Of a DNA stretch of 59,066 bases, positions 1 through 59,066 are shown in pieces (the stretch's first letter is position 1; each line of letters opens with the position of its first letter). The stretch comes from Candidatus Kapaibacterium sp. Lineage in GTDB: Bacteria; Bacteroidota; Ignavibacteria; Kapaibacteriales; HRBIN21. The notes below the pieces were generated by a model. The model was not told where the DNA came from, did no database searches, and was given only the letters and a program-made list of their open reading frames with translations. Location of the stretch: assembly GCA_938084565.1 (NCBI GenBank), contig CALKEU010000012.1, forward strand, positions 1 through 59,066, read 5' to 3'. The position numbers and the translations under genes are program-made.

Positions 1-64
1 GGTCCGTACGGACGATAGCGATGGGGTTTGTGTGGAAGAAGGCCGTCTGCAGCTGCTGCTTCAT
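1..64 (-). CDS. possible 5' end of a gene leaving the window
   Basis: On the minus strand an ATG at 64 opens a frame that stays open to the left edge and reads MKQQLQTAFFHTNPIAIVRT. An alternative in-frame ATG lies at 73. It follows the terminator of the large secreted protein in the same direction, so a new transcription unit would be expected here. I see neither a clear ribosome binding site nor the TAnnTTTG promoter element used elsewhere in the window. Only about 21 codons are visible, so no function can be given, and it could be chance. Confidence 0.25.
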   Translation of the reverse strand, partial: MKQQLQTAFFHTNPIAIVRTD

Positions 65-81
65 CGGTCCCATACACACAA

Positions 82-116
82 AGCCCCAACCCCGGCTCCC
101 CACCAGGGTTGGGGCT
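82..116 (-). terminator. hairpin terminator after the giant T9SS gene
   Basis: Perfect 11-bp inverted repeat: AGCCCCAACCC at 82-92 and its complement at 106-116, with a 13-base loop. Read on the minus strand it sits 18 bases after the stop codon of the 1691-residue secreted protein and is followed by TTTGTGTGT, a moderately T-rich tail. This fits a rho-independent terminator. Confidence 0.75.
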
Positions 117-133
117 CTCCCACCGGCTCGCTC

Positions 134-3100
134 TTATCGCACAATGCGCACCTGCTCTACCTGCACCTGTTGCCCGTTGCGCAGTACTACCACATAGACC
201 CCACTGCCCCATCCCGACGTCCCCACTCGCACCTGCCCCTGCCCCTCTACGGCCCCACTCCAGACCCGCCGCCCTAGCCCATCGTATACCTCTACCACCC
301 CACTGCCCCCATGCTCTACCCATACCTCCTCCTGCGCCACACTCGGATATACCCGCAACCACAGCCCTCCCCCTGCCACCGGCGCCCCCTCTGATCCCTC
401 GCTCAACTCCACTACCCCACCACCATTGCGCCGAATAAAGTCTATCGTCGCCCGCAATACCCGATCTACCTGCCCCCAGTGCCGCCACTCTACCCCGTAA
501 TAGACCACATTCCACCCCAGCGCCGCTGTCCCTACCCCTGCAACCGTATCCACTACCCCTGCATCCCGATCCTCATACACATACGCCGCCTGCGCTAACC
601 CCTCCGTACTGCCATCACTCCACACCCGTAACAGCGCCGGCATCGGTACATCGATACTCCCCTTGATCCCCTCCCGTATCCCCCAACCGATGGCCCGCCC
701 CACAACATATCGCCCATCATATCCCCCACTGACCGGCGTCCCCGGCGCTACATACCGCGCCCGCAAAACCCGACGCACAAACCACTCGTCATTGATCGGA
801 TCCAACCCAACGTGCGCCCGCGCTACCTCCTGCGAACTGATCACTATGTTCCGCTTCTGCCCATACTGCCCTCCCCGCACATATCCCCGCACCGCTTCCC
901 GCTCCCACTCGCTGACTGCCCCCTCCCGCCCAGACCACATCACCGACCGATATCGACTGTAGTCGACCGTCCGCGGCTCCCACCCACTCCGATCCAAAAT
1001 GTCGTAATCATACCTGCCCTGCCCCACATCCACTCGCCACCCCAGCCGGCTCACCCCCGCAAGCAGACTGTCCCCATTGGCCCTCCCCCGTGCACTCCCC
1101 CGGTCAACGGTCACCATCACCGGCGATCGCTCTATATAGTAGCGAACCTCCTTGCTCACCTCGTTGTTACTCCCGTTCTGATCCGGCTGCCCCGTGGCCA
1201 CAATCCGATACCGCGGCGTCACATGCTGCCCCATGCCCTCAAAGGCCCCAGGCACCGTATACCCACTCAACTCCGCATACGACTCCACCCGAAACCGCCC
1301 AAAGTCGATTACCTTCTCCTCCCCAACCCGCAAATCCACCCGCTCCTCCCGCTCATACACCGGCACCGTAAAGGCTCCCCCACCATCCTCCCGCCATACC
1401 CGCACCCGTACCCGCCACCCAACAACGTCGCTGATCCCACGATTGGCTACCCGTACCTTCACCCCTACCGGGTTCCGCCCCATCACATACTCGGCATCCC
1501 CCCTTGCCCCACTGCTGGCCCGCCATACCCACGGCTCCTCTATCCGCACCAGCGCCACATCCTGCTGATACTCCCGCCCCTGAAACTCATCGGCCCCTAT
1601 GTCCGGCCGGCTCCCCCCGGCCCCACGTACCTCCCCATCTATGTCCCGACCCCATACATATACCCCACGATTGCTCAAAATCGACCCCAACGGACTCGGA
1701 TTCACCCGCACCCGTAAACGCTCTATCACCCCCCCGATCACCTCATAATCCCCTACCCAATTGCCCTCCTGACTCCCAAAATCCTGCCCCGTGGCTACCT
1801 GCCAATCGGCCAACCGCCTATACTCCCCATCCTCCCCTAAACGAACCCCATACTGCCCCTCGGCCTCCACTACCTCTACCATCCGCACGACATCCCCACC
1901 AGGCACCCAGTACGCATTCCGATCCTGCTCCACTGCCCCACTGACCCGACGCGGATGCCACCCCTCATACAAAATCCCCGCCTTCATCCCCGCTCGCCCT
2001 ACCTCCACAGCTATCGCATTGTTGACCACCACCGTCCCATACCCTTGCTGCACCCCAAGCCCAACCACATACCCACTCCCCACTACCCCATCCTCCTTCA
2101 GCCACACCGTGTTGTGCGCCACCGTGTCCCCACGCATCCAATACCCCCACCGCCGCGGCACCACAAAACCCATCGGCCCACCCTGGCTCGGATCACGCTC
2201 GGTCCACATGTGGATCCCCACCATATGCGCCCCTGCCCCAGCACGCCGTAAATCCCACACAATGTTGTTGACTACCCGCACCCGCTCGGCTACATCCGGC
2301 ATCACCACCGGCTGCGGCTCCAACCCCGTCAAATAATTCTGTACCTGCTCCACCACAATGCCTCGCGCCATCACCACCGAACTGACCCGCGTCACCTCAT
2401 TGCCCTCAATGACTATCCCTACATTGTTGTACCCCATCCCCCCAGCCAAAATCCCAACAGCCGCCTCCCCTCCCCCTGTGGCCTCTTGCCCTACATTGTC
2501 TATCCGATTCCCCCGTATCTGCGTCCCCTCCTCGTACCCCACAAAAATTCCCCCACCACGCACGTTCGTGATCACATTCCCTACATACCGGTTCCCCTCA
2601 TTGTAATACCGCCTCACCTTCGCCGGCCCCGCCTCCTTCAACGGCCCTAACCCTAACGACACTATCCCCCACCCAAACCCACTAATCTCACACCCCTCCA
2701 CAACATTGCCCGAATTCTTCACCGTGTCCAAAATGTCAACCCCCTGATACGCCGATAAACGCCAGTTCCGTACCACTACCCCCGCCGAATACGTCACAAC
2801 TTGCCCCCCAACAACCCGCACATCCCCCTCCCACTCAAATTGCCCTAACGCTACATTGTACCTCACCCGCGGAATCGCCGTCGCAAAACTGGCCGACGTC
2901 GTCGGCGCATTCCCTATCAGACAGTTCCTCACCTCTACATGATGACCCCCACGACCTATGTAAAATACCGCCCGCCTCCCCTGACTCACCGGCGCCTCTA
3001 ACTCAAAACGCAATGACTTCTGCTGCCCACCATCAAAAATGATGTACCCGGAAAAGTTGGCGTCCTTTGGATCTCGTGTCACATAGTAGACTGCACTCAA

Positions 3101-5209
3101 GTTAGAAGGCGTCGTCGACTGTGCCATGTACACTCCGATTCCCGAAGCGCTCTTAAGGCGGATAGTAACGCTACCTCGCTGCAGTGCCCGCTGCCCATAG
3201 GGGCGGAACGTAACCGTATTCTGCGCATTGACCCCTATGATTCGACTGCTCAAGTCAATTGCCGGCTGACCTGATGCTACATCCCCTACTTCGTAATAAG
3301 CATCCGTAAACTCAAACACGACCGGCCCACCAACCCCCCGCTGGTAGAGTGCATCGATGGCCTCTTGAATGGTGTTGAAGTTGCGCGGACTTCCCGCAAA
3401 GAGCGTCCCAATCGTGTACGTGCCCGACAGCGGCCCCTGGACCGTAAACTCCGTACACGCAGTATTGTTGGTTGTCAGCTGGTCACGCGGATCAGTCACG
3501 TAAATACACGCCCGATAGGTGCCCGCCTGTGGCGGAATGAAGTAGCGGAAGTTTATCGGTATCGTGCTGCCAATCGGCAGGTCGGGAATGACTGTATCAG
3601 CAACGTAGACATCCTGCTGCGGGAGTGGCGACAGCCGCGTAATGACCATCCGCACTTGCACATTCGTGACGTCCCCAATTCCATTGTTTGTGAATGCCCC
3701 AATGGGGGTAAAAGGACGCCCCGCATACAGCGTCACATTAGAGCTCGGATAGACAACCTGTGTAGCTGCTACCTCGAAGTCATAGGCTACTTCGAAGATA
3801 TAGTCTCCCGCCGTCGGCAAGCAGTTGTTGGCAGGCTGATTATCCGTGGCATTCAAAAGGGTCCCGCAGACCTGGAGCCGGTACAGTCCTGGCTGCGTCG
3901 TCTGGGTGAAACGAGCAAAGTTGATCGTCACCTTCTCTGTGCTCGGTAGGGTTCCTGTCCACGTAACCGTATCAGCGTAGATACGGGTGTTGTCGGGTAG
4001 ACGCCAAATCTGCGCAACCGCCCGAAAGGCAGTAATTGTGTTGAGCCCAACATTCTGGAAGCGTGCTGTGACAGGAATCGAGATACCCATGGGGTACTTC
4101 GTCCGTCGTGGTGGGGCATTGCTCTGCGGATCTACAATCTCTATGGCGGCTAAGTCATTCGGGAAAGCAACGATGAAGTCCTTGATCCACTCCTGCGTAT
4201 AGCCAGGCATACTGTAGCTGGCAATGAGCCGGTAGGATCCTCCAACGGCATTGGTCAAGTCCAAAGCCCCACCGCTTCCTGCATAGGAGCCCTTTGCACT
4301 GCCCATCGTGTAAGTGTAGAGGCCCGCCGTGGGGTAAGAAAGATTGATAATCGTATCATTCGGGTTCCCGCCTTCGGTAGCAATGTAGACGGGATTCTGC
4401 GAAGGGAGTGGTCCTACGATCTTGTAGGTTAGTGCAATATCGCCTCGCGCTCGAAAGGTCAATGAGGGTTTCGGATGCTGAGCATCTTGGTCTGCATAGA
4501 TCTCGCCTGCTCGCAGAATGCGTCGCGGATCCACATCATCGGGGAAGGACTCTACAATACCGCTCAGCACCCCAAACCGGAAAACGGGGCGCCACGTATA
4601 CCCCGCCCATCCGCTGAAGAGCTGCACGCAGTAATCAGCACCGTCGCTAATGTAGTATACATGAGGATAGAATACGTTCGGCACCGTTGTACCCCAGTAC
4701 TGCGGGAAGTTGTACGTAAATCCCGTCCGGTAGCTACAGATCTCGATGAGGAGATTGGATTGGCCATCCCAGGTGAAGGGAACACTGAAGGTGTGGATAT
4801 TCCAGCTATTGGCTTGGGGCACGAAATTGTCCACATCGTAGACGAGTGTGAAGGTACTGCGGTCATTATCCAGCATGGTCAGAGCAGAGGCAGTTGTATG
4901 CTTAATCCAGATGCGGTAGCGGCGTGGCGGCGGTGGAGTGTTAGCATAGTATGCTCCTACCTGGACTCCGAGGGCGACAATTTGCCCCCCGGGCATTCCG
5001 GCAGCTTGCATTTCCGAAGCACGGATTAAGTACTGGCTCCGCCCTGTCCACCAGTAATCGTGGTATGGATTAGCATAGTCATACTGATACCACCCCTGAC
5101 TACTTCCCGGCCCTCCGGTTACGTCGTACCAGGTCTGCGCAGAGAGCCCAAAGGATGATATCACGATGAGCACAGCACCGATTATGCTCTGGAGGATTCG
5201 AGTCGCCAT
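134..5209 (-). CDS. giant secreted beta-helix protein with T9SS C-terminal sorting domain
   Basis: A 1691-residue surface or secreted protein. The ATG at 5209 is chosen because it follows GGGAGAG and opens a clear signal peptide (MATRILQSIIGAVLIVISSF, then SAQ cleavage); upstream in-frame codons lack both. In order it shows a jelly-roll-like region (about 30-220), two CARDB-like Ig modules (about 350-600, each with an NxG turn), a 'YTIG...F.TIQEAIDAL' entry motif near 610 that often precedes right-handed beta-helices, a long beta-helix region (about 700-1200), a third CARDB-like module near 1250 and a tail of about 80 residues ending GVYVVVLRNGQQ...VRIVR. That tail is typical of type A T9SS sorting domains (Por_Secre_tail), which are removed after export. 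Ligand unknown. The DNA for the last ~970 residues has a very different composition from the first ~720. Confidence 0.9.
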   Translation of the reverse strand: MATRILQSIIGAVLIVISSFGLSAQTWYDVTGGPGSSQGWYQYDYANPYHDYWWTGRSQYLIRASEMQAAGMPGGQIVALGVQVGAYYANTPPPPRRYRIWIKHTTASALTMLDNDRSTFTLVYDVDNFVPQANSWNIHTFSVPFTWDGQSNLLIEICSYRTGFTYNFPQYWGTTVPNVFYPHVYYISDGADYCVQLFSGWAGYTWRPVFRFGVLSGIVESFPDDVDPRRILRAGEIYADQDAQHPKPSLTFRARGDIALTYKIVGPLPSQNPVYIATEGGNPNDTIINLSYPTAGLYTYTMGSAKGSYAGSGGALDLTNAVGGSYRLIASYSMPGYTQEWIKDFIVAFPNDLAAIEIVDPQSNAPPRRTKYPMGISIPVTARFQNVGLNTITAFRAVAQIWRLPDNTRIYADTVTWTGTLPSTEKVTINFARFTQTTQPGLYRLQVCGTLLNATDNQPANNCLPTAGDYIFEVAYDFEVAATQVVYPSSNVTLYAGRPFTPIGAFTNNGIGDVTNVQVRMVITRLSPLPQQDVYVADTVIPDLPIGSTIPINFRYFIPPQAGTYRACIYVTDPRDQLTTNNTACTEFTVQGPLSGTYTIGTLFAGSPRNFNTIQEAIDALYQRGVGGPVVFEFTDAYYEVGDVASGQPAIDLSSRIIGVNAQNTVTFRPYGQRALQRGSVTIRLKSASGIGVYMAQSTTPSNLSAVYYVTRDPKDANFSGYIIFDGGQQKSLRFELEAPVSQGRRAVFYIGRGGHHVEVRNCLIGNAPTTSASFATAIPRVRYNVALGQFEWEGDVRVVGGQVVTYSAGVVVRNWRLSAYQGVDILDTVKNSGNVVEGCEISGFGWGIVSLGLGPLKEAGPAKVRRYYNEGNRYVGNVITNVRGGGIFVGYEEGTQIRGNRIDNVGQEATGGGEAAVGILAGGMGYNNVGIVIEGNEVTRVSSVVMARGIVVEQVQNYLTGLEPQPVVMPDVAERVRVVNNIVWDLRRAGAGAHMVGIHMWTERDPSQGGPMGFVVPRRWGYWMRGDTVAHNTVWLKEDGVVGSGYVVGLGVQQGYGTVVVNNAIAVEVGRAGMKAGILYEGWHPRRVSGAVEQDRNAYWVPGGDVVRMVEVVEAEGQYGVRLGEDGEYRRLADWQVATGQDFGSQEGNWVGDYEVIGGVIERLRVRVNPSPLGSILSNRGVYVWGRDIDGEVRGAGGSRPDIGADEFQGREYQQDVALVRIEEPWVWRASSGARGDAEYVMGRNPVGVKVRVANRGISDVVGWRVRVRVWREDGGGAFTVPVYEREERVDLRVGEEKVIDFGRFRVESYAELSGYTVPGAFEGMGQHVTPRYRIVATGQPDQNGSNNEVSKEVRYYIERSPVMVTVDRGSARGRANGDSLLAGVSRLGWRVDVGQGRYDYDILDRSGWEPRTVDYSRYRSVMWSGREGAVSEWEREAVRGYVRGGQYGQKRNIVISSQEVARAHVGLDPINDEWFVRRVLRARYVAPGTPVSGGYDGRYVVGRAIGWGIREGIKGSIDVPMPALLRVWSDGSTEGLAQAAYVYEDRDAGVVDTVAGVGTAALGWNVVYYGVEWRHWGQVDRVLRATIDFIRRNGGGVVELSEGSEGAPVAGGGLWLRVYPSVAQEEVWVEHGGSGVVEVYDGLGRRVWSGAVEGQGQVRVGTSGWGSGVYVVVLRNGQQVQVEQVRIVR

Positions 5210-5256
5210 TGGTGCTCTCCCATTTAATTGGACAAGGTGCCTGCTTGAGCCACGTG

Positions 5257-5264
5257 CAAATATA
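5257..5264 (-). promoter_or_regulatory. -7 promoter element TATATTTG for the giant T9SS gene
   Basis: The minus strand reads TATATTTGCAC, matching the Bacteroidota -7 consensus TAnnTTTG. It lies in the 72-base gap between gyrA and the giant secreted protein, with 47 bases between the motif and the ATG. No good -33 TTG is visible at the expected distance. Confidence 0.6.
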
Positions 5265-5281
5265 CACACTCTTTTCTTCCC

Positions 5282-7762
5282 TCACGTGCTCGTGCGACTG
5301 CCGTCCATGGCGGCGATCTCTTCGGGGGCTTCTTCTTCGTGAGGGACAACAGTGACATCGGCAATGGAGTCGCCATCTTCCAGGCGGATGAGGCGTACAC
5401 CCTGGGTATTACGCCCCAAAAGCGGTATACCGCGGACGGGTTGGCGGATGAGGAGCCCGCGGCTGGTGATGAGGACGACATCGTCATCGTCGCAGACGGT
5501 GTGGATGGCCACAAGGGGGCCCGTCTTTGCCGTTACATTCATGCCAATAATGCCTTGGGCTCCTCGATGGGTGAGGCGGAAGGCTTCCACGGAGGCTCGT
5601 TTTCCGAAGCCATATTCTCCAACCAGCAAAAGTTGCTCATGTGGGGTTACTGCAACGGCTGCGCCGACCACGACATCGCCCTCCTGGAGTCTGATACCCC
5701 GCACGCCCGTTGCCGCACGGCCCATTGGGCGGACATCCTCTTCGCGGAAACGGCAGACCATCCCGTGGGCTGTCGCAATCACAATGTCATGCTGTCCCCT
5801 GGTCAGATGAGCCGCGACAAGCTGGTCGCCGGACGGGAGCGAAATAGCAACAATGCCGGAGGAGCGCACCGAGCGGAACTCTTCCAGAGGAACCCGCTTG
5901 ACCGTGCCGAAGCGAGTTACCATAAAGATGTACGAGGCCTCATCCCAGCGGCGGACGACGACGTAGGCGGTGACCTTTTCGGCGGGGCTTTTCGCAATGA
6001 TGTTGGCCAGCGAGCGGCCTCGTGCAGTGCGTCCTCCTTCGGGGAGCTCGTGCACTTTCACCCGATAGCAGCGCCCGTGATCAGTAAAGAAGAGCACATC
6101 GGCATGAGCTGTCGCATAGAGGACGTGTTCGACGGTGTCATCCTCATGAGGAGCCGCGCCACTAAGGCCCCGTCCCCCTTTTGCTTGGCGCCGATAGGCA
6201 TTAGCGGGTGTCCGCTTGATGAAGCCCTGATGGGTGATCGTGATGATGACCTCCTCGTCCGGGATAATATCTTCGGCCGTAAAGTCCCGAGCTTCGTAGA
6301 CGATATGGGTCCGACGCGGATCGGCGTAGCGGCGGGCAAGTTCGCGCAGTTCCTCAGCGATGACGCGTCGTTGGAGCTCCTCGCTGCTGAGGAGGGCTCG
6401 GAGATGTTCGATGGTCTGGAGCAACTGCCGATATTCTTCCGCCACGGCAGAGCGTTCAAGTCCCGTCAGGCGCTGGAGGCGCATTTCCAGGATGGCCCGC
6501 GCCTGCTCGGCAGTCAGTTCAAAGCGCTGCTGGAGGCGCTGGGAGGCTGTGGCCGGATCGGGTGAGGAGCGGATGGTCTCGATGACAGCATCCAGGTGGT
6601 CCAATGCCGTCAGCAGCCCTTCCAGAATGTGGGCTCGGCGCTCGGCGCCGTCGAGCTCGTACCGGCTCCGCCGTTGAATGACCTCCCGCCGATGGAGGAG
6701 GAAATGGTGGAGCATCTCTCGGAGGGAGAGCACTCGCGGGCGCCCGCCAACTAGGGCCAGCATAATGATGGAAAAGGTGCTCTGCAGCGGTGTGTGCTTG
6801 TATACGTTGTTGAGCACAACCAGTGGAACGGCATCGCGGCGCAGCTCAAGCACGATGCGGATCCCTTCCCGATCGGATTCATCCCGAATGTCGACTATGC
6901 CCTCGAGCACCTTCGTACGCACAAGCTGAGCAATCCGCTCCACCAAATCTGCCTTGGCCACCTGGAAGGGCACTTCCGTAATGATGATGGCCTGCCGTCC
7001 GTTGGGGAGCGTCTCGATCGCCGCGCGTCCCCGCAGTAGGATCTTCCCACGCCCGGTCCGATATGCTTCGCGAACCCCGTCATAGCCGTAGATGATGCCG
7101 CCGGTGGGAAAATCCGGGGCCTTGATGTATTGCAGCAACTCCTCATCACTCAGATCGGGTCTTTCCAGCAGAGCAAGCAGGGCCTCGACAACCTCCCCGA
7201 GATTGTGGGGCGGAATACTGGTTGCCATACCGACGGCAATGCCGCTAGCGCCATTGAGCAGCAGCAGCGGAGCCACCGTCGGCAGCACAACCGGCTCGCG
7301 TAGGGTCTCATCAAAGTTGGGACGGAACTCGACCGTATCACGGTCGATATCGCGCAGAGCTTCTAAAGCCAGGGGGGCAAGACGCGCCTCCGTGTAGCGC
7401 ATCGCAGCTGGGCTATCCCCGTCGATGGAGCCAAAGTTCCCCTGCCCCTCAATGAGGGGATAGCGCAGCGTCCACTCCTGTGCCATTCTGACCATGGCTT
7501 CGTAGACTGGGGCATCCCCGTGGGGGTGATATTTGCCGAGCACTTCCCCGACGATGCGGGCAGACTTCTTATAGGGCCGATTTGGCAAGAGACCGAGCTC
7601 GTACATGGCATAGAGAATACGCCGCTGCACGGGCTTCAGGCCGTCGCGCACATCGGGCAAGGCGCGGGAGACAATGACCGACATGGCATAGTCCAGGTAG
7701 GCATCCCGCACCTCATCCTCGATCAACACCGGGACAATCCGCTCACGTTCGGGCACACTCAT
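5282..7762 (-). CDS. gyrA: DNA gyrase subunit A
   Basis: The A subunit of gyrase cuts and rejoins DNA to introduce negative supercoils, working with GyrB. The 826-residue length is normal. The N-terminal winged-helix/tower domain includes the catalytic tyrosine in [10 protein letters not shown] (Tyr123), and six C-terminal beta-pinwheel repeats follow. A GyrA-box-like segment RRQAKGGRG near residue 540 favours gyrase over topoisomerase IV. In the quinolone-determining region the motif reads [10 protein letters not shown]: Ala84 and Glu88 stand where E. coli has Ser83 and Asp87. The ATG at 7762 is chosen because a TAATTTTG promoter lies at 7799-7806; a TTG at 7801 would fall inside that promoter. 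The glycosyltransferase gene ends 18 bases upstream of the TTG. Confidence 0.97.
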
Positions 7763-7798
7763 TGAGGAGGCTACGCTCGGTGAAGGCTCAACACAGTG

Positions 7799-7806
7799 CA
7801 AAATTA
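7799..7806 (-). promoter_or_regulatory. -7 promoter element TAATTTTG for gyrA
   Basis: The minus strand reads TAATTTTGCAC, a perfect TAnnTTTG element, with 36 bases between it and the gyrA ATG. It lies between the end of the upstream glycosyltransferase gene and gyrA, so gyrA can be transcribed on its own. No convincing -33 TTG is seen. Confidence 0.65.
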
Positions 7807-7819
7807 CGGCGCTCCTCCC

Positions 7820-8905
7820 CTACCCACTCTGCCCATAGCGTAGCTGTTCGCAGGCGGCCCATACCTCGTCGACCGTTATTTGGCGGATACAGGCAAAAGC
7901 GCTCTCCCCGCGCCAACGGCACCGGGCAGGTCGTGGAGAGTAGTAGAAACAGGGGCTACACGGTAGATTGCGGCGCACGATAATGTGCGGGGCTCTCCAC
8001 GGTCGGACGTAGATCGGATTCGTATAGGCGAAGATGGCCACCGTCGGCAACTGCAGGGCAGCTGCCACATGCATGAGAGCAGAATCATTGCTGACAAATA
8101 GCTGGCAGCGCCGCATAATGGCAGCGCTCACCATAAGGGCTGGAGAGCGAACTACGATGCACCGTCCAGGAATGTTCACCGCCGTCCGAATGCGTTCATT
8201 GAGCTCCTGCTCTGCACCGGAGCCGAAGAGCAACACCCAGGCATCCCACTTGCGAATCAGCTGTTGAGCTAACGCTGCAAAGCGCTCCGGAGCCCAACGA
8301 CGGCGAATGTGGTTCTTGAAGGTTGCCGAGCCAGCGTGGAAGCCAACGCAGTAGGCCGTCTCTGGAATGCCCTGCTGCCTCACCCATTGCTCGGCTGCCC
8401 GCAAGTCTTCTGCATGGAAGAAGAGCTCCAGCGGGGGCAATTCAACCGGAAGGGGTACCCCCAGAAGCTGGACCAGGCGAATGTTTTCCTCGACGTTATG
8501 GAGCTGCTCCTCCTCCCGGAGCACCCGATTCTTCAGCCAGTTGAGCTGCCGGATGTTTTGGTGTGCATAGGTATGGCCCACCCGGAGCGGGGCGCCCGTC
8601 AGCCAAATCAGCACGTTGTATTGCCAACGGTTGGAGGGATAGACGTTGAGCGCAATATCGTACCGCTGCTGCCGGAGGCGCCACAGAAATCTCATCGAAC
8701 GCCATGCGGGCTCGTGGAGAAAATCCCAGAAGTGGACACGCCGCACCCCCGGGTGGCGCTCGTAGATTTCCCGCACACCTGGGAACATTGCCACGACATC
8801 GACGGCTATCTCGGGAAAGTGTTCCCGCAAGAGGCGTAGCGCCGGGGTGAACATCAGGGCATCGCCAATCCCGGAGAGAGCGAAGACGAGAATCTGCCGG
8901 CTCAT
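7820..8905 (-). CDS. glycosyltransferase family 9 (heptosyltransferase-like)
   Basis: A 361-residue GT-B-fold protein of the family that includes the ADP-heptose:LPS heptosyltransferases WaaC and WaaF, which build the LPS inner core at the cytoplasmic face of the inner membrane. Evidence is the N-terminal GIGDALMFTPALR glycine-rich loop, the typical acceptor/donor motif SNDSALMHVAAAL near residue 280, and a late cysteine cluster (PCSPCF ... C ... FACIRQI) common in this family. The ATG at 8905 follows AGAGGAG at a suitable distance. It is divergent from the deacetylase-like gene and upstream of gyrA. The sugar substrate cannot be told from sequence. Confidence 0.9.
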   Translation of the reverse strand: MSRQILVFALSGIGDALMFTPALRLLREHFPEIAVDVVAMFPGVREIYERHPGVRRVHFWDFLHEPAWRSMRFLWRLRQQRYDIALNVYPSNRWQYNVLIWLTGAPLRVGHTYAHQNIRQLNWLKNRVLREEEQLHNVEENIRLVQLLGVPLPVELPPLELFFHAEDLRAAEQWVRQQGIPETAYCVGFHAGSATFKNHIRRRWAPERFAALAQQLIRKWDAWVLLFGSGAEQELNERIRTAVNIPGRCIVVRSPALMVSAAIMRRCQLFVSNDSALMHVAAALQLPTVAIFAYTNPIYVRPWRAPHIIVRRNLPCSPCFYYSPRPARCRWRGESAFACIRQITVDEVWAACEQLRYGQSG

Positions 8906-8963
8906 GCGTCTTCTCCTCTTGCGCCTGGCGTTTGTAGAGACGTATAAGCTGGCCTCTGGTGCG

Positions 8964-9965
8964 ATGACAGGCCTTATTACAGACCAGCGCTATCTGGCGC
9001 ACGACACGGGTGCTGGCCATCCGGAGTGTGCTGACCGCCTCCGCGCCATCTGGCAGGAGCTTCAACGGCGTTCTCTCTGGAATCGCCTCCAGCATGGCAC
9101 ACCCCGCATGGCCACGGAAGAGGAACTGGCTCTGGTGCATACACCAGCCTACATTGAATGGCTGCGCCGTAGCGTTCCCCAGCAGGGCATTGTGTGGCTG
9201 GATCCAGATACAGCGCTATCGCCGGCATCGTACAATGTTGCCTGCCTGGCTGTCGGTGGGGTCCTCAGCGCCGTCGATGCTATCATGGAGCAGCGATGGC
9301 ACAATGCTTTCTGCGCTATCCGCCCCCCTGGGCACCACGCTGAGCGCTGTCGGGCTATGGGATTTTGCCTCTTCAACAACGTTGCCCTCGCTGCCCAATA
9401 CGTGCGGAAGCGCTATGGCATTGAGCGTGTTCTCATTCTCGACTGGGATGTTCACCACGGGAACGGCACGCAGCACATCTTCGAGGAAGACCCCGCCGTC
9501 TACTACATTAGCCTGCACCAATATCCGCTCTACCCCGGCACGGGACGAGCTGACGAGCGTGGACGCGGTGCCGGCGAAGGATTTACGCTCAACATCCCCC
9601 TGCCCCCCGGGAGCGACGAAGCAGCGTATCGGCATGCGTTCCAGTCGTTGGTTGCCCCTGCCGTTGAGGCGTTCCGCCCCGACTTCATCCTTGTCTCGGC
9701 GGGCTTTGATGCCCATCGGGATGACCCTCTGGCCTCACAGCGTCTGACAGCGGAAAGCTTCCGCTGGATGTGCCGAGAGGTCCTCCAGTGGGCTGAGCGT
9801 TTCTCGGGTGGCCGCCTCCTGGCTGTCCTCGAAGGTGGGTATGCCCTAAGGGCGCTCGCCGAGAGCGTTGCCGCCTGCATCGAAGAGATGCTAACGGCTG
9901 CCTCCCATCAGGCCTCCGGACAGGGAGGGGCAATCTCAACTGCGCGTCCCAGCGAGGCTACCTGA
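8964..9965 (+). CDS. histone deacetylase-like amidohydrolase
   Basis: A 333-residue zinc hydrolase of the arginase/deacetylase fold (HDAC, acetoin-utilisation AcuC and acetylpolyamine amidohydrolase superfamily). Bacterial members remove acetyl groups from polyamines or from protein lysines. Visible motifs are the active-site pair IRPPGHHA (His124-His125), zinc ligands in DWDVHHGNGTQH (Asp162, His164), a third aspartate in SAGFDAHRDDP, and LEGGY with the transition-state tyrosine. The ATG at 8964 is chosen because the domain starts at once; the longer frame from 8847 would run back into the divergent glycosyltransferase. Its 3' end overlaps the convergent M16 gene by 58 bases. The substrate is unknown. 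Confidence 0.9.
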   Translation: MTGLITDQRYLAHDTGAGHPECADRLRAIWQELQRRSLWNRLQHGTPRMATEEELALVHTPAYIEWLRRSVPQQGIVWLDPDTALSPASYNVACLAVGGVLSAVDAIMEQRWHNAFCAIRPPGHHAERCRAMGFCLFNNVALAAQYVRKRYGIERVLILDWDVHHGNGTQHIFEEDPAVYYISLHQYPLYPGTGRADERGRGAGEGFTLNIPLPPGSDEAAYRHAFQSLVAPAVEAFRPDFILVSAGFDAHRDDPLASQRLTAESFRWMCREVLQWAERFSGGRLLAVLEGGYALRALAESVAACIEEMLTAASHQASGQGGAISTARPSEAT

Positions 9966-11263
9966 TAGCGGAGCTCCTCGATAGGCCCAGAAAGAGCCAG
10001 AGCAACCCGCTCTGCACGGAAGAGACGCTGCTGTACCGGCCATACTGCCTCCGGTGTCAAGGTACGCAGGCGAGCGAAGAGCTGCACCGGGAATTCTGGC
10101 GACACTCCCTGCACAAGGAATCCCCCGTAAAAACTCAACACCCCCTCCAGCGTCACCATCTGCCGGAGTAGGGCACCTGAGACAACGCGGAGACCCCGTT
10201 GCAGTTCTTCCTGTTCCAGCGGTTCCGTGCCAAGCCGCTCTACCTCCTGCAAGATGATCTGACACGCACGGCCAACCTGTGGCGTATCGAAGGCTCCGGT
10301 GATGAGAATGAGAGCTCCTGCACGCAGGGGAGCCATCGTGGCCCCAACCCCGTAACTCAGCCCCTCTTGCTCCCGGAGCCGGCGGTTCAGGCGAGAGAGG
10401 AAGTAGCCTCCCAGCAGCATCGTCAGCAGCAAGGCTTCCGCATAGCCCTCCTCGGTCAGCGACGGAGCCGGTAGAGCCATAGCCACAGCGCTCTGCACAG
10501 CACCGGGCTTGTGGATGAGCGCCACTGTATGCTCCCACCGAGAGGGCAATTGGGGCAGTGCTGGGACTGATTCCGTCGCAGCTGGCAAGCAACAGTGTAA
10601 CCGATCGAGCCACTGTACGATTGACTCCACTTCAACCGCGCCCCCCACCAAGCAGAGGCGTGGCCTGAAGCGCAGGAGTGTTGCATACCACTGACGGCAT
10701 TCCTCGGCTGTGAGAGCTGCCACAACAGAAGGCGCGCCCAAGGGCAAGTATCGATAAGGGTGCTCGGGAGCTAGGGCAGAAAAGAGCGCGTACTCGGCTA
10801 GTGCATCGGGTTCCTGGCACCACTCCAACAGGGCTGCATATTGGCGTTGCTGTTCCCGCTGGAGCTCTTCGTCCGCCAGAGCTGGCTCAGCGAGCATCTC
10901 TCGGAGGAGCTCTCCAACTTCAGGCAGAGCCGATGATAAGCAGACACAAGCAAGTGCGCAGCTATCCCGCCCCACCCGGAGGGATACCATTGCGCCGTGG
11001 CGTTCTAGCCGGCGGTGGAACTCGTCGGCCGACAGCCGATGCGTACCACAGAGGAGCCCCCGCATCGTCAGCTGCGTCAATCCTGGCTGCGGGGCATGCG
11101 CACTCCCGACGGGCAGAAGAAGCTGAAGCACCACCAATGGCACTGTGGTGTCGGTCAGCACGTAGAGCTGCCATCCCGACGGCGCAGATATGGGCTGCAG
11201 CGATGGGAATGTCACCTCAGGGAGGGTCTTTTGAAGAGGTGCTGTGTACAACTCCGGCCGCAT
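9908..11263 (-). CDS. M16-family peptidase homologue lacking the zinc motif (inactive subunit type)
   Basis: A 451-residue two-lobed pitrilysin-family protein. Active M16 members bind zinc through HxxEH in the first lobe. Here that stretch reads LTQLTMRGLLCGTHRLS and has no HxxEH, although the rest of the fold is recognisable (GRDSCALACVCLSS, LADEELQREQQ). The second lobe keeps the substrate-binding Arg/Tyr segment (NRRLREQEGLSYGVGA). This is the pattern of the non-catalytic partner in heterodimeric M16B proteases; no active partner is in this window. The ATG at 11263 follows AGGGGA, and the ~104 residues upstream in frame look like non-coding shadow. There is no signal peptide. Divergent from the SDR gene. 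Confidence 0.85.
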   Translation of the reverse strand: MRPELYTAPLQKTLPEVTFPSLQPISAPSGWQLYVLTDTTVPLVVLQLLLPVGSAHAPQPGLTQLTMRGLLCGTHRLSADEFHRRLERHGAMVSLRVGRDSCALACVCLSSALPEVGELLREMLAEPALADEELQREQQRQYAALLEWCQEPDALAEYALFSALAPEHPYRYLPLGAPSVVAALTAEECRQWYATLLRFRPRLCLVGGAVEVESIVQWLDRLHCCLPAATESVPALPQLPSRWEHTVALIHKPGAVQSAVAMALPAPSLTEEGYAEALLLTMLLGGYFLSRLNRRLREQEGLSYGVGATMAPLRAGALILITGAFDTPQVGRACQIILQEVERLGTEPLEQEELQRGLRVVSGALLRQMVTLEGVLSFYGGFLVQGVSPEFPVQLFARLRTLTPEAVWPVQQRLFRAERVALALSGPIEELRYQVASLGRAVEIAPPCPEA

Positions 11264-11309
11264 GCTGTTCGTCCCCTGTGATCGTTCTGTGGAACGAGGG
11301 CTATAGACG

Positions 11310-12080
11310 ATGCTGCGCGGAAAGACGGTGCTCATCACTGGCGCATCCAGTGGGATTGGGGCTGCCTGCGCTGAACGCTTCGCTGAAGCTGGGGCGCGCC
11401 TTCTGTTGCTGGCACGCCGGCAGGATCGACTCCAGGCCTTGGCTGAGGAACTCCGCCGCCGCTTCGGGACCGATAGCCTCCCTCTAGTCTGTGATATCCG
11501 CTCCCGTGCCGAGGTCCACCATACCCTGACAACCCTGCCGACCGAATGGAGCTCGGTTGACATCTTGCTCAACAACGCAGGGCTTGCTCGAGGTTTCGCA
11601 CCGCTTCACGAAGGCAATCCCGAAGACTGGGATGAGATGATCGACACCAACCTCCGGGGGCTCCTCTCTGTGACGAGAGCCGTCTTGCCCGGTATGGTGG
11701 CCCGCGGAGAGGGCATGATTATCAATATCGCCTCCATCGCCGGACGTGAAGTGTATCCCAATGGGAACGTCTACTGCGCCACGAAACACGCCGTCCGAGC
11801 GCTCTCGGAGGCGCTCCGTCTGGAGCTCAACGGTACGAACATCCGCGTGATCAATATCGATCCGGGGCTGGTCGAGACGGAGTTTTCGCTCGTGCGCTTT
11901 CGCGGGGACCGGGAACGGGCGCGCAGCGTCTACGAAGGTCTGCAACCTCTGACAGCATACGATGTGGCCGATGTCGTGCTCTTCTGTGCCACACGCCCGC
12001 CGCACGTCGTCATCGCCGATGTGCTCCTTCTGCCAACCGCTCAGGCGAATACGTGGCTTGTCCATCGGCGCCTTACATGA
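11310..12080 (+). CDS. short-chain dehydrogenase/reductase (YdfG-like)
   Basis: A 256-residue NAD(P)-dependent classical SDR. The Rossmann loop TGASSGIGAA starts at residue 10, NNAGLARG is present, the catalytic serine lies in INIASIAGR, and YCATKHAVRAL supplies the Tyr-x-x-x-Lys pair. The Ala-Arg-Arg at the end of beta-2 (LLLARRQDRL) suggests NADPH. The PGLVETEFSLVRF segment matches YdfG-type enzymes, which oxidise L-allo-threonine, serine and 3-hydroxy acids or reduce malonic semialdehyde. The exact substrate is inferred only by resemblance. GAGGG lies 10 bases before the ATG. The last 8 bases overlap the convergent radC gene. Confidence 0.92.
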   Translation: MLRGKTVLITGASSGIGAACAERFAEAGARLLLLARRQDRLQALAEELRRRFGTDSLPLVCDIRSRAEVHHTLTTLPTEWSSVDILLNNAGLARGFAPLHEGNPEDWDEMIDTNLRGLLSVTRAVLPGMVARGEGMIINIASIAGREVYPNGNVYCATKHAVRALSEALRLELNGTNIRVINIDPGLVETEFSLVRFRGDRERARSVYEGLQPLTAYDVADVVLFCATRPPHVVIADVLLLPTAQANTWLVHRRLT

Positions 12081-12795
12081 GCCCACGTTCCCGAAGGCTG
12101 ACGTAGGTTTCGCCGGCGATGATGATGTGATCGAGCAGGGGGATATCCACCACTGCCCCTGCCTGCACAAGTTGCCGGGTCAGCGCAATGTCTTCCGGCG
12201 AGGGTTCCGTATTGCCCGAGGGGTGGTTATGGAGGGCAATAATTGCTGCAGCGCTCTCAGTGATGGCCAAGCGGAACACCTCCCGAGGGTGCACCAGACT
12301 GGCCGTCAGCGTCCCTTCGCTGATGCGTACCTCCCGGATCACGTGATGGGCAGCATTGAGCAGCAGTACGTGAAATGACTCCGTGCGGGCTCCACGGAGG
12401 CGCGGGATATAGAGGCGAGCCACGTCTTCGGGGGAGCGAATGCTCTTGCGCAGGGTGAAGGGTTCGGCCTGGAGACGTCGGGCAAGCTCGAAGGCAGCAG
12501 CGACAACCACAGCCCGGACAGGGCCCATGCCACGGATGGCTCGGAGTTCGCTCACATCCCGGGCTGAGAGCTCTGTCAAGGTCCCAAACCGCCGCAGTAA
12601 CTCCCGAGCCACATCGACGGCTGAAAAACCATGGGTTCCCGAGCCTATCAAGATGGCCAAAAGCTCAGCATCGGAGAGCACCGCTGCACCATACCGTAGC
12701 AGGCGCTCTCGCGGCCGCTCGTCTTCCCGCCACTGCCGGATCGTGCGATAACTTGGCGGTGCAGTCACTCGGGCTTGAGTACCTCGTGGAGCCAT
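12073..12795 (-). CDS. radC: RadC-family JAMM-domain protein
   Basis: A 240-residue RadC (DUF2466) protein: an N-terminal helix-hairpin-helix region (LSDAELLAILIGSGT ... LRAIRGMGPVRA) followed by a JAMM metalloprotease-like domain with HNHPSGNTEPSPEDI, the conserved zinc motif of the family. Despite the name, a DNA-repair role is doubtful in E. coli and the cellular function is unsettled. The start is uncertain: the ATG at 12795 lies inside cutA, while a GTG at 12768 overlaps the cutA stop as GTGA and would give a 231-residue protein by translational coupling. The GTG start fits RadC lengths equally well. Confidence 0.93.
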   Translation of the reverse strand: MAPRGTQARVTAPPSYRTIRQWREDERPRERLLRYGAAVLSDAELLAILIGSGTHGFSAVDVARELLRRFGTLTELSARDVSELRAIRGMGPVRAVVVAAAFELARRLQAEPFTLRKSIRSPEDVARLYIPRLRGARTESFHVLLLNAAHHVIREVRISEGTLTASLVHPREVFRLAITESAAAIIALHNHPSGNTEPSPEDIALTRQLVQAGAVVDIPLLDHIIIAGETYVSLRERGLM

Positions 12796-13097
12796 TTCAA
12801 GTACGGCTCAGCCGATGCCTCCAGCGGCAGCGCAATGATTTCCGGAACATCGTACGGATGAAGCTCGCTGACGCGCTGCTCCAAGGCGGCCAAGAGATTC
12901 CGATGGGTCTTGACGATGATGAGGGCCTCCTGGGCCTCGTGGAGCGCGTCCTTCCAGCTGAAGTACGAGTACACAGCCGGCACAACGTTGCAGCATGCAG
13001 CCAAGTGCTCCGATACGAGAATGCGAGCCAGTTGCTGTGCGTTGTCCAGCGACGGAGTTGTAATGAGCGCGACGCAAAACTCCTGTGCCTGCTGCAT
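12765..13097 (-). CDS. cutA: CutA1-like divalent-cation tolerance protein
   Basis: A 110-residue CutA1 protein, a small trimeric ferredoxin-like fold linked to copper and divalent-metal tolerance; its biochemical role is not settled. Family motifs are LARILVSEHLAACCNVVP (residues 23-40), EALIIVKTHR and the strongly conserved ELHPYDVPEIIALPL (about 78-92). Full length. It overlaps radC in the same direction. Its start codon overlaps the TAATTTTG promoter element of the opposite strand. Confidence 0.93.
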   Translation of the reverse strand: MQQAQEFCVALITTPSLDNAQQLARILVSEHLAACCNVVPAVYSYFSWKDALHEAQEALIIVKTHRNLLAALEQRVSELHPYDVPEIIALPLEASAEPYLKWLHEVLKPE

Positions 13098-13104
13098 AAT
13101 TTTG
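13097..13104 (+). promoter_or_regulatory. -7 promoter element TAATTTTG for the small membrane gene and mrp
   Basis: A perfect TAnnTTTG match followed by C on the plus strand. There are 38 bases between it and the ATG at 13143. It overlaps the start codon of the divergent cutA gene, so expression from the two strands may interfere. Confidence 0.6.
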
Positions 13105-13142
13105 CTGTCCCGCTACCCGACACTGGGCGCAATTTAGGGAAA

Positions 13143-13463
13143 ATGGTGGAGCTGCTCGTACTGTACCTTCACCTCCTAGCGGCACTCTACGCCTTCACGA
13201 AGCGGTGGCAAGAGGAAGGGGTCGGCGCTGGGTTGCTTGCGGCAGCCTTTATTGGCTTCATCTTTGTGCTGATCTGGACCCTAACCGGTGCTCTCGCCAG
13301 CGCTGTGATCCGCTCCCCGATGGTGACCCCCTGGTTGAGTCGGGATGCAGTAGGGCTCCTCCTCCCGCTCCCGCTGGAGGCCTTCCTCTTTGCCCATTTC
13401 TTTCTCCGGCGCCCTCCCGAACACCGGGGCTGCCTCTCGGCACACGAAAACCACTCTCCGTGA
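13143..13463 (+). CDS. small integral membrane protein of unknown function
   Basis: A 106-residue protein with three likely membrane segments: VELLVLYLHLLAALYAF at the N-terminus, GLLAAAFIGFIFVLIWTL near 28-45, and LLLPLPLEAFLFAHFF near 72-87. The C-terminus is short and polar. The ATG at 13143 is preceded by AGGG four bases upstream and by a TAATTTTG promoter; the frame further upstream is antisense to cutA. It stands 33 bases ahead of mrp, probably in the same operon. I do not recognise the family. An AtpI-like or cytochrome-associated role is possible but unsupported. Confidence 0.75.
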   Translation: MVELLVLYLHLLAALYAFTKRWQEEGVGAGLLAAAFIGFIFVLIWTLTGALASAVIRSPMVTPWLSRDAVGLLLPLPLEAFLFAHFFLRRPPEHRGCLSAHENHSP

Positions 13464-13496
13464 CGTCTCCGTGCTCAATGCGAGGGGCTTCCTTTC

Positions 13497-14588
13497 ATGG
13501 ATCCTGACCAGCTGAAGCAGATTCGAGAGCGCATCGAACAGGTACACGATCCAGATCTCGGCGTCCCGCTCGGTGCGCTGAATGCTCTCCACGACGTTCA
13601 ATTCCGCGACGGGCAGCTCGAGCTTTACATCGAGCTCATACCGCCGCTGCAGTGGGTAGCACAGCCGCTCGACCGTGCCTGCCGGGAGGCACTTGCCGAG
13701 CTGGTGGCCGATACCCCGGTACAGCTCTACGTACGGGAACGGCCCATTTCACGTGCGACGCCCTCGAGTATCCTACCCGGAGTGAAGTACCTACTGGCTA
13801 TCGCCTCTGGCAAAGGCGGGGTTGGCAAATCCACCATTGCGGCCAACATTGCCGTCACACTCGCACGAGCCGGGACAACCGTGGGGCTCCTCGATGCAGA
13901 CATCTACGGCCCCAGCGCTCCGACCCTCTTTGGGTTACAGGGCATGCCGCTCCACGCCCGAAAGGATGAACAGGGGCGTGTCCTCGGCATTCCCCACGAG
14001 CGCTACGGAGTGCGCATTGTGTCCATGGGCTTCGTCCTACAGCGAGAGCAAGCAGCCATCCTCCGAGGGCCACTTCTGGCAGGTTACTTCACCACCCTTG
14101 TGGAGCAGGTAGAGTGGGGCGAGCTCGACTTCCTTGTCTTCGATCTCCCCCCAGGCACGGGAGATATTCAGCTGACGATGGCACAGAAGGTCCCCCTGAC
14201 GGGTGTGGTCTTGATCACAACCCCACAGGAGCTTGCCCTGGCAGATGTGCGACGCAGTGCGACGATGTTTCGCCGGGTTAACGTCCCCATCCTCGGGATT
14301 GTGGAGAACATGAGCTACTTTACCTGTCCGCACTGTGGTCATCGAGAGCCAATCTTCGGGGAAGGGGGTGGCCGCCAACTAGCCGAGGAGCTCGGGATAC
14401 CTTTCCTGGGACAGCTGCCGTTGGACCCCCTCCTGCAGCGTGCCAGCGATGAGGGGATCCCTGCTGTAGAGCATCCGGCCGGCACGCACTTCCGTCATCT
14501 CTTCGCCGACATTGTGCGGGAACTTGTCCGAGAGATTCGACGCCACTGCTACCGTACGCAAGCTCCACCGCTGGAAATCTCGCTCTGA
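13497..14588 (+). CDS. mrp: Mrp/ApbC iron-sulfur cluster carrier ATPase
   Basis: A 363-residue P-loop NTPase that carries and transfers [4Fe-4S] clusters to apo-proteins in the cytoplasm. Residues 1-85 are a MIP18/DUF59 domain (IEQVHDPDLGVPLGAL). The deviant Walker A ASGKGGVGKSTIAAN lies near 102-116, DADIYGPSAP near 132, and DLPPGTGD near 215. The CxxC cluster-binding pair is in YFTCPHCGH near 280. Length and order match the family. Just downstream, a separate promoter precedes rplU. Confidence 0.96.
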   Translation: MDPDQLKQIRERIEQVHDPDLGVPLGALNALHDVQFRDGQLELYIELIPPLQWVAQPLDRACREALAELVADTPVQLYVRERPISRATPSSILPGVKYLLAIASGKGGVGKSTIAANIAVTLARAGTTVGLLDADIYGPSAPTLFGLQGMPLHARKDEQGRVLGIPHERYGVRIVSMGFVLQREQAAILRGPLLAGYFTTLVEQVEWGELDFLVFDLPPGTGDIQLTMAQKVPLTGVVLITTPQELALADVRRSATMFRRVNVPILGIVENMSYFTCPHCGHREPIFGEGGGRQLAEELGIPFLGQLPLDPLLQRASDEGIPAVEHPAGTHFRHLFADIVRELVREIRRHCYRTQAPPLEISL

Positions 14589-14590
14589 GC

Positions 14591-14598
14591 TAATTTTG
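14591..14598 (+). promoter_or_regulatory. -7 promoter element TAATTTTG for rplU-rpmA-mdh
   Basis: A perfect TAnnTTTG followed by CA, three bases after the mrp stop codon and 30 bases before the rplU ATG. This is the shortest motif-to-start gap in the window. It probably drives rplU, rpmA and mdh. Confidence 0.65.
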
Positions 14599-14628
14599 CA
14601 TCGGCTGTCTGCTTCAGAAGGTTCAAGC

Positions 14629-14964
14629 ATGCGAGCAGTCGTAGAAATTGCGGCAGTGCAGTTTCCCGTCCAGCCAGGCCAGACTCTGGTTGTCCCACAC
14701 CTGCCGGCAGAACCAGGCAGTATTGTGGAGTTTCCTCACCTTGTGCTCGTCGAGAAAGCCGACGGAATCCAGGTAGGGACACCGTACCTGGAGGGCGTAG
14801 TCCGCGCGGAAGTGCTCGAGCACGGTAAGGGGCCGAAAGTGCTCGTCTTCAAGAAAAAGCGTCGCAAAGGCTATAAGCGTCTCAGAGGTCACCGCCAGTT
14901 GTACACGCGCATTCGCATTTTGGACATAGCATACCCGGGCAGTTCCACAAGTGCCACACCATAA
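14629..14964 (+). CDS. rplU: 50S ribosomal protein L21
   Basis: A 111-residue L21, a 23S rRNA-binding protein of the large subunit. Typical features are the N-terminal beta strand [20 protein letters not shown], the middle [20 protein letters not shown], the basic motif [20 protein letters not shown] and the C-terminal IRILDI. The ATG at 14629 matches the family start; the frame upstream is antisense-like. The first residues are unusual ([10 protein letters not shown] where many L21s have YAIIETGGKQ). Followed by rpmA after three bases, the usual rplU-rpmA pair. Confidence 0.96.
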
Positions 14965-14967
14965 GCT

Positions 14968-16193
<1,226 letters not shown>

Positions 16194-16233
16194 TGTTTAC
16201 ACGGCGTGGAGGTCTCCCTCGGTGGAAGACACG

Positions 16234-16241
16234 TATTTTTG
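16234..16241 (+). promoter_or_regulatory. -7 promoter element TATTTTTG for the exbB-tonB operon
   Basis: TATTTTTGCGC matches TAnnTTTG. It lies in the 89-base gap after mdh with 41 bases between it and the exbB ATG, which also has AGAGGAG at good spacing. No clear -33 TTG. Confidence 0.65.
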
Positions 16242-16282
16242 CGCCGTGCCTGAGGTCTGGTGAGTCTTAGAGGAGCCTATCG

Positions 16283-17065
16283 ATGCGGAACCTCTTCAAC
16301 GTTGTCGTCATTGCGCTCGCTCTCCTGGTCTCGTTCGCCTTCTACCACTTCGTCATGGGCAACCCTGCGAACTTCAAAGACGGTGAGCGCCGTCGAGAAC
16401 CTATCCCGGGGAACGTCCTCGGCACGGTCTACACCGGTGGGCCCCTGGTTGCCGTGCTCATTGCCCTGTCGCTGATTTCGATTACCTTCGTCTTCGAGCG
16501 CAGCTTCTCCATTCGGAAAGCGCGCGGGAAGCGCCCGCCCGAGGAATTCTTGCGCGAGTTCCAGCGCCTGCTCGAGGAGGGCAAATTCAGCGATGCCATT
16601 GCCCTCTGTGATGCTCAAGGGGGTAGCCTTGGGAATGTCCTCCGTGCTGGACTGCAGCGCTACCAGCAAGTAGCAAATGATTCCTCCCTGGATGCTGAGC
16701 GGAAGCTGGCCGAGGTACAGCGGGCAATCGATGAGGCTATGAACCTGGAGACACCGCTGCTGGAGAAGAATCTGGTCATTCTCTCCACCATCGCTTCCAT
16801 CTCGACCCTGGTTGGACTGCTCGGGACTACCATTGGGATGATCCGGGCCTTCATGGCACTGGGGCTTACGGGGGCTGTGTCTGCCCAACAGCTCTCCATC
16901 GGTATCGCCGAGGCGCTGTACAATACGGCCGGAGGGCTCGCAGGGGCTATTATCTCGATTGTGGCCTACAACTTCTTCACCACGAAAGTGGACAACTTCG
17001 TGTACACGCTCGATGAAGCAACGCTGGGCATGATGGAGATTCTCACCGTGCGCGTCAAACAGTAA
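16283..17065 (+). CDS. exbB: ExbB/TolQ-family proton channel
   Basis: A 260-residue MotA/TolQ/ExbB protein, the pentameric inner-membrane channel that, with ExbD, uses the proton motive force to energise TonB. There is an N-terminal membrane segment (FNVVVIALALLVSFAFYHFV), a second at VAVLIALSLISITFVFERS, a cytoplasmic loop, then the conserved pair LSTIASISTLVGLLGTTIGM and LYNTAGGLAGAIISIVAYN, which contain the threonines/glycines of the proton path. AGAGGAG precedes the ATG. It is the first gene of exbB-exbD-exbD-tonB-orf-pstS-like-TPR. Confidence 0.95.
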   Translation: MRNLFNVVVIALALLVSFAFYHFVMGNPANFKDGERRREPIPGNVLGTVYTGGPLVAVLIALSLISITFVFERSFSIRKARGKRPPEEFLREFQRLLEEGKFSDAIALCDAQGGSLGNVLRAGLQRYQQVANDSSLDAERKLAEVQRAIDEAMNLETPLLEKNLVILSTIASISTLVGLLGTTIGMIRAFMALGLTGAVSAQQLSIGIAEALYNTAGGLAGAIISIVAYNFFTTKVDNFVYTLDEATLGMMEILTVRVKQ

Positions 17066-17082
17066 AGCTTCGGTCCGCAGCC

Positions 17083-17616
17083 ATGCCTAAGCTGGCGAAG
17101 CGTCGAGTGGGCTTCGTTCTGGATATGACCCCGCTGGTGGACATCACTTTCCTGCTGCTGACCTTCTTTATGTTGACGGCCAAGTTCAAATCAGAGGCCG
17201 AAACGCAGCAACGCTTCACCATTGTACGGCCCCAAGCCACGGCTGATACCTCTCGACTGCCCGACAGGGATTTGGCGATCATCAAAATCGGTATCGACAC
17301 CGTCTCTGGCGACACGGCCTATTACTACGAAATGACCAACGAGAGCGACTGGTTCCAGGTCATCGGTAGTGTCGAGCAATTCCAACAGGCCCAGGAGTCT
17401 CAGCGCGTTCGCCAGGTGCGAGCCAGCCTCCAGGAGCTCGATGAACTCATCCGGCGGACCCGTATTGTCCGCCCCACAACCCGCTTCGCTATCGATGCTG
17501 ATCGCCGTGTCCGCTATCGGTGGGTGGAGGACCTCATGGAAGTGCTCCGGCAGAATCGGGCTACCATCTTTAACTTCGTTACAGATCGCCGTCCGCCAGA
17601 GCAACCCCCGATGTAA
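17083..17616 (+). CDS. exbD: ExbD/TolR-family protein, first copy
   Basis: A 177-residue ExbD. A short basic cytoplasmic N-terminus (MPKLAKRRVGF) leads to one membrane helix carrying the conserved protonatable aspartate, LDMTPLVDITFLLLTFFML (Asp21 region). The rest is a periplasmic domain. An insertion rich in Gln/Glu near 100-120 makes it longer than enterobacterial ExbD (~141). Two different ExbD copies in a row are common in Bacteroidota Ton operons and may form a heteromeric dimer in the ExbB pore. No obvious Shine-Dalgarno. Confidence 0.92.
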   Translation: MPKLAKRRVGFVLDMTPLVDITFLLLTFFMLTAKFKSEAETQQRFTIVRPQATADTSRLPDRDLAIIKIGIDTVSGDTAYYYEMTNESDWFQVIGSVEQFQQAQESQRVRQVRASLQELDELIRRTRIVRPTTRFAIDADRRVRYRWVEDLMEVLRQNRATIFNFVTDRRPPEQPPM

Positions 17617-17669
17617 CAGCGAGCAGGAACGAGCGTCTATAGGGTTGTCGCACAGCGTGAACGCCATCG

Positions 17670-18212
17670 ATGGGCGTTGCTGATTTCGGTGGGGAAGTCA
17701 AACGGGAACGACGAGGCGGAACACGTCGGCGCAAAAAAATGCGCCGTCTCCGCTATCGGTTGGATATGACCCCGCTAGTGGACATTGCCTTCCTGCTGCT
17801 GACCTTCTTCATGCTTACCACAACTCTGATTACCCCGCAGGTCATGGAGATGACCATCCCACCGGAACGCACACAGGTCGAGGTCCGGCAGTCTGAGCTG
17901 TTGACCGTTCAGATCCGGGCCGATGGCAAAGTCTTCTACAACCTGGGGACCGATGCACCGCAGCCAATCACCCTCAAGGACCTAGAGGCTCTAGCAGTAC
18001 GGGAGAACGTGCGCCTTCAAAACCGCCTTATCACGGTCCTGAAGGCCTCCCCGAATGTTCCGTACGGGGCTGTCATCACGGTGCTGGATGCACTCAATCG
18101 GGCAGAGGTGCAGATTACCGAGCAGCTGGCTCGCGAAGGCTTGCGACGTGAACGCCGCTTCGCCATTGCCCCGATGACGCCGGAAGATGAACAGGCCATA
18201 GCACAGCTATGA
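17670..18212 (+). CDS. exbD: ExbD/TolR-family protein, second copy
   Basis: A 180-residue second ExbD with the membrane motif LDMTPLVDIAFLLLTFFML, preceded by a very basic N-terminus (RERRGGTRRRKKMRRLRYR). The periplasmic domain differs from the first copy (PERTQVEVRQSELLTVQIRADGKVF). The start is uncertain: an ATG at 17739 directly before MRRLRYR would remove 23 residues and match other family members. Its TGA overlaps the tonB ATG (ATGA). Confidence 0.9.
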   Translation: MGVADFGGEVKRERRGGTRRRKKMRRLRYRLDMTPLVDIAFLLLTFFMLTTTLITPQVMEMTIPPERTQVEVRQSELLTVQIRADGKVFYNLGTDAPQPITLKDLEALAVRENVRLQNRLITVLKASPNVPYGAVITVLDALNRAEVQITEQLAREGLRRERRFAIAPMTPEDEQAIAQL

Positions 18213-18991
18213 CGGCTCAAGCCAATATGACGCTGCCATCCCAGACACAATGGAGCATCCGGCTCTGGAGCCAGGAGTTCCTCCGATGGATCCGGCGCAA
18301 CACGATCCGAGGGTTCCTTGCTGCCCTGGGGGTCTTCCTCCTGTTACTCCTGTTCTACGTAGCCTTGCAGATCTTGTTGCCCACGCAGACGCAGATGGCT
18401 CGCACTGCTCCCGTTGTCCGCATCCGGCTCTCGGAGCTCCCACCTCCACCGTCGCTGAGCCAAGAGATAGCGCCGCCGCCAACCCAAGCTGCCGCTGTCG
18501 AGCAACCCGCCGTGCGCGTCGGAGTCCCTATCCCGGTGCCCGATGTATTGGTGCCCCCAGAAGTCCAGAGTTTTGCAACCCTTGAAGAGTTGAAGCGCTC
18601 TCCCAGCGAAGCGGCTCTCGGCGGCGGGACGGGAGGGGGAACGGTGCAGGTCATCCCGGAGAACACTCGCGTGGAGGTTCCCAAAGAACCGGACCCATAC
18701 GAATTCGTCGCCGTGGAGCGGGAACCCTCACTGGACATGAACGAGCTGCGACGTCGGCTAGAGTATCCCGAGCTGGCACGCCGCGCCGGCATCCAGGGGA
18801 AGGTCTACGTCCGTGTATTGGTTGGAACCGATGGCAAGCCGAAGCGCTACATCATCGAACATTCTGACAACGAGCTGCTGACGGAGGCAGCCGTCAAAGC
18901 CGTCATGAGCATGACCTTTACGCCAGCTATCCAAAACGGTCAACCTATAGCCGTGTGGGTCAGCATTCCGATTGACTTCCGGCTCCGCTGA
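18209..18991 (+). CDS. tonB: TonB energy-transducing protein
   Basis: A 260-residue TonB. It has a cytoplasmic N-terminus, one membrane anchor (FLAALGVFLLLLLFYVALQI, about 38-57), a periplasm-spanning region with prolines (LPPPPSLSQEIAPPP), and a C-terminal TonB domain (about 170-260) with YPELARRAGIQGKVYVRVLV and FTPAIQNGQPIAVWVSIPI. It transmits energy from ExbB/ExbD to outer-membrane TonB-dependent transporters. None of those receptors is in this window. The ATG overlaps the preceding stop. Confidence 0.93.
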   Translation: MTAQANMTLPSQTQWSIRLWSQEFLRWIRRNTIRGFLAALGVFLLLLLFYVALQILLPTQTQMARTAPVVRIRLSELPPPPSLSQEIAPPPTQAAAVEQPAVRVGVPIPVPDVLVPPEVQSFATLEELKRSPSEAALGGGTGGGTVQVIPENTRVEVPKEPDPYEFVAVEREPSLDMNELRRRLEYPELARRAGIQGKVYVRVLVGTDGKPKRYIIEHSDNELLTEAAVKAVMSMTFTPAIQNGQPIAVWVSIPIDFRLR

Positions 18992-19060
18992 GCGTAGCAC
19001 CACAGTGAGCAAAAGCTGTGCGTGCTCTTCTGGTCTGTCCCAGTTGTTGTGAGGTCAGTT

Positions 19061-19294
19061 GTGCCCCCGGATGCTCCCAGAACGAGCTCACATCTCTGGT
19101 GGCATGCCGTTAACTATGCAGCCCGCCTCTTGGTGGTCGCCATGGGGCTTGTGCTGATCCTTGCACCCCTGCCCCTTACCCCAGATTCGGAAGTGTTCGT
19201 GCGCACCTTCGGCGTTGTCATGGCGCTGTTTGGCCTATACCGCCTCGTATGGTACTACTGGCGCACCCGACAGCAACGCAATGCCGAAGGGTAA
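19061..19294 (+). CDS. small membrane protein in the Ton operon
   Basis: About 77 residues with two hydrophobic segments, YAARLLVVAMGLVLILAPL and VRTFGVVMALFGLYRLVWYYW, and a basic C-terminus (RTRQQRN), suggesting an inner-membrane hairpin with both ends in the cytoplasm. The GTG at 19061 is preferred because GAGG lies six bases ahead; a GTG at 19022 would add 13 residues. Its 3' end overlaps the PstS-like gene by 14 bases. Its position between tonB and the PstS-like gene suggests a role in the Ton machinery, but I do not recognise a family. Confidence 0.65.
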   Translation: MPPDAPRTSSHLWWHAVNYAARLLVVAMGLVLILAPLPLTPDSEVFVRTFGVVMALFGLYRLVWYYWRTRQQRNAEG

Positions 19295-20204
19295 GTTCGT
19301 CCCTCTCCTCTATCTTCTCACGCTGCTGCTGTGCGCCTGTGCTCCCCGGCAAGGAGCCGTACCCGAGGAAGCTGAGGAAAGCCCTACGCGCGGTAGTGTG
19401 ACCGTGCTCTGCGATGAAGCTATCGCATCGCTGTTGCAGGAGCCTATTGGACGCTTTGACACCCTTTACCCGGACGCCTACGTACGGCTCGAAGTTACCT
19501 CCGCTCGAGAGGCCATGCGCCAGCTCCTGGCACGGAATGCGCGCCTTATCATCATCGCTCGAGATTACTTGCCTGACGAAGACTCCCTCATGCGCGCTTA
19601 CGGGGTGCCACCGCACACACGGGTGCAGCTCGCCGAGGACGCGTTAGTCTTCTTTGCCCACCCGAGCGTACCGCTGGATACGCTCAACGTAGCTCAGCTC
19701 CGTGCTCTTCTGTCGGGTTCTCACCACCTGCGCGACTTCTTCCCCCAGCTCCTGCGTGAGCCCGAGCTCATCTGCCCTTCGACGCCCTCCTCTGTCTATG
19801 CCCACCTCGTGCAGCAGGTCTTGTCGGGCACTTTTCCGAAACGGCGACTGCGGATGGTGTCGAGTTCCGATTCGGTCCTGCAGCTTGTTACAACAACGCC
19901 GTGGACGATCGGCATCGGGTATCTCTCACACGTGGCCCACAGGAGGGATCTGCGCCTTTTGTCGCTCGGTTACATCGATAGTGCCGGTGTTTACGTCTCT
20001 CCCAAACCGGTGCATCAGTCCTACGTGGTCATGCGCAAGTACCCGTACGTGGTTCCCATTTACGCCTATTTGCGCGATGACTTGCGGAATTTGCCCTGGA
20101 CGGTTGCCACCTTCCTGGGCACCGACACCGAAGTTCAGCGACACTTTTTGCAGCAGGGTATCGTACCGGCCTTTGCCCGTATTCGCTTGATTCCGGAGGA
20201 GTGA
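19281..20204 (+). CDS. PstS-like substrate-binding lipoprotein of the Ton operon
   Basis: A 307-residue protein with a lipoprotein signal peptide (FVPLLYLLTLLLCAC, lipidated Cys20) and a periplasmic-binding-protein fold of the phosphate-binding type: TVLCDEAIASLLQEPIGRFDTLYP opens the domain, and LNVAQLRALLSG is the usual 'L....l..if.G' motif of PstS-like proteins. No Pst ABC permease or ATPase genes are nearby. In Bacteroidota a PstS-like lipoprotein is often found at this place in Ton clusters; its ligand and role there are not established. It overlaps the previous gene by 14 bases, and its GGAGGA-containing 3' end supplies the TPR gene's ribosome binding site. Confidence 0.85.
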   Translation: MPKGKFVPLLYLLTLLLCACAPRQGAVPEEAEESPTRGSVTVLCDEAIASLLQEPIGRFDTLYPDAYVRLEVTSAREAMRQLLARNARLIIIARDYLPDEDSLMRAYGVPPHTRVQLAEDALVFFAHPSVPLDTLNVAQLRALLSGSHHLRDFFPQLLREPELICPSTPSSVYAHLVQQVLSGTFPKRRLRMVSSSDSVLQLVTTTPWTIGIGYLSHVAHRRDLRLLSLGYIDSAGVYVSPKPVHQSYVVMRKYPYVVPIYAYLRDDLRNLPWTVATFLGTDTEVQRHFLQQGIVPAFARIRLIPEE

Positions 20205-20206
20205 CA

Positions 20207-21880
20207 ATGCGGTGCTTTGGACTTGTGCTTCTCGTAAGCAGCAGCGTGCTAGCAGTAGCGCAAGTAGAGCAAGCACAGCTCCTCTTTCGCCAAGGCCGTG
20301 CTGAGGAAGCTCTCGCGCTGCTCCAGCCCCTTGTCGCACGCTCCGATGAAGCCGCGCTGCTCCTGGCAGGTGACATCTGGATGGAACTCGAGCGGCCGGA
20401 TTCGGCGCTAGCCCTCTACCGGCGCATCCCCAAAGCAATGAACAAACCCACCGTTGTCGCTCGCATTGGCAATGCCCTTTCGGCGGCGGGCAATCAGACC
20501 GAAGCAATTGCCCTGCTCCGCAAAGCACGGGAGCAACACTTGCGCAACATTGATATTACGCTCGCGCTGGCACAGGCACTCCTCCAAGCCGATTCACTCC
20601 AAGCGGCAGAGTACCTTGTGCTTCAGGCTCGGGAATTTGCAGGCTCCGACCCACGGGTGTATACCATGCTGGGCGATCTCTACTACCGCCAGCGCGTCTA
20701 CGAGCTGGCGCGCCAGAATTACGAGCAAGCGCTGCGCTTGGACTCTCTCCAGACTCAACCCCGCATTCGCCTAGCAGAGGTCTACTTCCGGCTAGCCCAG
20801 CGCGAGGCCGACCAAGAGCTGGCAAGCCAATACTACCGCCGTTCACTCCAGCAGTGGGATGCTATCACGCAACTGGATTCGACAAATGCTCGAGCCTTCT
20901 ACGAGAAGGGACGCCTCTTCTTCTTTGCTCGCCGGTACGAGGAAGCCGCCGCGGCGCTGAGTCGTTTCATCCATCTGCGCCCCAGCGGCAGCCTGGGGCG
21001 GTGGTATCTGGCACAGGCCCTCGTTGAGCTCCAGCGCTGTAGTGAAGCTCTGCCCCATTTGGAGCAAGTGGCACGGGAGCTCGACACAGCCCGCCCACGA
21101 GCGCTCTTGCTGCACGCCCGCTGCCTCTTCGAGCAGGCCCGCTACGCCGATGCCGCCCGTGCTTACGAACAGCTGCTTCGCGATCCCAGCCTTCCTGCCG
21201 ATGCTGCTGACTGGGAACGAGCAGGTGTAGCAGCGCTCTTCACCGGCGATACAACCTCTGCCCTTGAGTACTTCCGCACCGCCCTCCGCCGTGACGTACG
21301 GCGTTGTGCTCTGAACTTCCGCCTTGGCATGCTGCTCTACGAGCGCCGGCAGTATAGCGAAGCCATCTCCGTCTTTCGTCAGCGCTTGGAGTCGTGCTCT
21401 GACACCCTCGATGCCCGTGTCTATGCTTTGATTGGCACTGCCTTCCTTGCGGCCAATCAGCCTGATTCAGCCTTGCCAGCACTGATGCAGAGCCTGCAAC
21501 TCGACTCTACCACCCTCTTTACTTACCGGCTTCTGGTAGCAGCACAGATGGCATTGCGCCGCTATGCTGAGGCAGAATCCACTGCGTGGCTGGCTCTCCG
21601 CCGTGCCCGGCAGCACAATGATCGGCAGAGCGCCGACGATATTCTCATCTCCCTCTGCGCCCCTCTCCTGGAGGCAAAGGACTTTGCACGCCTGCAACGG
21701 CTAGCCCGGGAAGCTACGCGCATCTTCCCTGCTTCACCGAAGGCATGGGTCTTCCTGGGTCTGGCATACCACGGGCTCAACGATGCCGCAAATGCCTGTC
21801 GCGCTTACCGAGAAGCTCTGCGCCGCGACCCCAGCGAGGGCACTGCCCAGCAGAATCTCAAAGCCCTCGGCTGCCCATAA
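20207..21880 (+). CDS. secreted TPR-repeat protein of the Ton operon
   Basis: A 557-residue protein with a signal peptide (CFGLVLLVSSSVLAVAQ) and tetratricopeptide repeats over almost its whole length: for example AEEALALLQPLV, PDSALALYRRI, YELARQNYEQAL, YEEAAAALSRF, YADAARAYEQLL, YSEAISVFRQRL and the final GLNDAANACRAYREAL. It is likely a periplasmic protein-protein interaction scaffold. The ATG at 20207 has GGAGG seven bases upstream; a GTG at 20201 overlapping the previous stop is the alternative. Last gene of the Ton operon; a 96-base gap to recG follows. Confidence 0.9.
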   Translation: MRCFGLVLLVSSSVLAVAQVEQAQLLFRQGRAEEALALLQPLVARSDEAALLLAGDIWMELERPDSALALYRRIPKAMNKPTVVARIGNALSAAGNQTEAIALLRKAREQHLRNIDITLALAQALLQADSLQAAEYLVLQAREFAGSDPRVYTMLGDLYYRQRVYELARQNYEQALRLDSLQTQPRIRLAEVYFRLAQREADQELASQYYRRSLQQWDAITQLDSTNARAFYEKGRLFFFARRYEEAAAALSRFIHLRPSGSLGRWYLAQALVELQRCSEALPHLEQVARELDTARPRALLLHARCLFEQARYADAARAYEQLLRDPSLPADAADWERAGVAALFTGDTTSALEYFRTALRRDVRRCALNFRLGMLLYERRQYSEAISVFRQRLESCSDTLDARVYALIGTAFLAANQPDSALPALMQSLQLDSTTLFTYRLLVAAQMALRRYAEAESTAWLALRRARQHNDRQSADDILISLCAPLLEAKDFARLQRLAREATRIFPASPKAWVFLGLAYHGLNDAANACRAYREALRRDPSEGTAQQNLKALGCP

Positions 21881-21976
21881 TTGGCCTATCCCTGGCCAGC
21901 AGACCCCGCAGATACATGCACCACCCCATAGGAGCAGTCGTCTCTCACCTGTGCACATAGCGGGCAAGCATACCAC

Positions 21977-24202
21977 ATGCCCCTGAGCGCCCAGGCAGAA
22001 GTGCAGTACCTTAAAGGGATTGGCCCCCGACGGGCAGCCGCTCTCGCACAGAGTGGCATTCACACCCTGCACGACTTGCTCTATTTTCTGCCACGCGCCT
22101 ACATTGACCGACGCACCACCTCTACACTCCGCTCTCTGACCCTTGCGCTTCGCAAGCAAGAACGCCTCTTCGAAGAACCGCTCCCCTTGGCCGAAGAAGG
22201 CCTATTGTTCAGCGAAGTCACACTCGTTGCCCGCCTCGAGGACCTGCGAGAGCACACCTATGCAGGGAACCGCCGCATGTTGATTGGCACCATCGATGAT
22301 GGCAGCGGCATGCGCGGGACGATCATCTTCTGGAACGCCCTCGATTACTACCGCGACTTCCTCCAGCCGGGGCAGCTCTATGCCCTTGCCGGACGCCCGA
22401 CATTGGACCGACGCGGGATTGTGACCTTCCACCACCCAGAGCTCGACCCCATCGAACCGGGCGAAGAAGAACTCTACCGCACCGGGGGCATTCTGCCCAA
22501 ATACCGACTCACGAACACTATGCGTCGGGCCGGTCTGACCCAAGCACGGCTCCGTAGGCTGGTTGCTACAGCGCTGGAACAGCTCCTGCCCACACTCTCG
22601 GACCCACTGCCCGAAACACTGCGCCGCACGTATGAGCTCCTTCCCCTGACGGAAGCACTCCAGCAGCTGCACTTCCCAACCTCCCCAACACAGCTGCAGC
22701 AGGCGCGCTACCGGATGAAGTTCGAGGAAATGTTCCTCTTCCAACTGCTCCTTGCACTCCGCCGGCGCGATCTGCGCCAGGAGCAGGGTTTGACAATGAA
22801 TCCCCGGAGCGCCCATGCACGCTGGCTCTTGCAACGCCTCCCCTTCGAACTGACCCGGGCCCAGCGACGCGCCCTCTGGGACATTGCTGCTGATCTGTCG
22901 AGTGGTCGCCCGATGAACCGCCTCCTCCAGGGAGATGTTGGCTCTGGCAAGACCATTGTCGCTTTGCTGACGATGCTCGTGGCTGTCGACAATGGATATC
23001 AAGCTATCCTGATGGCCCCGACGGAGCTTCTGGCCGAACAGCACTACCATACAATCTGCCGCCTCCTGGAGGGGTCCGAGCTGCGGGTCGTACAACTCGT
23101 CGGGGGACAGAATGCACGGCTGCGTCGTGAGCTCCTGCAGGCCATCGCCACTGGAGAGGCTCACATCATCGTGGGCACCCACGCCCTCTTCGAGAGCTCA
23201 GCGACCTACCACCGCGCCGGCCTTTTGGTCATCGACGAGCAGCACCGCTTCGGGGTGCTTCAGCGGGCCCGGTTGCGGGAACTCAGCCGTGCTTCTCTCG
23301 GCACCGCTGGCGTTGTCCCCCATGTGTTGGTGATGTCGGCAACCCCTATCCCGCGGACGCTCTCCATGACGCTCTATGGCGATCTGGATGTCTCCATCTT
23401 GGACGAACTCCCGCCCGGGCGGAAGCCCGTTGTGACGAAGGTCGTCTTCGAAAGCCAATTGCCTCAGGTGTACGAATTCATTCGCGCCCAGCTCCGAGCC
23501 GGCCGCCAAGCCTATATCGTCTACCCCCTCATCGAACCCTCGGAGAAGCTCCAGCTGAAGGCCGCTACAGAGCACTTCGAAGAGCTCCAAAGGGAGGTCT
23601 TCCCCGAATTCCGCTGCGGCCTGCTCCACGGACAGCTCTTCTGGTACGAGAAGGAAGAGGTCATGCGAGCGTTTGCCCGCGGGGAGTACCACGTTCTGGT
23701 TGCCACCACGGTCATCGAGGTAGGTATCGACATCCCGAATGCCACAATTATGCTCATCCACAACGCTGAACGCTTTGGCTTAGCTCAGCTCCACCAACTG
23801 CGAGGACGCGTCGGACGCGGTACCGAGCAAGCCTACTGCTTTCTGGCTACTCGAGACCACTTCCGCTACCACTGGCACCGCGCCGATGCGGAACCCCGCG
23901 AGCGTCTTGCCGCCATCGTCCGGCTCCGCACTCTCGAGCAGACAACCGATGGCTTCCGCATTGCTGAGGTCGATCTGCGCCTCCGCGGTCCAGGCGATCT
24001 CCTCGGCACACGTCAAGCTGGCGTGCCAGAGTTTCAGTACATCGATCTCATAACGGACGGCGACATTATCACCCGTGCCCGACAGGCCGCCTTCGAGCTC
24101 ATCAAGCAGGATCCACACCTGCACCACCCCACACACAGCGGGATCCGTCGCGCACTGAGCCAGCGCTATGGCACAGCGGCCCACTGGCTCGACATTGGCT
24201 AA
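21977..24202 (+). CDS. recG: ATP-dependent DNA helicase RecG
   Basis: A 741-residue RecG, which remodels stalled replication forks and Holliday junctions. The N-terminal wedge/OB domain includes VQYLKGIGPRRAAALAQ and the DLLYFLPRAYIDRR motif. The helicase core has GDVGSGKT (Walker A, about 318-325), the RecG-type DEQH box in LVIDEQHRFGV (about 420), MSATPIPRTLSM, TTVIEVGIDIPNA and the arginine-finger motif QLRGRVGRG. The C-terminal GPGDLLGTRQAGVPEF is the family wedge signature. It ends only five bases from the convergent frr stop. Confidence 0.97.
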   Translation: MPLSAQAEVQYLKGIGPRRAAALAQSGIHTLHDLLYFLPRAYIDRRTTSTLRSLTLALRKQERLFEEPLPLAEEGLLFSEVTLVARLEDLREHTYAGNRRMLIGTIDDGSGMRGTIIFWNALDYYRDFLQPGQLYALAGRPTLDRRGIVTFHHPELDPIEPGEEELYRTGGILPKYRLTNTMRRAGLTQARLRRLVATALEQLLPTLSDPLPETLRRTYELLPLTEALQQLHFPTSPTQLQQARYRMKFEEMFLFQLLLALRRRDLRQEQGLTMNPRSAHARWLLQRLPFELTRAQRRALWDIAADLSSGRPMNRLLQGDVGSGKTIVALLTMLVAVDNGYQAILMAPTELLAEQHYHTICRLLEGSELRVVQLVGGQNARLRRELLQAIATGEAHIIVGTHALFESSATYHRAGLLVIDEQHRFGVLQRARLRELSRASLGTAGVVPHVLVMSATPIPRTLSMTLYGDLDVSILDELPPGRKPVVTKVVFESQLPQVYEFIRAQLRAGRQAYIVYPLIEPSEKLQLKAATEHFEELQREVFPEFRCGLLHGQLFWYEKEEVMRAFARGEYHVLVATTVIEVGIDIPNATIMLIHNAERFGLAQLHQLRGRVGRGTEQAYCFLATRDHFRYHWHRADAEPRERLAAIVRLRTLEQTTDGFRIAEVDLRLRGPGDLLGTRQAGVPEFQYIDLITDGDIITRARQAAFELIKQDPHLHHPTHSGIRRALSQRYGTAAHWLDIG

Positions 24203-24207
24203 CGCCC

Positions 24208-24792
24208 TTACTCCTCCAGGATCTCCTTCTCCTTGCGCTCGAGCAGCTGATTGATTTCCTCGGTGAAAGCGTCAGTAATCTTCTGCAACTCCTGCTCTCC
24301 GCGGTGCCGCTCGTCTTCGGAGAAGCGCTCTTCCTTTTCCAGACGGCGCAGCTCCTCCAGGTACTCGCGACGGATGTTTCGCAGAGCTACTCGAGCCTCT
24401 TCGGCGTACTTACGGCATATCTTGACTAGCTCCCGGCGCCGCTCCTCGCTCAGCGGAGGGAGCACAAGGCGGATGACAGAACCATCGTTGCTCGGCGTCA
24501 CTCCGAGCTCTGACTGCAGCAGTGCTTTCTCAATAGCCCCCAGCACTGACCGATCCCAGGGCTGAATCACGAGCATCCGAGGCTCGGGCACCGTAATGGA
24601 GCTGAGTTGGGATAGCGGTGTTGGCACCCCGTAGTACTCTACCCGCACATGTTCAACCAAAGCAGGACTGGCCCGCCCGGTCCGCAGTCGCGCCAGCTGA
24701 TGCTGAAAATGTTCCACCGTCTTACTCATGTGCTCGCGGGCTTTTGCCAGAACATCCGCTATCGGCATGGTCTTCAGGGTCGGCTGTGTCAC
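24208..24792 (-). CDS. frr: ribosome recycling factor
   Basis: A 194-residue RRF, which with EF-G splits the post-termination ribosome. Motifs are [45 protein letters not shown], the [23 protein letters not shown] block and the long C-terminal helix [20 protein letters not shown]. It is slightly longer than usual (~185) through the N-terminus. It starts with GTG overlapping the pyrH stop (GTGA). Last gene of rplM-rpsI-rpsB-tsf-pyrH-frr. Confidence 0.97.
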
Positions 24793-25520
24793 TGCTCATG
24801 GTGGACAATCGTTGCTACGGGAGCGCCCTGCAAGAGGCGCACCAGATTCCCCCGGTGGTTGATATTGAAGACCAGGATCGGGAGCTGATTTTCCTGGCAG
24901 AGTGTGATGGCGGTTAGGTCCATAACGCGGAGGCCCTTTTCGAGGATCTCCCGTGAACTGATGCGCTCGTACCGCCGTGCAGTGGCTACCTGTTCAGGAT
25001 CGGCATCGTAGACCCCGTCTACCCGTGTGCCTTTCAGGATCGCTTCGGCACCGAGCTCGATGGCACGAAGCGCCGCTGCCGTGTCGGTTGTAAAGTATGG
25101 ATTCCCTGTCCCAGCAGCGAAGATGACGATCCGACCCTTTTCCAAATGGCGGATAGCTCGCCGCCGGATGAAGGGCTCGGCAATTTGAGCCATGGCAATA
25201 GCTGTCTGCAGCCGTGTTGGGACGCCGCGAGCTTCAATGGCGTTCTGCAACGCCAGTCCATTGATGACCGTGGCGAGCATACCCATGTAATCGCCGACCA
25301 CCTTATCGATCCCATGGGCGGCTGCCTGCAGTCCACGGAAGATGTTCCCTCCTCCGATGACGACAGCCAGCTGTACACCGAGCCGATGGGCCTCCACAAT
25401 CTCATCGGCCAAGGCCGCCAGTGCTTGCGGATCGATCCCATAGCGCTGCCCCCCGAGGAGAGCCTCACCCGAAAGCTTGAGAACAACCCGGCGATAGCGC
25501 GGGGAATTAGCGTCCTCCAT
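24789..25520 (-). CDS. pyrH: uridylate kinase
   Basis: A 243-residue bacterial UMP kinase of the amino-acid-kinase fold, making UDP from [16 protein letters not shown] opens the domain, [10 protein letters not shown] and [16 protein letters not shown] bind substrate, and [17 protein letters not shown] binds phosphate. The ATG at 25520 has GGGGGAGA upstream and overlaps the end of tsf by 14 bases; a longer frame from 25565 would begin inside tsf without support. Confidence 0.97.
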
Positions 25521-26379
25521 GCTCAGTCTCCCCCAAGAAGTAACGCCAGAAGCGACGAACTTCAATGGGGACGCCTACCGTAGGCTGAGCTTCCGCCAGC
25601 ACATCAGCGACCGTCCGATGCGGATCGCGGATGTAGGCTTGCTCGAGTAAGCAGCGCTCCTGGAAGAACTTCTCAGCCCGTCCACGAGCGATGCGTTCAG
25701 CAACTTCGGCAGTTTTCCCTTCTGCCAGGGCTTGTTGCCGGTACAGCTCCAGTTCATGGGCGTAGACATCCTCAGGAACGTGGGTGCGGCTGACGTAGTC
25801 CGGCTGCATCGCGGCTACCTGCATAGCCAAATCACGCAGTAGCGGGCGTATTGCCTCCGGGGGTTGAGCCAGCCCCACCTCTACCACAGCTGCCAACCGG
25901 CTACCGGCATGGACATATGCCGCAAAGAAGCCATCGGTACTCAGCACATGGTAGCGCCGCAGCTGCACCTTTTCTCCTACCTTAGCCACGAGTTCATCCC
26001 GCCAGTTGCCGAGCGTCTTGCCCCCAACGTCGAGAGCCCAGAGGGCTTCCTCCGAGGGGACATCGTGTTCCAAAAGGGCGTTGAGGAGCGCTGTGGCAAA
26101 CTCGACAAATTCCTGATTACGGGCAACGAAATCCGTCTCGCAGTTGAGCTCCAGGAGCACCGCCCGCTTCCCTTGCTCATCGGTAGCTGCGAGCACAACC
26201 CCTTCACGGGCAATGCGATCGGCTCGCTTAGCTGCCAGGACTGCGCCGCGCTGGCGCAAGTACTCGATAGCGGCCTGCAGATCGCCCTGTGCTGCCTCCA
26301 GTGCATGCTTGCAGTCTGTAAACCCAGCGCCCGTCTTTTCGCGCAATTCCTTGATGAGCTGTGGCGTAATTGCGGCCAT
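25507..26379 (-). CDS. tsf: elongation factor Ts
   Basis: A 290-residue EF-Ts, the nucleotide exchange factor for EF-Tu. The N-terminal UBA-like domain reads [20 protein letters not shown], followed by [12 protein letters not shown], the EF-Tu-contact motif [15 protein letters not shown], and a dimerisation core with [13 protein letters not shown]. The ATG at 26379 is chosen because GAGGAAA lies ahead of it and the family starts here. Downstream of rpsB, as in most bacteria. Confidence 0.97.
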
Positions 26380-26392
26380 CTCACGCTTTCCT

Positions 26393-27187
26393 CTAGGCTG
26401 TCTCACTCTCAGCGTCGCTCACGCCTGCGGGGGAGTGTGCCTCACCGGGAGTGTGCGTCTCGTACTCTTCCAGAAGCTGCTCGATATCCTTGCCCCGTTG
26501 CCGGGCGATATGGCGCCCTTCGAGCACGGCATCAGCCACAATGCGGGTGAAGAGCTCCACAGCTCCGACGGCGTCGTCATTGGCCGGAATTGGGTAATCG
26601 ACGGCCTCAGGATCGGCATTCGTATCCACAATCCCTACCGTGGGGATCCCCAGGAGGCGAGCTTCCTTGACAGCAATGTGCTCACGGACGATATCCACAA
26701 CGTAGAGCATGCCCGGTAGACGATTCATCTGCTCGATGCCGCCGAAGAGAAGCCGCAGCTTGTCGCGCTCCCGGAGGATCTGAAGGCGTTCCTTCTTGGT
26801 AAACTGCTCCAGTGTGCCATCGGCTTCCCATTTGTCGATGGTAGCCAAGCGCCGGATGCTCTGCCGAACGGTGCTGAAGTTTGTCAGTGTGCCGCCGAGC
26901 CAGCGCTCGACAACGTAGGGCATCCCACACCGCTGGGCCTCGCGGCGGATGATCTCCTTAGCCTGCGGCTTTGTGCCAACGAAGAGCACCAGTTTACCCT
27001 GCGCAGCCACATCGACAACAGCAGAACGGGCAACCTCGAGGAAGGCCTGCGTCTTCCGCACGTCAATAATGTGGATCCCATTGCGCTCCCCAAAAATGAA
27101 CGGGCGCATCTTCGGATTCCACCGGCGCGTCAGATGCCCAAAGTGCGCCCCTGCCTGTATCAGCTGTTCGACTGTCACCAGCGCCAT
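26393..27187 (-). CDS. rpsB: 30S ribosomal protein S2
   Basis: A 264-residue S2. Signature motifs are LIQAGAHFGHLTRRWNPKM, FIFGERNGIHIIDV, VLFVGTKPQAKEII, YVVERWLGGTLTNF and the C-terminal GIPTVGIVDTNADPEAVDYPIPANDDA. The C-terminal tail is acidic and low-complexity. It lies between rpsI and tsf. Length is close to the family norm. Confidence 0.97.
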   Translation of the reverse strand: MALVTVEQLIQAGAHFGHLTRRWNPKMRPFIFGERNGIHIIDVRKTQAFLEVARSAVVDVAAQGKLVLFVGTKPQAKEIIRREAQRCGMPYVVERWLGGTLTNFSTVRQSIRRLATIDKWEADGTLEQFTKKERLQILRERDKLRLLFGGIEQMNRLPGMLYVVDIVREHIAVKEARLLGIPTVGIVDTNADPEAVDYPIPANDDAVGAVELFTRIVADAVLEGRHIARQRGKDIEQLLEEYETHTPGEAHSPAGVSDAESETA

Positions 27188-27220
27188 CCTCCCGCTAACT
27201 GATTGGCACCAACTTCACTC

Positions 27221-27610
27221 TTAGCGCTTGGAGAACTGGAAGCGCTTGCGCGCTTTTTTCTGACCGTACTTCTTCCGCTCCACCATGCGGGGATCGCGGG
27301 TCAAGAGCCCTGCCGGACGGAGGATCTTCCGAAATTCCTCATCCAGCTGTACCAGCGCTCGAGCAATCCCGAGCCGGAGTGCCCCGGCCTGGCCACTGAT
27401 GCCACCCCCTGTGACGGTAGCCCGGATATCGAACTGGCCTACTGTATTGGCCAGCTCCAGCGGCAGCAGAATATCTTTCCGATGGGCCTCAATCGGGAAG
27501 TAGTCCCCCAGCGTCCGTCCATTCACCGTGATTGCTCCCGTACCCGGGGTCAGTACGACCCGGGCAACGGCAGTTTTGCGACGACCCGTGGCCAGGATAA
27601 TCCGTGACAT
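27221..27610 (-). CDS. rpsI: 30S ribosomal protein S9
   Basis: A 129-residue S9. [11 protein letters not shown] near the start, [21 protein letters not shown] in the middle, and the C-terminal tail [24 protein letters not shown], whose last Lys-Arg touches tRNA in the P site. It follows rplM after 12 bases, the standard pair. Confidence 0.97.
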
Positions 27611-27622
27611 TGCTACCCCTCA

Positions 27623-28087
27623 TCAATCACACGGATACGGGAACTCGTAGGGCTGTGGCTGCTGAGCTTGGTGAGGATGCTCAGGACCCGCATAGACCTT
27701 GAGCTTGCGAATCAGGCGTCGGCCCAGCCGCCCCTTCGGCAACATCCCCCAGACGGCGTGCTCGATGACTGCCTCTGGCCTTCGACGGAGAAGCTCCCGG
27801 AATGTCTCAAACCGTGCACCCCCAGGATAACCCGTGTAGCGGAAGTACTCCTTCTTCGTCCGGCGCTTCCCCTCGACTCGAACCTGAGCAGCATTGATAA
27901 CGATCACGAAGTCGCCACAATCCACATGCGGACTAAAGAAGGGCGTGTGTTTACCGCGGAGGAGCCGCGCCACCTGCGAGGCTAGCCGGCCTAGTGTCTT
28001 GCCTGCAGCGTCGACAACCCACCAGCGGCGCTCAACCTCTTGCTTCCGTACGAACTTCGTAATCCGACCCGATGCCTTCAAGGCCAT
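27623..28087 (-). CDS. rplM: 50S ribosomal protein L13
   Basis: A 154-residue L13, an early-assembly 23S rRNA-binding protein. It has [40 protein letters not shown] and [23 protein letters not shown]. The ATG at 28087 matches the family start; the TATTTTTG promoter upstream excludes most of the longer frame. First gene of the six-gene translation operon. Confidence 0.97.
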
Positions 28088-28129
28088 GGGATGCCTTTCG
28101 TCTACAACATGCAACGTGCACAGAGCACG

Positions 28130-28158
28130 CAAAAATACGATTCCAACAGCTCTTTCAA
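28130..28158 (-). promoter_or_regulatory. promoter for the rplM operon (TTG-N18-TATTTTTG)
   Basis: The minus strand shows TATTTTTG at 28137-28130 and a -33 TTG at 28158-28156, 17-18 bases further upstream, so both halves of the Bacteroidota promoter consensus are present. There are 42 bases between the -7 motif and the rplM ATG. This is the best promoter in the window. Confidence 0.7.
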
Positions 28159-28159
28159 C

Positions 28160-28207
28160 GGCAAGGCCCCGCAGCGCTCTTGCTCAGCACGTGCGGGGCC
28201 TCTTGCC
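28160..28207 (-). terminator. hairpin between the FN3 lipoprotein gene and rplM
   Basis: A 14-bp bulged stem: GGCAAG-GCCCCGCA at 28160-28173 pairs with TGCGGGGC-CTTGCC within 28192-28207. It lies between the stop of the lipoprotein gene at 28221 and the rplM promoter. Without a clear T-run it may be a weak terminator or a rho-dependent pause. Confidence 0.5.
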
Positions 28208-28220
28208 GAAGCAGACAAGG

Positions 28221-29201
28221 CTACTCTGTGCTTTCCTTCTTCTGCGTCCGGATGTGGATTTGCGGCACGACGCTCTCTTGGAGCTCCTGCCCGTGCACCG
28301 GCAGCGCATACGGCACGTTAGCCGTCTTCTGGTAGGAGATTTCCAGCTCGACGTAGCGGTTCGGACTCGTCCCACGCAGGATATTGCCTTGGGCATCGGC
28401 TTTGACAAACACCTTAGCCCAATTGCCATCCTGCGTACGCAGGACAATCAGGAAGCCTCGCCGCAGGTTGTTGAAATTCCTCAATGCTTCCGCCATGCTG
28501 GTCGCACCGAAGGCCTCTGTCTCGAAGATCTGGTTCAAGCTATCCACTTGCAGATAGCGTGCCTGTCGCAGCCGAAGCGTATCGATGAGCGTCCGCCGTG
28601 GATTGGCGATATTATACGTACTCAATCGCGGCGAGCCAATATCCCAACTCTCTCCTCGCGTATCCAAGCAGAGATCCCACTCATTGCCCTGAGCTACCCG
28701 CAATGTCCGCGGTTGGCCGTCGGGTCCCTCTAGGTCTAAGCCGCTCGGCAGTGTCGAGGCTGTTTCGTAGAGCCGGATGGGGCTTCCGTCGGGCAGCGTC
28801 GTATAACGGGTAGCGGGAGCCCAGCGGACGACGGCGGCTGTTGCGCTCTCCGAGGGACTCTGCGTCGTATCCCGCCAGACGGCATACAATTCGAAGCGGT
28901 AGACCGTGCCAGAGCGCAAGCCCGTAATGTCCACCGGCGTCTGAGTGCCCAGCCGTACCACACCGACCAGGCGCCCAACGGCATCCTCGTAGACGCGGAG
29001 GCGGTAGAAACCGAAGTTGGGATTAGACTCCGAGGGCGACGGAGACCACCGCAGGCGCACCGTTGAATCATTGACTGACAGTGCCTGCAGATTGCTCGGA
29101 GGTTGTGGTGCAGGCTGCTCTGGCGTTGTGCTCTCCTCACATCCGAGCAACCCAAAGGCCAGAAGGAGACTACCGAGCCATCCTATTTTCCGCATGGACA
29201 T
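28221..29201 (-). CDS. fibronectin type III lipoprotein, copy B
   Basis: A 326-residue lipoprotein: the signal peptide ends GLLGC with lipidated Cys21, followed by a Pro-rich linker. A fibronectin type III domain spans about 40-130 (PPSNLQALSVNDSTVRLRWS ... TGLRSGTVYRFELYAVW). The remaining ~190 residues form an unrecognised beta-rich domain with SPIRLYETA, NEWDLCLDT, IGSPRLSTY and WAKVFVKADAQG. The start is one of three clustered ATGs (29213, 29201, 29195). It is paralogous to the next gene upstream, which has exactly the same length. Function unknown; a surface-exposed, carbohydrate- or protein-binding role is only a guess. Confidence 0.82.
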   Translation of the reverse strand: MSMRKIGWLGSLLLAFGLLGCEESTTPEQPAPQPPSNLQALSVNDSTVRLRWSPSPSESNPNFGFYRLRVYEDAVGRLVGVVRLGTQTPVDITGLRSGTVYRFELYAVWRDTTQSPSESATAAVVRWAPATRYTTLPDGSPIRLYETASTLPSGLDLEGPDGQPRTLRVAQGNEWDLCLDTRGESWDIGSPRLSTYNIANPRRTLIDTLRLRQARYLQVDSLNQIFETEAFGATSMAEALRNFNNLRRGFLIVLRTQDGNWAKVFVKADAQGNILRGTSPNRYVELEISYQKTANVPYALPVHGQELQESVVPQIHIRTQKKESTE

Positions 29202-29241
29202 CGTTTCGCGCATCAGCTGTGGCACATATCACCAGCACCCC

Positions 29242-30222
29242 TCAGTCCATCCACGATTGGCGCTCCCGTCGCACTGGAGTGCGATCGCTTCGATAGGGTA
29301 ATGCCGAAGGAATGGCCTTGGCAGGTTGGTAGGACAGGTGCAGCTCCACGTAACGCTGCGGGGCTTCGCCTTGGACGAGACGTCCATCGGGACCAGGTTT
29401 GATGAAGACCTTTGCCCAGGTTGTGTCCACGCGCATGAGGAAGAAAGCCAACCCTTTACCGGAAGGCAACCGTTCCGGGATAGGGAGCATCACGGTGTCG
29501 AGCTTGCCAGCGCTCGAATCGAGCGGAGCGCTCACCCAGACATCCTCGAGGGAGCTCACATCCCGTATGACAGTACTCCCGACCAGGGTACGGCGCCCCG
29601 TCCCCGGCCGCAACGGCTTCCCATCACCCACATAGGCACGGCTCCCCCGCGGGCTGCCGATAGAAGCCTGGCCATCCACGATTTCAAAGCAGAGATCCCA
29701 CTGCGCAGCGAATGCCTGCGTCAGTAGGGCTGGCATACCCCCCAAGCTAAAGTTGAGGCCATTCGGCTGCCCTTGTGCATCCTGCTCGTAGAGCCGAATC
29801 GGCTGTCCGGCAATCTCCGTATAGGTCACCGCCGGGGCAAACAGAAGTGTACGCGGTGCCGTGCTCAGCGTATTATCCTTGAAGCGCACCCAGATATCCA
29901 GGCCGTAGAGCGTGCCTTGCTTCAGTCCGCTCAGCTCGATGAGGTACTCCGGACGCCGTTCCGCAACGGAGAGACGACGTACAACCCGCTGCGTCGCCAT
30001 CTCCACGAGCACCAAATAGTACTCCTTAAACGCCGGCAACTGCTCGGATGGAGAGGGCTTCCAACGCACCTTGACAGTTGTTTCATTGACAAGAGCCACT
30101 GCTGCCTCCGGCACCGGAGATGCCGATACCGTCGTCGTCGGGCTCAACGCCGGATTTTCCTCCACGCACCCCATAAGCACCGTCGCAAGCACCATGCTGA
30201 CAAGTCCCACCGCTCGGCTCAT
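29242..30222 (-). CDS. fibronectin type III lipoprotein, copy A
   Basis: A 326-residue lipoprotein with lipobox VLMGC (Cys19). The fibronectin type III region (about 40-130) contains NETTVKVRWKPSPSEQLPAF and ELSGLKQGTLYGLDIWV. The C-terminal domain shares IRLYEQD, QWDLCFEIV, IGSPRGS and WAKVFIKPGPDG with the downstream paralogue, yet overall identity is modest, so the duplication is old. The ATG at 30222 is preceded by a TATATTTG promoter. Function unknown. Confidence 0.82.
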   Translation of the reverse strand: MSRAVGLVSMVLATVLMGCVEENPALSPTTTVSASPVPEAAVALVNETTVKVRWKPSPSEQLPAFKEYYLVLVEMATQRVVRRLSVAERRPEYLIELSGLKQGTLYGLDIWVRFKDNTLSTAPRTLLFAPAVTYTEIAGQPIRLYEQDAQGQPNGLNFSLGGMPALLTQAFAAQWDLCFEIVDGQASIGSPRGSRAYVGDGKPLRPGTGRRTLVGSTVIRDVSSLEDVWVSAPLDSSAGKLDTVMLPIPERLPSGKGLAFFLMRVDTTWAKVFIKPGPDGRLVQGEAPQRYVELHLSYQPAKAIPSALPYRSDRTPVRRERQSWMD

Positions 30223-30260
30223 CCGCTGCGGCTCCAGCTGTGAGACATTTCGGACCGGCG

Positions 30261-30268
30261 CAAATATA
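30261..30268 (-). promoter_or_regulatory. -7 promoter element TATATTTG for the lipoprotein pair
   Basis: The minus strand reads TATATTTGCGC, a perfect TAnnTTTG, with 38 bases between it and the ATG of copy A. It is back to back with the ald promoter 64 bases away. Confidence 0.65.
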
Positions 30269-30331
30269 CACCAAAATCCGTGCGGACTCCGCCAGTGCAC
30301 GAGCGCAACCCGGCTTACCGAAGGCGAAGCG

Positions 30332-30339
30332 TAATTTTG
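30332..30339 (+). promoter_or_regulatory. -7 promoter element TAATTTTG for ald
   Basis: A perfect TAnnTTTG on the plus strand, 32 bases before the ald ATG. It is the one element of the set not followed by C (TAATTTTGTGC). Confidence 0.62.
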
Positions 30340-30371
30340 TGCAGAATCGTTCCGCCGTTCTGAGTCAACCA

Positions 30372-31499
30372 ATGGTCATCGGTGTACCGCGTGAGATCAA
30401 GCCTGGCGAGAATCGCGTTGCGCTGACTCCTGCTGGGGTAGAAATCCTCCGCCAACACGGGCATATGGTCATCGTCGAACAGCAAGCCGGTCATGGGAGT
30501 GGATTCTCCGACGAGGAGTACCGCAGTGCTGGAGCCATCATCGTGGAAGACGCCCCCACACTCTATGCCCAGGCCGATATGATTGTCAAGGTCAAAGAGC
30601 CCCTACCGAGCGAATATGAGCTTCTGCAGCCCCGGCACATCGTCTTTACCTACTTCCACTTTGCGGCCTCAGAGGAGTTGACGCAGGCGATACGCCGGAG
30701 CCGCTGCGTGGCAATTGCCTACGAGACAGTTCAGCGTGCGGATGGCTCCCTTCCGCTTCTGATCCCCATGAGTGAAGTTGCCGGACGTATGGCCCCGCAA
30801 GAAGGTGCTAAGTATCTGGAACGGACGATGGGCGGGCGCGGCATCTTGCTGGGTGGGGTTCCGGGGACGGAGCCAGCGACGGTAGTCGTGCTCGGTGGCG
30901 GTGTTGTGGGCACAAATGCAGCCAAGATCGCTGCCGGGTTGGGTGCGCGAGTTGTCATCCTGGACACCAATCTCTACCGACTGCGCTACTTAGATGACGT
31001 CATGCCGCGGAATGTCATCACCATGGTCTCAACCCCGGCCAACATCCGCCGGGTCCTCCGCGAGGCTGATCTGGTCATCGGCGCCGTGCTCATCCCCGGA
31101 GCGAAGGCGCCAAAGCTCATCACCCGGGAGATGCTTGCCGACATGAAACCTGGCTGTGTCATTGTGGACGTCTCCGTCGATCAAGGCGGGTGCGTGGAGA
31201 CCTGCCGCCCAACCACGCATGACGACCCCATTTACGTGGTCGATGGCATTGTCCACTACTGCGTGGCCAACATGCCTGGCGCTGTACCGGTGACCTCCAC
31301 CATTGCCCTTACAAACGCTACGCTCCCCTACATTCTCGAGCTGGCCAACAAGGGTTGGGAACATGCCGTGCGGACCAATCCTGAACTGTTGTCCGGCCTC
31401 AATATCGTGGATGGCTACGTCACCCACCCTGGTGTCGCGGAGGCCTTCGGCCTGGAGTACACCGAACCACGCCGCCTGTTGGGTATTCCGGCGCAATAG
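30372..31499 (+). CDS. ald: alanine dehydrogenase
   Basis: A 375-residue NAD-dependent enzyme interconverting alanine with pyruvate and ammonium. Catalytic Lys75 lies in VKVKEP and His96 in FTYFHF, numbering identical to the M. tuberculosis enzyme. The dinucleotide fold is VVVLGGGVVGTNAAKIAAGLGA with DTN at the end of beta-2, and SVDQGGCVET holds the active-site aspartate. The ATG at 30372 opens the family N-terminus MVIGVPREIKPGENRVALTP; a longer frame runs back across the promoter. Followed after 51 bases by a FadL-like porin. Confidence 0.96.
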   Translation: MVIGVPREIKPGENRVALTPAGVEILRQHGHMVIVEQQAGHGSGFSDEEYRSAGAIIVEDAPTLYAQADMIVKVKEPLPSEYELLQPRHIVFTYFHFAASEELTQAIRRSRCVAIAYETVQRADGSLPLLIPMSEVAGRMAPQEGAKYLERTMGGRGILLGGVPGTEPATVVVLGGGVVGTNAAKIAAGLGARVVILDTNLYRLRYLDDVMPRNVITMVSTPANIRRVLREADLVIGAVLIPGAKAPKLITREMLADMKPGCVIVDVSVDQGGCVETCRPTTHDDPIYVVDGIVHYCVANMPGAVPVTSTIALTNATLPYILELANKGWEHAVRTNPELLSGLNIVDGYVTHPGVAEAFGLEYTEPRRLLGIPAQ

Positions 31500-31550
31500 G
31501 CCCCTGCCGTGACTTCATTGGAGTCAGTCCAACGCCGGAGGGCTCTGAGC

Positions 31551-32966
31551 ATGACATTGCGGATTGGCCTCCTGCTCTGCCTGCTCTCTCCCTTCCTCAG
31601 AGCTCAATTCGTCGAGGATGCTCTCCGCCTGGCGCGCCTGGACAGCTACGGGACGCCGCGGGTCAATAGCCTCGGCATTGGCTTTACAGCTCTTGCCGAC
31701 GATATCGGTGCTCTGGCGGCTAACCCCGCCGGATTGGTCCTCATTGGCGGCATAGAGTTCACCGGCGGCCTTTACACGGCTCGGAACATTACTCGCACGG
31801 ACTTCCTGAATAGGCAAACCCCTTCTGCCTCCACCTCTACTGCTCTGACCCACTTGGGCATTGCTGCTACCCAACGCTGGAGCTCCAGACAAGCCGGCGT
31901 TGCGGTGGCGTACATGCTGGAAAACGATTACGAAAACTCGGCACGCTATGCTGCCTTCAACCCGACAAGCAGCCTCATTGGCTACTGGACCCAACAAACC
32001 CCCATCCCGCGCCAGAACTGGGCCTTCCGGCTCTATCTGGCCGATACCATAAACGGTCGCATGATAACGCCCATTCGCGATAGCCTCCAACAGGAGGCCT
32101 TCGTCCGCGAGCGCGGTGGCCTTCACACACTGGTTGGCGGCTTGGCCATTGAAGTGACCCCCAACATCTTGCTCGGGGGCAGTCTGGCCCTCAAGTACGG
32201 ACGCTTCACCTACAGCCGTTCCTACCGCGAAACGGACATCCTCAACCGCTACAACTGGCTCGACACTGCGCTCCTAACCAACATCGATTTCGATGCCCTA
32301 CAGCTGCAGGAAGACCTTACGCAGCAGCTCTCCGGTATCACCGGTAGCATTGGGCTGCTCGTCCATATGCACAACACTGTCCGCGTTGGGCTCCAAATCC
32401 GCTTCCCCACCTTCTTCCAGGTCCGCGAGCGCTTTGCTCAGTCTGCTACAGCAACCTTCGATAACGGCGACCGTCGGCAGCTCGTGGAAGAGGGCCAGAA
32501 CGCCTACAATGTCATTACTCCCTTCGTCTTCGCTGGTGCAGTGGCCCTGCATATCCCCGAGGCCGAGCTCACCTTCACGGCTGGGGCTGCTTATATGGAT
32601 GCTACGCAGCTGGAGTTTACTGACGCCCCCTGGGAGGTACTCCAGCTCAATCGACTCATCCTCGAGCAGCTCACCGGACAGGTCCTGTGGGGAGTCGGCC
32701 TAGAATGGCAGCTCCCGCAGTTACCACTCTCGCTCCGAGCCAGCTACAACGGTCTGACCTCTCCGTACGGACGCGACATCCCCGGTGCAGCAGCTCACCT
32801 GGTTGCAAGTGGAGCAAGCCTCTACCTTGCCCCCACAGTTCGTCTGGATTTCCTCTTCCGCCGTGTGGAGGTGGCAGAACTCCGGAGCAACTACGGGGAG
32901 GTCTCCCACTACAGACTCCTCCGACGGCCCTGGACCCTTGCCATCGGCTTGACCTACCGCTACTGA
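31551..32966 (+). CDS. FadL/OmpP1-family outer membrane protein
   Basis: A 471-residue beta-barrel protein with a signal peptide (LRIGLLLCLLSPFLRAQ). The start of the mature part, ALRLARLDSYGTPRVNSLG ... ALADDIGALAANPAGLVLIGG, is typical of the hatch of FadL/TodX-like transporters for hydrophobic compounds in Bacteroidota. Alternating beta-strands follow to a C-terminal aromatic residue (LAIGLTYRY), as outer-membrane barrels require. GGAGGG lies eight bases before the ATG at 31551. The transported compound is unknown. Confidence 0.82.
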   Translation: MTLRIGLLLCLLSPFLRAQFVEDALRLARLDSYGTPRVNSLGIGFTALADDIGALAANPAGLVLIGGIEFTGGLYTARNITRTDFLNRQTPSASTSTALTHLGIAATQRWSSRQAGVAVAYMLENDYENSARYAAFNPTSSLIGYWTQQTPIPRQNWAFRLYLADTINGRMITPIRDSLQQEAFVRERGGLHTLVGGLAIEVTPNILLGGSLALKYGRFTYSRSYRETDILNRYNWLDTALLTNIDFDALQLQEDLTQQLSGITGSIGLLVHMHNTVRVGLQIRFPTFFQVRERFAQSATATFDNGDRRQLVEEGQNAYNVITPFVFAGAVALHIPEAELTFTAGAAYMDATQLEFTDAPWEVLQLNRLILEQLTGQVLWGVGLEWQLPQLPLSLRASYNGLTSPYGRDIPGAAAHLVASGASLYLAPTVRLDFLFRRVEVAELRSNYGEVSHYRLLRRPWTLAIGLTYRY

Positions 32967-33011
32967 CAGCCCTCCTGCCTGGCGATTCGCAGCAGAGCCT
33001 CTGTCCGGACT

Positions 33012-33560
33012 TCAGGCAAGCGTTTCTCGCAGCTGCTTATAGGCCGCCGCATAGGAGACATAGTGGAGCGCTGTCTCCTCCAGCGCGCGTTGTTCCTCTT
33101 CGGTCAGCTCCCGCACGATGCGGGCAGGCACACCAGCCACGAGCACTCCCGAAGGGATCTGCTGCCCTTCGCGCACCACTGCTCCAGCAGCTACCAGACT
33201 ACGACTTCCTATCCGGGCCCCGTCGAGCACGCATGCCCCCATGCCGATCAAGCAACAGTCCTCAACGTACGCCCCATGAACAATGGCCCGATGCCCAATG
33301 GTGACGCGATCCCCTATCCAGAGGCTATAGCGCCCTGAGCTGACATGCAGCAGACAGAGGTCCTGCACGTTCGTCTCCTGGCCAATCCAGATGCTGTTGA
33401 CATCGCCACGGATCACTGTGTTGAACCACACCGAGGAGCGAGCCCCGATGGTCACATCGCCAATGATGCAGACGCCATCGGCTAACCAGACCTCGGGGCC
33501 CAATTGCGGGCTCTTCCCCTGCCACGGCATCACGAGAATGGCTCGTCCCATGGGAGTCAC
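33012..33560 (-). CDS. gamma-carbonic anhydrase-like hexapeptide protein
   Basis: A 182-residue left-handed beta-helix of the gamma-carbonic anhydrase/YrdA/PaaY group. Hexapeptide turns run through IIGDVTIGARSSVWFNTVIRGDV, IWIGQETNVQDLCLLHV and VTIGHRAIVHGAYVE. The three zinc-ligand histidines are in place (His72, His90, His95), so an active metal site is possible; many homologues have no proven carbonic anhydrase activity. A GTG at 33560 overlaps the upstream stop (GTGA); the ATG at 33551 is an alternative. Fourth gene of an operon with the S41 protease. Confidence 0.88.
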   Translation of the reverse strand: MTPMGRAILVMPWQGKSPQLGPEVWLADGVCIIGDVTIGARSSVWFNTVIRGDVNSIWIGQETNVQDLCLLHVSSGRYSLWIGDRVTIGHRAIVHGAYVEDCCLIGMGACVLDGARIGSRSLVAAGAVVREGQQIPSGVLVAGVPARIVRELTEEEQRALEETALHYVSYAAAYKQLRETLA

Positions 33561-34468
33561 TCAGCCAGAAGTCGCCATGCCATTGCCAAAGCTCCGTCGA
33601 TGGCGGTACCACGGGCCGGCTGGAGCCGATATTCGGCAATGTGGGCCAAGTGCTCGCGAAACAGTTGCGCCAGCAGTGTGTGATTCTCCAGCAATCCCCC
33701 TAAGAGAGCCAGAGGGATAGGGCGTCGCTGAAAGTGTCTCCGCAAGGGCAGGAGGAGCTCCAGCAGGTGCTGTGCCGCCCGCTCCAGAATCTGCCGGCAG
33801 ACCGGATCCCCCTCCTCCGCGCAGGCCATGACGAGAGGGGTAAGAACGGGATAGTCAAAGACACGCTCATTGTAAGCAGCTACGATCGTGCGCGGCTGAT
33901 CCAACCGAATAGCCGGATACACTTCCGCTAGCTTATGTGCCAATGCCGTTGGCTGCCCGCGCCCATCGAGGGCACGGACCACAGCCGTCAAGCCCTCTCG
34001 CCCAATCCATGCCCCACTTCCTTCATCGTCGAGCTCAATGCCCCATCCTCCACAACGCACGTACGCTCCTGCCGGCGTCTTCCCAATGGCAATAGTGCCC
34101 GTACCCGCAATGAGCACCACACCCGGCCGACCAGCAAAGGCTCCCTCGAGAGCAATTTCTGCATCGCTGACTATCTCGAGCTCCCCGAGGAGGAGACGGC
34201 GTTCGCGTGCCATCCAGCGCATGATCTGGGCTACTCGCTGCCGCTCCTCCGGGAGCCAAACACCAGCAATACCTGCTACAACAGCATCGTAGCCGACCAG
34301 ATCGGCCTCCTGACGCAATTCCGCCAGCACGTTGACAAGCCGTTCGCAGGCTTCCCCAATACCGACAGCTCCAATCCGTACCGTCCCGAGCTCCGTGCTC
34401 GCCAGAACTTGCCCGCGGCAGACCACAACAACGCGGGTGCGCGACCCCCCGCCGTCGATAGCTGCCAC
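33557..34468 (-). CDS. BadF/BcrA-type ATPase, N-acetylglucosamine kinase-like
   Basis: A 303-residue protein of the ASKHA sugar-kinase fold. The phosphate-1 loop AAIDGGGSRTRVVVV is at the N-terminus, VLIAGTGTIAIG is the phosphate-2 region and GGWGIELDDEGSGAWIGREGL is the diagnostic motif of the BadF/BadG/BcrA/BcrD family, which includes N-acetylglucosamine and glucosamine kinases. An amino-sugar kinase used in cell-wall recycling is likely. The GTG at 34468 (its G is the last base of the preceding TAG) places the domain right at the start; an ATG at 34522 would add 18 residues unlike the family. Confidence 0.85.
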   Translation of the reverse strand: MAAIDGGGSRTRVVVVCRGQVLASTELGTVRIGAVGIGEACERLVNVLAELRQEADLVGYDAVVAGIAGVWLPEERQRVAQIMRWMARERRLLLGELEIVSDAEIALEGAFAGRPGVVLIAGTGTIAIGKTPAGAYVRCGGWGIELDDEGSGAWIGREGLTAVVRALDGRGQPTALAHKLAEVYPAIRLDQPRTIVAAYNERVFDYPVLTPLVMACAEEGDPVCRQILERAAQHLLELLLPLRRHFQRRPIPLALLGGLLENHTLLAQLFREHLAHIAEYRLQPARGTAIDGALAMAWRLLAE

Positions 34469-35268
34469 TACGGCTTCCCGTTCTCCAGCGTTGTGTCGGC
34501 GCCGGCCGGCGGAGGTTGCCATCCTACCCGTCTCCAGCGAACGAGCTCAATGGTTACACTCCCCACATAGACCCGCATCTGCGCCCGAATCGGCACACGA
34601 GCCTCATCGTCGCTAAACCATGCCCGGAAGGCACCCGTCACCCCATAGATGCCTGTCCAATTGGCGTTCCCGTAAAAATACACGGTGCGGACCGGATACG
34701 AAAGCGCGGCAATCCGCACCGCCTCTCGGCGGGAGGTAAAGTGAATGACGGTCTCCACCGTGTCTGCCTTTATAATGGTCGGGAAGCGATAGCTCCGGCC
34801 CGAATGGGCAAACCGGCGAGCTGCAAACAGAATCGACAGCCCATCGTTGAGGCGCACCCGTAGCGGATACTGCCGTCGAACTAAGGGCTCACCCCCCTCC
34901 CACTCCTCCGCAATGGCTAAACGTTGAGCGTAATCAAACTCACACCTCCCGTAACCCTCTGGCTTGCTGCCTTCTCGCACCCAGCCCTCGAAACGGTACG
35001 AAAAAGCCGCCGATGTGTCAATCCAGCTCCGGAAGAGCCCCCACAGGCTGAGAAAGGGAATTGAAGGGTGGGATTGCATGAGCGCGGAGACCTTGACGGC
35101 GAGCTTCCCAGAAAGGTACACCGTATCCTCTGTCAGCACCCGAATCCTGCCCAGCGAAATCCCCAGGTAAGAGACATCGTACTCCAGCTCTTCCCCGAGC
35201 CGTAGCATCTGAGCAGTTCCAGAAGTAACGAGCGTGAATACCCCTGCTACAACGAGCGGCCGCACCAT
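34468..35268 (-). CDS. DUF3108 periplasmic protein
   Basis: A 266-residue protein with an N-terminal signal peptide (VRPLVVAGVFTLVTSGTAQ) and the DUF3108 opening LGEELEYDVSYLGISLGRIRV. The rest is beta-rich (YGRCEFDYAQRL, VYFYGNANWTGIYGVTGAFRAWFSDDEARVP). In Bacteroidota such proteins are exported and of unknown function, possibly lipid-binding. The ATG at 35268 has GGAGG seven bases upstream. It is 24 bases downstream of the S41 protease and overlaps the kinase start. Confidence 0.85.
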   Translation of the reverse strand: MVRPLVVAGVFTLVTSGTAQMLRLGEELEYDVSYLGISLGRIRVLTEDTVYLSGKLAVKVSALMQSHPSIPFLSLWGLFRSWIDTSAAFSYRFEGWVREGSKPEGYGRCEFDYAQRLAIAEEWEGGEPLVRRQYPLRVRLNDGLSILFAARRFAHSGRSYRFPTIIKADTVETVIHFTSRREAVRIAALSYPVRTVYFYGNANWTGIYGVTGAFRAWFSDDEARVPIRAQMRVYVGSVTIELVRWRRVGWQPPPAGADTTLENGKP

Positions 35269-35292
35269 CACGAGGCCTCCAGCTCCGGCACT

Positions 35293-36903
35293 TCACTGTA
35301 ACCGGGCGATACGGATGGCTTCCGGAAAGAGCTCGAGCGCCTTCTGGAACTGCCGGTCAATCTGGAGCATTACCGCCGTAAAGGCGTTGTTGCCCCAAAT
35401 GGCCCGCCCAATCGAAGCTTTGACGACGTGCTCGACATAGTCAGCATCCCGCCGGAAAAGCTCCTCATCCCACTGCACACCCCGCTCTTCAGCTAACTCC
35501 CGTAGGCGCTTTAGGGTCGCTTCAGGCAAACGGAAGCGACGGACAAAGGCCCAGAAATTCTCGTACTGGCGCTCTACCTCTGCCCGATGCTGCGCTAAAT
35601 ACTCCTCGGCCACTTTCCAGAAGAGGCCATGACGGCGCAAGTCGACCGACAGCCGCGTCAGCGTATCGGAGCGCACGATATAATCGGGCACAATTCCCCC
35701 ACCCCCGAGGACTGGACGCCCGCCGAGCGTACGGTAGAGGGGCCGAGCCGTGTCCTTCAATTCGCGCACATGCGCAATGTTCTCCCCTTCCTCCGTCTCC
35801 AGCAAGGTCTCCTCCTGGATATACTGCTGCCGGCTCTTCCCCTTGTACGGACGCTGGATGGCACGCCCTGAGGGCGTATAGTAAAACGACACTGTAACAC
35901 GCAGTCCAGAGCCATCCGGAAGCTCATACTGGCGCTGTACGGATCCTTTGCCGAAAGTTGTCTCCCCAACGATGAGCCCACGATCCAAATCCTGGATAGC
36001 TCCGCTGACAATCTCGCTGGCTGAAGCCGACGCCCGATTGACCAGCACGATGAGCGGTGTCCGTTCAAACTCCTGGCCACTGCGCGAGTAGTAGTCTTCG
36101 TTGAATTCAGCCACCCGCCCACGGGTGTAGACAATCCGGTATCCGCCCGGGATAAACTCGTCGGCAATTCGAATTGCCTGCTCCATGAAGCCCCCAGGAT
36201 TGCCTCGCAGGTCCAAAATCAACTTTCGCATCCCTTCGGCTCGCAGTCGCTGCAGAGCCTCGCGGAATTCCTGGTAAGTGGTGGCCGCAAAGCGATTGAT
36301 GCGCACATACCCGACATCGCTCCCCTCCAATACAAAAGCGGCATCGACACTGTAGATGGGGATGCGGTCACGAGTGATGGTGAACTCCAGGATGTCCTTG
36401 ATCCCGGCTCGACGAATCCCCACGCGCACGGTCGTTCCCTTCGGACCACGCAGACGGCGAGGGACCTCCGTGCGGGAGAGCCCCACCGCATTCTGCCCGT
36501 CGATGGTCACGATCTTGTCCCCAGCCTGGATGCCAAGTGCTTCGGCTGGCCCCCCAGCAATAGGGGCAATGACGGTGATGGTGTCATTGATGACATCGAA
36601 CTCGACCCCGATTCCCTCGAAGCTGCCACGGAAATCCTCCTCGACACGCTGCATCTCGCTGACAGGGATGTAGACCGAGTGCGGGTCGAGGCTATCGACC
36701 ATCCCCTTGATAGCAGCTTCGACCAGGCGCTGTGAGTCCACCTCCTCGACATAGGTGCGGTAGATGTAATTGAGCGCCTCGCTGAACTTCCGCAGCTGCT
36801 CGTAGACGCTATCACCCGACAGCAACGGCCGTGCCCAAAAGCCTATGGCTACCCCCAACATCAGGAGTGTAGCACCCAACAGTTGTGGTCGAAAGCGCGC
36901 CAT
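35293..36903 (-). CDS. S41 C-terminal processing peptidase
   Basis: A 536-residue CtpA/Prc-type serine protease. An N-terminal membrane anchor or signal (LLGATLLMLGVAIGFWA), a PDZ domain (about 95-180; FRGSFEGIGVEFDV, AGDKIVTIDGQ), and the tail-specific protease core with LDLRGNPGGFMEQA, the catalytic serine within ASASASEIVSGA (about 291-302) and Lys319 in FGKGSVQ. These enzymes degrade or trim periplasmic proteins from the C-terminus. An extra C-terminal domain of ~150 residues (SVDLRRHGLFWKVAEEYL) is usual in Bacteroidota members. First gene of a four-gene operon. Confidence 0.94.
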   Translation of the reverse strand: MARFRPQLLGATLLMLGVAIGFWARPLLSGDSVYEQLRKFSEALNYIYRTYVEEVDSQRLVEAAIKGMVDSLDPHSVYIPVSEMQRVEEDFRGSFEGIGVEFDVINDTITVIAPIAGGPAEALGIQAGDKIVTIDGQNAVGLSRTEVPRRLRGPKGTTVRVGIRRAGIKDILEFTITRDRIPIYSVDAAFVLEGSDVGYVRINRFAATTYQEFREALQRLRAEGMRKLILDLRGNPGGFMEQAIRIADEFIPGGYRIVYTRGRVAEFNEDYYSRSGQEFERTPLIVLVNRASASASEIVSGAIQDLDRGLIVGETTFGKGSVQRQYELPDGSGLRVTVSFYYTPSGRAIQRPYKGKSRQQYIQEETLLETEEGENIAHVRELKDTARPLYRTLGGRPVLGGGGIVPDYIVRSDTLTRLSVDLRRHGLFWKVAEEYLAQHRAEVERQYENFWAFVRRFRLPEATLKRLRELAEERGVQWDEELFRRDADYVEHVVKASIGRAIWGNNAFTAVMLQIDRQFQKALELFPEAIRIARLQ

Positions 36904-37008
36904 GGAAGCTTACATCCAGCCTTACGACAACCACTAGGCACAGTGACGAAGGAGAGAAGCGCTACAGTGTAGCACCCAAGACCGATGCCAAACCACAGCG
37001 CAGCCTGC

Positions 37009-37016
37009 TATTTTCG
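37009..37016 (+). promoter_or_regulatory. possible -7 element TATTTTCG upstream of the phosphatase gene
   Basis: TATTTTCG differs from TAnnTTTG at one position and is followed by CACGG, as in other promoters here. It is 24 bases before the ATG at 37041, closer than the usual 30-47. Confidence 0.35.
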
Positions 37017-37040
37017 CACGGCATGTACGCGCATGGCCCC

Positions 37041-38648
37041 ATGCATTGGCTGCGGATTCTCATCCTCTCGGGGGTGATAGGACTCAGCTGCACCGTTGCT
37101 GCCCCCCTACGACTGGTCGTCGTCATCGTCTTCGACCAGATGCGTGGGGATTACCTCTGGCGATGGGCTCCCCTCTGGGAAGCCGGATTTGCCAGGCTCT
37201 TGGCTGAAGGCACCGTCTACTCACACTGCTTCTTCCACCACGCTGCCACGGTGACCTGCACTGGGCATGCCACACTCGCCACTGGAGCAGCACCGGAACG
37301 GCACGGTATCAGCGGCAATCGGCTCATCGCCAGCTGCTGCCGGAGCCTCCTGGTGGGATGCGCCGAAGATACCCTCCAGCGCCCCTCCACCCTGTGGCTA
37401 CAACTCCCGACACTTGGGGACTACCTCCGCCAGCGCACTCCTGAGGCCCGTGTGGTCTCCCTCTCGCATAAGGCGCGGGCTGCTCTCATGATGGGCGGGC
37501 ATTCACCCACGGCCGTCCTCTGGTTGGATCCAGAGGCAGGAGGATTTGTGAGCGCTCCGGGACTGCCCGAGCCGCCGTGGCTGTCGGAGTGGAACAGGCA
37601 CCATCCTCCCCAACGCTATGCTGGAACAGTCTGGCAAGCAACGGTGCCTGCTTCCCTTGCCCCTCCTGACTCTGTGCCATGGGAGGCCCCCTTCCCGGAA
37701 GGTTCCCGCTCCTTCCCACACCGAATTCCTGCCGAGGGGAGAGCCTTCTGGGATGGCTTCCTTCTTTCTCCCTCGTCCGTTGAGTGGCTCTTCGAAGCCG
37801 CCCGCGCCGCTGTGCGCCACGAAGCCCTTGGAGCCGACTCCATCCCGGATATTCTCTGGGTGAGCGTTTCCACGACAGACTTTGTCGGACACCTCTTCGG
37901 CCCGGATAGCCGCGAAGTGCTCGAGCTCTACCACCAGTGCGACCATCTCCTCGGAGCTTTCATAGATTTTCTAGACAGCGCCATTGGGCGCTCTCACTAC
38001 GTCCTTGTGCTGACCTCCGACCACGGCGTAGCCCCTATCCCGGAGATGATGGCCCGCCAAGGTCCGGGAGCATACCCTGGTATCGATGCCGGGCGCCTTG
38101 CAGTCGAGGAGCTCACACGGTATCTCCACAACCACCTCCTGGAGACCTTCGGCCCACAGTCGGGAAAGAGCTGGTTCCGGCTCGATCCTCCGCTCCTGCT
38201 CCTGCAGCGGGAGGAGATCCAAGCGTCCGGGCTCTCTCCTGAGCGCGTCCGCGATAGCCTCTGCCAGTGGCTGAGTCAGTACCGCGGCGTGGGCCTTGTT
38301 CTGCCCTCGACGGCTCTGGAAGGCGAAGCAGTGCCATGCCTTGCCGGCCCTGATTCGGCCGCTCTGCTCCAGCTCCTCCGGCGTACCTTTCCGGCAGGGC
38401 GCGCAGGAGATGTGCTCTTCTACCCCAAGCCCTTCTGGGTCATTGGCACGGATGTCCCGACAACGCACGGCACTCCGTACGACTACGACCGCTTTGTGCC
38501 CCTGGTCTTCTTCGGCGGGACTATTCCGGCCCTGCGCTCACAGCAGCCAGTCTCGCCCGAAGACATTGCCCCGACCCTAGCGTCCCTGCTCGGCTTGAGC
38601 ATGCCGACAGCAACAGGCAGTCGGCTGATATTCGAACGCACACCCTAG
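37041..38648 (+). CDS. alkaline-phosphatase-superfamily phosphodiesterase/phosphatase (PafA-like)
   Basis: A 535-residue secreted enzyme: signal peptide HWLRILILSGVIGLSC, then the phosphatase core. FDQMRGDYL supplies the first metal aspartate, VTCTGHATLATG (about 71-82) holds the nucleophilic threonine, VSTTDFVGHLFGPDS and LTSDHGVAPIPE give the Asp/His zinc ligands. The arrangement matches PafA and related type I phosphodiesterases of Bacteroidota, which release phosphate from monoesters. The start is uncertain: an ATG at 37023 adds six residues. The longer frame from 36885 overlaps the divergent protease and is unlikely. Confidence 0.9.
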   Translation: MHWLRILILSGVIGLSCTVAAPLRLVVVIVFDQMRGDYLWRWAPLWEAGFARLLAEGTVYSHCFFHHAATVTCTGHATLATGAAPERHGISGNRLIASCCRSLLVGCAEDTLQRPSTLWLQLPTLGDYLRQRTPEARVVSLSHKARAALMMGGHSPTAVLWLDPEAGGFVSAPGLPEPPWLSEWNRHHPPQRYAGTVWQATVPASLAPPDSVPWEAPFPEGSRSFPHRIPAEGRAFWDGFLLSPSSVEWLFEAARAAVRHEALGADSIPDILWVSVSTTDFVGHLFGPDSREVLELYHQCDHLLGAFIDFLDSAIGRSHYVLVLTSDHGVAPIPEMMARQGPGAYPGIDAGRLAVEELTRYLHNHLLETFGPQSGKSWFRLDPPLLLLQREEIQASGLSPERVRDSLCQWLSQYRGVGLVLPSTALEGEAVPCLAGPDSAALLQLLRRTFPAGRAGDVLFYPKPFWVIGTDVPTTHGTPYDYDRFVPLVFFGGTIPALRSQQPVSPEDIAPTLASLLGLSMPTATGSRLIFERTP

Positions 38649-38679
38649 CCGAGTTCTCCAATCCCTGTCGAGAGAGGCT

Positions 38680-39534
38680 CTATCGCCCCTGCAGCAGCCA
38701 AGGAGCTGGCGGGCATCGGCGAGCCATAATGAGATCCAAATCCCGGCCCCTCCGCCCCCGAGCAAACAGGGCCATGTCTCCAAACGGCAGCACACAGAAA
38801 TCGGACTCATCGGCCTCCGTGTTTAGCTCGACGAGGGGTTCCGGTGTTTGCCACTGGCCATCCCGCCTCCGCACGCTCAGGAAGAGATCGTATCCGCCAG
38901 CCCCGCCATGCCCATCGGAGGCAAAGTAGAGTGTATCACTCGAAGCCAGAAAGGGCGTGATTTCATTCCCCGGCGAGTTGAGCACCGAAAGATTCTCCGG
39001 CTTCCCCCATCGCCCATCCTCCTGTCGATAGCATATCCAGAGATCCGTCCCCCCTTTCCCACCAGGGCGATCCGAGGCAAAGACCAACACCGAACCATCT
39101 GGAGCGATGGTCGGATGAGCCGTAAAGGACTCTTCAGCCCAGAGCTCGGGGACATCGTCCCAGTACCAGCGGTCCTCCCCTTGTGGTCGAACACGGGCAA
39201 TAGTGAGGTACGCCTGCCGGCGTCCAGGCCGATAGGAGCACAGATACAGCCAGCCCCCTGGAGCCGGAGCAGCATAGGAGAGGTGATGGCCCGGACGAGC
39301 CAGTCCGGGAAGTTCGCGCGGGACACTCCACGTACTGTCGAGCCATTCGGCACAGTAGATCCGAGCCGTTCCCTGACGCGTCGAGGTCAGGAGCAAGCAC
39401 CGGCGCTCTCGATCCCAGACAGGGGCAAAATCATCTGCCGTAGAGTTCAGCGCTGCTGCAGGTTGGGTCTCACACCACTGAGCCATCACGCAGCTGCTCA
39501 CAAGGCCAAACCACAGTAGCAGCAGCCCCCTCAT
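38680..39534 (-). CDS. secreted PD40-repeat protein
   Basis: A 284-residue protein with a signal peptide (GLLLLWFGLVSSCVMAQ) and WD40-like PD40 beta-propeller repeats: FAPVWDRERRCLLLTSTRQG, PTIAPDGSVLVFASDRPGGKGGTDLWI and DTLYFASDGHGGAGGYDLFL. In Bacteroidota this repeat often precedes an OmpA domain, which is absent here. Its ATG overlaps the trkA stop (ATGA), so it is translationally coupled to the potassium system. Its role there is unknown. Confidence 0.85.
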   Translation of the reverse strand: MRGLLLLWFGLVSSCVMAQWCETQPAAALNSTADDFAPVWDRERRCLLLTSTRQGTARIYCAEWLDSTWSVPRELPGLARPGHHLSYAAPAPGGWLYLCSYRPGRRQAYLTIARVRPQGEDRWYWDDVPELWAEESFTAHPTIAPDGSVLVFASDRPGGKGGTDLWICYRQEDGRWGKPENLSVLNSPGNEITPFLASSDTLYFASDGHGGAGGYDLFLSVRRRDGQWQTPEPLVELNTEADESDFCVLPFGDMALFARGRRGRDLDLIMARRCPPAPWLLQGR

Positions 39535-40226
39535 GCCCCCTCCAACATCCGCTGCAAATCCTGCTCACGCCCAAAGAGGACAAGCACATCATGGGCCTGG
39601 ATGACCATCTCTGGCGTCGGAACCCCCAGTACGCGCACGTGCTCGCTGCGCCTCAGACTCAGCAGCCCTGGAGAATACTCGCGACGCTTGATCGTGACCA
39701 AGTTGAGCCCGTAACGCTCCCGCAATTGCAATTGGTGGACCGTCTTGCCAACAAAATGCTGCGGAGCGTCCACTTCCACGATGCTGTATTCGGGCGAGAG
39801 TTCAAAGGCCTTCTGGACCTTCCCCAGCAGCAGCCGATGTGCAAGGGCCCGTGCAGCCTCCGCCTCGGGCAAAATCATCTCGTGAATTCCCATCAGGCGC
39901 AGCAAGCGCTCATGCACCGGGGAGATCACGCGATTGATGATGCGCTGTACCCCAATCTCCTGCAATGACGCCGTCGTCAGGAGCGAGCTCTGAAAATCCT
40001 CCCCAATGGCGACCACGACAACATCGACATCACGCAATCCCAGCTTGCGCAATGGTGCCTGCTCCGTCGCATCCAGAGCTACCGCCAGCGCTACTCGATT
40101 CTGTACTGCTTCTACCTTCCCCATGTCCCGGTCCACGGCTATGACCTCGCAGCCCATTTCGGTCAGATCCACCGCCAAATTCCTCCCAAAGTGTCCCAGG
40201 CCAATGATAGCTACGCGGAGAGCCAT
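39531..40226 (-). CDS. ktrA: Trk/Ktr potassium uptake regulatory subunit
   Basis: A 231-residue RCK protein. The RCK_N Rossmann fold begins VAIIGLGHFGRNLAVDL with IAVDRD at the end of beta-2; the RCK_C domain (about 135-220) contains QLQLRERYGLNLVTIKR and AHDVLVLFGREQDLQRML. It gates the membrane subunit in response to nucleotide. GAGG lies eight bases before the ATG at 40226; upstream in-frame residues overlap the TrkH gene and are shadow. There is one RCK unit, so it is KtrA-like rather than a double-RCK TrkA. Confidence 0.93.
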   Translation of the reverse strand: MALRVAIIGLGHFGRNLAVDLTEMGCEVIAVDRDMGKVEAVQNRVALAVALDATEQAPLRKLGLRDVDVVVVAIGEDFQSSLLTTASLQEIGVQRIINRVISPVHERLLRLMGIHEMILPEAEAARALAHRLLLGKVQKAFELSPEYSIVEVDAPQHFVGKTVHQLQLRERYGLNLVTIKRREYSPGLLSLRRSEHVRVLGVPTPEMVIQAHDVLVLFGREQDLQRMLEGA

Positions 40227-40236
40227 GGCTACAGCC

Positions 40237-41994
40237 TCACGTGATAATGATGCGCTCCTGTGGATAGCGGTAGTGTTCGGCCGGCCGCGCGGGCAAAAGG
40301 ATTGAGAAGGCCGTGAGTACGCCAATACGCCCGACGAGCATAACCAAACACAGCAGAAGCTTCGAGCCCGAGGAGAGCTCTGGTGTTATGCCACGCGAAA
40401 GTCCCACAGTTCCCAGTGCTGATGCAGTCTCAAAGAGCACATCCAGCCATATGCGCCCGGGCTCAAGCAGCTGGAGTGCCAGAGCGCTGACCAGCAGAAA
40501 TGCAGCCGACACGGTAATGGCCACAAAGGCCTTTAGCACATGCTCAAGAGGAATCTCCCGATGGAACACCTCCACCCGTCCACGCCCGCTGAGCAGCTGT
40601 ACAATCCCGATGGCTGCAACAGCAACCGTCAATGTCTTGACTCCCCCACCGGTTGAAGCTGGCGACGCCCCAACCCACATGAGCCCAATGACAACCAGAG
40701 CCGCTGGAGCAGAGAGCTCTCCAATGGGCACAGCATTGAAGCCAGCCGTCCGCGGCACCACTGCCAGGAAGAGTGCCTGAAAGAGCTGCTCCCACCCCGG
40801 AAAGTTCCGAAAGACCCCATCGCGCTCCAGAAACCACAAGAGCCCCATTCCCCCCACCAACAGCACACCCGTTGTGAGAAGTACCAAGCGCGCAGTAACA
40901 GGTAAACGCCGCTGCAGCCGCTGCAGTGGCCCCTGCCACGGACGTAGGCGCAGGAGAGCCGAAAGCACCGGAAACCCCAACCCGCCAAGTACCACAAGCC
41001 CCATAATGACCGACAAGTAGGCCACATTGTGCTGCTGTGCCACAAGATTTTCTGAGTACAGCGAAAACCCAGCATTACAGAAAGCGGACACAGCATGGAA
41101 GAGCGCCCGAAAAGCCCGCTCCCCATCCAGTGGCCAGCCACCGCCATCGGCCCAGTAGAGCAAACAAGCCCCAACGAGCTCAGTAGAGAGCGTCAGCCCA
41201 ACGACACGCCGCACTAACTGCCGCACCTCTGCCAAACTCTCCACCGCCAGCACTTCCCCGAGCAGTACACGCTCTCGCACCCCCAATCCCGCAGTGAACA
41301 GCATACCGAAGAAGCTCATGAAGGTCATCAACCCCAAGCCGCCTAGCTGGATGAGGACAAGGAGCACGAGTTGGCCATAGAGGGTAAACGTCGTAGGCGT
41401 ATCCACCACCGTCAACCCTGTCACACACACGGCACTGGTGGCCGTAAACAGAGCGTCGACAACTCTGAGCTCTCGGACCGTCGCTGCCGGCAGTAAGAGG
41501 AGGGCCGTACCGAGGAGGCTCAACAGCACAAAACTCCCCAAAAGGAGCAGCCCAGGGTGAACTTCTATGCGCCCGATGGCGGCATGGTGGCGTACCACCC
41601 GCACGAGCAGCCCTCCGAGAATAACCCCTTGCATGAGTACCAGATAGCCCAGCACGAGCCACTCGACCGCCAGCCAGGGAAAGACTGCTTGTAGCCCTTG
41701 GGGGACGACTTCCTGCAGCAGGCTGGCAAGAAGAGCCAGCACAGCCAAGCTAAGCTCCAGCCACCGACGGTATACGTATCGCCACGGCTGCAATACCAGC
41801 CCAATCCGAGCCAATTCCTGTGCTGCAAACACCAGCACAAGCGCTGTCGTGACCCCGCGTAGCCTATGGTAGCCCCCATACTGGCTCAGTTCAAGCACCA
41901 GTAATCCAATAGCCCCAACCCCGCAGCAGAACAAGATCGCATTGAGTCCCTGCCACACCCACCGGAGATGCTCAGAGCGCAGAACCTCTGCCAT
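40237..41994 (-). CDS. ktrB: Trk/Ktr potassium transporter membrane subunit
   Basis: A 585-residue potassium translocator of the TrkH/KtrB superfamily. Four pore loops are visible with their filter glycines: SAVCVTGLTVVD, SAFCNAGFSLYS, PRTAGFNAVPIG and SALGTVGLSRGI. Four extra N-terminal membrane helices make it longer than classical KtrB (~445), as in other Bacteroidota forms. The ATG at 41994 follows GGTGAAG; 74 upstream in-frame residues are antisense to the divergent lipoprotein gene. Ten bases ahead of ktrA. Confidence 0.93.
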   Translation of the reverse strand: MAEVLRSEHLRWVWQGLNAILFCCGVGAIGLLVLELSQYGGYHRLRGVTTALVLVFAAQELARIGLVLQPWRYVYRRWLELSLAVLALLASLLQEVVPQGLQAVFPWLAVEWLVLGYLVLMQGVILGGLLVRVVRHHAAIGRIEVHPGLLLLGSFVLLSLLGTALLLLPAATVRELRVVDALFTATSAVCVTGLTVVDTPTTFTLYGQLVLLVLIQLGGLGLMTFMSFFGMLFTAGLGVRERVLLGEVLAVESLAEVRQLVRRVVGLTLSTELVGACLLYWADGGGWPLDGERAFRALFHAVSAFCNAGFSLYSENLVAQQHNVAYLSVIMGLVVLGGLGFPVLSALLRLRPWQGPLQRLQRRLPVTARLVLLTTGVLLVGGMGLLWFLERDGVFRNFPGWEQLFQALFLAVVPRTAGFNAVPIGELSAPAALVVIGLMWVGASPASTGGGVKTLTVAVAAIGIVQLLSGRGRVEVFHREIPLEHVLKAFVAITVSAAFLLVSALALQLLEPGRIWLDVLFETASALGTVGLSRGITPELSSGSKLLLCLVMLVGRIGVLTAFSILLPARPAEHYRYPQERIIIT

Positions 41995-42063
41995 AGCTTC
42001 ACCGGCTGCCGTAGACCCCGTAAATTCGCACGCAAGCCATCCGCGAGAAAGCTCGAACAGGCA

Positions 42064-42071
42064 CGAAATTA
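42064..42071 (-). promoter_or_regulatory. possible -7 element TAATTTCG for ktrB
   Basis: The minus strand reads TAATTTCGTGC, one base off TAnnTTTG, about 69 bases before the ktrB ATG. It overlaps the start codon of the divergent lipoprotein gene. Weak support. Confidence 0.3.
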
Positions 42072-43207
42072 TGGAGGTTGCCTTCTTTCTCTTCGTTACG
42101 CTCCTGCTCGGCTGCAGCCGGGAGCAGCCAGCACCCTTACCGATTGCCCGTCCACCATCGAGTCCTCCAGCTCTCCCACCAGCGTATGAGGCGCTCCCGC
42201 GCCTTTTCGAACTCACCTACCCGCTCGGGGATACTCTCTACACCCTGCTCCTCATCCAGCGTCAGGGAGCTGCCGCATGGCTTCCCTGCGTGGTGGACTC
42301 TGCCGTACTCCTTGCCGCTGGCCCAGCCGACCGAGTCTTTATCCCGCGCATGCGTCTTCCCCGGCTGACAGATCTCTGCCTGGGGCGACCTCGAGAAGAG
42401 CAGCCCGTGCTGAGTGTAGAGCCCATCGATGGTGGGCGTAGCCACGTGCTGCTGGCCTATACCTGGAGCGGAGGCAATGCAACGGAGAGCTTTGGGCTTC
42501 TGCTATGGCGCTTCCCATCGCTGGAACCACTTCTGGAGCTGACTGGCCTCTGCCGAGCCGTACGCCTCCTGCCTGAGAGCATCCTCGTCGTTGTGAGCTA
42601 CTCCGACTTCGTGCCCGATGACGTCAGCGCAGAGCTGCCCCACGCCCTCTGGGTACCCGTGCTCTCCTCCTTCTGGATTGTCGACCCAGCCCTCCCGGCT
42701 GAGCGTCTCCTTGAGCCATGGCAGCAGTTTCTGGAAGAGGAACGGCAGCAGGCTCTGCGCACCTACGATTCGGTGCGCCGCCGCTTTCACACAGGCCAAT
42801 GGGAAGGAGAGCTGGTGGCTGCAGCTGTCACCTACATCGTCTCTTCTCGGCTTGCCGGTAAGGCCGAGTACGCTTCAGCTTTCCTACAGCGTGAACTTCC
42901 TCGCCTACGCCGGCTCAACCTCGATCCGGCGCTGCTCGACTACTTGCGCGCAGCTGCCCGTATGAGCCTTAAGGTCGAGCCCCGTCACGTATTTTTGCAC
43001 GCTGCCTCAAAAGAGCCGAAGGCGCAGTTCAATGCCAGTGGCGTGCATCCCAGAAGCTGTTCTAGAGCGACTCGAAGCTATCTGCCGTCGGCACGGCTGC
43101 TACCTTCTGGAAGCCCGTCTGACGGGCCTGCCCGGCAGGCAGCGCCTGACCTTGTACATCGACAACGAAACCGGGATCTCTCACCAGGAGTGTGCCGCAA
43201 TCTCTAA
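42071..43207 (+). CDS. lipoprotein of unknown function running into rimP
   Basis: A 378-residue frame with a short lipoprotein signal peptide (EVAFFLFVTLLLGC, Cys15) and a Pro-rich linker. A ~270-residue domain follows that I do not recognise; it has LFELTYPLGDTLYTLLLIQR, ESFGLLLWRFPSLEPLLEL and a C-terminal helical part (FLEEERQQALRTYDSVRRRF). The frame overlaps rimP by 176 bases. The last ~60 residues (SRATRSYLPSARLLPSGSPS) look like an out-of-frame reading of rimP, so the natural end is probably earlier and was lost by mutation or sequencing error. The rimP promoter also lies inside it. Confidence 0.7.
   Translation: MEVAFFLFVTLLLGCSREQPAPLPIARPPSSPPALPPAYEALPRLFELTYPLGDTLYTLLLIQRQGAAAWLPCVVDSAVLLAAGPADRVFIPRMRLPRLTDLCLGRPREEQPVLSVEPIDGGRSHVLLAYTWSGGNATESFGLLLWRFPSLEPLLELTGLCRAVRLLPESILVVVSYSDFVPDDVSAELPHALWVPVLSSFWIVDPALPAERLLEPWQQFLEEERQQALRTYDSVRRRFHTGQWEGELVAAAVTYIVSSRLAGKAEYASAFLQRELPRLRRLNLDPALLDYLRAAARMSLKVEPRHVFLHAASKEPKAQFNASGVHPRSCSRATRSYLPSARLLPSGSPSDGPARQAAPDLVHRQRNRDLSPGVCRNL
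42990..42997 (+). promoter_or_regulatory. -7 promoter element TATTTTTG for the rimP-nusA-infB operon
   Basis: TATTTTTGCAC is a perfect TAnnTTTG element with 34 bases between it and the rimP ATG. It lies inside the 3' part of the upstream lipoprotein frame. It likely starts the eight-gene operon to pnp. Confidence 0.62.
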
Positions 43208-43481
43208 CGCCGTGCTGTCTGAATTTGCTACCGACCCCTTCGGTGAGGATTTCCAGTTCTTGGAAGTCTCCTCCCCGGGAGTTGAGCGCCCTCTCCGCTT
43301 CCCATGGCAGTTTCCCAAGCACCAGGGACGCCGTCTGCGTTGTGAGCTCCTCGACCATTCCACCGTTGAAGGGATCCTCTACGAGGTCACTGCCGAGGGC
43401 ATTCAGCTCCAACAGGCCCGAACGGTGCGATGGATTCCTTTTGCAGAGTTGCTTCACGCCTACGTCCTTCCGCAGTGGTAG
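43032..43481 (+). CDS. rimP: ribosome maturation factor RimP
   Basis: A 149-residue RimP, needed for 30S subunit maturation. The N-terminal domain reads CRRHGCYLLEARLTGLPGRQ and LTLYIDNETGISHQECAAIS; the linker VSSPGVERPLRFPWQF is the family signature, and a C-terminal SH3-like domain follows (EGILYEVTAEGIQL). First gene of rimP-nusA-infB-rbfA-truB-ribF-rpsO-pnp. Confidence 0.94.
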   Translation: MPVACIPEAVLERLEAICRRHGCYLLEARLTGLPGRQRLTLYIDNETGISHQECAAISNAVLSEFATDPFGEDFQFLEVSSPGVERPLRFPWQFPKHQGRRLRCELLDHSTVEGILYEVTAEGIQLQQARTVRWIPFAELLHAYVLPQW

Positions 43482-43505
43482 TCAGACAATTCCGAACCCC
43501 ATCCC

Positions 43506-45041
43506 ATGCCACGCCGGAGAACACAGCAGAAGCCCGAAAAGCAACAGATTATCGCTGCCTTTGCCGAAATGGCGCGGCAGAAGCGGGTCGACCGTGACCT
43601 GCTCCAAGGCATTCTGGAGGAAACCTTTCGCTACATGGTACAGCGCAAGTACGGCCCCACGGCACAGCCGGAGATCGTGCTCAATATGGACCGAGGTGAC
43701 ATTGAAATCTACCTCGTCCGCCAGGTTGTCGACACAGTCGAGGATCCGGGTCAGCAGATTGCTCTGCAGGAATTGCTCGAGCGGGGCGAGCAGGGGTATA
43801 GCATCGGGGACGAATACGTCGAGGAGATCCGCCTCGAGGATATGGGGCAGGAGTTCGGACGCCGGATTATCGCCTTCGGCATGCAACGCTTAGCCCAGCG
43901 CATCCGCGAAGTCGAGCGCGAAAACATCTACACCGAGTACAGCGCCCGTGTTGGCGAAATTATCCTCGGGGAAATCTACCAGGTCCGCCGAGGAGATGTG
44001 CTGGTGCTCCACGACAAAGTGGAAATGCGTTTGCCACGCGAGGAGCAAATCCCGGGCGAGCGCTATCGGAAGGGCGCTACCATTCGCGCTCTCATCAAGG
44101 AAGTCCGCCCCAGCGGTGGCCCAGGTGGAATCCCCGACATCATCCTCTCCCGTGCCGATGAGCGCTTCCTCAAGCAGCTCTTCGAGCTGGAAATCCCCGA
44201 AGTCTATGACGGCATTGTGGAAATCAAAGCCATTGCCCGCGAGCCCGGTGAACGGGCTAAAGTTGCCGTGTACTCCCACGACGATCGAGTCGACCCCGTG
44301 GGCGCCTGTGTGGGCATGAAGGGCATCCGCATCCACTCGATCGTGCGAGAGCTCAACAATGAGAATATCGACGTCATTGAGTTCTCCGAGGATCCTGCCG
44401 TCTTGATTGCTCGAGCACTGCAGCCGGCACGTGTCCTCAGCGTCGAAGTTGATCCCGATACGCGGAGCGCCGTCGTCGTGGTCCCCAATAACCAAGTCGC
44501 TCTCGCCGTGGGCCGCAATGGGCACAACGTGCGCCTGGCTAGCCGCCTTACCGGCTACGCCATCACACTGGTCAAGGAAACGCCGGAGGATATCGAGCTC
44601 TTTGAGTTCCGCGAAGAGCTCGGACGCCAACTGTACGAACAGCTCATCGATGCTGGTATCGACACTGCCCGAGAGTTCCTCGCTGCCGATCCAGAACAGC
44701 TCCTCCGCCTCCCCGGTATGACCAAGGAACTCCTGCTCGAGCTGCGCCAGATTATGCTCGAGGAATTCGACGAGCAAGAAGACCCAGCCCTGCGCGAGCG
44801 CATCTTAGCCCTTGAACTCCCGCATGAGCCTTCCACCTCTGAGACAGCACCTCCGGCCGCCTCCGGCCGATCCATCCTCGAGGCAGAAGACGTCGCAGAG
44901 CTCTTCGCCGAAGAGCAGACTCGTGGTCTCTACGGTGAGAGCCCCCACGAGGACGAGAGCGAAGACGACGAACCGTATCGCCTCTCCGATGAGCTACCCT
45001 ACAGCGACGAGGAAAGCCCGGACAATACCGAACGAGCGTAG
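43506..45041 (+). CDS. nusA: transcription termination/antitermination factor NusA
   Basis: A 511-residue NusA. An N-terminal RNA-polymerase-binding domain (IIAAFAEMARQKRVDRDLLQ), the S1 domain near 135-200 (GEIILGEIYQVRRGDVLVLHD), and two KH domains (about 230-375) with GACVGMKGIRIHSIVREL and ALAVGRNGHNVRLASRLTG. A helix-hairpin-helix-like stretch (EQLLRLPGMTKELLLEL) and an acidic tail of ~80 residues complete it. Only six bases separate it from infB. Confidence 0.97.
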   Translation: MPRRRTQQKPEKQQIIAAFAEMARQKRVDRDLLQGILEETFRYMVQRKYGPTAQPEIVLNMDRGDIEIYLVRQVVDTVEDPGQQIALQELLERGEQGYSIGDEYVEEIRLEDMGQEFGRRIIAFGMQRLAQRIREVERENIYTEYSARVGEIILGEIYQVRRGDVLVLHDKVEMRLPREEQIPGERYRKGATIRALIKEVRPSGGPGGIPDIILSRADERFLKQLFELEIPEVYDGIVEIKAIAREPGERAKVAVYSHDDRVDPVGACVGMKGIRIHSIVRELNNENIDVIEFSEDPAVLIARALQPARVLSVEVDPDTRSAVVVVPNNQVALAVGRNGHNVRLASRLTGYAITLVKETPEDIELFEFREELGRQLYEQLIDAGIDTAREFLAADPEQLLRLPGMTKELLLELRQIMLEEFDEQEDPALRERILALELPHEPSTSETAPPAASGRSILEAEDVAELFAEEQTRGLYGESPHEDESEDDEPYRLSDELPYSDEESPDNTERA

Positions 45042-45047
45042 TTGCCC

Positions 45048-47942
45048 ATGACGAAAGAGCTCCACGACATCCGAGCCCCTATTAAGCTCTTCCGCGTAGC
45101 GCACCTCCTCCAGCTCAGCAAAGACGCTATTGTCGAATTCTTGACCGCGCGTGGCTATCAGCTGGAGAATCGCCCCAATGCGGAGCTGACCGATGAGATG
45201 CTCCAGCTAGTCCTGGAGAAATTCCGCAAAGACCTCGTCAGTGCGGAGAAGCGGCGTGAAAAGGTCGAGAAGGTGACCCATCGCGCCAGCCGTGCCCCTT
45301 CCCGCGAAGTGACTCCGCTCGCAGCCGAACCCCCTGCCTCAACCGAGGCTGTTGAGTTCCCTGTGGCTGCCTCCCCTGAAGCTCCAGAGCTTGGAGCTGA
45401 AGAGGTTGAGGAAGTCGCTCCTGAACCAACCACTGCCCCAGCCGCTGAAGAGCCTGCCGAAACGCTCACCCCCGCCCCCGTAGAGCTAGCCCCACCGGAA
45501 GAGCTTCCCAGCGAAGCTCTCCTGAGCGAACCCGAACCACCTCCACAAGAGGTCGCCCACGGTGAGGCAACTTCCCCTGCAACTGAGCCAGAAGTCACGG
45601 TGCAGGGAGAGCCGACTGCGGCAGATACTACCGTCGAACGCCGGCGGGAAGTGATTTCCGTCACCCCTGAAGGGACAATCCACGCTCCCCCCTCTCCTGC
45701 CGGTGGGACGCTCCGAATCCTGGGGAAGATTACGCTTCCGGTTGAACCCCGGCACCGCCGCCGTCCCGAAGGCCCGCCTAAGCCAATGCGCACCGAACCA
45801 TCGGCTCGCCCCTCTAAGCCCTTGCGTACGGAAGGCGCTCCGGAACGCCCTGCCCCAAAGCGTCCCAGTACAGCACCACGGCAACCGGCCGAGCACACGA
45901 AAGCCCCACGCCCGCTCTCGGAAGCACCTCCTCCCCCGAGCCAGCCAGCTAAACCGACGAAGCCTACACTGAAACGGAAACTCACCCTCGGCGAAGAAAG
46001 TACCCCGAAGCCGCGCCGACGTCGCCTACTGGAAGAGATCAGCCGCGAGGAAATCGAGGAAGCCATTCGGCAGACCTTCATCGGACTCGAAGAGAGCGGC
46101 CTCCAAATTCGCGAGCGCTTCCGGCAAAAACGTCGCGCCGAACGTGAAGAGAAACAGCTCCGCCTCCAGCAGGAACTCGAACAGCAGGCAAAGGTACTCC
46201 ACCTGACGGAATTCCTCACAACGGCCGAGCTGGCCCAGCTCCTGGGCGTACCGGCCTCCGAAATCGTCGCCAAGTGCCTCCAGCTGGGGATGATGGTCAC
46301 CATCAACCAGCGCCTGGACCGTGATACGGTCACCCTCATTGCTGCCGATTACGGCTACGAAGTAGCTTTCCACGACGTGCTCGATGAGCTCGAGCTGGAG
46401 GAACCCGATCCACCGGAAAGCCTCCAACCACGCCCCCCAATTGTGACCGTCATGGGGCATGTCGACCATGGGAAGACGACCCTCTTGGACTACATCCGGC
46501 AGACCAACGTCGTAGCGGGCGAGGCCGGTGGCATCACGCAACACATCGGGGCCTATCAAGTTCGGCTCCCCGATGGGCGCCTGATCACTTTCCTGGACAC
46601 CCCAGGCCATGAAGCTTTCACGGCTATGCGCGCCCGCGGAGCCCAGGTGACCGATCTTGTCGTCTTGGTTGTAGCGGCCGACGATGCCGTCATGCCGCAG
46701 ACGGTGGAGGCTATCAACCACGCCCGAGCAGCCCACGTCCCCATCATCGTGGCCATCAATAAAGTGGATAAACCCGAGGCTAACCCAGACCGTATCCGCC
46801 AGCAGCTGGCCGATCACGGTGTGCTCGTCGAAGAGTGGGGGGGCACTCACCAATGCGTGGAAATCTCTGCTCTGACGGGCAAGAATGTGGACCTCCTGCT
46901 GGAGAAGATTCTGCTCGAGGCAGAGCTTCTGGAGCTACGCGCCAATCCGAACCGGCCTGCCCGCGGCACCGTCATCGAAGCGCATCTCGACAAGGGCAAG
47001 GGCCCCGTGGCGACTGTCATCGTGCAGAACGGAACCCTCCGCACTGGGGACCCTATTGTGGTTGGACTTCAGTACGGCCGAGTGCGTGCCCTGTATGATG
47101 AACGGGGCAATCGGCTCGACGCTGCTCCTCCCTCCACCCCGGTACAGGTCACGGGCTTAGATGGCCTCCCCGAAGTGGGGGATCGGCTCTTCGTTGTGGA
47201 GGATGAACGGCTTGCTCGCACTATCGCCCTCCGGCGCCAGCAGCTCAAACGGGAGCAGCAAGCTCGGAGTACACGGGCGATCTCTCTGGGCGATCTCTCA
47301 CAACGCATTCAGGCTGGGAGTCTTCGGGAGCTCCGCATCATCCTCAAAGCTGATGTGGTCGGCTCAATCGAAGCCCTCACCAACGCTCTACTGCGCCTCT
47401 CTACCGACGAGGTGAAGGTCACAATCCTCCACTCCGGTGTAGGCCCCATCACAGAGGCCGACGTCATGCTGGCTGCCGCGTCCGAAGCTGTCATCATCGG
47501 CTTCCATGTTCAGCCAACCGCTGCCGCTCGCAAAGCGGCCGAACAAGAGGGTGTCGACATTCGCACCTATCGCATCATCTACGAGTGCCTCGACGACATC
47601 AAGCAGGCTCTCGAAGGCCTCCTCAGCCCCGAGGTACGGGAAGAGATTCTCGGCCACGCCGAAGTCCGCCAAGTCTTCCACATCAGTCGGATTGGCACTG
47701 TAGCCGGTTGCTATGTCACCGATGGCTCCATTGTGCGCAACGCACGCGTGCGTATCCTGCGCGACGGTCTCCCCATCCATACTGGGACAATTGAGTCGCT
47801 GAAACGCTTCAAGGAAGACGTCCGCGAAGTCAGCGCTGGCTACGAATGCGGGCTCACGGTCTCTGGCTTTGAGGACTTCCGCGAGGGCGACGTCATCGAG
47901 GCCTTCCGCTTGGTAGAGCAGAAACGCAGCCTCCATGTCTAA
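45048..47942 (+). CDS. infB: translation initiation factor IF-2
   Basis: A 964-residue IF-2 GTPase that brings initiator tRNA to the 30S subunit. Residues 1-60 form an IF2_N domain ([20 protein letters not shown]). A ~250-residue low-complexity Pro/Glu/Ala linker follows, turning basic near 220-320, then a second IF2_N (about 390). The G domain starts near 465 with [29 protein letters not shown] and NKVDKP, followed by domains II-IV. The ATG at 45048 is used; a TTG at 45042 is in frame. Its stop overlaps rbfA. Confidence 0.97.
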
Positions 47943-48345
47943 CGGCTTCGCCCTAACGATGAGCATCAAGACCGAACGCATTGGCAGCCTACTGCAGATG
48001 GTGCTGAGCAAGCCACTGCGCAAGATCGCCGAAGAGCTCTCCCCGAAGCTGCTGCTGACGATTACGCGCGTGGACATGAGCGGCGACCTTCGCTATGCTA
48101 CCGTCTACGTGAGCATCTACGGTGCTCCAATTGCCCCTGAGCACGTACTCCAACGCCTCCAGCAGGAACAGCGCAAACTTCGAGAATACATTGCCGAGCA
48201 TACCCGCATTCGGCACATCCCGGAGCTGCGCTTCCGCCATGATACATCGGCCGCCTACGCTGAACGGATCACTGAGCTGCTCAAGCAGATTCAGCAGCGC
48301 AGCCCTACCGACGACGCCCCGCACGGCGAGAATGCAGCTCTGTGA
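47935..48345 (+). CDS. rbfA: ribosome-binding factor A
   Basis: A 136-residue RbfA, a KH-like 30S assembly factor. ERIGSLLQMVLSKPLRKIAEEL, LLLTITRVDMSGDLRYATVYVSIYG and the helix IRHIPELRFRHDTSAAYAERI match the family. The ATG at 47935 overlaps infB by eight bases; the ATG at 47959 (MSIKTERIGSL) is a plausible shorter start. Confidence 0.93.
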   Translation: MSNGFALTMSIKTERIGSLLQMVLSKPLRKIAEELSPKLLLTITRVDMSGDLRYATVYVSIYGAPIAPEHVLQRLQQEQRKLREYIAEHTRIRHIPELRFRHDTSAAYAERITELLKQIQQRSPTDDAPHGENAAL

Positions 48346-49081
48346 AGGAATGCCACTCTTGGAACGCTCCTGCCTTCAGGCTTACCCGCAGTGGCTCCAT
48401 GAAGCTCGAACGCAAGGAGCCTTTGTGCTGCTGGACAAGCCCCGTGGATGGACCTCCTTCGAGGCAGTGCTCTTCCTACGCCGTCTGCTCCAGCTACGCC
48501 GCATCGGCCATGCTGGAACACTCGACCCCTTAGCTACCGGGCTCCTCATCCTCGGCATTGGGCAGGCTACCAAGAAGTTGGCCTTCTTCCAGAAGCTGCC
48601 AAAGACGTACAGCACAACGCTCAAGCTCGGAGCTATCACGGAAACAGAGGATGCCGAAGCGCCAGAGCAGGTCCTCTGCCCTCAGATTACGCTGAGCGAG
48701 GCAGAGTTCCGGCTTCTCCTCGAGCGCTTTCGAGGCGACATCGAGCAGATCCCCCCGCGATATGCGGCCATTAAGTACCGTGGCCAACGCCTGTATGCTC
48801 TCTCCCGCTCTGGGGTGGAGGTGACTCCACAGCCTCGCCGAGTCCACATCGCAGAGCTCGAGCTGCTGGATTTTAGCCCGCCTTATGCACGGCTGCGCGT
48901 TGTCTGCTCAGCCGGCACGTATATCCGGGCTCTCGTCCGCGACATTGGGATAGCCGCAGGGGTTGGGGCCTACGTGGTGGAGCTGCGTCGGCTTGCCATC
49001 GGCCCGTACACCGTCGAGGATGCTATCACGCCCGACGAATTAGCCTCCTACAGCAATGCGTGTCTACCGACACCCAACTGA
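48332..49081 (+). CDS. truB: tRNA pseudouridine-55 synthase
   Basis: A 249-residue TruB, which makes pseudouridine 55 in the T-loop of tRNAs. LLDKPRGWTSFEAV is motif I, GHAGTLDPLATGLL carries the catalytic aspartate, QIPPRYAAIKYRGQRLYALSR and VVCSAGTYIRALVRDIG bind the substrate. There is an N-terminal extension of ~25 residues before motif I. The ATG at 48332 overlaps rbfA by 14 bases; the longer frame is antisense or out-of-frame rbfA. There is no C-terminal PUA domain, as in other short TruBs. Confidence 0.95.
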   Translation: MQLCEGMPLLERSCLQAYPQWLHEARTQGAFVLLDKPRGWTSFEAVLFLRRLLQLRRIGHAGTLDPLATGLLILGIGQATKKLAFFQKLPKTYSTTLKLGAITETEDAEAPEQVLCPQITLSEAEFRLLLERFRGDIEQIPPRYAAIKYRGQRLYALSRSGVEVTPQPRRVHIAELELLDFSPPYARLRVVCSAGTYIRALVRDIGIAAGVGAYVVELRRLAIGPYTVEDAITPDELASYSNACLPTPN

Positions 49082-50057
49082 GCTCCCTGCCACAGAAGCC
49101 GGACGCTTTGTCACGGTCGGCACCTTCGACGGTGTTCATCGAGGGCATCAGGCTCTGCTCCGGCATCTCTGCCAGCGAGCCCGCCAACTGGGAGCGACAG
49201 CCTGTGTGGTCACCTTTGACCCGCATCCTCAGCTTGTCCTCCACCGGCGCCCCTTCCCGGGTATTCTGAACACGCTGCCGGAAAAGCTCGCCCATCTCCA
49301 GCGCCTGGGGATCGATGAAGTACTCATCCTCCCCTTCACGGCGGAATTTGCCCGCACAGAGCCCGAAGCCTTTGTCCGCCAATGGCTCGTGGGCCCCTTA
49401 CAGCTGCGCGGTATCCTGGTTGGACACGATCACATGTTTGGCCGAGATCGCCGCGGGGATAGGCTTCTCTTACAGCGGCTGGGGGCCGAACTCGGCTTTG
49501 TGGTCGAGGAGTTCCCAGCACTCAGGCTGGGCGGGACAGTCGTCAGCAGCAGTCTCATCCGCCGTGCGCTACAGGCAGGCTCCGTCGAGCAGGCAGCCGA
49601 GCTCCTGGGCTATCCCTACACCCTCTGTGGCACAGTCGTCCACGGTGATGGTCGAGGCCGCCAGCTCGGATTCCCGACAGCGAATATCCTTCCCGAGGAT
49701 CCTCACAAACTCCTGCCCGGCTATGGGGTCTACATCGTCACCCTGCACATTGCTTGCACCCTCTATGCGGGTCTGGCTAGCTATGGGGTCCGGCCAACCA
49801 TTGGACAAGGCCTGGCACCACAGCTTGAAGTCTACGTGCTCGACTTCCACGGCAGTCTTTACAATGAGCGCCTCTGTCTTTCGTTTTGGAAGCGTGTTCG
49901 GGAAGAACTTCACTTTCCCGATCTCGGCTCGCTCCGACGCCAGATGGTTGCCGACGAGGCATTCTGTCGCACATGGATTGCAGAGCATCGCATCCTCGAA
50001 ATCAGTGCCACAACCTACAACATCTCCTCCCATGCTGACCAAGGAACGGAAGGCTGA
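49056..50057 (+). CDS. ribF: bifunctional riboflavin kinase/FAD synthetase
   Basis: A 333-residue RibF: riboflavin to FMN to FAD. The N-terminal adenylyltransferase domain has VTVGTFDGVHRGHQALL and VGHDHMFGRDRRGDR, with SSSLIRRALQAG. The C-terminal riboflavin kinase domain (about 185-310) has GTVVHGDGRGRQLGFPTANI, VYIVTLH and VRPTIGQG. It overlaps truB by 26 bases at the start and rpsO by 26 at the end, a very compact arrangement. Confidence 0.95.
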   Translation: MRVYRHPTELPATEAGRFVTVGTFDGVHRGHQALLRHLCQRARQLGATACVVTFDPHPQLVLHRRPFPGILNTLPEKLAHLQRLGIDEVLILPFTAEFARTEPEAFVRQWLVGPLQLRGILVGHDHMFGRDRRGDRLLLQRLGAELGFVVEEFPALRLGGTVVSSSLIRRALQAGSVEQAAELLGYPYTLCGTVVHGDGRGRQLGFPTANILPEDPHKLLPGYGVYIVTLHIACTLYAGLASYGVRPTIGQGLAPQLEVYVLDFHGSLYNERLCLSFWKRVREELHFPDLGSLRRQMVADEAFCRTWIAEHRILEISATTYNISSHADQGTEG

Positions 50058-50298
50058 ACTCATCCGCCAGTTCGGCAATAGCCCGACGAACACTGGTGCT
50101 GTAGAGGTACAAGTTGCACTGCTGACGGAACGCATCCGGCAGCTGACCGAGCACCTGGAGCAGCACAAGAAGGATCACCACAGTCGGCGCGGGCTTGTGC
50201 TTCTCATCAGTAAACGGCGTCGCCTGCTGAAGTATCTGGCCCGCACTGACTGGAACCGCTACCAAGCGTTGCTTCAAGCCCTCTCATTGCGGAAGTAA
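50032..50298 (+). CDS. rpsO: 30S ribosomal protein S15
   Basis: An 88-residue S15. It has LTKERKAELIRQFGNSPTNTGAVEVQVALLTERI and HSRRGLVLLISKRRRLLKYL, typical over the full length. The ATG at 50032 lies inside ribF. rpsO-pnp is the classical pair; in E. coli the rpsO-pnp junction is processed by RNase III and pnp autoregulates, but no equivalent hairpin is obvious in the five-base gap here. Confidence 0.97.
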   Translation: MLTKERKAELIRQFGNSPTNTGAVEVQVALLTERIRQLTEHLEQHKKDHHSRRGLVLLISKRRRLLKYLARTDWNRYQALLQALSLRK

Positions 50299-50303
50299 GT
50301 GCC

Positions 50304-52628
50304 ATGACCGAGCTCTGTTCCACCATGGAAGGGGAATCCATCAGGCATGCAGTCGATACACCGGCCGAGCTCCAGCTTACCACAACTGAGGATGGGGCGG
50401 TGCGAGTCACCACAACACTCAATGGCCGGCCGTATGAGTTGGAGACTGGCCTCTACGCCCGCCAAGCCGATGCCGCCGTCATGGTTCGGCACGGGGACAC
50501 GATGGTACTGGTTACCGTCTGCACAGCGGACCAACCCCTGCCGGCGGCAGATTTCCTCCCCTTAACGGTTGACTATCGCGAGAAATCGTCTGCAGCAGGG
50601 AAAATTCCCGGGAGCTTCTACCGTCGCGAGGGGCGTCCGACAGACAAGGAGATCCTTTCGGCCCGCTTGATCGACCGAGCCTGCCGTCCGCTCTTCCCGA
50701 AGAGCTGGCGGTACGAGACGCAAGTGATGGCGACCGTCTTCTCCTACGATAACTCCATCGACGCCGATACTCTCGCTGCTACCGGCGCCTCCGCTGCGCT
50801 GCTTCTCTCCCCCATCCCCTTCCAGGGACCTATCTCCGAGGTACGAGTAGGGCGCCTGGGAGGAGAGTTCATCGTCAATCCTACTCTCGAGCAGCTGGAG
50901 GCGTCAGACATGAACATCATCGTGGCTGGCACCGATAGCTCCATCGTCATGGTCGAAGGGGGAGCAAAGGAGATCACGGAGGCGGACTTTTTGGCTGCCC
51001 TGCAATATGCTCACGAAGCCATCCGCCAGCTCAACGCCCTCCAACGCCTGTTGGCCGAACACTGCGCCCGACCCAAGCTGGAACTCCCCCCTGAGCCCAT
51101 CCCAGACAACCTCACAGCGATGCTCTCTGCCCTCGTGCTCGAGGAGATTCAGCACTTCATTCGGCAGAAGACCACGAAGGAGCAGCGCTCACAGTGGCGG
51201 AAGCAGCTCTTCGAACGCGCTCTCCAAGCTGTTCAAGAAATGGCAGCCACACAACCCGACTGGCAAGCTCTCCCTCTGGAGACAGTGGTCAAGTCGGTTC
51301 TCACTGACCTGGAGCGCCGCGCTCTCCGTGAGATGATTCTGACCGAAGGACGCCGCCTCGACGGCCGGACACCGTCGGAGATTCGCCCTATTGTGTGCCG
51401 CGTCGGCGTTCTGCCCCGACCCCATGGCTCTGCCTTCTTCATGCGCGGCGAGACGCAGAGCATGGCTACCGTCACACTCGGCACTAAGGGTGATGAACAG
51501 ATCATCGATGGACTGCTGCCGACCTATACCCGGCGCTTCATGTTTCACTACAACTTCCCGCCCTACAGCACAGGGGAAATCCGCCGGACGGGCCCACCGA
51601 GCCGTCGGGAGGTCGGGCATGGGAATTTAGCTGAGCGGGCACTGGAGCCACTCCTGCCTCCGGAGGAGGAGTTTCCGTATACCATCCGTGTGGTGTCCGA
51701 CATCCTAGAATCGAACGGTTCATCCTCAATGGCGAGCGTCTGCGCTGGTAGCCTCGCGCTGTTCGACGCCGGTGTCCCCATGCGCAAAGCCGCCGCCGGT
51801 ATCGCCATGGGGCTCATCAAGGAAGGCGATCGCGTGGCCATCCTCTCTGACATTCTCGGGGACGAGGACCATCTGGGTGATATGGACTTCAAGGTCGCCG
51901 GCACTGCCGACGGGATTACTTCCTGCCAGATGGACATCAAAATCGAGGGCATCTCGCTGGAGCTGATGGCGCAGGCACTCGAGCAGGCACGCCAGGCGCG
52001 TCTGGCTATTCTCGAGATCATGCAGCAGACGTTACCCCAGCCACGACCACAACTGTCGCCCTACGCCCCACGGCTCACCACAATAACGATCCCGGTAGAA
52101 ACCATCGGCTTAGTCATCGGCCCTGGCGGGGAAACGGTGCGCCGCATCGTGCAGGAGACAGGAGCCGAAATCAATATCGAACAAGACGGCCGGGTCCTCA
52201 TCGCAGCCCCTTCGGAGGAGGCTCTCCAGAAAGCTGTCTCCTTCATTCGGGGCTTGACACAGATGCCCGAGCTCGGGCAGGTCTACACCGGCGTTGTTCG
52301 GGAAATCCGCGAAGGGCTTGGCGCCATTGTCGAATTCCTCCCGCGGCGGCTGGGATTGCTGCACATCTCGCAGATCGATTACCGCCCCTTCAACGCCATC
52401 TCCGAGGTGCTCAAGGTAGGCGACATCATTGACGTCAAGCTGATCGAAATTCAGCCCGACGGCAAATTCCGCCTCAGCCGCAAGGTCCTCCTGCCCCCTC
52501 CACCTTCTTCGCAGGCTCGCCCTCAGAGAGAGCCTCACGGGACACATCGGCGCCCTCAGAACCACTACCGCGGCAGTTCCCGGGGGAGTACTCCACCGCG
52601 TGGCAGCGGGCCTCAACGGCGTCCGTAA
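50304..52628 (+). CDS. pnp: polyribonucleotide nucleotidyltransferase
   Basis: A 774-residue PNPase, a phosphorolytic 3'-5' exoribonuclease. RNase PH domain 1 (DYREKSSAAGKIPGSFYRREG), an alpha-helical linker, RNase PH domain 2 (MRGETQSMATVTLG, SNGSSSMASVCAGSLALFDAG), a KH domain (GLVIGPGGETVRRIVQETGA, about 595-650) and an S1 domain (about 660-730, GQVYTGVVREIREGLGA). The last ~40 residues are Pro/Arg/Ser-rich. It ends three bases from the convergent response regulator gene. Confidence 0.97.
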   Translation: MTELCSTMEGESIRHAVDTPAELQLTTTEDGAVRVTTTLNGRPYELETGLYARQADAAVMVRHGDTMVLVTVCTADQPLPAADFLPLTVDYREKSSAAGKIPGSFYRREGRPTDKEILSARLIDRACRPLFPKSWRYETQVMATVFSYDNSIDADTLAATGASAALLLSPIPFQGPISEVRVGRLGGEFIVNPTLEQLEASDMNIIVAGTDSSIVMVEGGAKEITEADFLAALQYAHEAIRQLNALQRLLAEHCARPKLELPPEPIPDNLTAMLSALVLEEIQHFIRQKTTKEQRSQWRKQLFERALQAVQEMAATQPDWQALPLETVVKSVLTDLERRALREMILTEGRRLDGRTPSEIRPIVCRVGVLPRPHGSAFFMRGETQSMATVTLGTKGDEQIIDGLLPTYTRRFMFHYNFPPYSTGEIRRTGPPSRREVGHGNLAERALEPLLPPEEEFPYTIRVVSDILESNGSSSMASVCAGSLALFDAGVPMRKAAAGIAMGLIKEGDRVAILSDILGDEDHLGDMDFKVAGTADGITSCQMDIKIEGISLELMAQALEQARQARLAILEIMQQTLPQPRPQLSPYAPRLTTITIPVETIGLVIGPGGETVRRIVQETGAEINIEQDGRVLIAAPSEEALQKAVSFIRGLTQMPELGQVYTGVVREIREGLGAIVEFLPRRLGLLHISQIDYRPFNAISEVLKVGDIIDVKLIEIQPDGKFRLSRKVLLPPPPSSQARPQREPHGTHRRPQNHYRGSSRGSTPPRGSGPQRRP

Positions 52629-52631
52629 GGA

Positions 52632-53018
52632 CTACGGGGCGGCTACATACTTGCGTTCGATCACCTGCCGAATCTCCTCGGCGAACGTAGTGGTGCTGAT
52701 CGGCTTGACGATATAGCGATCGAAGCCGCTCTGGAGATAGTACCGCTGCTCGCTCTCCTGCGACAAGCCTGTGACTGCAATAGCCGGAACGTGCTCGCCG
52801 CCAGGCAGTGCTCGGAGGGCACGGAGTACCTCTATGCCATGGATGTCTGGCAAGATCAGGTCGCAGATAAGCGCCAGCGGGCGCGCCTGGCGCAACCACT
52901 CTATGGCTTCACTGCCACGCTCAAAGCTCACAACGCTAAATCCTGCCTTCGTCAGCAGGATCTCCATGAGCTTGCGAATAGGCGGGCTGTCCTCAACGAG
53001 GCAGATCGGCTGTTGCAT
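52632..53018 (-). CDS. single-domain response regulator
   Basis: A 128-residue receiver-only protein. Acidic pocket Glu9-Asp10 (LVEDSPPIRKL), phosphoacceptor Asp53 (ICDLILPDIHG), Thr83 (AVTGLS) and Lys105 (IVKPIS) are all present. There is no output domain, so it acts through protein contacts or as a phosphorelay intermediate. The ATG at 53018 has AGGAG nine bases upstream; a TTG at 53042 would overlap the OmpA gene. Its cognate kinase is not in the window. Last gene of the surface-protein operon. Confidence 0.92.
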   Translation of the reverse strand: MQQPICLVEDSPPIRKLMEILLTKAGFSVVSFERGSEAIEWLRQARPLALICDLILPDIHGIEVLRALRALPGGEHVPAIAVTGLSQESEQRYYLQSGFDRYIVKPISTTTFAEEIRQVIERKYVAAP

Positions 53019-53031
53019 GGGGTCGGCTCCT

Positions 53032-54360
53032 TTATTGGACAACGATAATGTCCACCCGCCGGTTCTGCAATCTTCCCTGCAGCGTTCGGTTATCAGCGAT
53101 GGGCTGACGGGCTCCCACGCCGGAGGCTAGCAGCCGCGAGCGGCTGATCCCACGCTGCACGAGGTATTCCACCACCTGCTGTGCCCGCTCTTCGGAGATA
53201 CGCTGCGTCTCCTCGAGTGTCCCGCCGAATTCATCCGTATGGCCGATGATACGGACCTCCGCTTGGGGATTGGTCCGAAGGTAGTCCACTAGCGCATCGA
53301 GATAGCGCTGGAGCTCCGCCGTCACGCCAACAGCCGTGGGCGTTGGATAGCTAAAGCGCATCACTCGATTGGGGACAATGGTAATGGCAGGCCCACTGGC
53401 CGGTCTCGGCCCAAGAGAGAGCTCTGCAGGAGCCTGGGGGACGACGGGAGTTCCAACAACTGCCAGCGGCTGTGGGGTTAGGCGCTCTGCCGGAACTTCT
53501 CGGGACAGCCCTGCCTCATGGGCGAGTTCGACAGCACCCTCAGCTCCTCGCGGGAGGCGCACTGTCTGCAGCCGTTCCCAGCCCAGCTTAAAGCTCAGCC
53601 CTGCCCGTAGGGCTACCGGTGTCCAGCTCGAACCCCACGTGCGTTGCAGTGGTAGCCCGGTCTGCAGGAGCACAACTGGGGTAACAGCATTGCGCATGTG
53701 CTCACCGAGCAGCGCCACAACCAAATCGAGCCCAACACCGCAGTGGAATCCCAACCACATCGGCAGCGGCTGCTCCTGCTGGAGACGCCATTCCTCGACA
53801 CGCTCAGTGTTGCGAAAGAGCGTGCGCACTCGTTCTCGGGCATTCCAGAGGAAACGAGCATCGATGCCAGCCAGGAAGTGGAGTCCTTCCCAGAGTGTCC
53901 CCTTTCCCCAGCCAGGTGCGTACCGTGCTGAGGCTGTCACGAGGGCTGAGGTAGAGTGAAGCTCCATCTCGTACCGCTCTCCCATCAGGCTCCCTGCAGG
54001 CTCGAAGCTCGCCCGTCCGGTCCAGCTCTCCCAGGGCACCACTTGTAGCAGAGCACCCCAGCGCTGCCCCGGAGGATTCCATTCAGCGTGGATCCAAAAG
54101 CCCACACCGGTGCCACTGCCATAGCGGAACTCTAGGAGGCCGCGATCGGGTGTTTCGACCACCCGCGGGAGCCGGAGCCGTCCGAGATAGCCAATCCCAC
54201 TACTGCCTACCCCTACGCCGACCCACCACTCCTGTGGCCGCCGCTCCACAACGAGCGTATCCCCTTCGGGCAGGAGCCATCGCTCGCGGACGACCCACTC
54301 CGGACTCTGCGCCCAGAGTGTTAGCACCCCAACGCCCAGCAGCATAACTCGGCATCCCAT
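53032..54360 (-). CDS. OmpA-family outer membrane protein
   Basis: A 442-residue protein with an N-terminal signal peptide (VMLLGVGVLTLWAQ), a ~230-residue beta-rich part that could be an outer-membrane barrel (YLGRLRLPRVVETPDRG, GAVEL), a Pro/Ala linker, and a C-terminal OmpA peptidoglycan-binding domain (about 330-442). That domain has EVRIIGHTDEFGGTLEETQRIS, ERAQQVVEYLVQRGI and NRTLQGRLQNRRVDIIV, including the Asp/Arg pair that binds diaminopimelate. Its ATG overlaps the upstream stop (TAATG). Confidence 0.88.
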   Translation of the reverse strand: MGCRVMLLGVGVLTLWAQSPEWVVRERWLLPEGDTLVVERRPQEWWVGVGVGSSGIGYLGRLRLPRVVETPDRGLLEFRYGSGTGVGFWIHAEWNPPGQRWGALLQVVPWESWTGRASFEPAGSLMGERYEMELHSTSALVTASARYAPGWGKGTLWEGLHFLAGIDARFLWNARERVRTLFRNTERVEEWRLQQEQPLPMWLGFHCGVGLDLVVALLGEHMRNAVTPVVLLQTGLPLQRTWGSSWTPVALRAGLSFKLGWERLQTVRLPRGAEGAVELAHEAGLSREVPAERLTPQPLAVVGTPVVPQAPAELSLGPRPASGPAITIVPNRVMRFSYPTPTAVGVTAELQRYLDALVDYLRTNPQAEVRIIGHTDEFGGTLEETQRISEERAQQVVEYLVQRGISRSRLLASGVGARQPIADNRTLQGRLQNRRVDIIVVQ

Positions 54361-55598
54361 TAGCGGATCAGCTGCGCTTTGATAACTGCCCGCGAAAGCT
54401 CCACCGAGGGATCATCGACCGGGTAGGCAATCAGCACGATATCGTAGAGGCCCTGAGAGGCATAAGCAGGTGTACGCCACTCAAGACTATACTCGCCTCG
54501 CGGCATCTCACGCCGCTCCATCACTGTGGCCAGCTCCTTACCCTTGAGGTCATACACTTTGATGCTCAGCAGCACTCGGTCTTCGAGCCGATAGCGGATA
54601 ACGGTGAAGTCCGTAAAGGGATTCGGATCCGTCTGAGCAAAGCTAATGACGGCATGCGGAATTGCAACGCAGACGCGCCCGTGATATCTCATCGCCCCCG
54701 AGAAGCTCACACTCCAGAGGTCGTAGCAGTAGTTTTCTCCCCGTCGTTTGGCTCCATCGGCATCCAGGTAGGCATAGCTGCGTCCGGTATCACTGACACC
54801 TAACCCAGCCAATCCTGGAGCTCGCTGCCAATCGGCCACGATCACCGAATCCACAAGCTCATCCGTATTGAAGGGCTTCCACCACCGTACGAGCAGAAAG
54901 CCTCGATTGAACGCTTCGCTCTCCGTCCGCCAGCTGAGCCGTACCTTCCGATCTCCAATGTACACCGCCTGGAAGTCCGTGACACGATGGGCGGGCACCC
55001 GCATTGGCTGAAGCCGATACTCCATCCGAGAGACCAGCTCCACATTATCATCAGCCCGCACCCATGGAGCGACATCCTCCCGCTGCTTTACTGCAAAGGC
55101 CTGGTAGTACTCGAGCGGATGAGCCCATTCCAGCTGATACGGCACCGGAGAGCCATCGGTAGAGAACAGTTGCAAGCGCCCCAGTCGCAGCAGTGTATCC
55201 CAAGGCATGAGCTGGCTGGAGGGAAAGTCTGAGGGACCATAGATAGTCATGCCCAGCCGTGGGCGCGTCCACTGCATCCCCGCCACAGGGGGCTGCCAGA
55301 GCACGAAGGGCTCGATGCGGTAGATTGTCGTATCCAGGACACTGCTGCCGGGCACAAGGCGTGCCTGGAGGACCGACCACGGCTTCAGGGAATCCGGGAG
55401 CAGCAGGCACAGCGTCCCATTGGCGAAGCCTTCCCACTCCAAGCCGCGACGCCGCATTAGGAAATCGACCTCCAGCGTATCAGGCACCTGCTGCGGCAGT
55501 ACAACGGCTGTGAGCACAGCTGTCGGTACCTGGGCCCCGAGTTCGACGGCCCCGAACAATACAGCCAAGAGCCACCCCCTGATGTGCATCCAGCGCAT
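54360..55598 (-). CDS. T9SS-sorted secreted protein
   Basis: A 412-residue protein with a signal peptide (MHIRGWLLAVLFGAVELGAQ). The N-terminal part (about 25-180) contains LEVDFLMRRRGLEWEGFANGTL, as in other T9SS cargo of unknown role. A fibronectin-like stretch (VRLSWRTESEAFNRGFLLVR) near 220 is followed by a type A T9SS C-terminal domain (about 325-412) with TDPNPFTDFTVIRYRLED and MPRGEYSLEWRT. The ATG at 55598 overlaps the preceding stop (TGATG). Partner or substrate unknown. Confidence 0.85.
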   Translation of the reverse strand: MRWMHIRGWLLAVLFGAVELGAQVPTAVLTAVVLPQQVPDTLEVDFLMRRRGLEWEGFANGTLCLLLPDSLKPWSVLQARLVPGSSVLDTTIYRIEPFVLWQPPVAGMQWTRPRLGMTIYGPSDFPSSQLMPWDTLLRLGRLQLFSTDGSPVPYQLEWAHPLEYYQAFAVKQREDVAPWVRADDNVELVSRMEYRLQPMRVPAHRVTDFQAVYIGDRKVRLSWRTESEAFNRGFLLVRWWKPFNTDELVDSVIVADWQRAPGLAGLGVSDTGRSYAYLDADGAKRRGENYCYDLWSVSFSGAMRYHGRVCVAIPHAVISFAQTDPNPFTDFTVIRYRLEDRVLLSIKVYDLKGKELATVMERREMPRGEYSLEWRTPAYASQGLYDIVLIAYPVDDPSVELSRAVIKAQLIR

Positions 55599-57628
55599 CA
55601 GCGCACCACCACGGTTACTCGTTCGCGGTTGTTCCACGTCACGTTGAAGTCCCGTGTCGTGACAATGCCGCTCAGATCTGTATCGGGGTTTGCGTACCCT
55701 TCCACATGCTGCCAGAGCTGGAGCAGGCGCAGATCCTCCTCGTCAATGCGGCCATCGCCATTGACATCCCCGCCGATCATGGCCCAGATTGTCCGGCCGT
55801 TATCCCGGAGAGCGCGCAGAGAGCCGGTGCCCCCCAGGAGGCGCTCTGGATCCTGCGTCAGCGCCAACACCTGGTGCTGTGTCTCGGGCGCAAGCTCAAC
55901 GGGTTCTGCCGTGATGATGGCTAAGTGGTTACGGTGATGGAGCGCCACGTAATAGCTCCCTCGCTCCAGTCCTGGCAGCGTCACCGGACTTTTGCCATCC
56001 AGATCCACAATGCGTCCATCGCGCCGGACAAAGGCGGTCCGATAGTACCGCGCCCCGCCCGTCAACAGGGTCCGGAGTTCCACAACGACCCAGTCCACCA
56101 CGGAATCCGGCAGCGGGCTGACTCGAATATAGGGGCGCATTGGGTCGAGCGTGTACGGATAGATCGCCGGTGGGGTCTCCGGTAGCCAGCCCCGCTGACG
56201 CAGATCGTCGGCCATGGAACCATTCCGGTAGGGCCCCTCGAGCACGGCCGCCAGCTGCAGCTGGAGGGCGCGGGCATCATCGCGCAGCCCTATAGCAAAC
56301 TCGCCTGCTCCGTAGACCTCGTCAGCGTAGGCATAGGCCCAGCCGACGGCTGTATCGACCTGCGGTGGGCTGGAACGTCCGGCGGCAAACCAGCCATCGG
56401 CTGTCCAGCGTTGCAGGACAAGAGCCGGCACAGGCAAGCCCTGTGTCTCATCGCGGTCTGCCCCGGGCAGATGGCGCCACCCATAGCCCAGGCGCACATT
56501 GAGTCCCTGAGTGAGAGAACCCCCGCTGGTATCCCATGCCCGCAACTGCAGAACACGCCACACCTTGCGCTCGCTCTGGGGGCGCCAGGGCCGCCGCCGC
56601 GGCAGCACACGCATTTCAAGTTGCCCAATGCTACCCCACTGCGCCGCCTGTACATAGGTGTACGGATTGTTGAAAACCACCGGCTGGCCATCTGTCCGCA
56701 GCCGCGTCCGGCGCATCCTGCCAATAATTTCGGCATCCGGATGGAGGAAGTGGGGGTCAGAGCGCTCAGCCAGGTATGTGAGGACCACATGGCCGTTTGT
56801 ATCCGTCCCGGTCTCTGTCCAGATTGGTGCCCGCAGGACGAGACTCTCCGCCACCGCAATGGAGGAGCGCAGCACCACCCCGCTGTCATTTTCCACATAC
56901 ACTGCTCGCACCGGCAGTGTCTCCGGCGGCAGCTCAGGACCACTCTCGATAATCCCCTGCCCCACGTACCGTACAGCGAGATCCCGACCGTATAGTGGCG
57001 CGGCGGCTATACCACTGGCCGACGTGCGAATGATGAGCGCCGAATCCCCCAGACGGAAATTGTGCTCGGGGCTGTTCCGCAGCAGTCCACGCTTGAGTTC
57101 CAACACCGTCGAGACCGTAAAGCCCCCACCATTGCGTATCTGTGCTCCACTGGGATTATCGAGCTCCAGCTCTCGGTAGAGTCCGGCTCCCCACAATCCC
57201 TGCTCCCGCTCCCCCTGCAGAACCACTCGGCCGTAGAGAAACTCCGGATTGATCACGCCCCAGTGTGCCGCCTCCCCCCGAGCGACAACGGACGCCCCGC
57301 GCGCCAGCCGCAAGACCGTGCCGGAATCGCTCTCGAAGTGCTGCAGTGCAACGAGCGACCGTGCCGTGTCCAACAGCATCTTCCGCGTGCGTCCCGTAAA
57401 CCGCACATCCTCGTACACAATGTGCGGCACATACTGGTTAACCCCCTCGCGGTCCCACGCATAGACGACCTTTCCGCCGAGCGTATCCTGCCGCAGCACA
57501 GCGTTCCCCTTGATGACAATGGTGCCATAGTTGTGAATGGCTCCTTCACTCCGCAGCTGCGCCAGCACAGGCAGAATCGCTCCTCCGAAGAGCAGAAGGA
57601 ACGCTGCACTTCGTATCAGACCCACCAT
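55598..57628 (-). CDS. secreted protein with C-terminal dockerin-type repeats
   Basis: A 676-residue protein with a signal peptide (VGLIRSAAFLLLFGGAILPVLAQ). The start of the mature part, AIHNYGTIVIKGNAVLRQD, resembles repeat units of surface adhesins. Near 625-676 are two dockerin-like calcium loops, GDVNGDGRIDEEDLRLL and NPDTDLSGIVTTRDF, both with the D-x-N/D-x-D/S-G-x-I/V-x-x-x-D pattern. No T9SS tail is seen. The ATG at 57628 follows AGGAGGAGGG, a very strong Shine-Dalgarno; a frame from 57694 lacks one. Dockerins often hold proteins together through cohesins; no cohesin is in view. Confidence 0.85.
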   Translation of the reverse strand: MVGLIRSAAFLLLFGGAILPVLAQLRSEGAIHNYGTIVIKGNAVLRQDTLGGKVVYAWDREGVNQYVPHIVYEDVRFTGRTRKMLLDTARSLVALQHFESDSGTVLRLARGASVVARGEAAHWGVINPEFLYGRVVLQGEREQGLWGAGLYRELELDNPSGAQIRNGGGFTVSTVLELKRGLLRNSPEHNFRLGDSALIIRTSASGIAAAPLYGRDLAVRYVGQGIIESGPELPPETLPVRAVYVENDSGVVLRSSIAVAESLVLRAPIWTETGTDTNGHVVLTYLAERSDPHFLHPDAEIIGRMRRTRLRTDGQPVVFNNPYTYVQAAQWGSIGQLEMRVLPRRRPWRPQSERKVWRVLQLRAWDTSGGSLTQGLNVRLGYGWRHLPGADRDETQGLPVPALVLQRWTADGWFAAGRSSPPQVDTAVGWAYAYADEVYGAGEFAIGLRDDARALQLQLAAVLEGPYRNGSMADDLRQRGWLPETPPAIYPYTLDPMRPYIRVSPLPDSVVDWVVVELRTLLTGGARYYRTAFVRRDGRIVDLDGKSPVTLPGLERGSYYVALHHRNHLAIITAEPVELAPETQHQVLALTQDPERLLGGTGSLRALRDNGRTIWAMIGGDVNGDGRIDEEDLRLLQLWQHVEGYANPDTDLSGIVTTRDFNVTWNNRERVTVVVR

Positions 57629-57665
57629 AGCCCTCCTCCTGCGCAGCCTGCCAGACACGTGCTGC

Positions 57666-57715
57666 CGGGAGCCCCCTGGACTGCTCTCCTCCACATACAG
57701 CGCAGGGAGCTCCCG
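57666..57715 (-). promoter_or_regulatory. long inverted repeat in the leader of the dockerin gene
   Basis: Arms of 13 bases (57666-57678 and 57703-57715) pair with a single T-G wobble around a 24-base loop. On the minus strand it lies 37 bases upstream of the dockerin gene's ATG and 18 bases after the preceding stop. No T-run follows, so an attenuator or mRNA-stability hairpin is more likely than a terminator. The sequence GACTTTTG just before it is one base off TAnnTTTG. Confidence 0.45.
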
Positions 57716-57733
57716 ACAAAAGTCACACCCACC

Positions 57734-59066
57734 TTACTGACCCACCTCCAACGTCCCGAAGTTGTGAATCGTCGCACCGGAAGCGTTTGTCAAACCACCG
57801 GGAACCCGCAGCGTCACCCCGTTCCCTGCGGTCGTGTAGACCACAAGTCCCGCATCAATCGGTGAGCTACCCATATCCGGTGTCCCAGAGCTAATCGTCG
57901 CCGTCCCAGCACGATTGTTGATAAGAGCACCCGGTATGTCAGGGTTGAGTGCAAAGGTCTTAGGACCGCTCGTGGATCCAAAGAGCAGTGCGCTGTTCAG
58001 TGTAGACCCGATGGTAATCCTGGCTGCAAGCTGCGTAGGATACTGCTCGTTGACGGCGTAGTTATCGATCGTCCGCACGTACCCGGCATGCACGGTGTAG
58101 CCGTCGATCACGACCTCATCGGTGGGCGAGGGCTCTGTCCCTTCATCCCATGTAGCTGGGTTCGACCAGCGGCCGTGCCTTATAGCGTAGAAGACACTCG
58201 GCCCACCGCGGAGGAGTAGATCGTTACCCGAGGCAATGAAGCCGAAGCCATTCGGTACCGCTGTAGCCGTGCCCTGAATCCCTGCCAGCTCGATGTAACC
58301 TAGGTTCGAACCTGCCGCAGCCAAGCGTTGGTATGCCTGCCCAGTAGAGACCTTCTCAGGCGTACCGGAACTCGGGGACTCATAGAAGCGCAAGTTGCCC
58401 TGGTTAACGTTGGTATTCCACGTCCCGGGGATGTCAGACACCTTATACCCGATGCGGAAGGTCGCTGTCCAGGCGTTGCTGCCGGCCCAGCTGACGGTGA
58501 CCTTCCGCTGCACATCCCGCGTATTGTCGTAGTTGTTCGGATTGGTCTGCGGGAACGCAGCAATCGTCATCGTGTTTGGGAGTGTGCCAGCAGTGAAGTC
58601 CACAATTGTCTGGGCGTTGTTGAAGGTATACGAGCCCGTGCCGCCAAGAGCGCGCTGCATTGCACCCACGATCTCGGAGTTAAGCCCTGCGCCGGCGTAG
58701 CTTACTGAGGCTGTCGGCGAGGTCATAATCCATGTCTGCCCGCTGGCGACAGTAATATTGTCACTCTGCACCGTCAGGTTACCTGCTACGTAGACATCAC
58801 CCCCGCTCTCGGTCGTCTTCGTACCGCCAGAGGTCTGGACGTTCCCGAAAGGACGGCTGCTCACAGTATAGGGGATCTGCTGCCCATTGGCCGTCGCCGT
58901 AAAGGCCAGCGTTGAGGTTGCATCGAAGGTCCAGTTCGTCCGGGCTGGGAGGTTGTTCTGCAAGGTACCGGCGATATTGAGCGTGGTATTTGCATCAAGC
59001 TGGAGTTGGGCATTGCTCGAGTTAGCCAGCGACAGCGTTGCCCCGTTCTGGACCGTCGCTGTGCCG
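57734..59066 (-). CDS. secreted adhesin-like beta-rich protein, 5' end cut by the window edge
   Basis: The frame is open to the right edge; a TTG at 58963 is not the real start, because coding continues upstream (TLSLANSSNAQLQLDANTTL). At least 444 residues are visible. Ser/Thr/Asn-rich strands with turns resemble the passenger of surface adhesins. SVFYAIRHGRWSNPATWDEG with DEVVIDGYTVHAG is the 'W.nPaTW' G8-like motif seen in many secreted Bacteroidota proteins. The C-terminus, GATIHNFGTLEVG, resembles the N-terminus of the next protein (AIHNYGTIVIKG). No T9SS tail. Function unknown; surface attachment is likely. Confidence 0.8.
   Translation of the reverse strand, partial: GTATVQNGATLSLANSSNAQLQLDANTTLNIAGTLQNNLPARTNWTFDATSTLAFTATANGQQIPYTVSSRPFGNVQTSGGTKTTESGGDVYVAGNLTVQSDNITVASGQTWIMTSPTASVSYAGAGLNSEIVGAMQRALGGTGSYTFNNAQTIVDFTAGTLPNTMTIAAFPQTNPNNYDNTRDVQRKVTVSWAGSNAWTATFRIGYKVSDIPGTWNTNVNQGNLRFYESPSSGTPEKVSTGQAYQRLAAAGSNLGYIELAGIQGTATAVPNGFGFIASGNDLLLRGGPSVFYAIRHGRWSNPATWDEGTEPSPTDEVVIDGYTVHAGYVRTIDNYAVNEQYPTQLAARITIGSTLNSALLFGSTSGPKTFALNPDIPGALINNRAGTATISSGTPDMGSSPIDAGLVVYTTAGNGVTLRVPGGLTNASGATIHNFGTLEVGQ

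What the first reader, a model, noticed from the sequence alone, without database searches (positions are those of the whole stretch)
53018..59066. A translationally coupled surface-protein operon with possible split-adhesin architecture
Four coupled genes (adhesin-like protein, dockerin protein, T9SS-tailed protein, OmpA protein) are followed by a receiver domain, all minus strand, with TGATG and TAATG overlaps. Only one of the first three has a T9SS tail, and one carries dockerin-type calcium loops that would bind a partner. The C-terminus of the adhesin-like protein (TIHNFGTLEVG) and the N-terminus of the dockerin protein (AIHNYGTIVIKG) look alike. The set could be a multi-part cell-surface machine anchored by OmpA, or an old split of one larger T9SS protein.
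Basis: inference. Interest (0 to 1): 0.55.

Follow-up and report, generated by a model that had tools for sequence, protein, structure and literature searches.

The report
Cohesin-dockerin adhesin anchored by T9SS
A bacterium of a little-known order near the Bacteroidota carries a conserved set of neighbouring surface-protein genes in which one rod-shaped protein ends in a dockerin-like plug and the very next gene makes a socket-like protein with a type IX secretion tail, so the adhesin is probably clipped to the cell by the kind of protein joint best known from cellulose-degrading bacteria.

Summary
The operon is real and deeply conserved, and its core can be explained. The "dockerin protein" (DOC) has a beta-helix body and a C-terminal region resembling scaffoldin X-module-dockerins. 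The next gene, overlapping it by one base (TGATG), encodes "TAIL": its N-terminal domain resembles the CipA cohesin, followed by an Fn3-like domain and a PorU-like T9SS C-terminal domain (CTD). DOC is directly upstream of TAIL in 63 of 63 loci; the two co-occur in 61 of 62 same-order genomes (the exception is a contig end). Full-length TAIL was in none of 232 sampled genomes of the class outside the order. There, 17 of 22 X-dockerin genes are followed by a short T9SS-tailed gene, against 4 of 105 other genes. The adhesin-like protein (ADH) is a tandem paralogue of DOC; two lineages carry fused versions, most simply derived, so an "old split" is not supported. Best model: ADH stacks on DOC, DOC plugs into TAIL, T9SS places TAIL on the surface. 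Binding is inferred; sequence alone does not prove the cohesin; how DOC, lacking a CTD, leaves the cell is open. A new variant of a known joint, not a cellulosome.

The parts
57734..59066 (-). ADH: C-terminal 443 residues of the adhesin-like protein (close relatives 741-787 aa by mechanical start choice); 5' end lost at the contig end; no T9SS tail or dockerin found
   Evidence: no Pfam match at E up to 1; ADH profile positions 33-485 homologous to the DOC body
55598..57628 (-). DOC: 676 aa; N-terminal signal by eye (residues 1-24), beta-helix body, C-terminal X-module-dockerin-like region; no T9SS tail found
56579..57529 (-). DOC residues 34-350: right-handed beta-helix body
   Evidence: AF2 pLDDT mostly over 90; phage tailspikes Z up to 12.7, rmsd 5.4, 267 aligned
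55601..56269 (-). DOC residues 454-676: X-module-dockerin-like dyad
   Evidence: all 6 of the 50 listed rows confined to about 453-676 are entries of cohesin-X-dockerin complexes or CipA pieces (4wi0, 5g5d, 3kcp, 4fl4, 4u3s, 2b59; Z 7.4-7.7, rmsd 3.7-4.0, 135-137 aligned; that the matched stretches are the X-dockerin parts is recalled where the title does not say it); the only PDB sequence hit is 5lxv_B, E 0.17, a dockerin by recall
55733..55768 (-). calcium loop 1, DVNGDGRIDEED (residues 621-632)
   Evidence: four ligand positions (loosely defined) kept in 31 of 44 rows
55649..55684 (-). calcium loop 2, DTDLSGIVTTRD (residues 649-660)
   Evidence: four ligand positions (loosely defined) kept in 43 of 44 rows
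54360..55598 (-). TAIL: 412 aa; cohesin-like domain, Fn3-like domain, T9SS CTD; ATG overlaps the DOC stop by one base
55005..55532 (-). TAIL residues 23-198: cohesin-like domain
   Evidence: 4fl4_I Z 10.3, rmsd 3.6, 135 aligned; 3kcp_A Z 9.8, rmsd 3.3, 133 aligned; that these chain stretches (5-146, 8-146) are the CipA cohesin is recalled
54654..54992 (-). TAIL residues 203-315: Fn3-like domain
   Evidence: 2ibb Z 10.4, rmsd 2.7, 101 aligned
54363..54653 (-). TAIL residues 316-412: T9SS C-terminal domain fold
   Evidence: PorU 6za2_A residues 1056-1157, Z 10.9, rmsd 2.3, 90 aligned (that this is PorU's CTD is recalled); Pfam Por_Secre_tail only 12 bits
53032..54360 (-). OMPA: 442 aa, OmpA domain at residues 347-434; ATG overlaps the TAIL stop by one base
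52632..53018 (-). REC: stand-alone response-regulator receiver, 128 aa
   Evidence: directly after OMPA in 30 of 47 loci

Best explanation
The cluster encodes a surface adhesin built from separate pieces and held by a cohesin-dockerin joint. TAIL is exported by the type IX system through its CTD and displays a cohesin-like domain. DOC, a beta-helix rod with a C-terminal X-module-dockerin, plugs into that cohesin in a calcium-dependent way. ADH, a paralogue of the DOC body, stacks end to end on DOC's N-terminus through matching beta-solenoid rungs, so the finished object is a long rod clipped to the cell. OMPA (peptidoglycan-binding type) and REC (signalling) are conserved helpers of unknown role. 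Shown: gene order, co-inheritance, predicted folds, calcium-loop conservation, natural ADH-DOC fusions, and a T9SS translocon gene in this genome. Inferred: binding, stacking, surface location and export route.
For: TAIL model pLDDT 91.7: the only two of the 50 listed rows confined to residues 23-198 are CipA-type cohesins. DOC model pLDDT 88.5: all six listed rows confined to about 453-676 are X-dockerin dyads; 3kcp and 4fl4 appear in both lists, matched by an early stretch in one and a later stretch in the other. DOC directly upstream of TAIL in 63 of 63 loci, 40 overlapping. Co-occurrence in 61 of 62 same-order genomes, 51 with both and 10 with neither; both kept even where they lie on different contigs (G011, G037). 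Second calcium loop in 43 of 44 rows. In other families of the class, 17 of 22 X-dockerin genes are followed within 250 bp by a T9SS-tailed gene of at most 450 aa, against 4 of 105 other genes and 4 of 34 T9SS-tailed genes; 0 of 22 have their own CTD (16 of 22 in the first count). One such protein is Coh-Coh-X-dockerin (Pfam Cohesin 1.2e-23) followed by a T9SS partner; another locus has a 279 aa Cohesin protein (35.1 bits, cut-off 24.1) beside an X-dockerin gene. Long ADH-DOC fusions in 6 tree rows and short ones in 5. SprA_N is present in this genome.
Against: By sequence TAIL's first domain matches no Pfam family at E up to 1, and hhalign against a cohesin set built here gave E 0.02 one way and 0.13 the other, no better than unrelated controls (0.03-0.41). 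The X-dockerin Z values (7.4-7.7) are under 8, and the second loop is modelled at low confidence (pLDDT under 50 at 651-664). The genome has a second weak cohesin-like stretch (21.1 bits, cut-off 24.1) in another protein. Inside the order none of 19 extra X-dockerin genes in seven other genomes has a T9SS-tailed follower, and G020 has X-dockerin matches but no TAIL N-domain match. Outside the order the pairing also has misses (5 of 22; 8 or 9 of 19). DOC and ADH have no known signal for crossing the outer membrane.
Confidence: 0.68

Rival explanations
1. The X-dockerin-like region is itself a new kind of T9SS sorting tail, and DOC is exported and attached on its own; TAIL is a separate cargo that merely sits beside it.
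For: 0 of 22 and 0 of 19 X-dockerin proteins have a CTD detected by the profiles used; in most loci the region lies at the protein's end; inside the order extra X-dockerin genes stand without a T9SS follower.
Against: The region folds like X-dockerin dyads; one copy lies near the N-terminus of a protein (L148); the neighbour is cohesin-like and co-inherited.
Confidence: 0.12
2. DOC docks to another cohesin-like protein of the cell (for example the ORF at G000:C2:127574) and TAIL has other duties.
For: A weak Pfam Cohesin match lies elsewhere in the genome, in a protein whose end looks like a T9SS tail by eye.
Against: It is below cut-off; DOC and TAIL overlap and are lost or kept together.
Confidence: 0.1
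3. An ordinary operon of independent T9SS-related surface proteins, with the dockerin-like loops only stabilising DOC's end.
For: Sequence matches to Dockerin_1 are below cut-off and to Cohesin absent; loop 1 is degenerate in 13 of 44 rows.
Against: The cohesin-like fold in the neighbour, the 17 of 22 against 4 of 105 association elsewhere, and scaffoldin-like proteins with the same X-dockerin family.
Confidence: 0.1
4. The genes are the pieces of one larger ancestral T9SS protein that was split.
For: Single-gene ADH-DOC versions exist.
Against: Fused forms are two single clades and two changes from the split state suffice (the base of the order is unresolved); ADH and DOC bodies are homologous to each other, which fits duplication; no fusion with TAIL was seen in the loci mapped.
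Confidence: 0.05

Closest known systems
Type II cohesin / X-module-dockerin joint of Clostridium thermocellum CipA and relatives
   Same: predicted folds of both partners; calcium loops; X-module next to the dockerin; used to hold a large protein at the surface (role recalled)
   Different: the anchor here is a T9SS CTD instead of SLH or sortase (known anchors recalled); cargo is a beta-helix adhesin; sequences too far for Pfam cut-offs
Mechanostable XMod-Doc:Coh adhesion complex of Ruminococcus champanellensis (PMC7456326, abstract and outline seen)
   Same: adhesion role of an X-module-dockerin with cohesin
   Different: gut cellulose-fibre adhesion; no T9SS in what was seen
Cloacimonadota scaffoldin-like protein with cohesins and CTD (PMC8542988, passages seen)
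   Same: cohesin protein proposed to be attached by a CTD
   Different: one large scaffold for dockerin enzymes; here a paired, overlapping, single-copy adhesin/anchor operon
T9SS type A cargo (PorU-like CTD)
   Same: CTD fold of TAIL
   Different: TAIL would act as an adaptor for a second protein

Membership tests
Cohesin-X-dockerin pair | cohesin fold in one partner | tested here: met
   TAIL 23-198: Z 10.3 and 9.8 to CipA-type cohesins over 135 and 133 residues; domain not folded and searched alone
Cohesin-X-dockerin pair | Pfam Cohesin / Dockerin_1 above curated cut-off | tested here: not met
   TAIL no Cohesin match at E up to 1; DOC Dockerin_1 15.2 against 22.9 bits
Cohesin-X-dockerin pair | EF-type calcium loops in the dockerin | tested here: met
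   both in the window; across rows loop 1 in 31 of 44, loop 2 in 43 of 44
Cohesin-X-dockerin pair | X-module-dockerin dyad fold | tested here: inconclusive
   six of six listed rows for the range are X-dockerins but Z is 7.4-7.7 and loop 2 has low confidence
Cohesin-X-dockerin pair | specific binding of the two | not testable with these tools
   no complex prediction or assay on hand
Cellulosome | scaffold with many cohesins and dockerin-bearing enzymes | tested here: not met
   one cohesin-like domain in TAIL, one X-dockerin in this genome, no enzyme domain found in the operon
T9SS type A cargo | CTD | tested here: met
   PorU CTD fold Z 10.9, rmsd 2.3 over 90 residues, though HMM 12 bits against 27
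T9SS type A cargo | T9SS translocon in the genome | tested here: met
   SprA_N 145.4 bits, cut-off 27; other T9SS core genes not tested
SprB/SprF gliding adhesin operon | type B CTD and SprF (PorP) family neighbour | tested here: inconclusive
   no such Pfam match in the five window proteins, but the contig ends inside ADH, so upstream genes of this genome were not seen

The most novel reading that the evidence does not exclude
The dockerin is a portable ticket for type IX export: dockerin-ended proteins with no CTD cross the outer membrane by riding on the CTD-bearing cohesin partner, folded and bound in the periplasm. In some genomes of the order one TAIL would then serve many dockerin clients, such as the X-dockerin copies of G014 (13 matches to the DOC profile, in open frames of up to 4145 codons; one TAIL N-domain).
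Probability: 0.2. Interest if true: 0.85.

Novelty: new variant of a known kind. Interest (0 to 1): 0.6.

Why it matters
It offers an answer to how surface proteins without a type IX tail could be held on these cells: a two-gene plug-and-socket made of parts known from cellulosomes. It gives a defined pair to test, widens the use of cohesin-dockerin joints from enzyme scaffolds to beta-helix adhesins, and suggests a function for a C-terminal region of about 220 residues for which the Pfam scans here gave only partial, sub-threshold matches. An X-module-dockerin:cohesin joint measured elsewhere acts as a catch bond under force (PMC7456326, abstract), which would suit attachment in flowing water; that this organism lives in such a place is a guess from the names of related records.

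Tried and rejected
Rejected: the split-protein idea; a cellulosome (no enzymes, one cohesin). Sequence-only proof that TAIL's domain is a cohesin failed: no Pfam match; hhalign TAIL-N against partner N-domains E 6e-4 (probability 28%) one way and 0.015 (3%) the other; partner N-domains against cohesins E 5e-4 (32%; one way only); TAIL-N against cohesins E 0.02 (2%) and 0.13; unrelated controls gave 0.03-0.41. Most outside-order partners' N-domains also lack a Pfam Cohesin match: of 9 partners one weak (E 0.014), and of 10 proteins one above cut-off. No PDB sequence hit for TAIL at E up to 1. The Foldseek list for DOC gave nothing at E 0.001. The missing ADH start was not found in the assembly. 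One promoter-like and one terminator-like site, no more than in shuffles. Pairing fails inside the order for 19 of 19 extra X-dockerin genes examined; for 16 of them the fetched stretch starts inside the gene, so only the follower could be judged, and further extra copies listed were not fetched.

Counting notes. Of the 23 outside-order X-dockerin hits with E up to 1e-30, 22 were used (G099:C31 left out); weaker hits were not examined; the 22 come from 14 genomes and are not independent; one of the 17 followers (L185) is a 151 aa frame with the tail only. The first count (16 of 22, 0 of 18) used an ORF picker that let longer antisense frames hide real genes; one search corrected it (L196 and L203 gained). 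The maps used the uncorrected picker. The tree used 35 of 62 SPLIT rows (the window and 34 drawn at random) and 14 of 40 outgroup rows; some rows labelled SPLIT are genes cut by contig ends (L074, L134, L143). In some searches only the top few candidates of each genome were scored. DALI-type rows are the 50 listed, not all matches. Literature: searches found no report of such an operon among the titles and abstracts listed; PMC5831590, PMC6851124 and PMC10266427 were seen in passages only, PMC3035643 is not held.
Full report
What is there. The window is one whole contig (G000:C12, 59,066 bp), and the finding lies at its end. On the minus strand are ADH (57734 to the contig end, 443 residues, start missing), DOC (676 aa), TAIL (412 aa), OMPA (442 aa) and REC (128 aa). 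DOC/TAIL share one base in TGATG and TAIL/OMPA one base in TAATG; ADH-DOC are 105 bp apart and OMPA-REC 13 bp. Pfam supports OmpA and the receiver clearly; Dockerin_1 and Por_Secre_tail are below cut-off, and ADH has no match. The closest named records by DOC identity are Bacteroidota bacterium GXS.bins.67 (79%), Candidatus Kapaibacterium sp. SKYG35 (76%) and Bacterium HR21 (72%); many order members in that list are named Kapaibacterium, Kapabacteria or Ignavibacteria.

Conservation. The DOC protein has a match in 53 of 61 genomes at E up to 0.01, a few of them only to its C-terminal part. Maps of 40 loci plus the window show ADH-DOC-TAIL-OMPA again and again. In 63 genome-contig loci with a TAIL, DOC is the gene directly upstream in 63 of 63 (40 overlapping; median gap -1). 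ADH is directly upstream of DOC in 46 of 47 where it can be seen (and fused to it in 5 more), OMPA is within the next three genes in 48 of 57, and REC directly follows OMPA in 30 of 47. Of 62 same-order genomes, TAIL is in 51 (50 over its length, G058 cut at a contig end); in none of the 232 other genomes of that call does a match cover it (best outside E 2.7e-29, model positions 226-408 only). In the phylum sample of 395 genomes the best match outside the order is again partial (6.2e-30, positions 214-397). DOC is found in the same 51 genomes plus G297, whose DOC runs off a 4,423-bp contig; both are absent from the other 10, counting G008's weak partial match as absence. These counts were read by me from the listings. 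In G011 and G037 the two genes lie on different contigs yet both are kept.

What the parts are. AlphaFold2 models were made from alignments of the window protein with named loci: TAIL mean pLDDT 91.7 (48 sequences), DOC 88.5 (44 sequences). TAIL: residues 203-315 Fn3-like; 316-412 match PorU residues 1056-1157 (Z 10.9, rmsd 2.3, 90 aligned), its CTD by recall. For residues 23-198 the only two of 50 listed rows confined there are scaffoldin pieces, 4fl4_I (Z 10.3, rmsd 3.6, 135 aligned) and 3kcp_A (Z 9.8, rmsd 3.3, 133 aligned), in the stretch that is the CipA cohesin by recall. DOC: residues 34 to about 350 form a right-handed beta-helix (phage tailspikes, Z up to 12.7). All six listed rows confined to about 453-676 are X-module-dockerin dyads, Z 7.4-7.7, rmsd 3.7-4.0, 135-137 aligned. 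Z under 8 alone is not proof. But 3kcp and 4fl4, which hold both modules, come up in both searches, once with residues up to 146 and once from about 156 on. The only PDB sequence match to the DOC profile is 5lxv_B at E 0.17, profile 624-668; that it is a dockerin is recalled. Calcium loop 2 keeps its four ligand positions (loosely defined) in 43 of 44 rows and loop 1 in 31 of 44. A strict loop is found in the last 95 residues of 69 of 73 order sequences and 27 of 40 outside it, against 0.12% of shuffles.

The same pairing elsewhere. Outside the order, brought in 19 X-dockerin genes in 11 loci (L136, L139-L141, L144-L149, L151). Ten are followed by a short T9SS-tailed gene and one by what looks like a broken one, while the four of L136, two of L139, and those of L147 and L148 are not. 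Nine of those followers all match Por_Secre_tail, eight above cut-off (L140's is 23.3 against 27 bits). I then took 22 new X-dockerin genes from 14 genomes, chosen by their X-dockerin match (regions). 17 of 22 are followed within 250 bp by a T9SS-tailed gene of at most 450 aa, against 4 of 105 other genes and 4 of 34 other T9SS-tailed genes (Fisher p 2.5e-13 against the 105; the loci are related, so p is only a guide). None of the 22 carries its own tail (first gave 16 of 22, of which 8 followers also matched the N-domain profile built from the earlier nine). Of the five others, L193 and L198 have a T9SS gene upstream, one L190 gene is followed by a protein with a partner-like N-domain plus X-dockerin, and L187 and L200 have none. 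L202 holds a 787 aa protein with two Pfam cohesins (E 1.2e-23) and an X-dockerin, followed by a T9SS partner. L201 has a 279 aa Cohesin protein (35.1 bits), then a 397 aa protein with a borderline cohesin (24.0 against 24.1) and an X-dockerin, then another gene matching the T9SS-tail profile (Pfam 17 bits, below cut-off). So this X-dockerin family does occur with accepted cohesins. Against a strict rule: inside the order none of 19 extra X-dockerin genes in seven genomes has a T9SS-tailed follower. Seven of the eight order genomes with an A6 (TAIL N-domain) hit show one place and G027 one plus a weak one, while G020 has X-dockerins and none.

ADH and the fusions. ADH profile positions 33-485 align with DOC positions 43-429 at 99.2% probability, E 1.6e-19, so the two are paralogues in tandem. 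Fused ADH-DOC proteins of 1457-1549 aa and short fusions of 789-919 aa occur. On a tree of the X-dockerin region (60 rows) the order is one clade (100/99), the long fusions one clade (100/99) and the short fusions one clade (99/96), needing two changes among order members; the base of the order is unresolved, so 'derived' is the simplest reading, not a proof. Fusion in gene order, and the shared rung motif at ADH's end and DOC's start, suggest that the two solenoids stack.

Mechanism and limits. A T9SS translocon gene is present (SprA_N, 145 bits). TAIL should be exported and attached by its CTD, display the cohesin, hold DOC, and DOC hold ADH. Binding and location are untested. DOC and ADH have no CTD that I could find, so their crossing of the outer membrane is unexplained; riding on TAIL is the boldest reading. 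A second weak cohesin-like stretch in the genome (21.1 bits) could compete. OMPA and REC roles are open; in L066 a CHASE-PAS-HisKA kinase follows REC.

Verdict. Works like a cohesin-X-dockerin joint; not filed as a member of the Pfam families because their cut-offs are not met; not a cellulosome. A CTD-attached cohesin scaffold has been proposed in Cloacimonadota (PMC8542988, passages), so this is a new variant; I found no report of this operon in the searches.

Noticed in passing
L202:148-2511 and 2554-3714 (G090): Scaffoldin-like protein with two Pfam cohesins and an X-dockerin, followed by a T9SS-tailed partner gene.
   Followed up: partly
L190:5282-9008 (G072): Run of genes: X-dockerin protein, then a protein with partner-like N-domain plus X-dockerin (adaptor-like), then a T9SS-tailed gene.
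   Followed up: partly
L203-L211, L213, L214 (G014): One genome of the order has 13 matches to the DOC profile, 12 of them outside the operon and most covering the X-dockerin region; the 11 genes examined have no T9SS-tailed follower.
   Followed up: partly
G000:C2:127574-127699 (L152): Second weak cohesin-like stretch in this genome, in a large protein whose end looks like a T9SS tail by eye.
   Followed up: partly
L066:4009-5889 and 24-2219: A WD40 beta-propeller protein with a near-threshold T9SS tail sits between TAIL and OMPA, and a CHASE-PAS-HisKA kinase follows REC; similar-sized genes sit there in other loci of that family.
   Followed up: no
L033:12639-15665: Upstream of ADH in a close relative lies a 1008 aa protein with a Peptidase_S74 (tail-fibre chaperone) match.
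   Followed up: no
L113, L114, L125: Records titled Chloroherpeton thalassium and Bradyrhizobiaceae bacterium carry this cluster; the names are probably wrong.
   Followed up: no
L203:3735-6456 and L216:1104-3770: Pairs of neighbouring genes (688 and 182 aa; 178 and 702 aa) each with a partial match to the X-dockerin profile, directly after a full X-dockerin gene.
   Followed up: no
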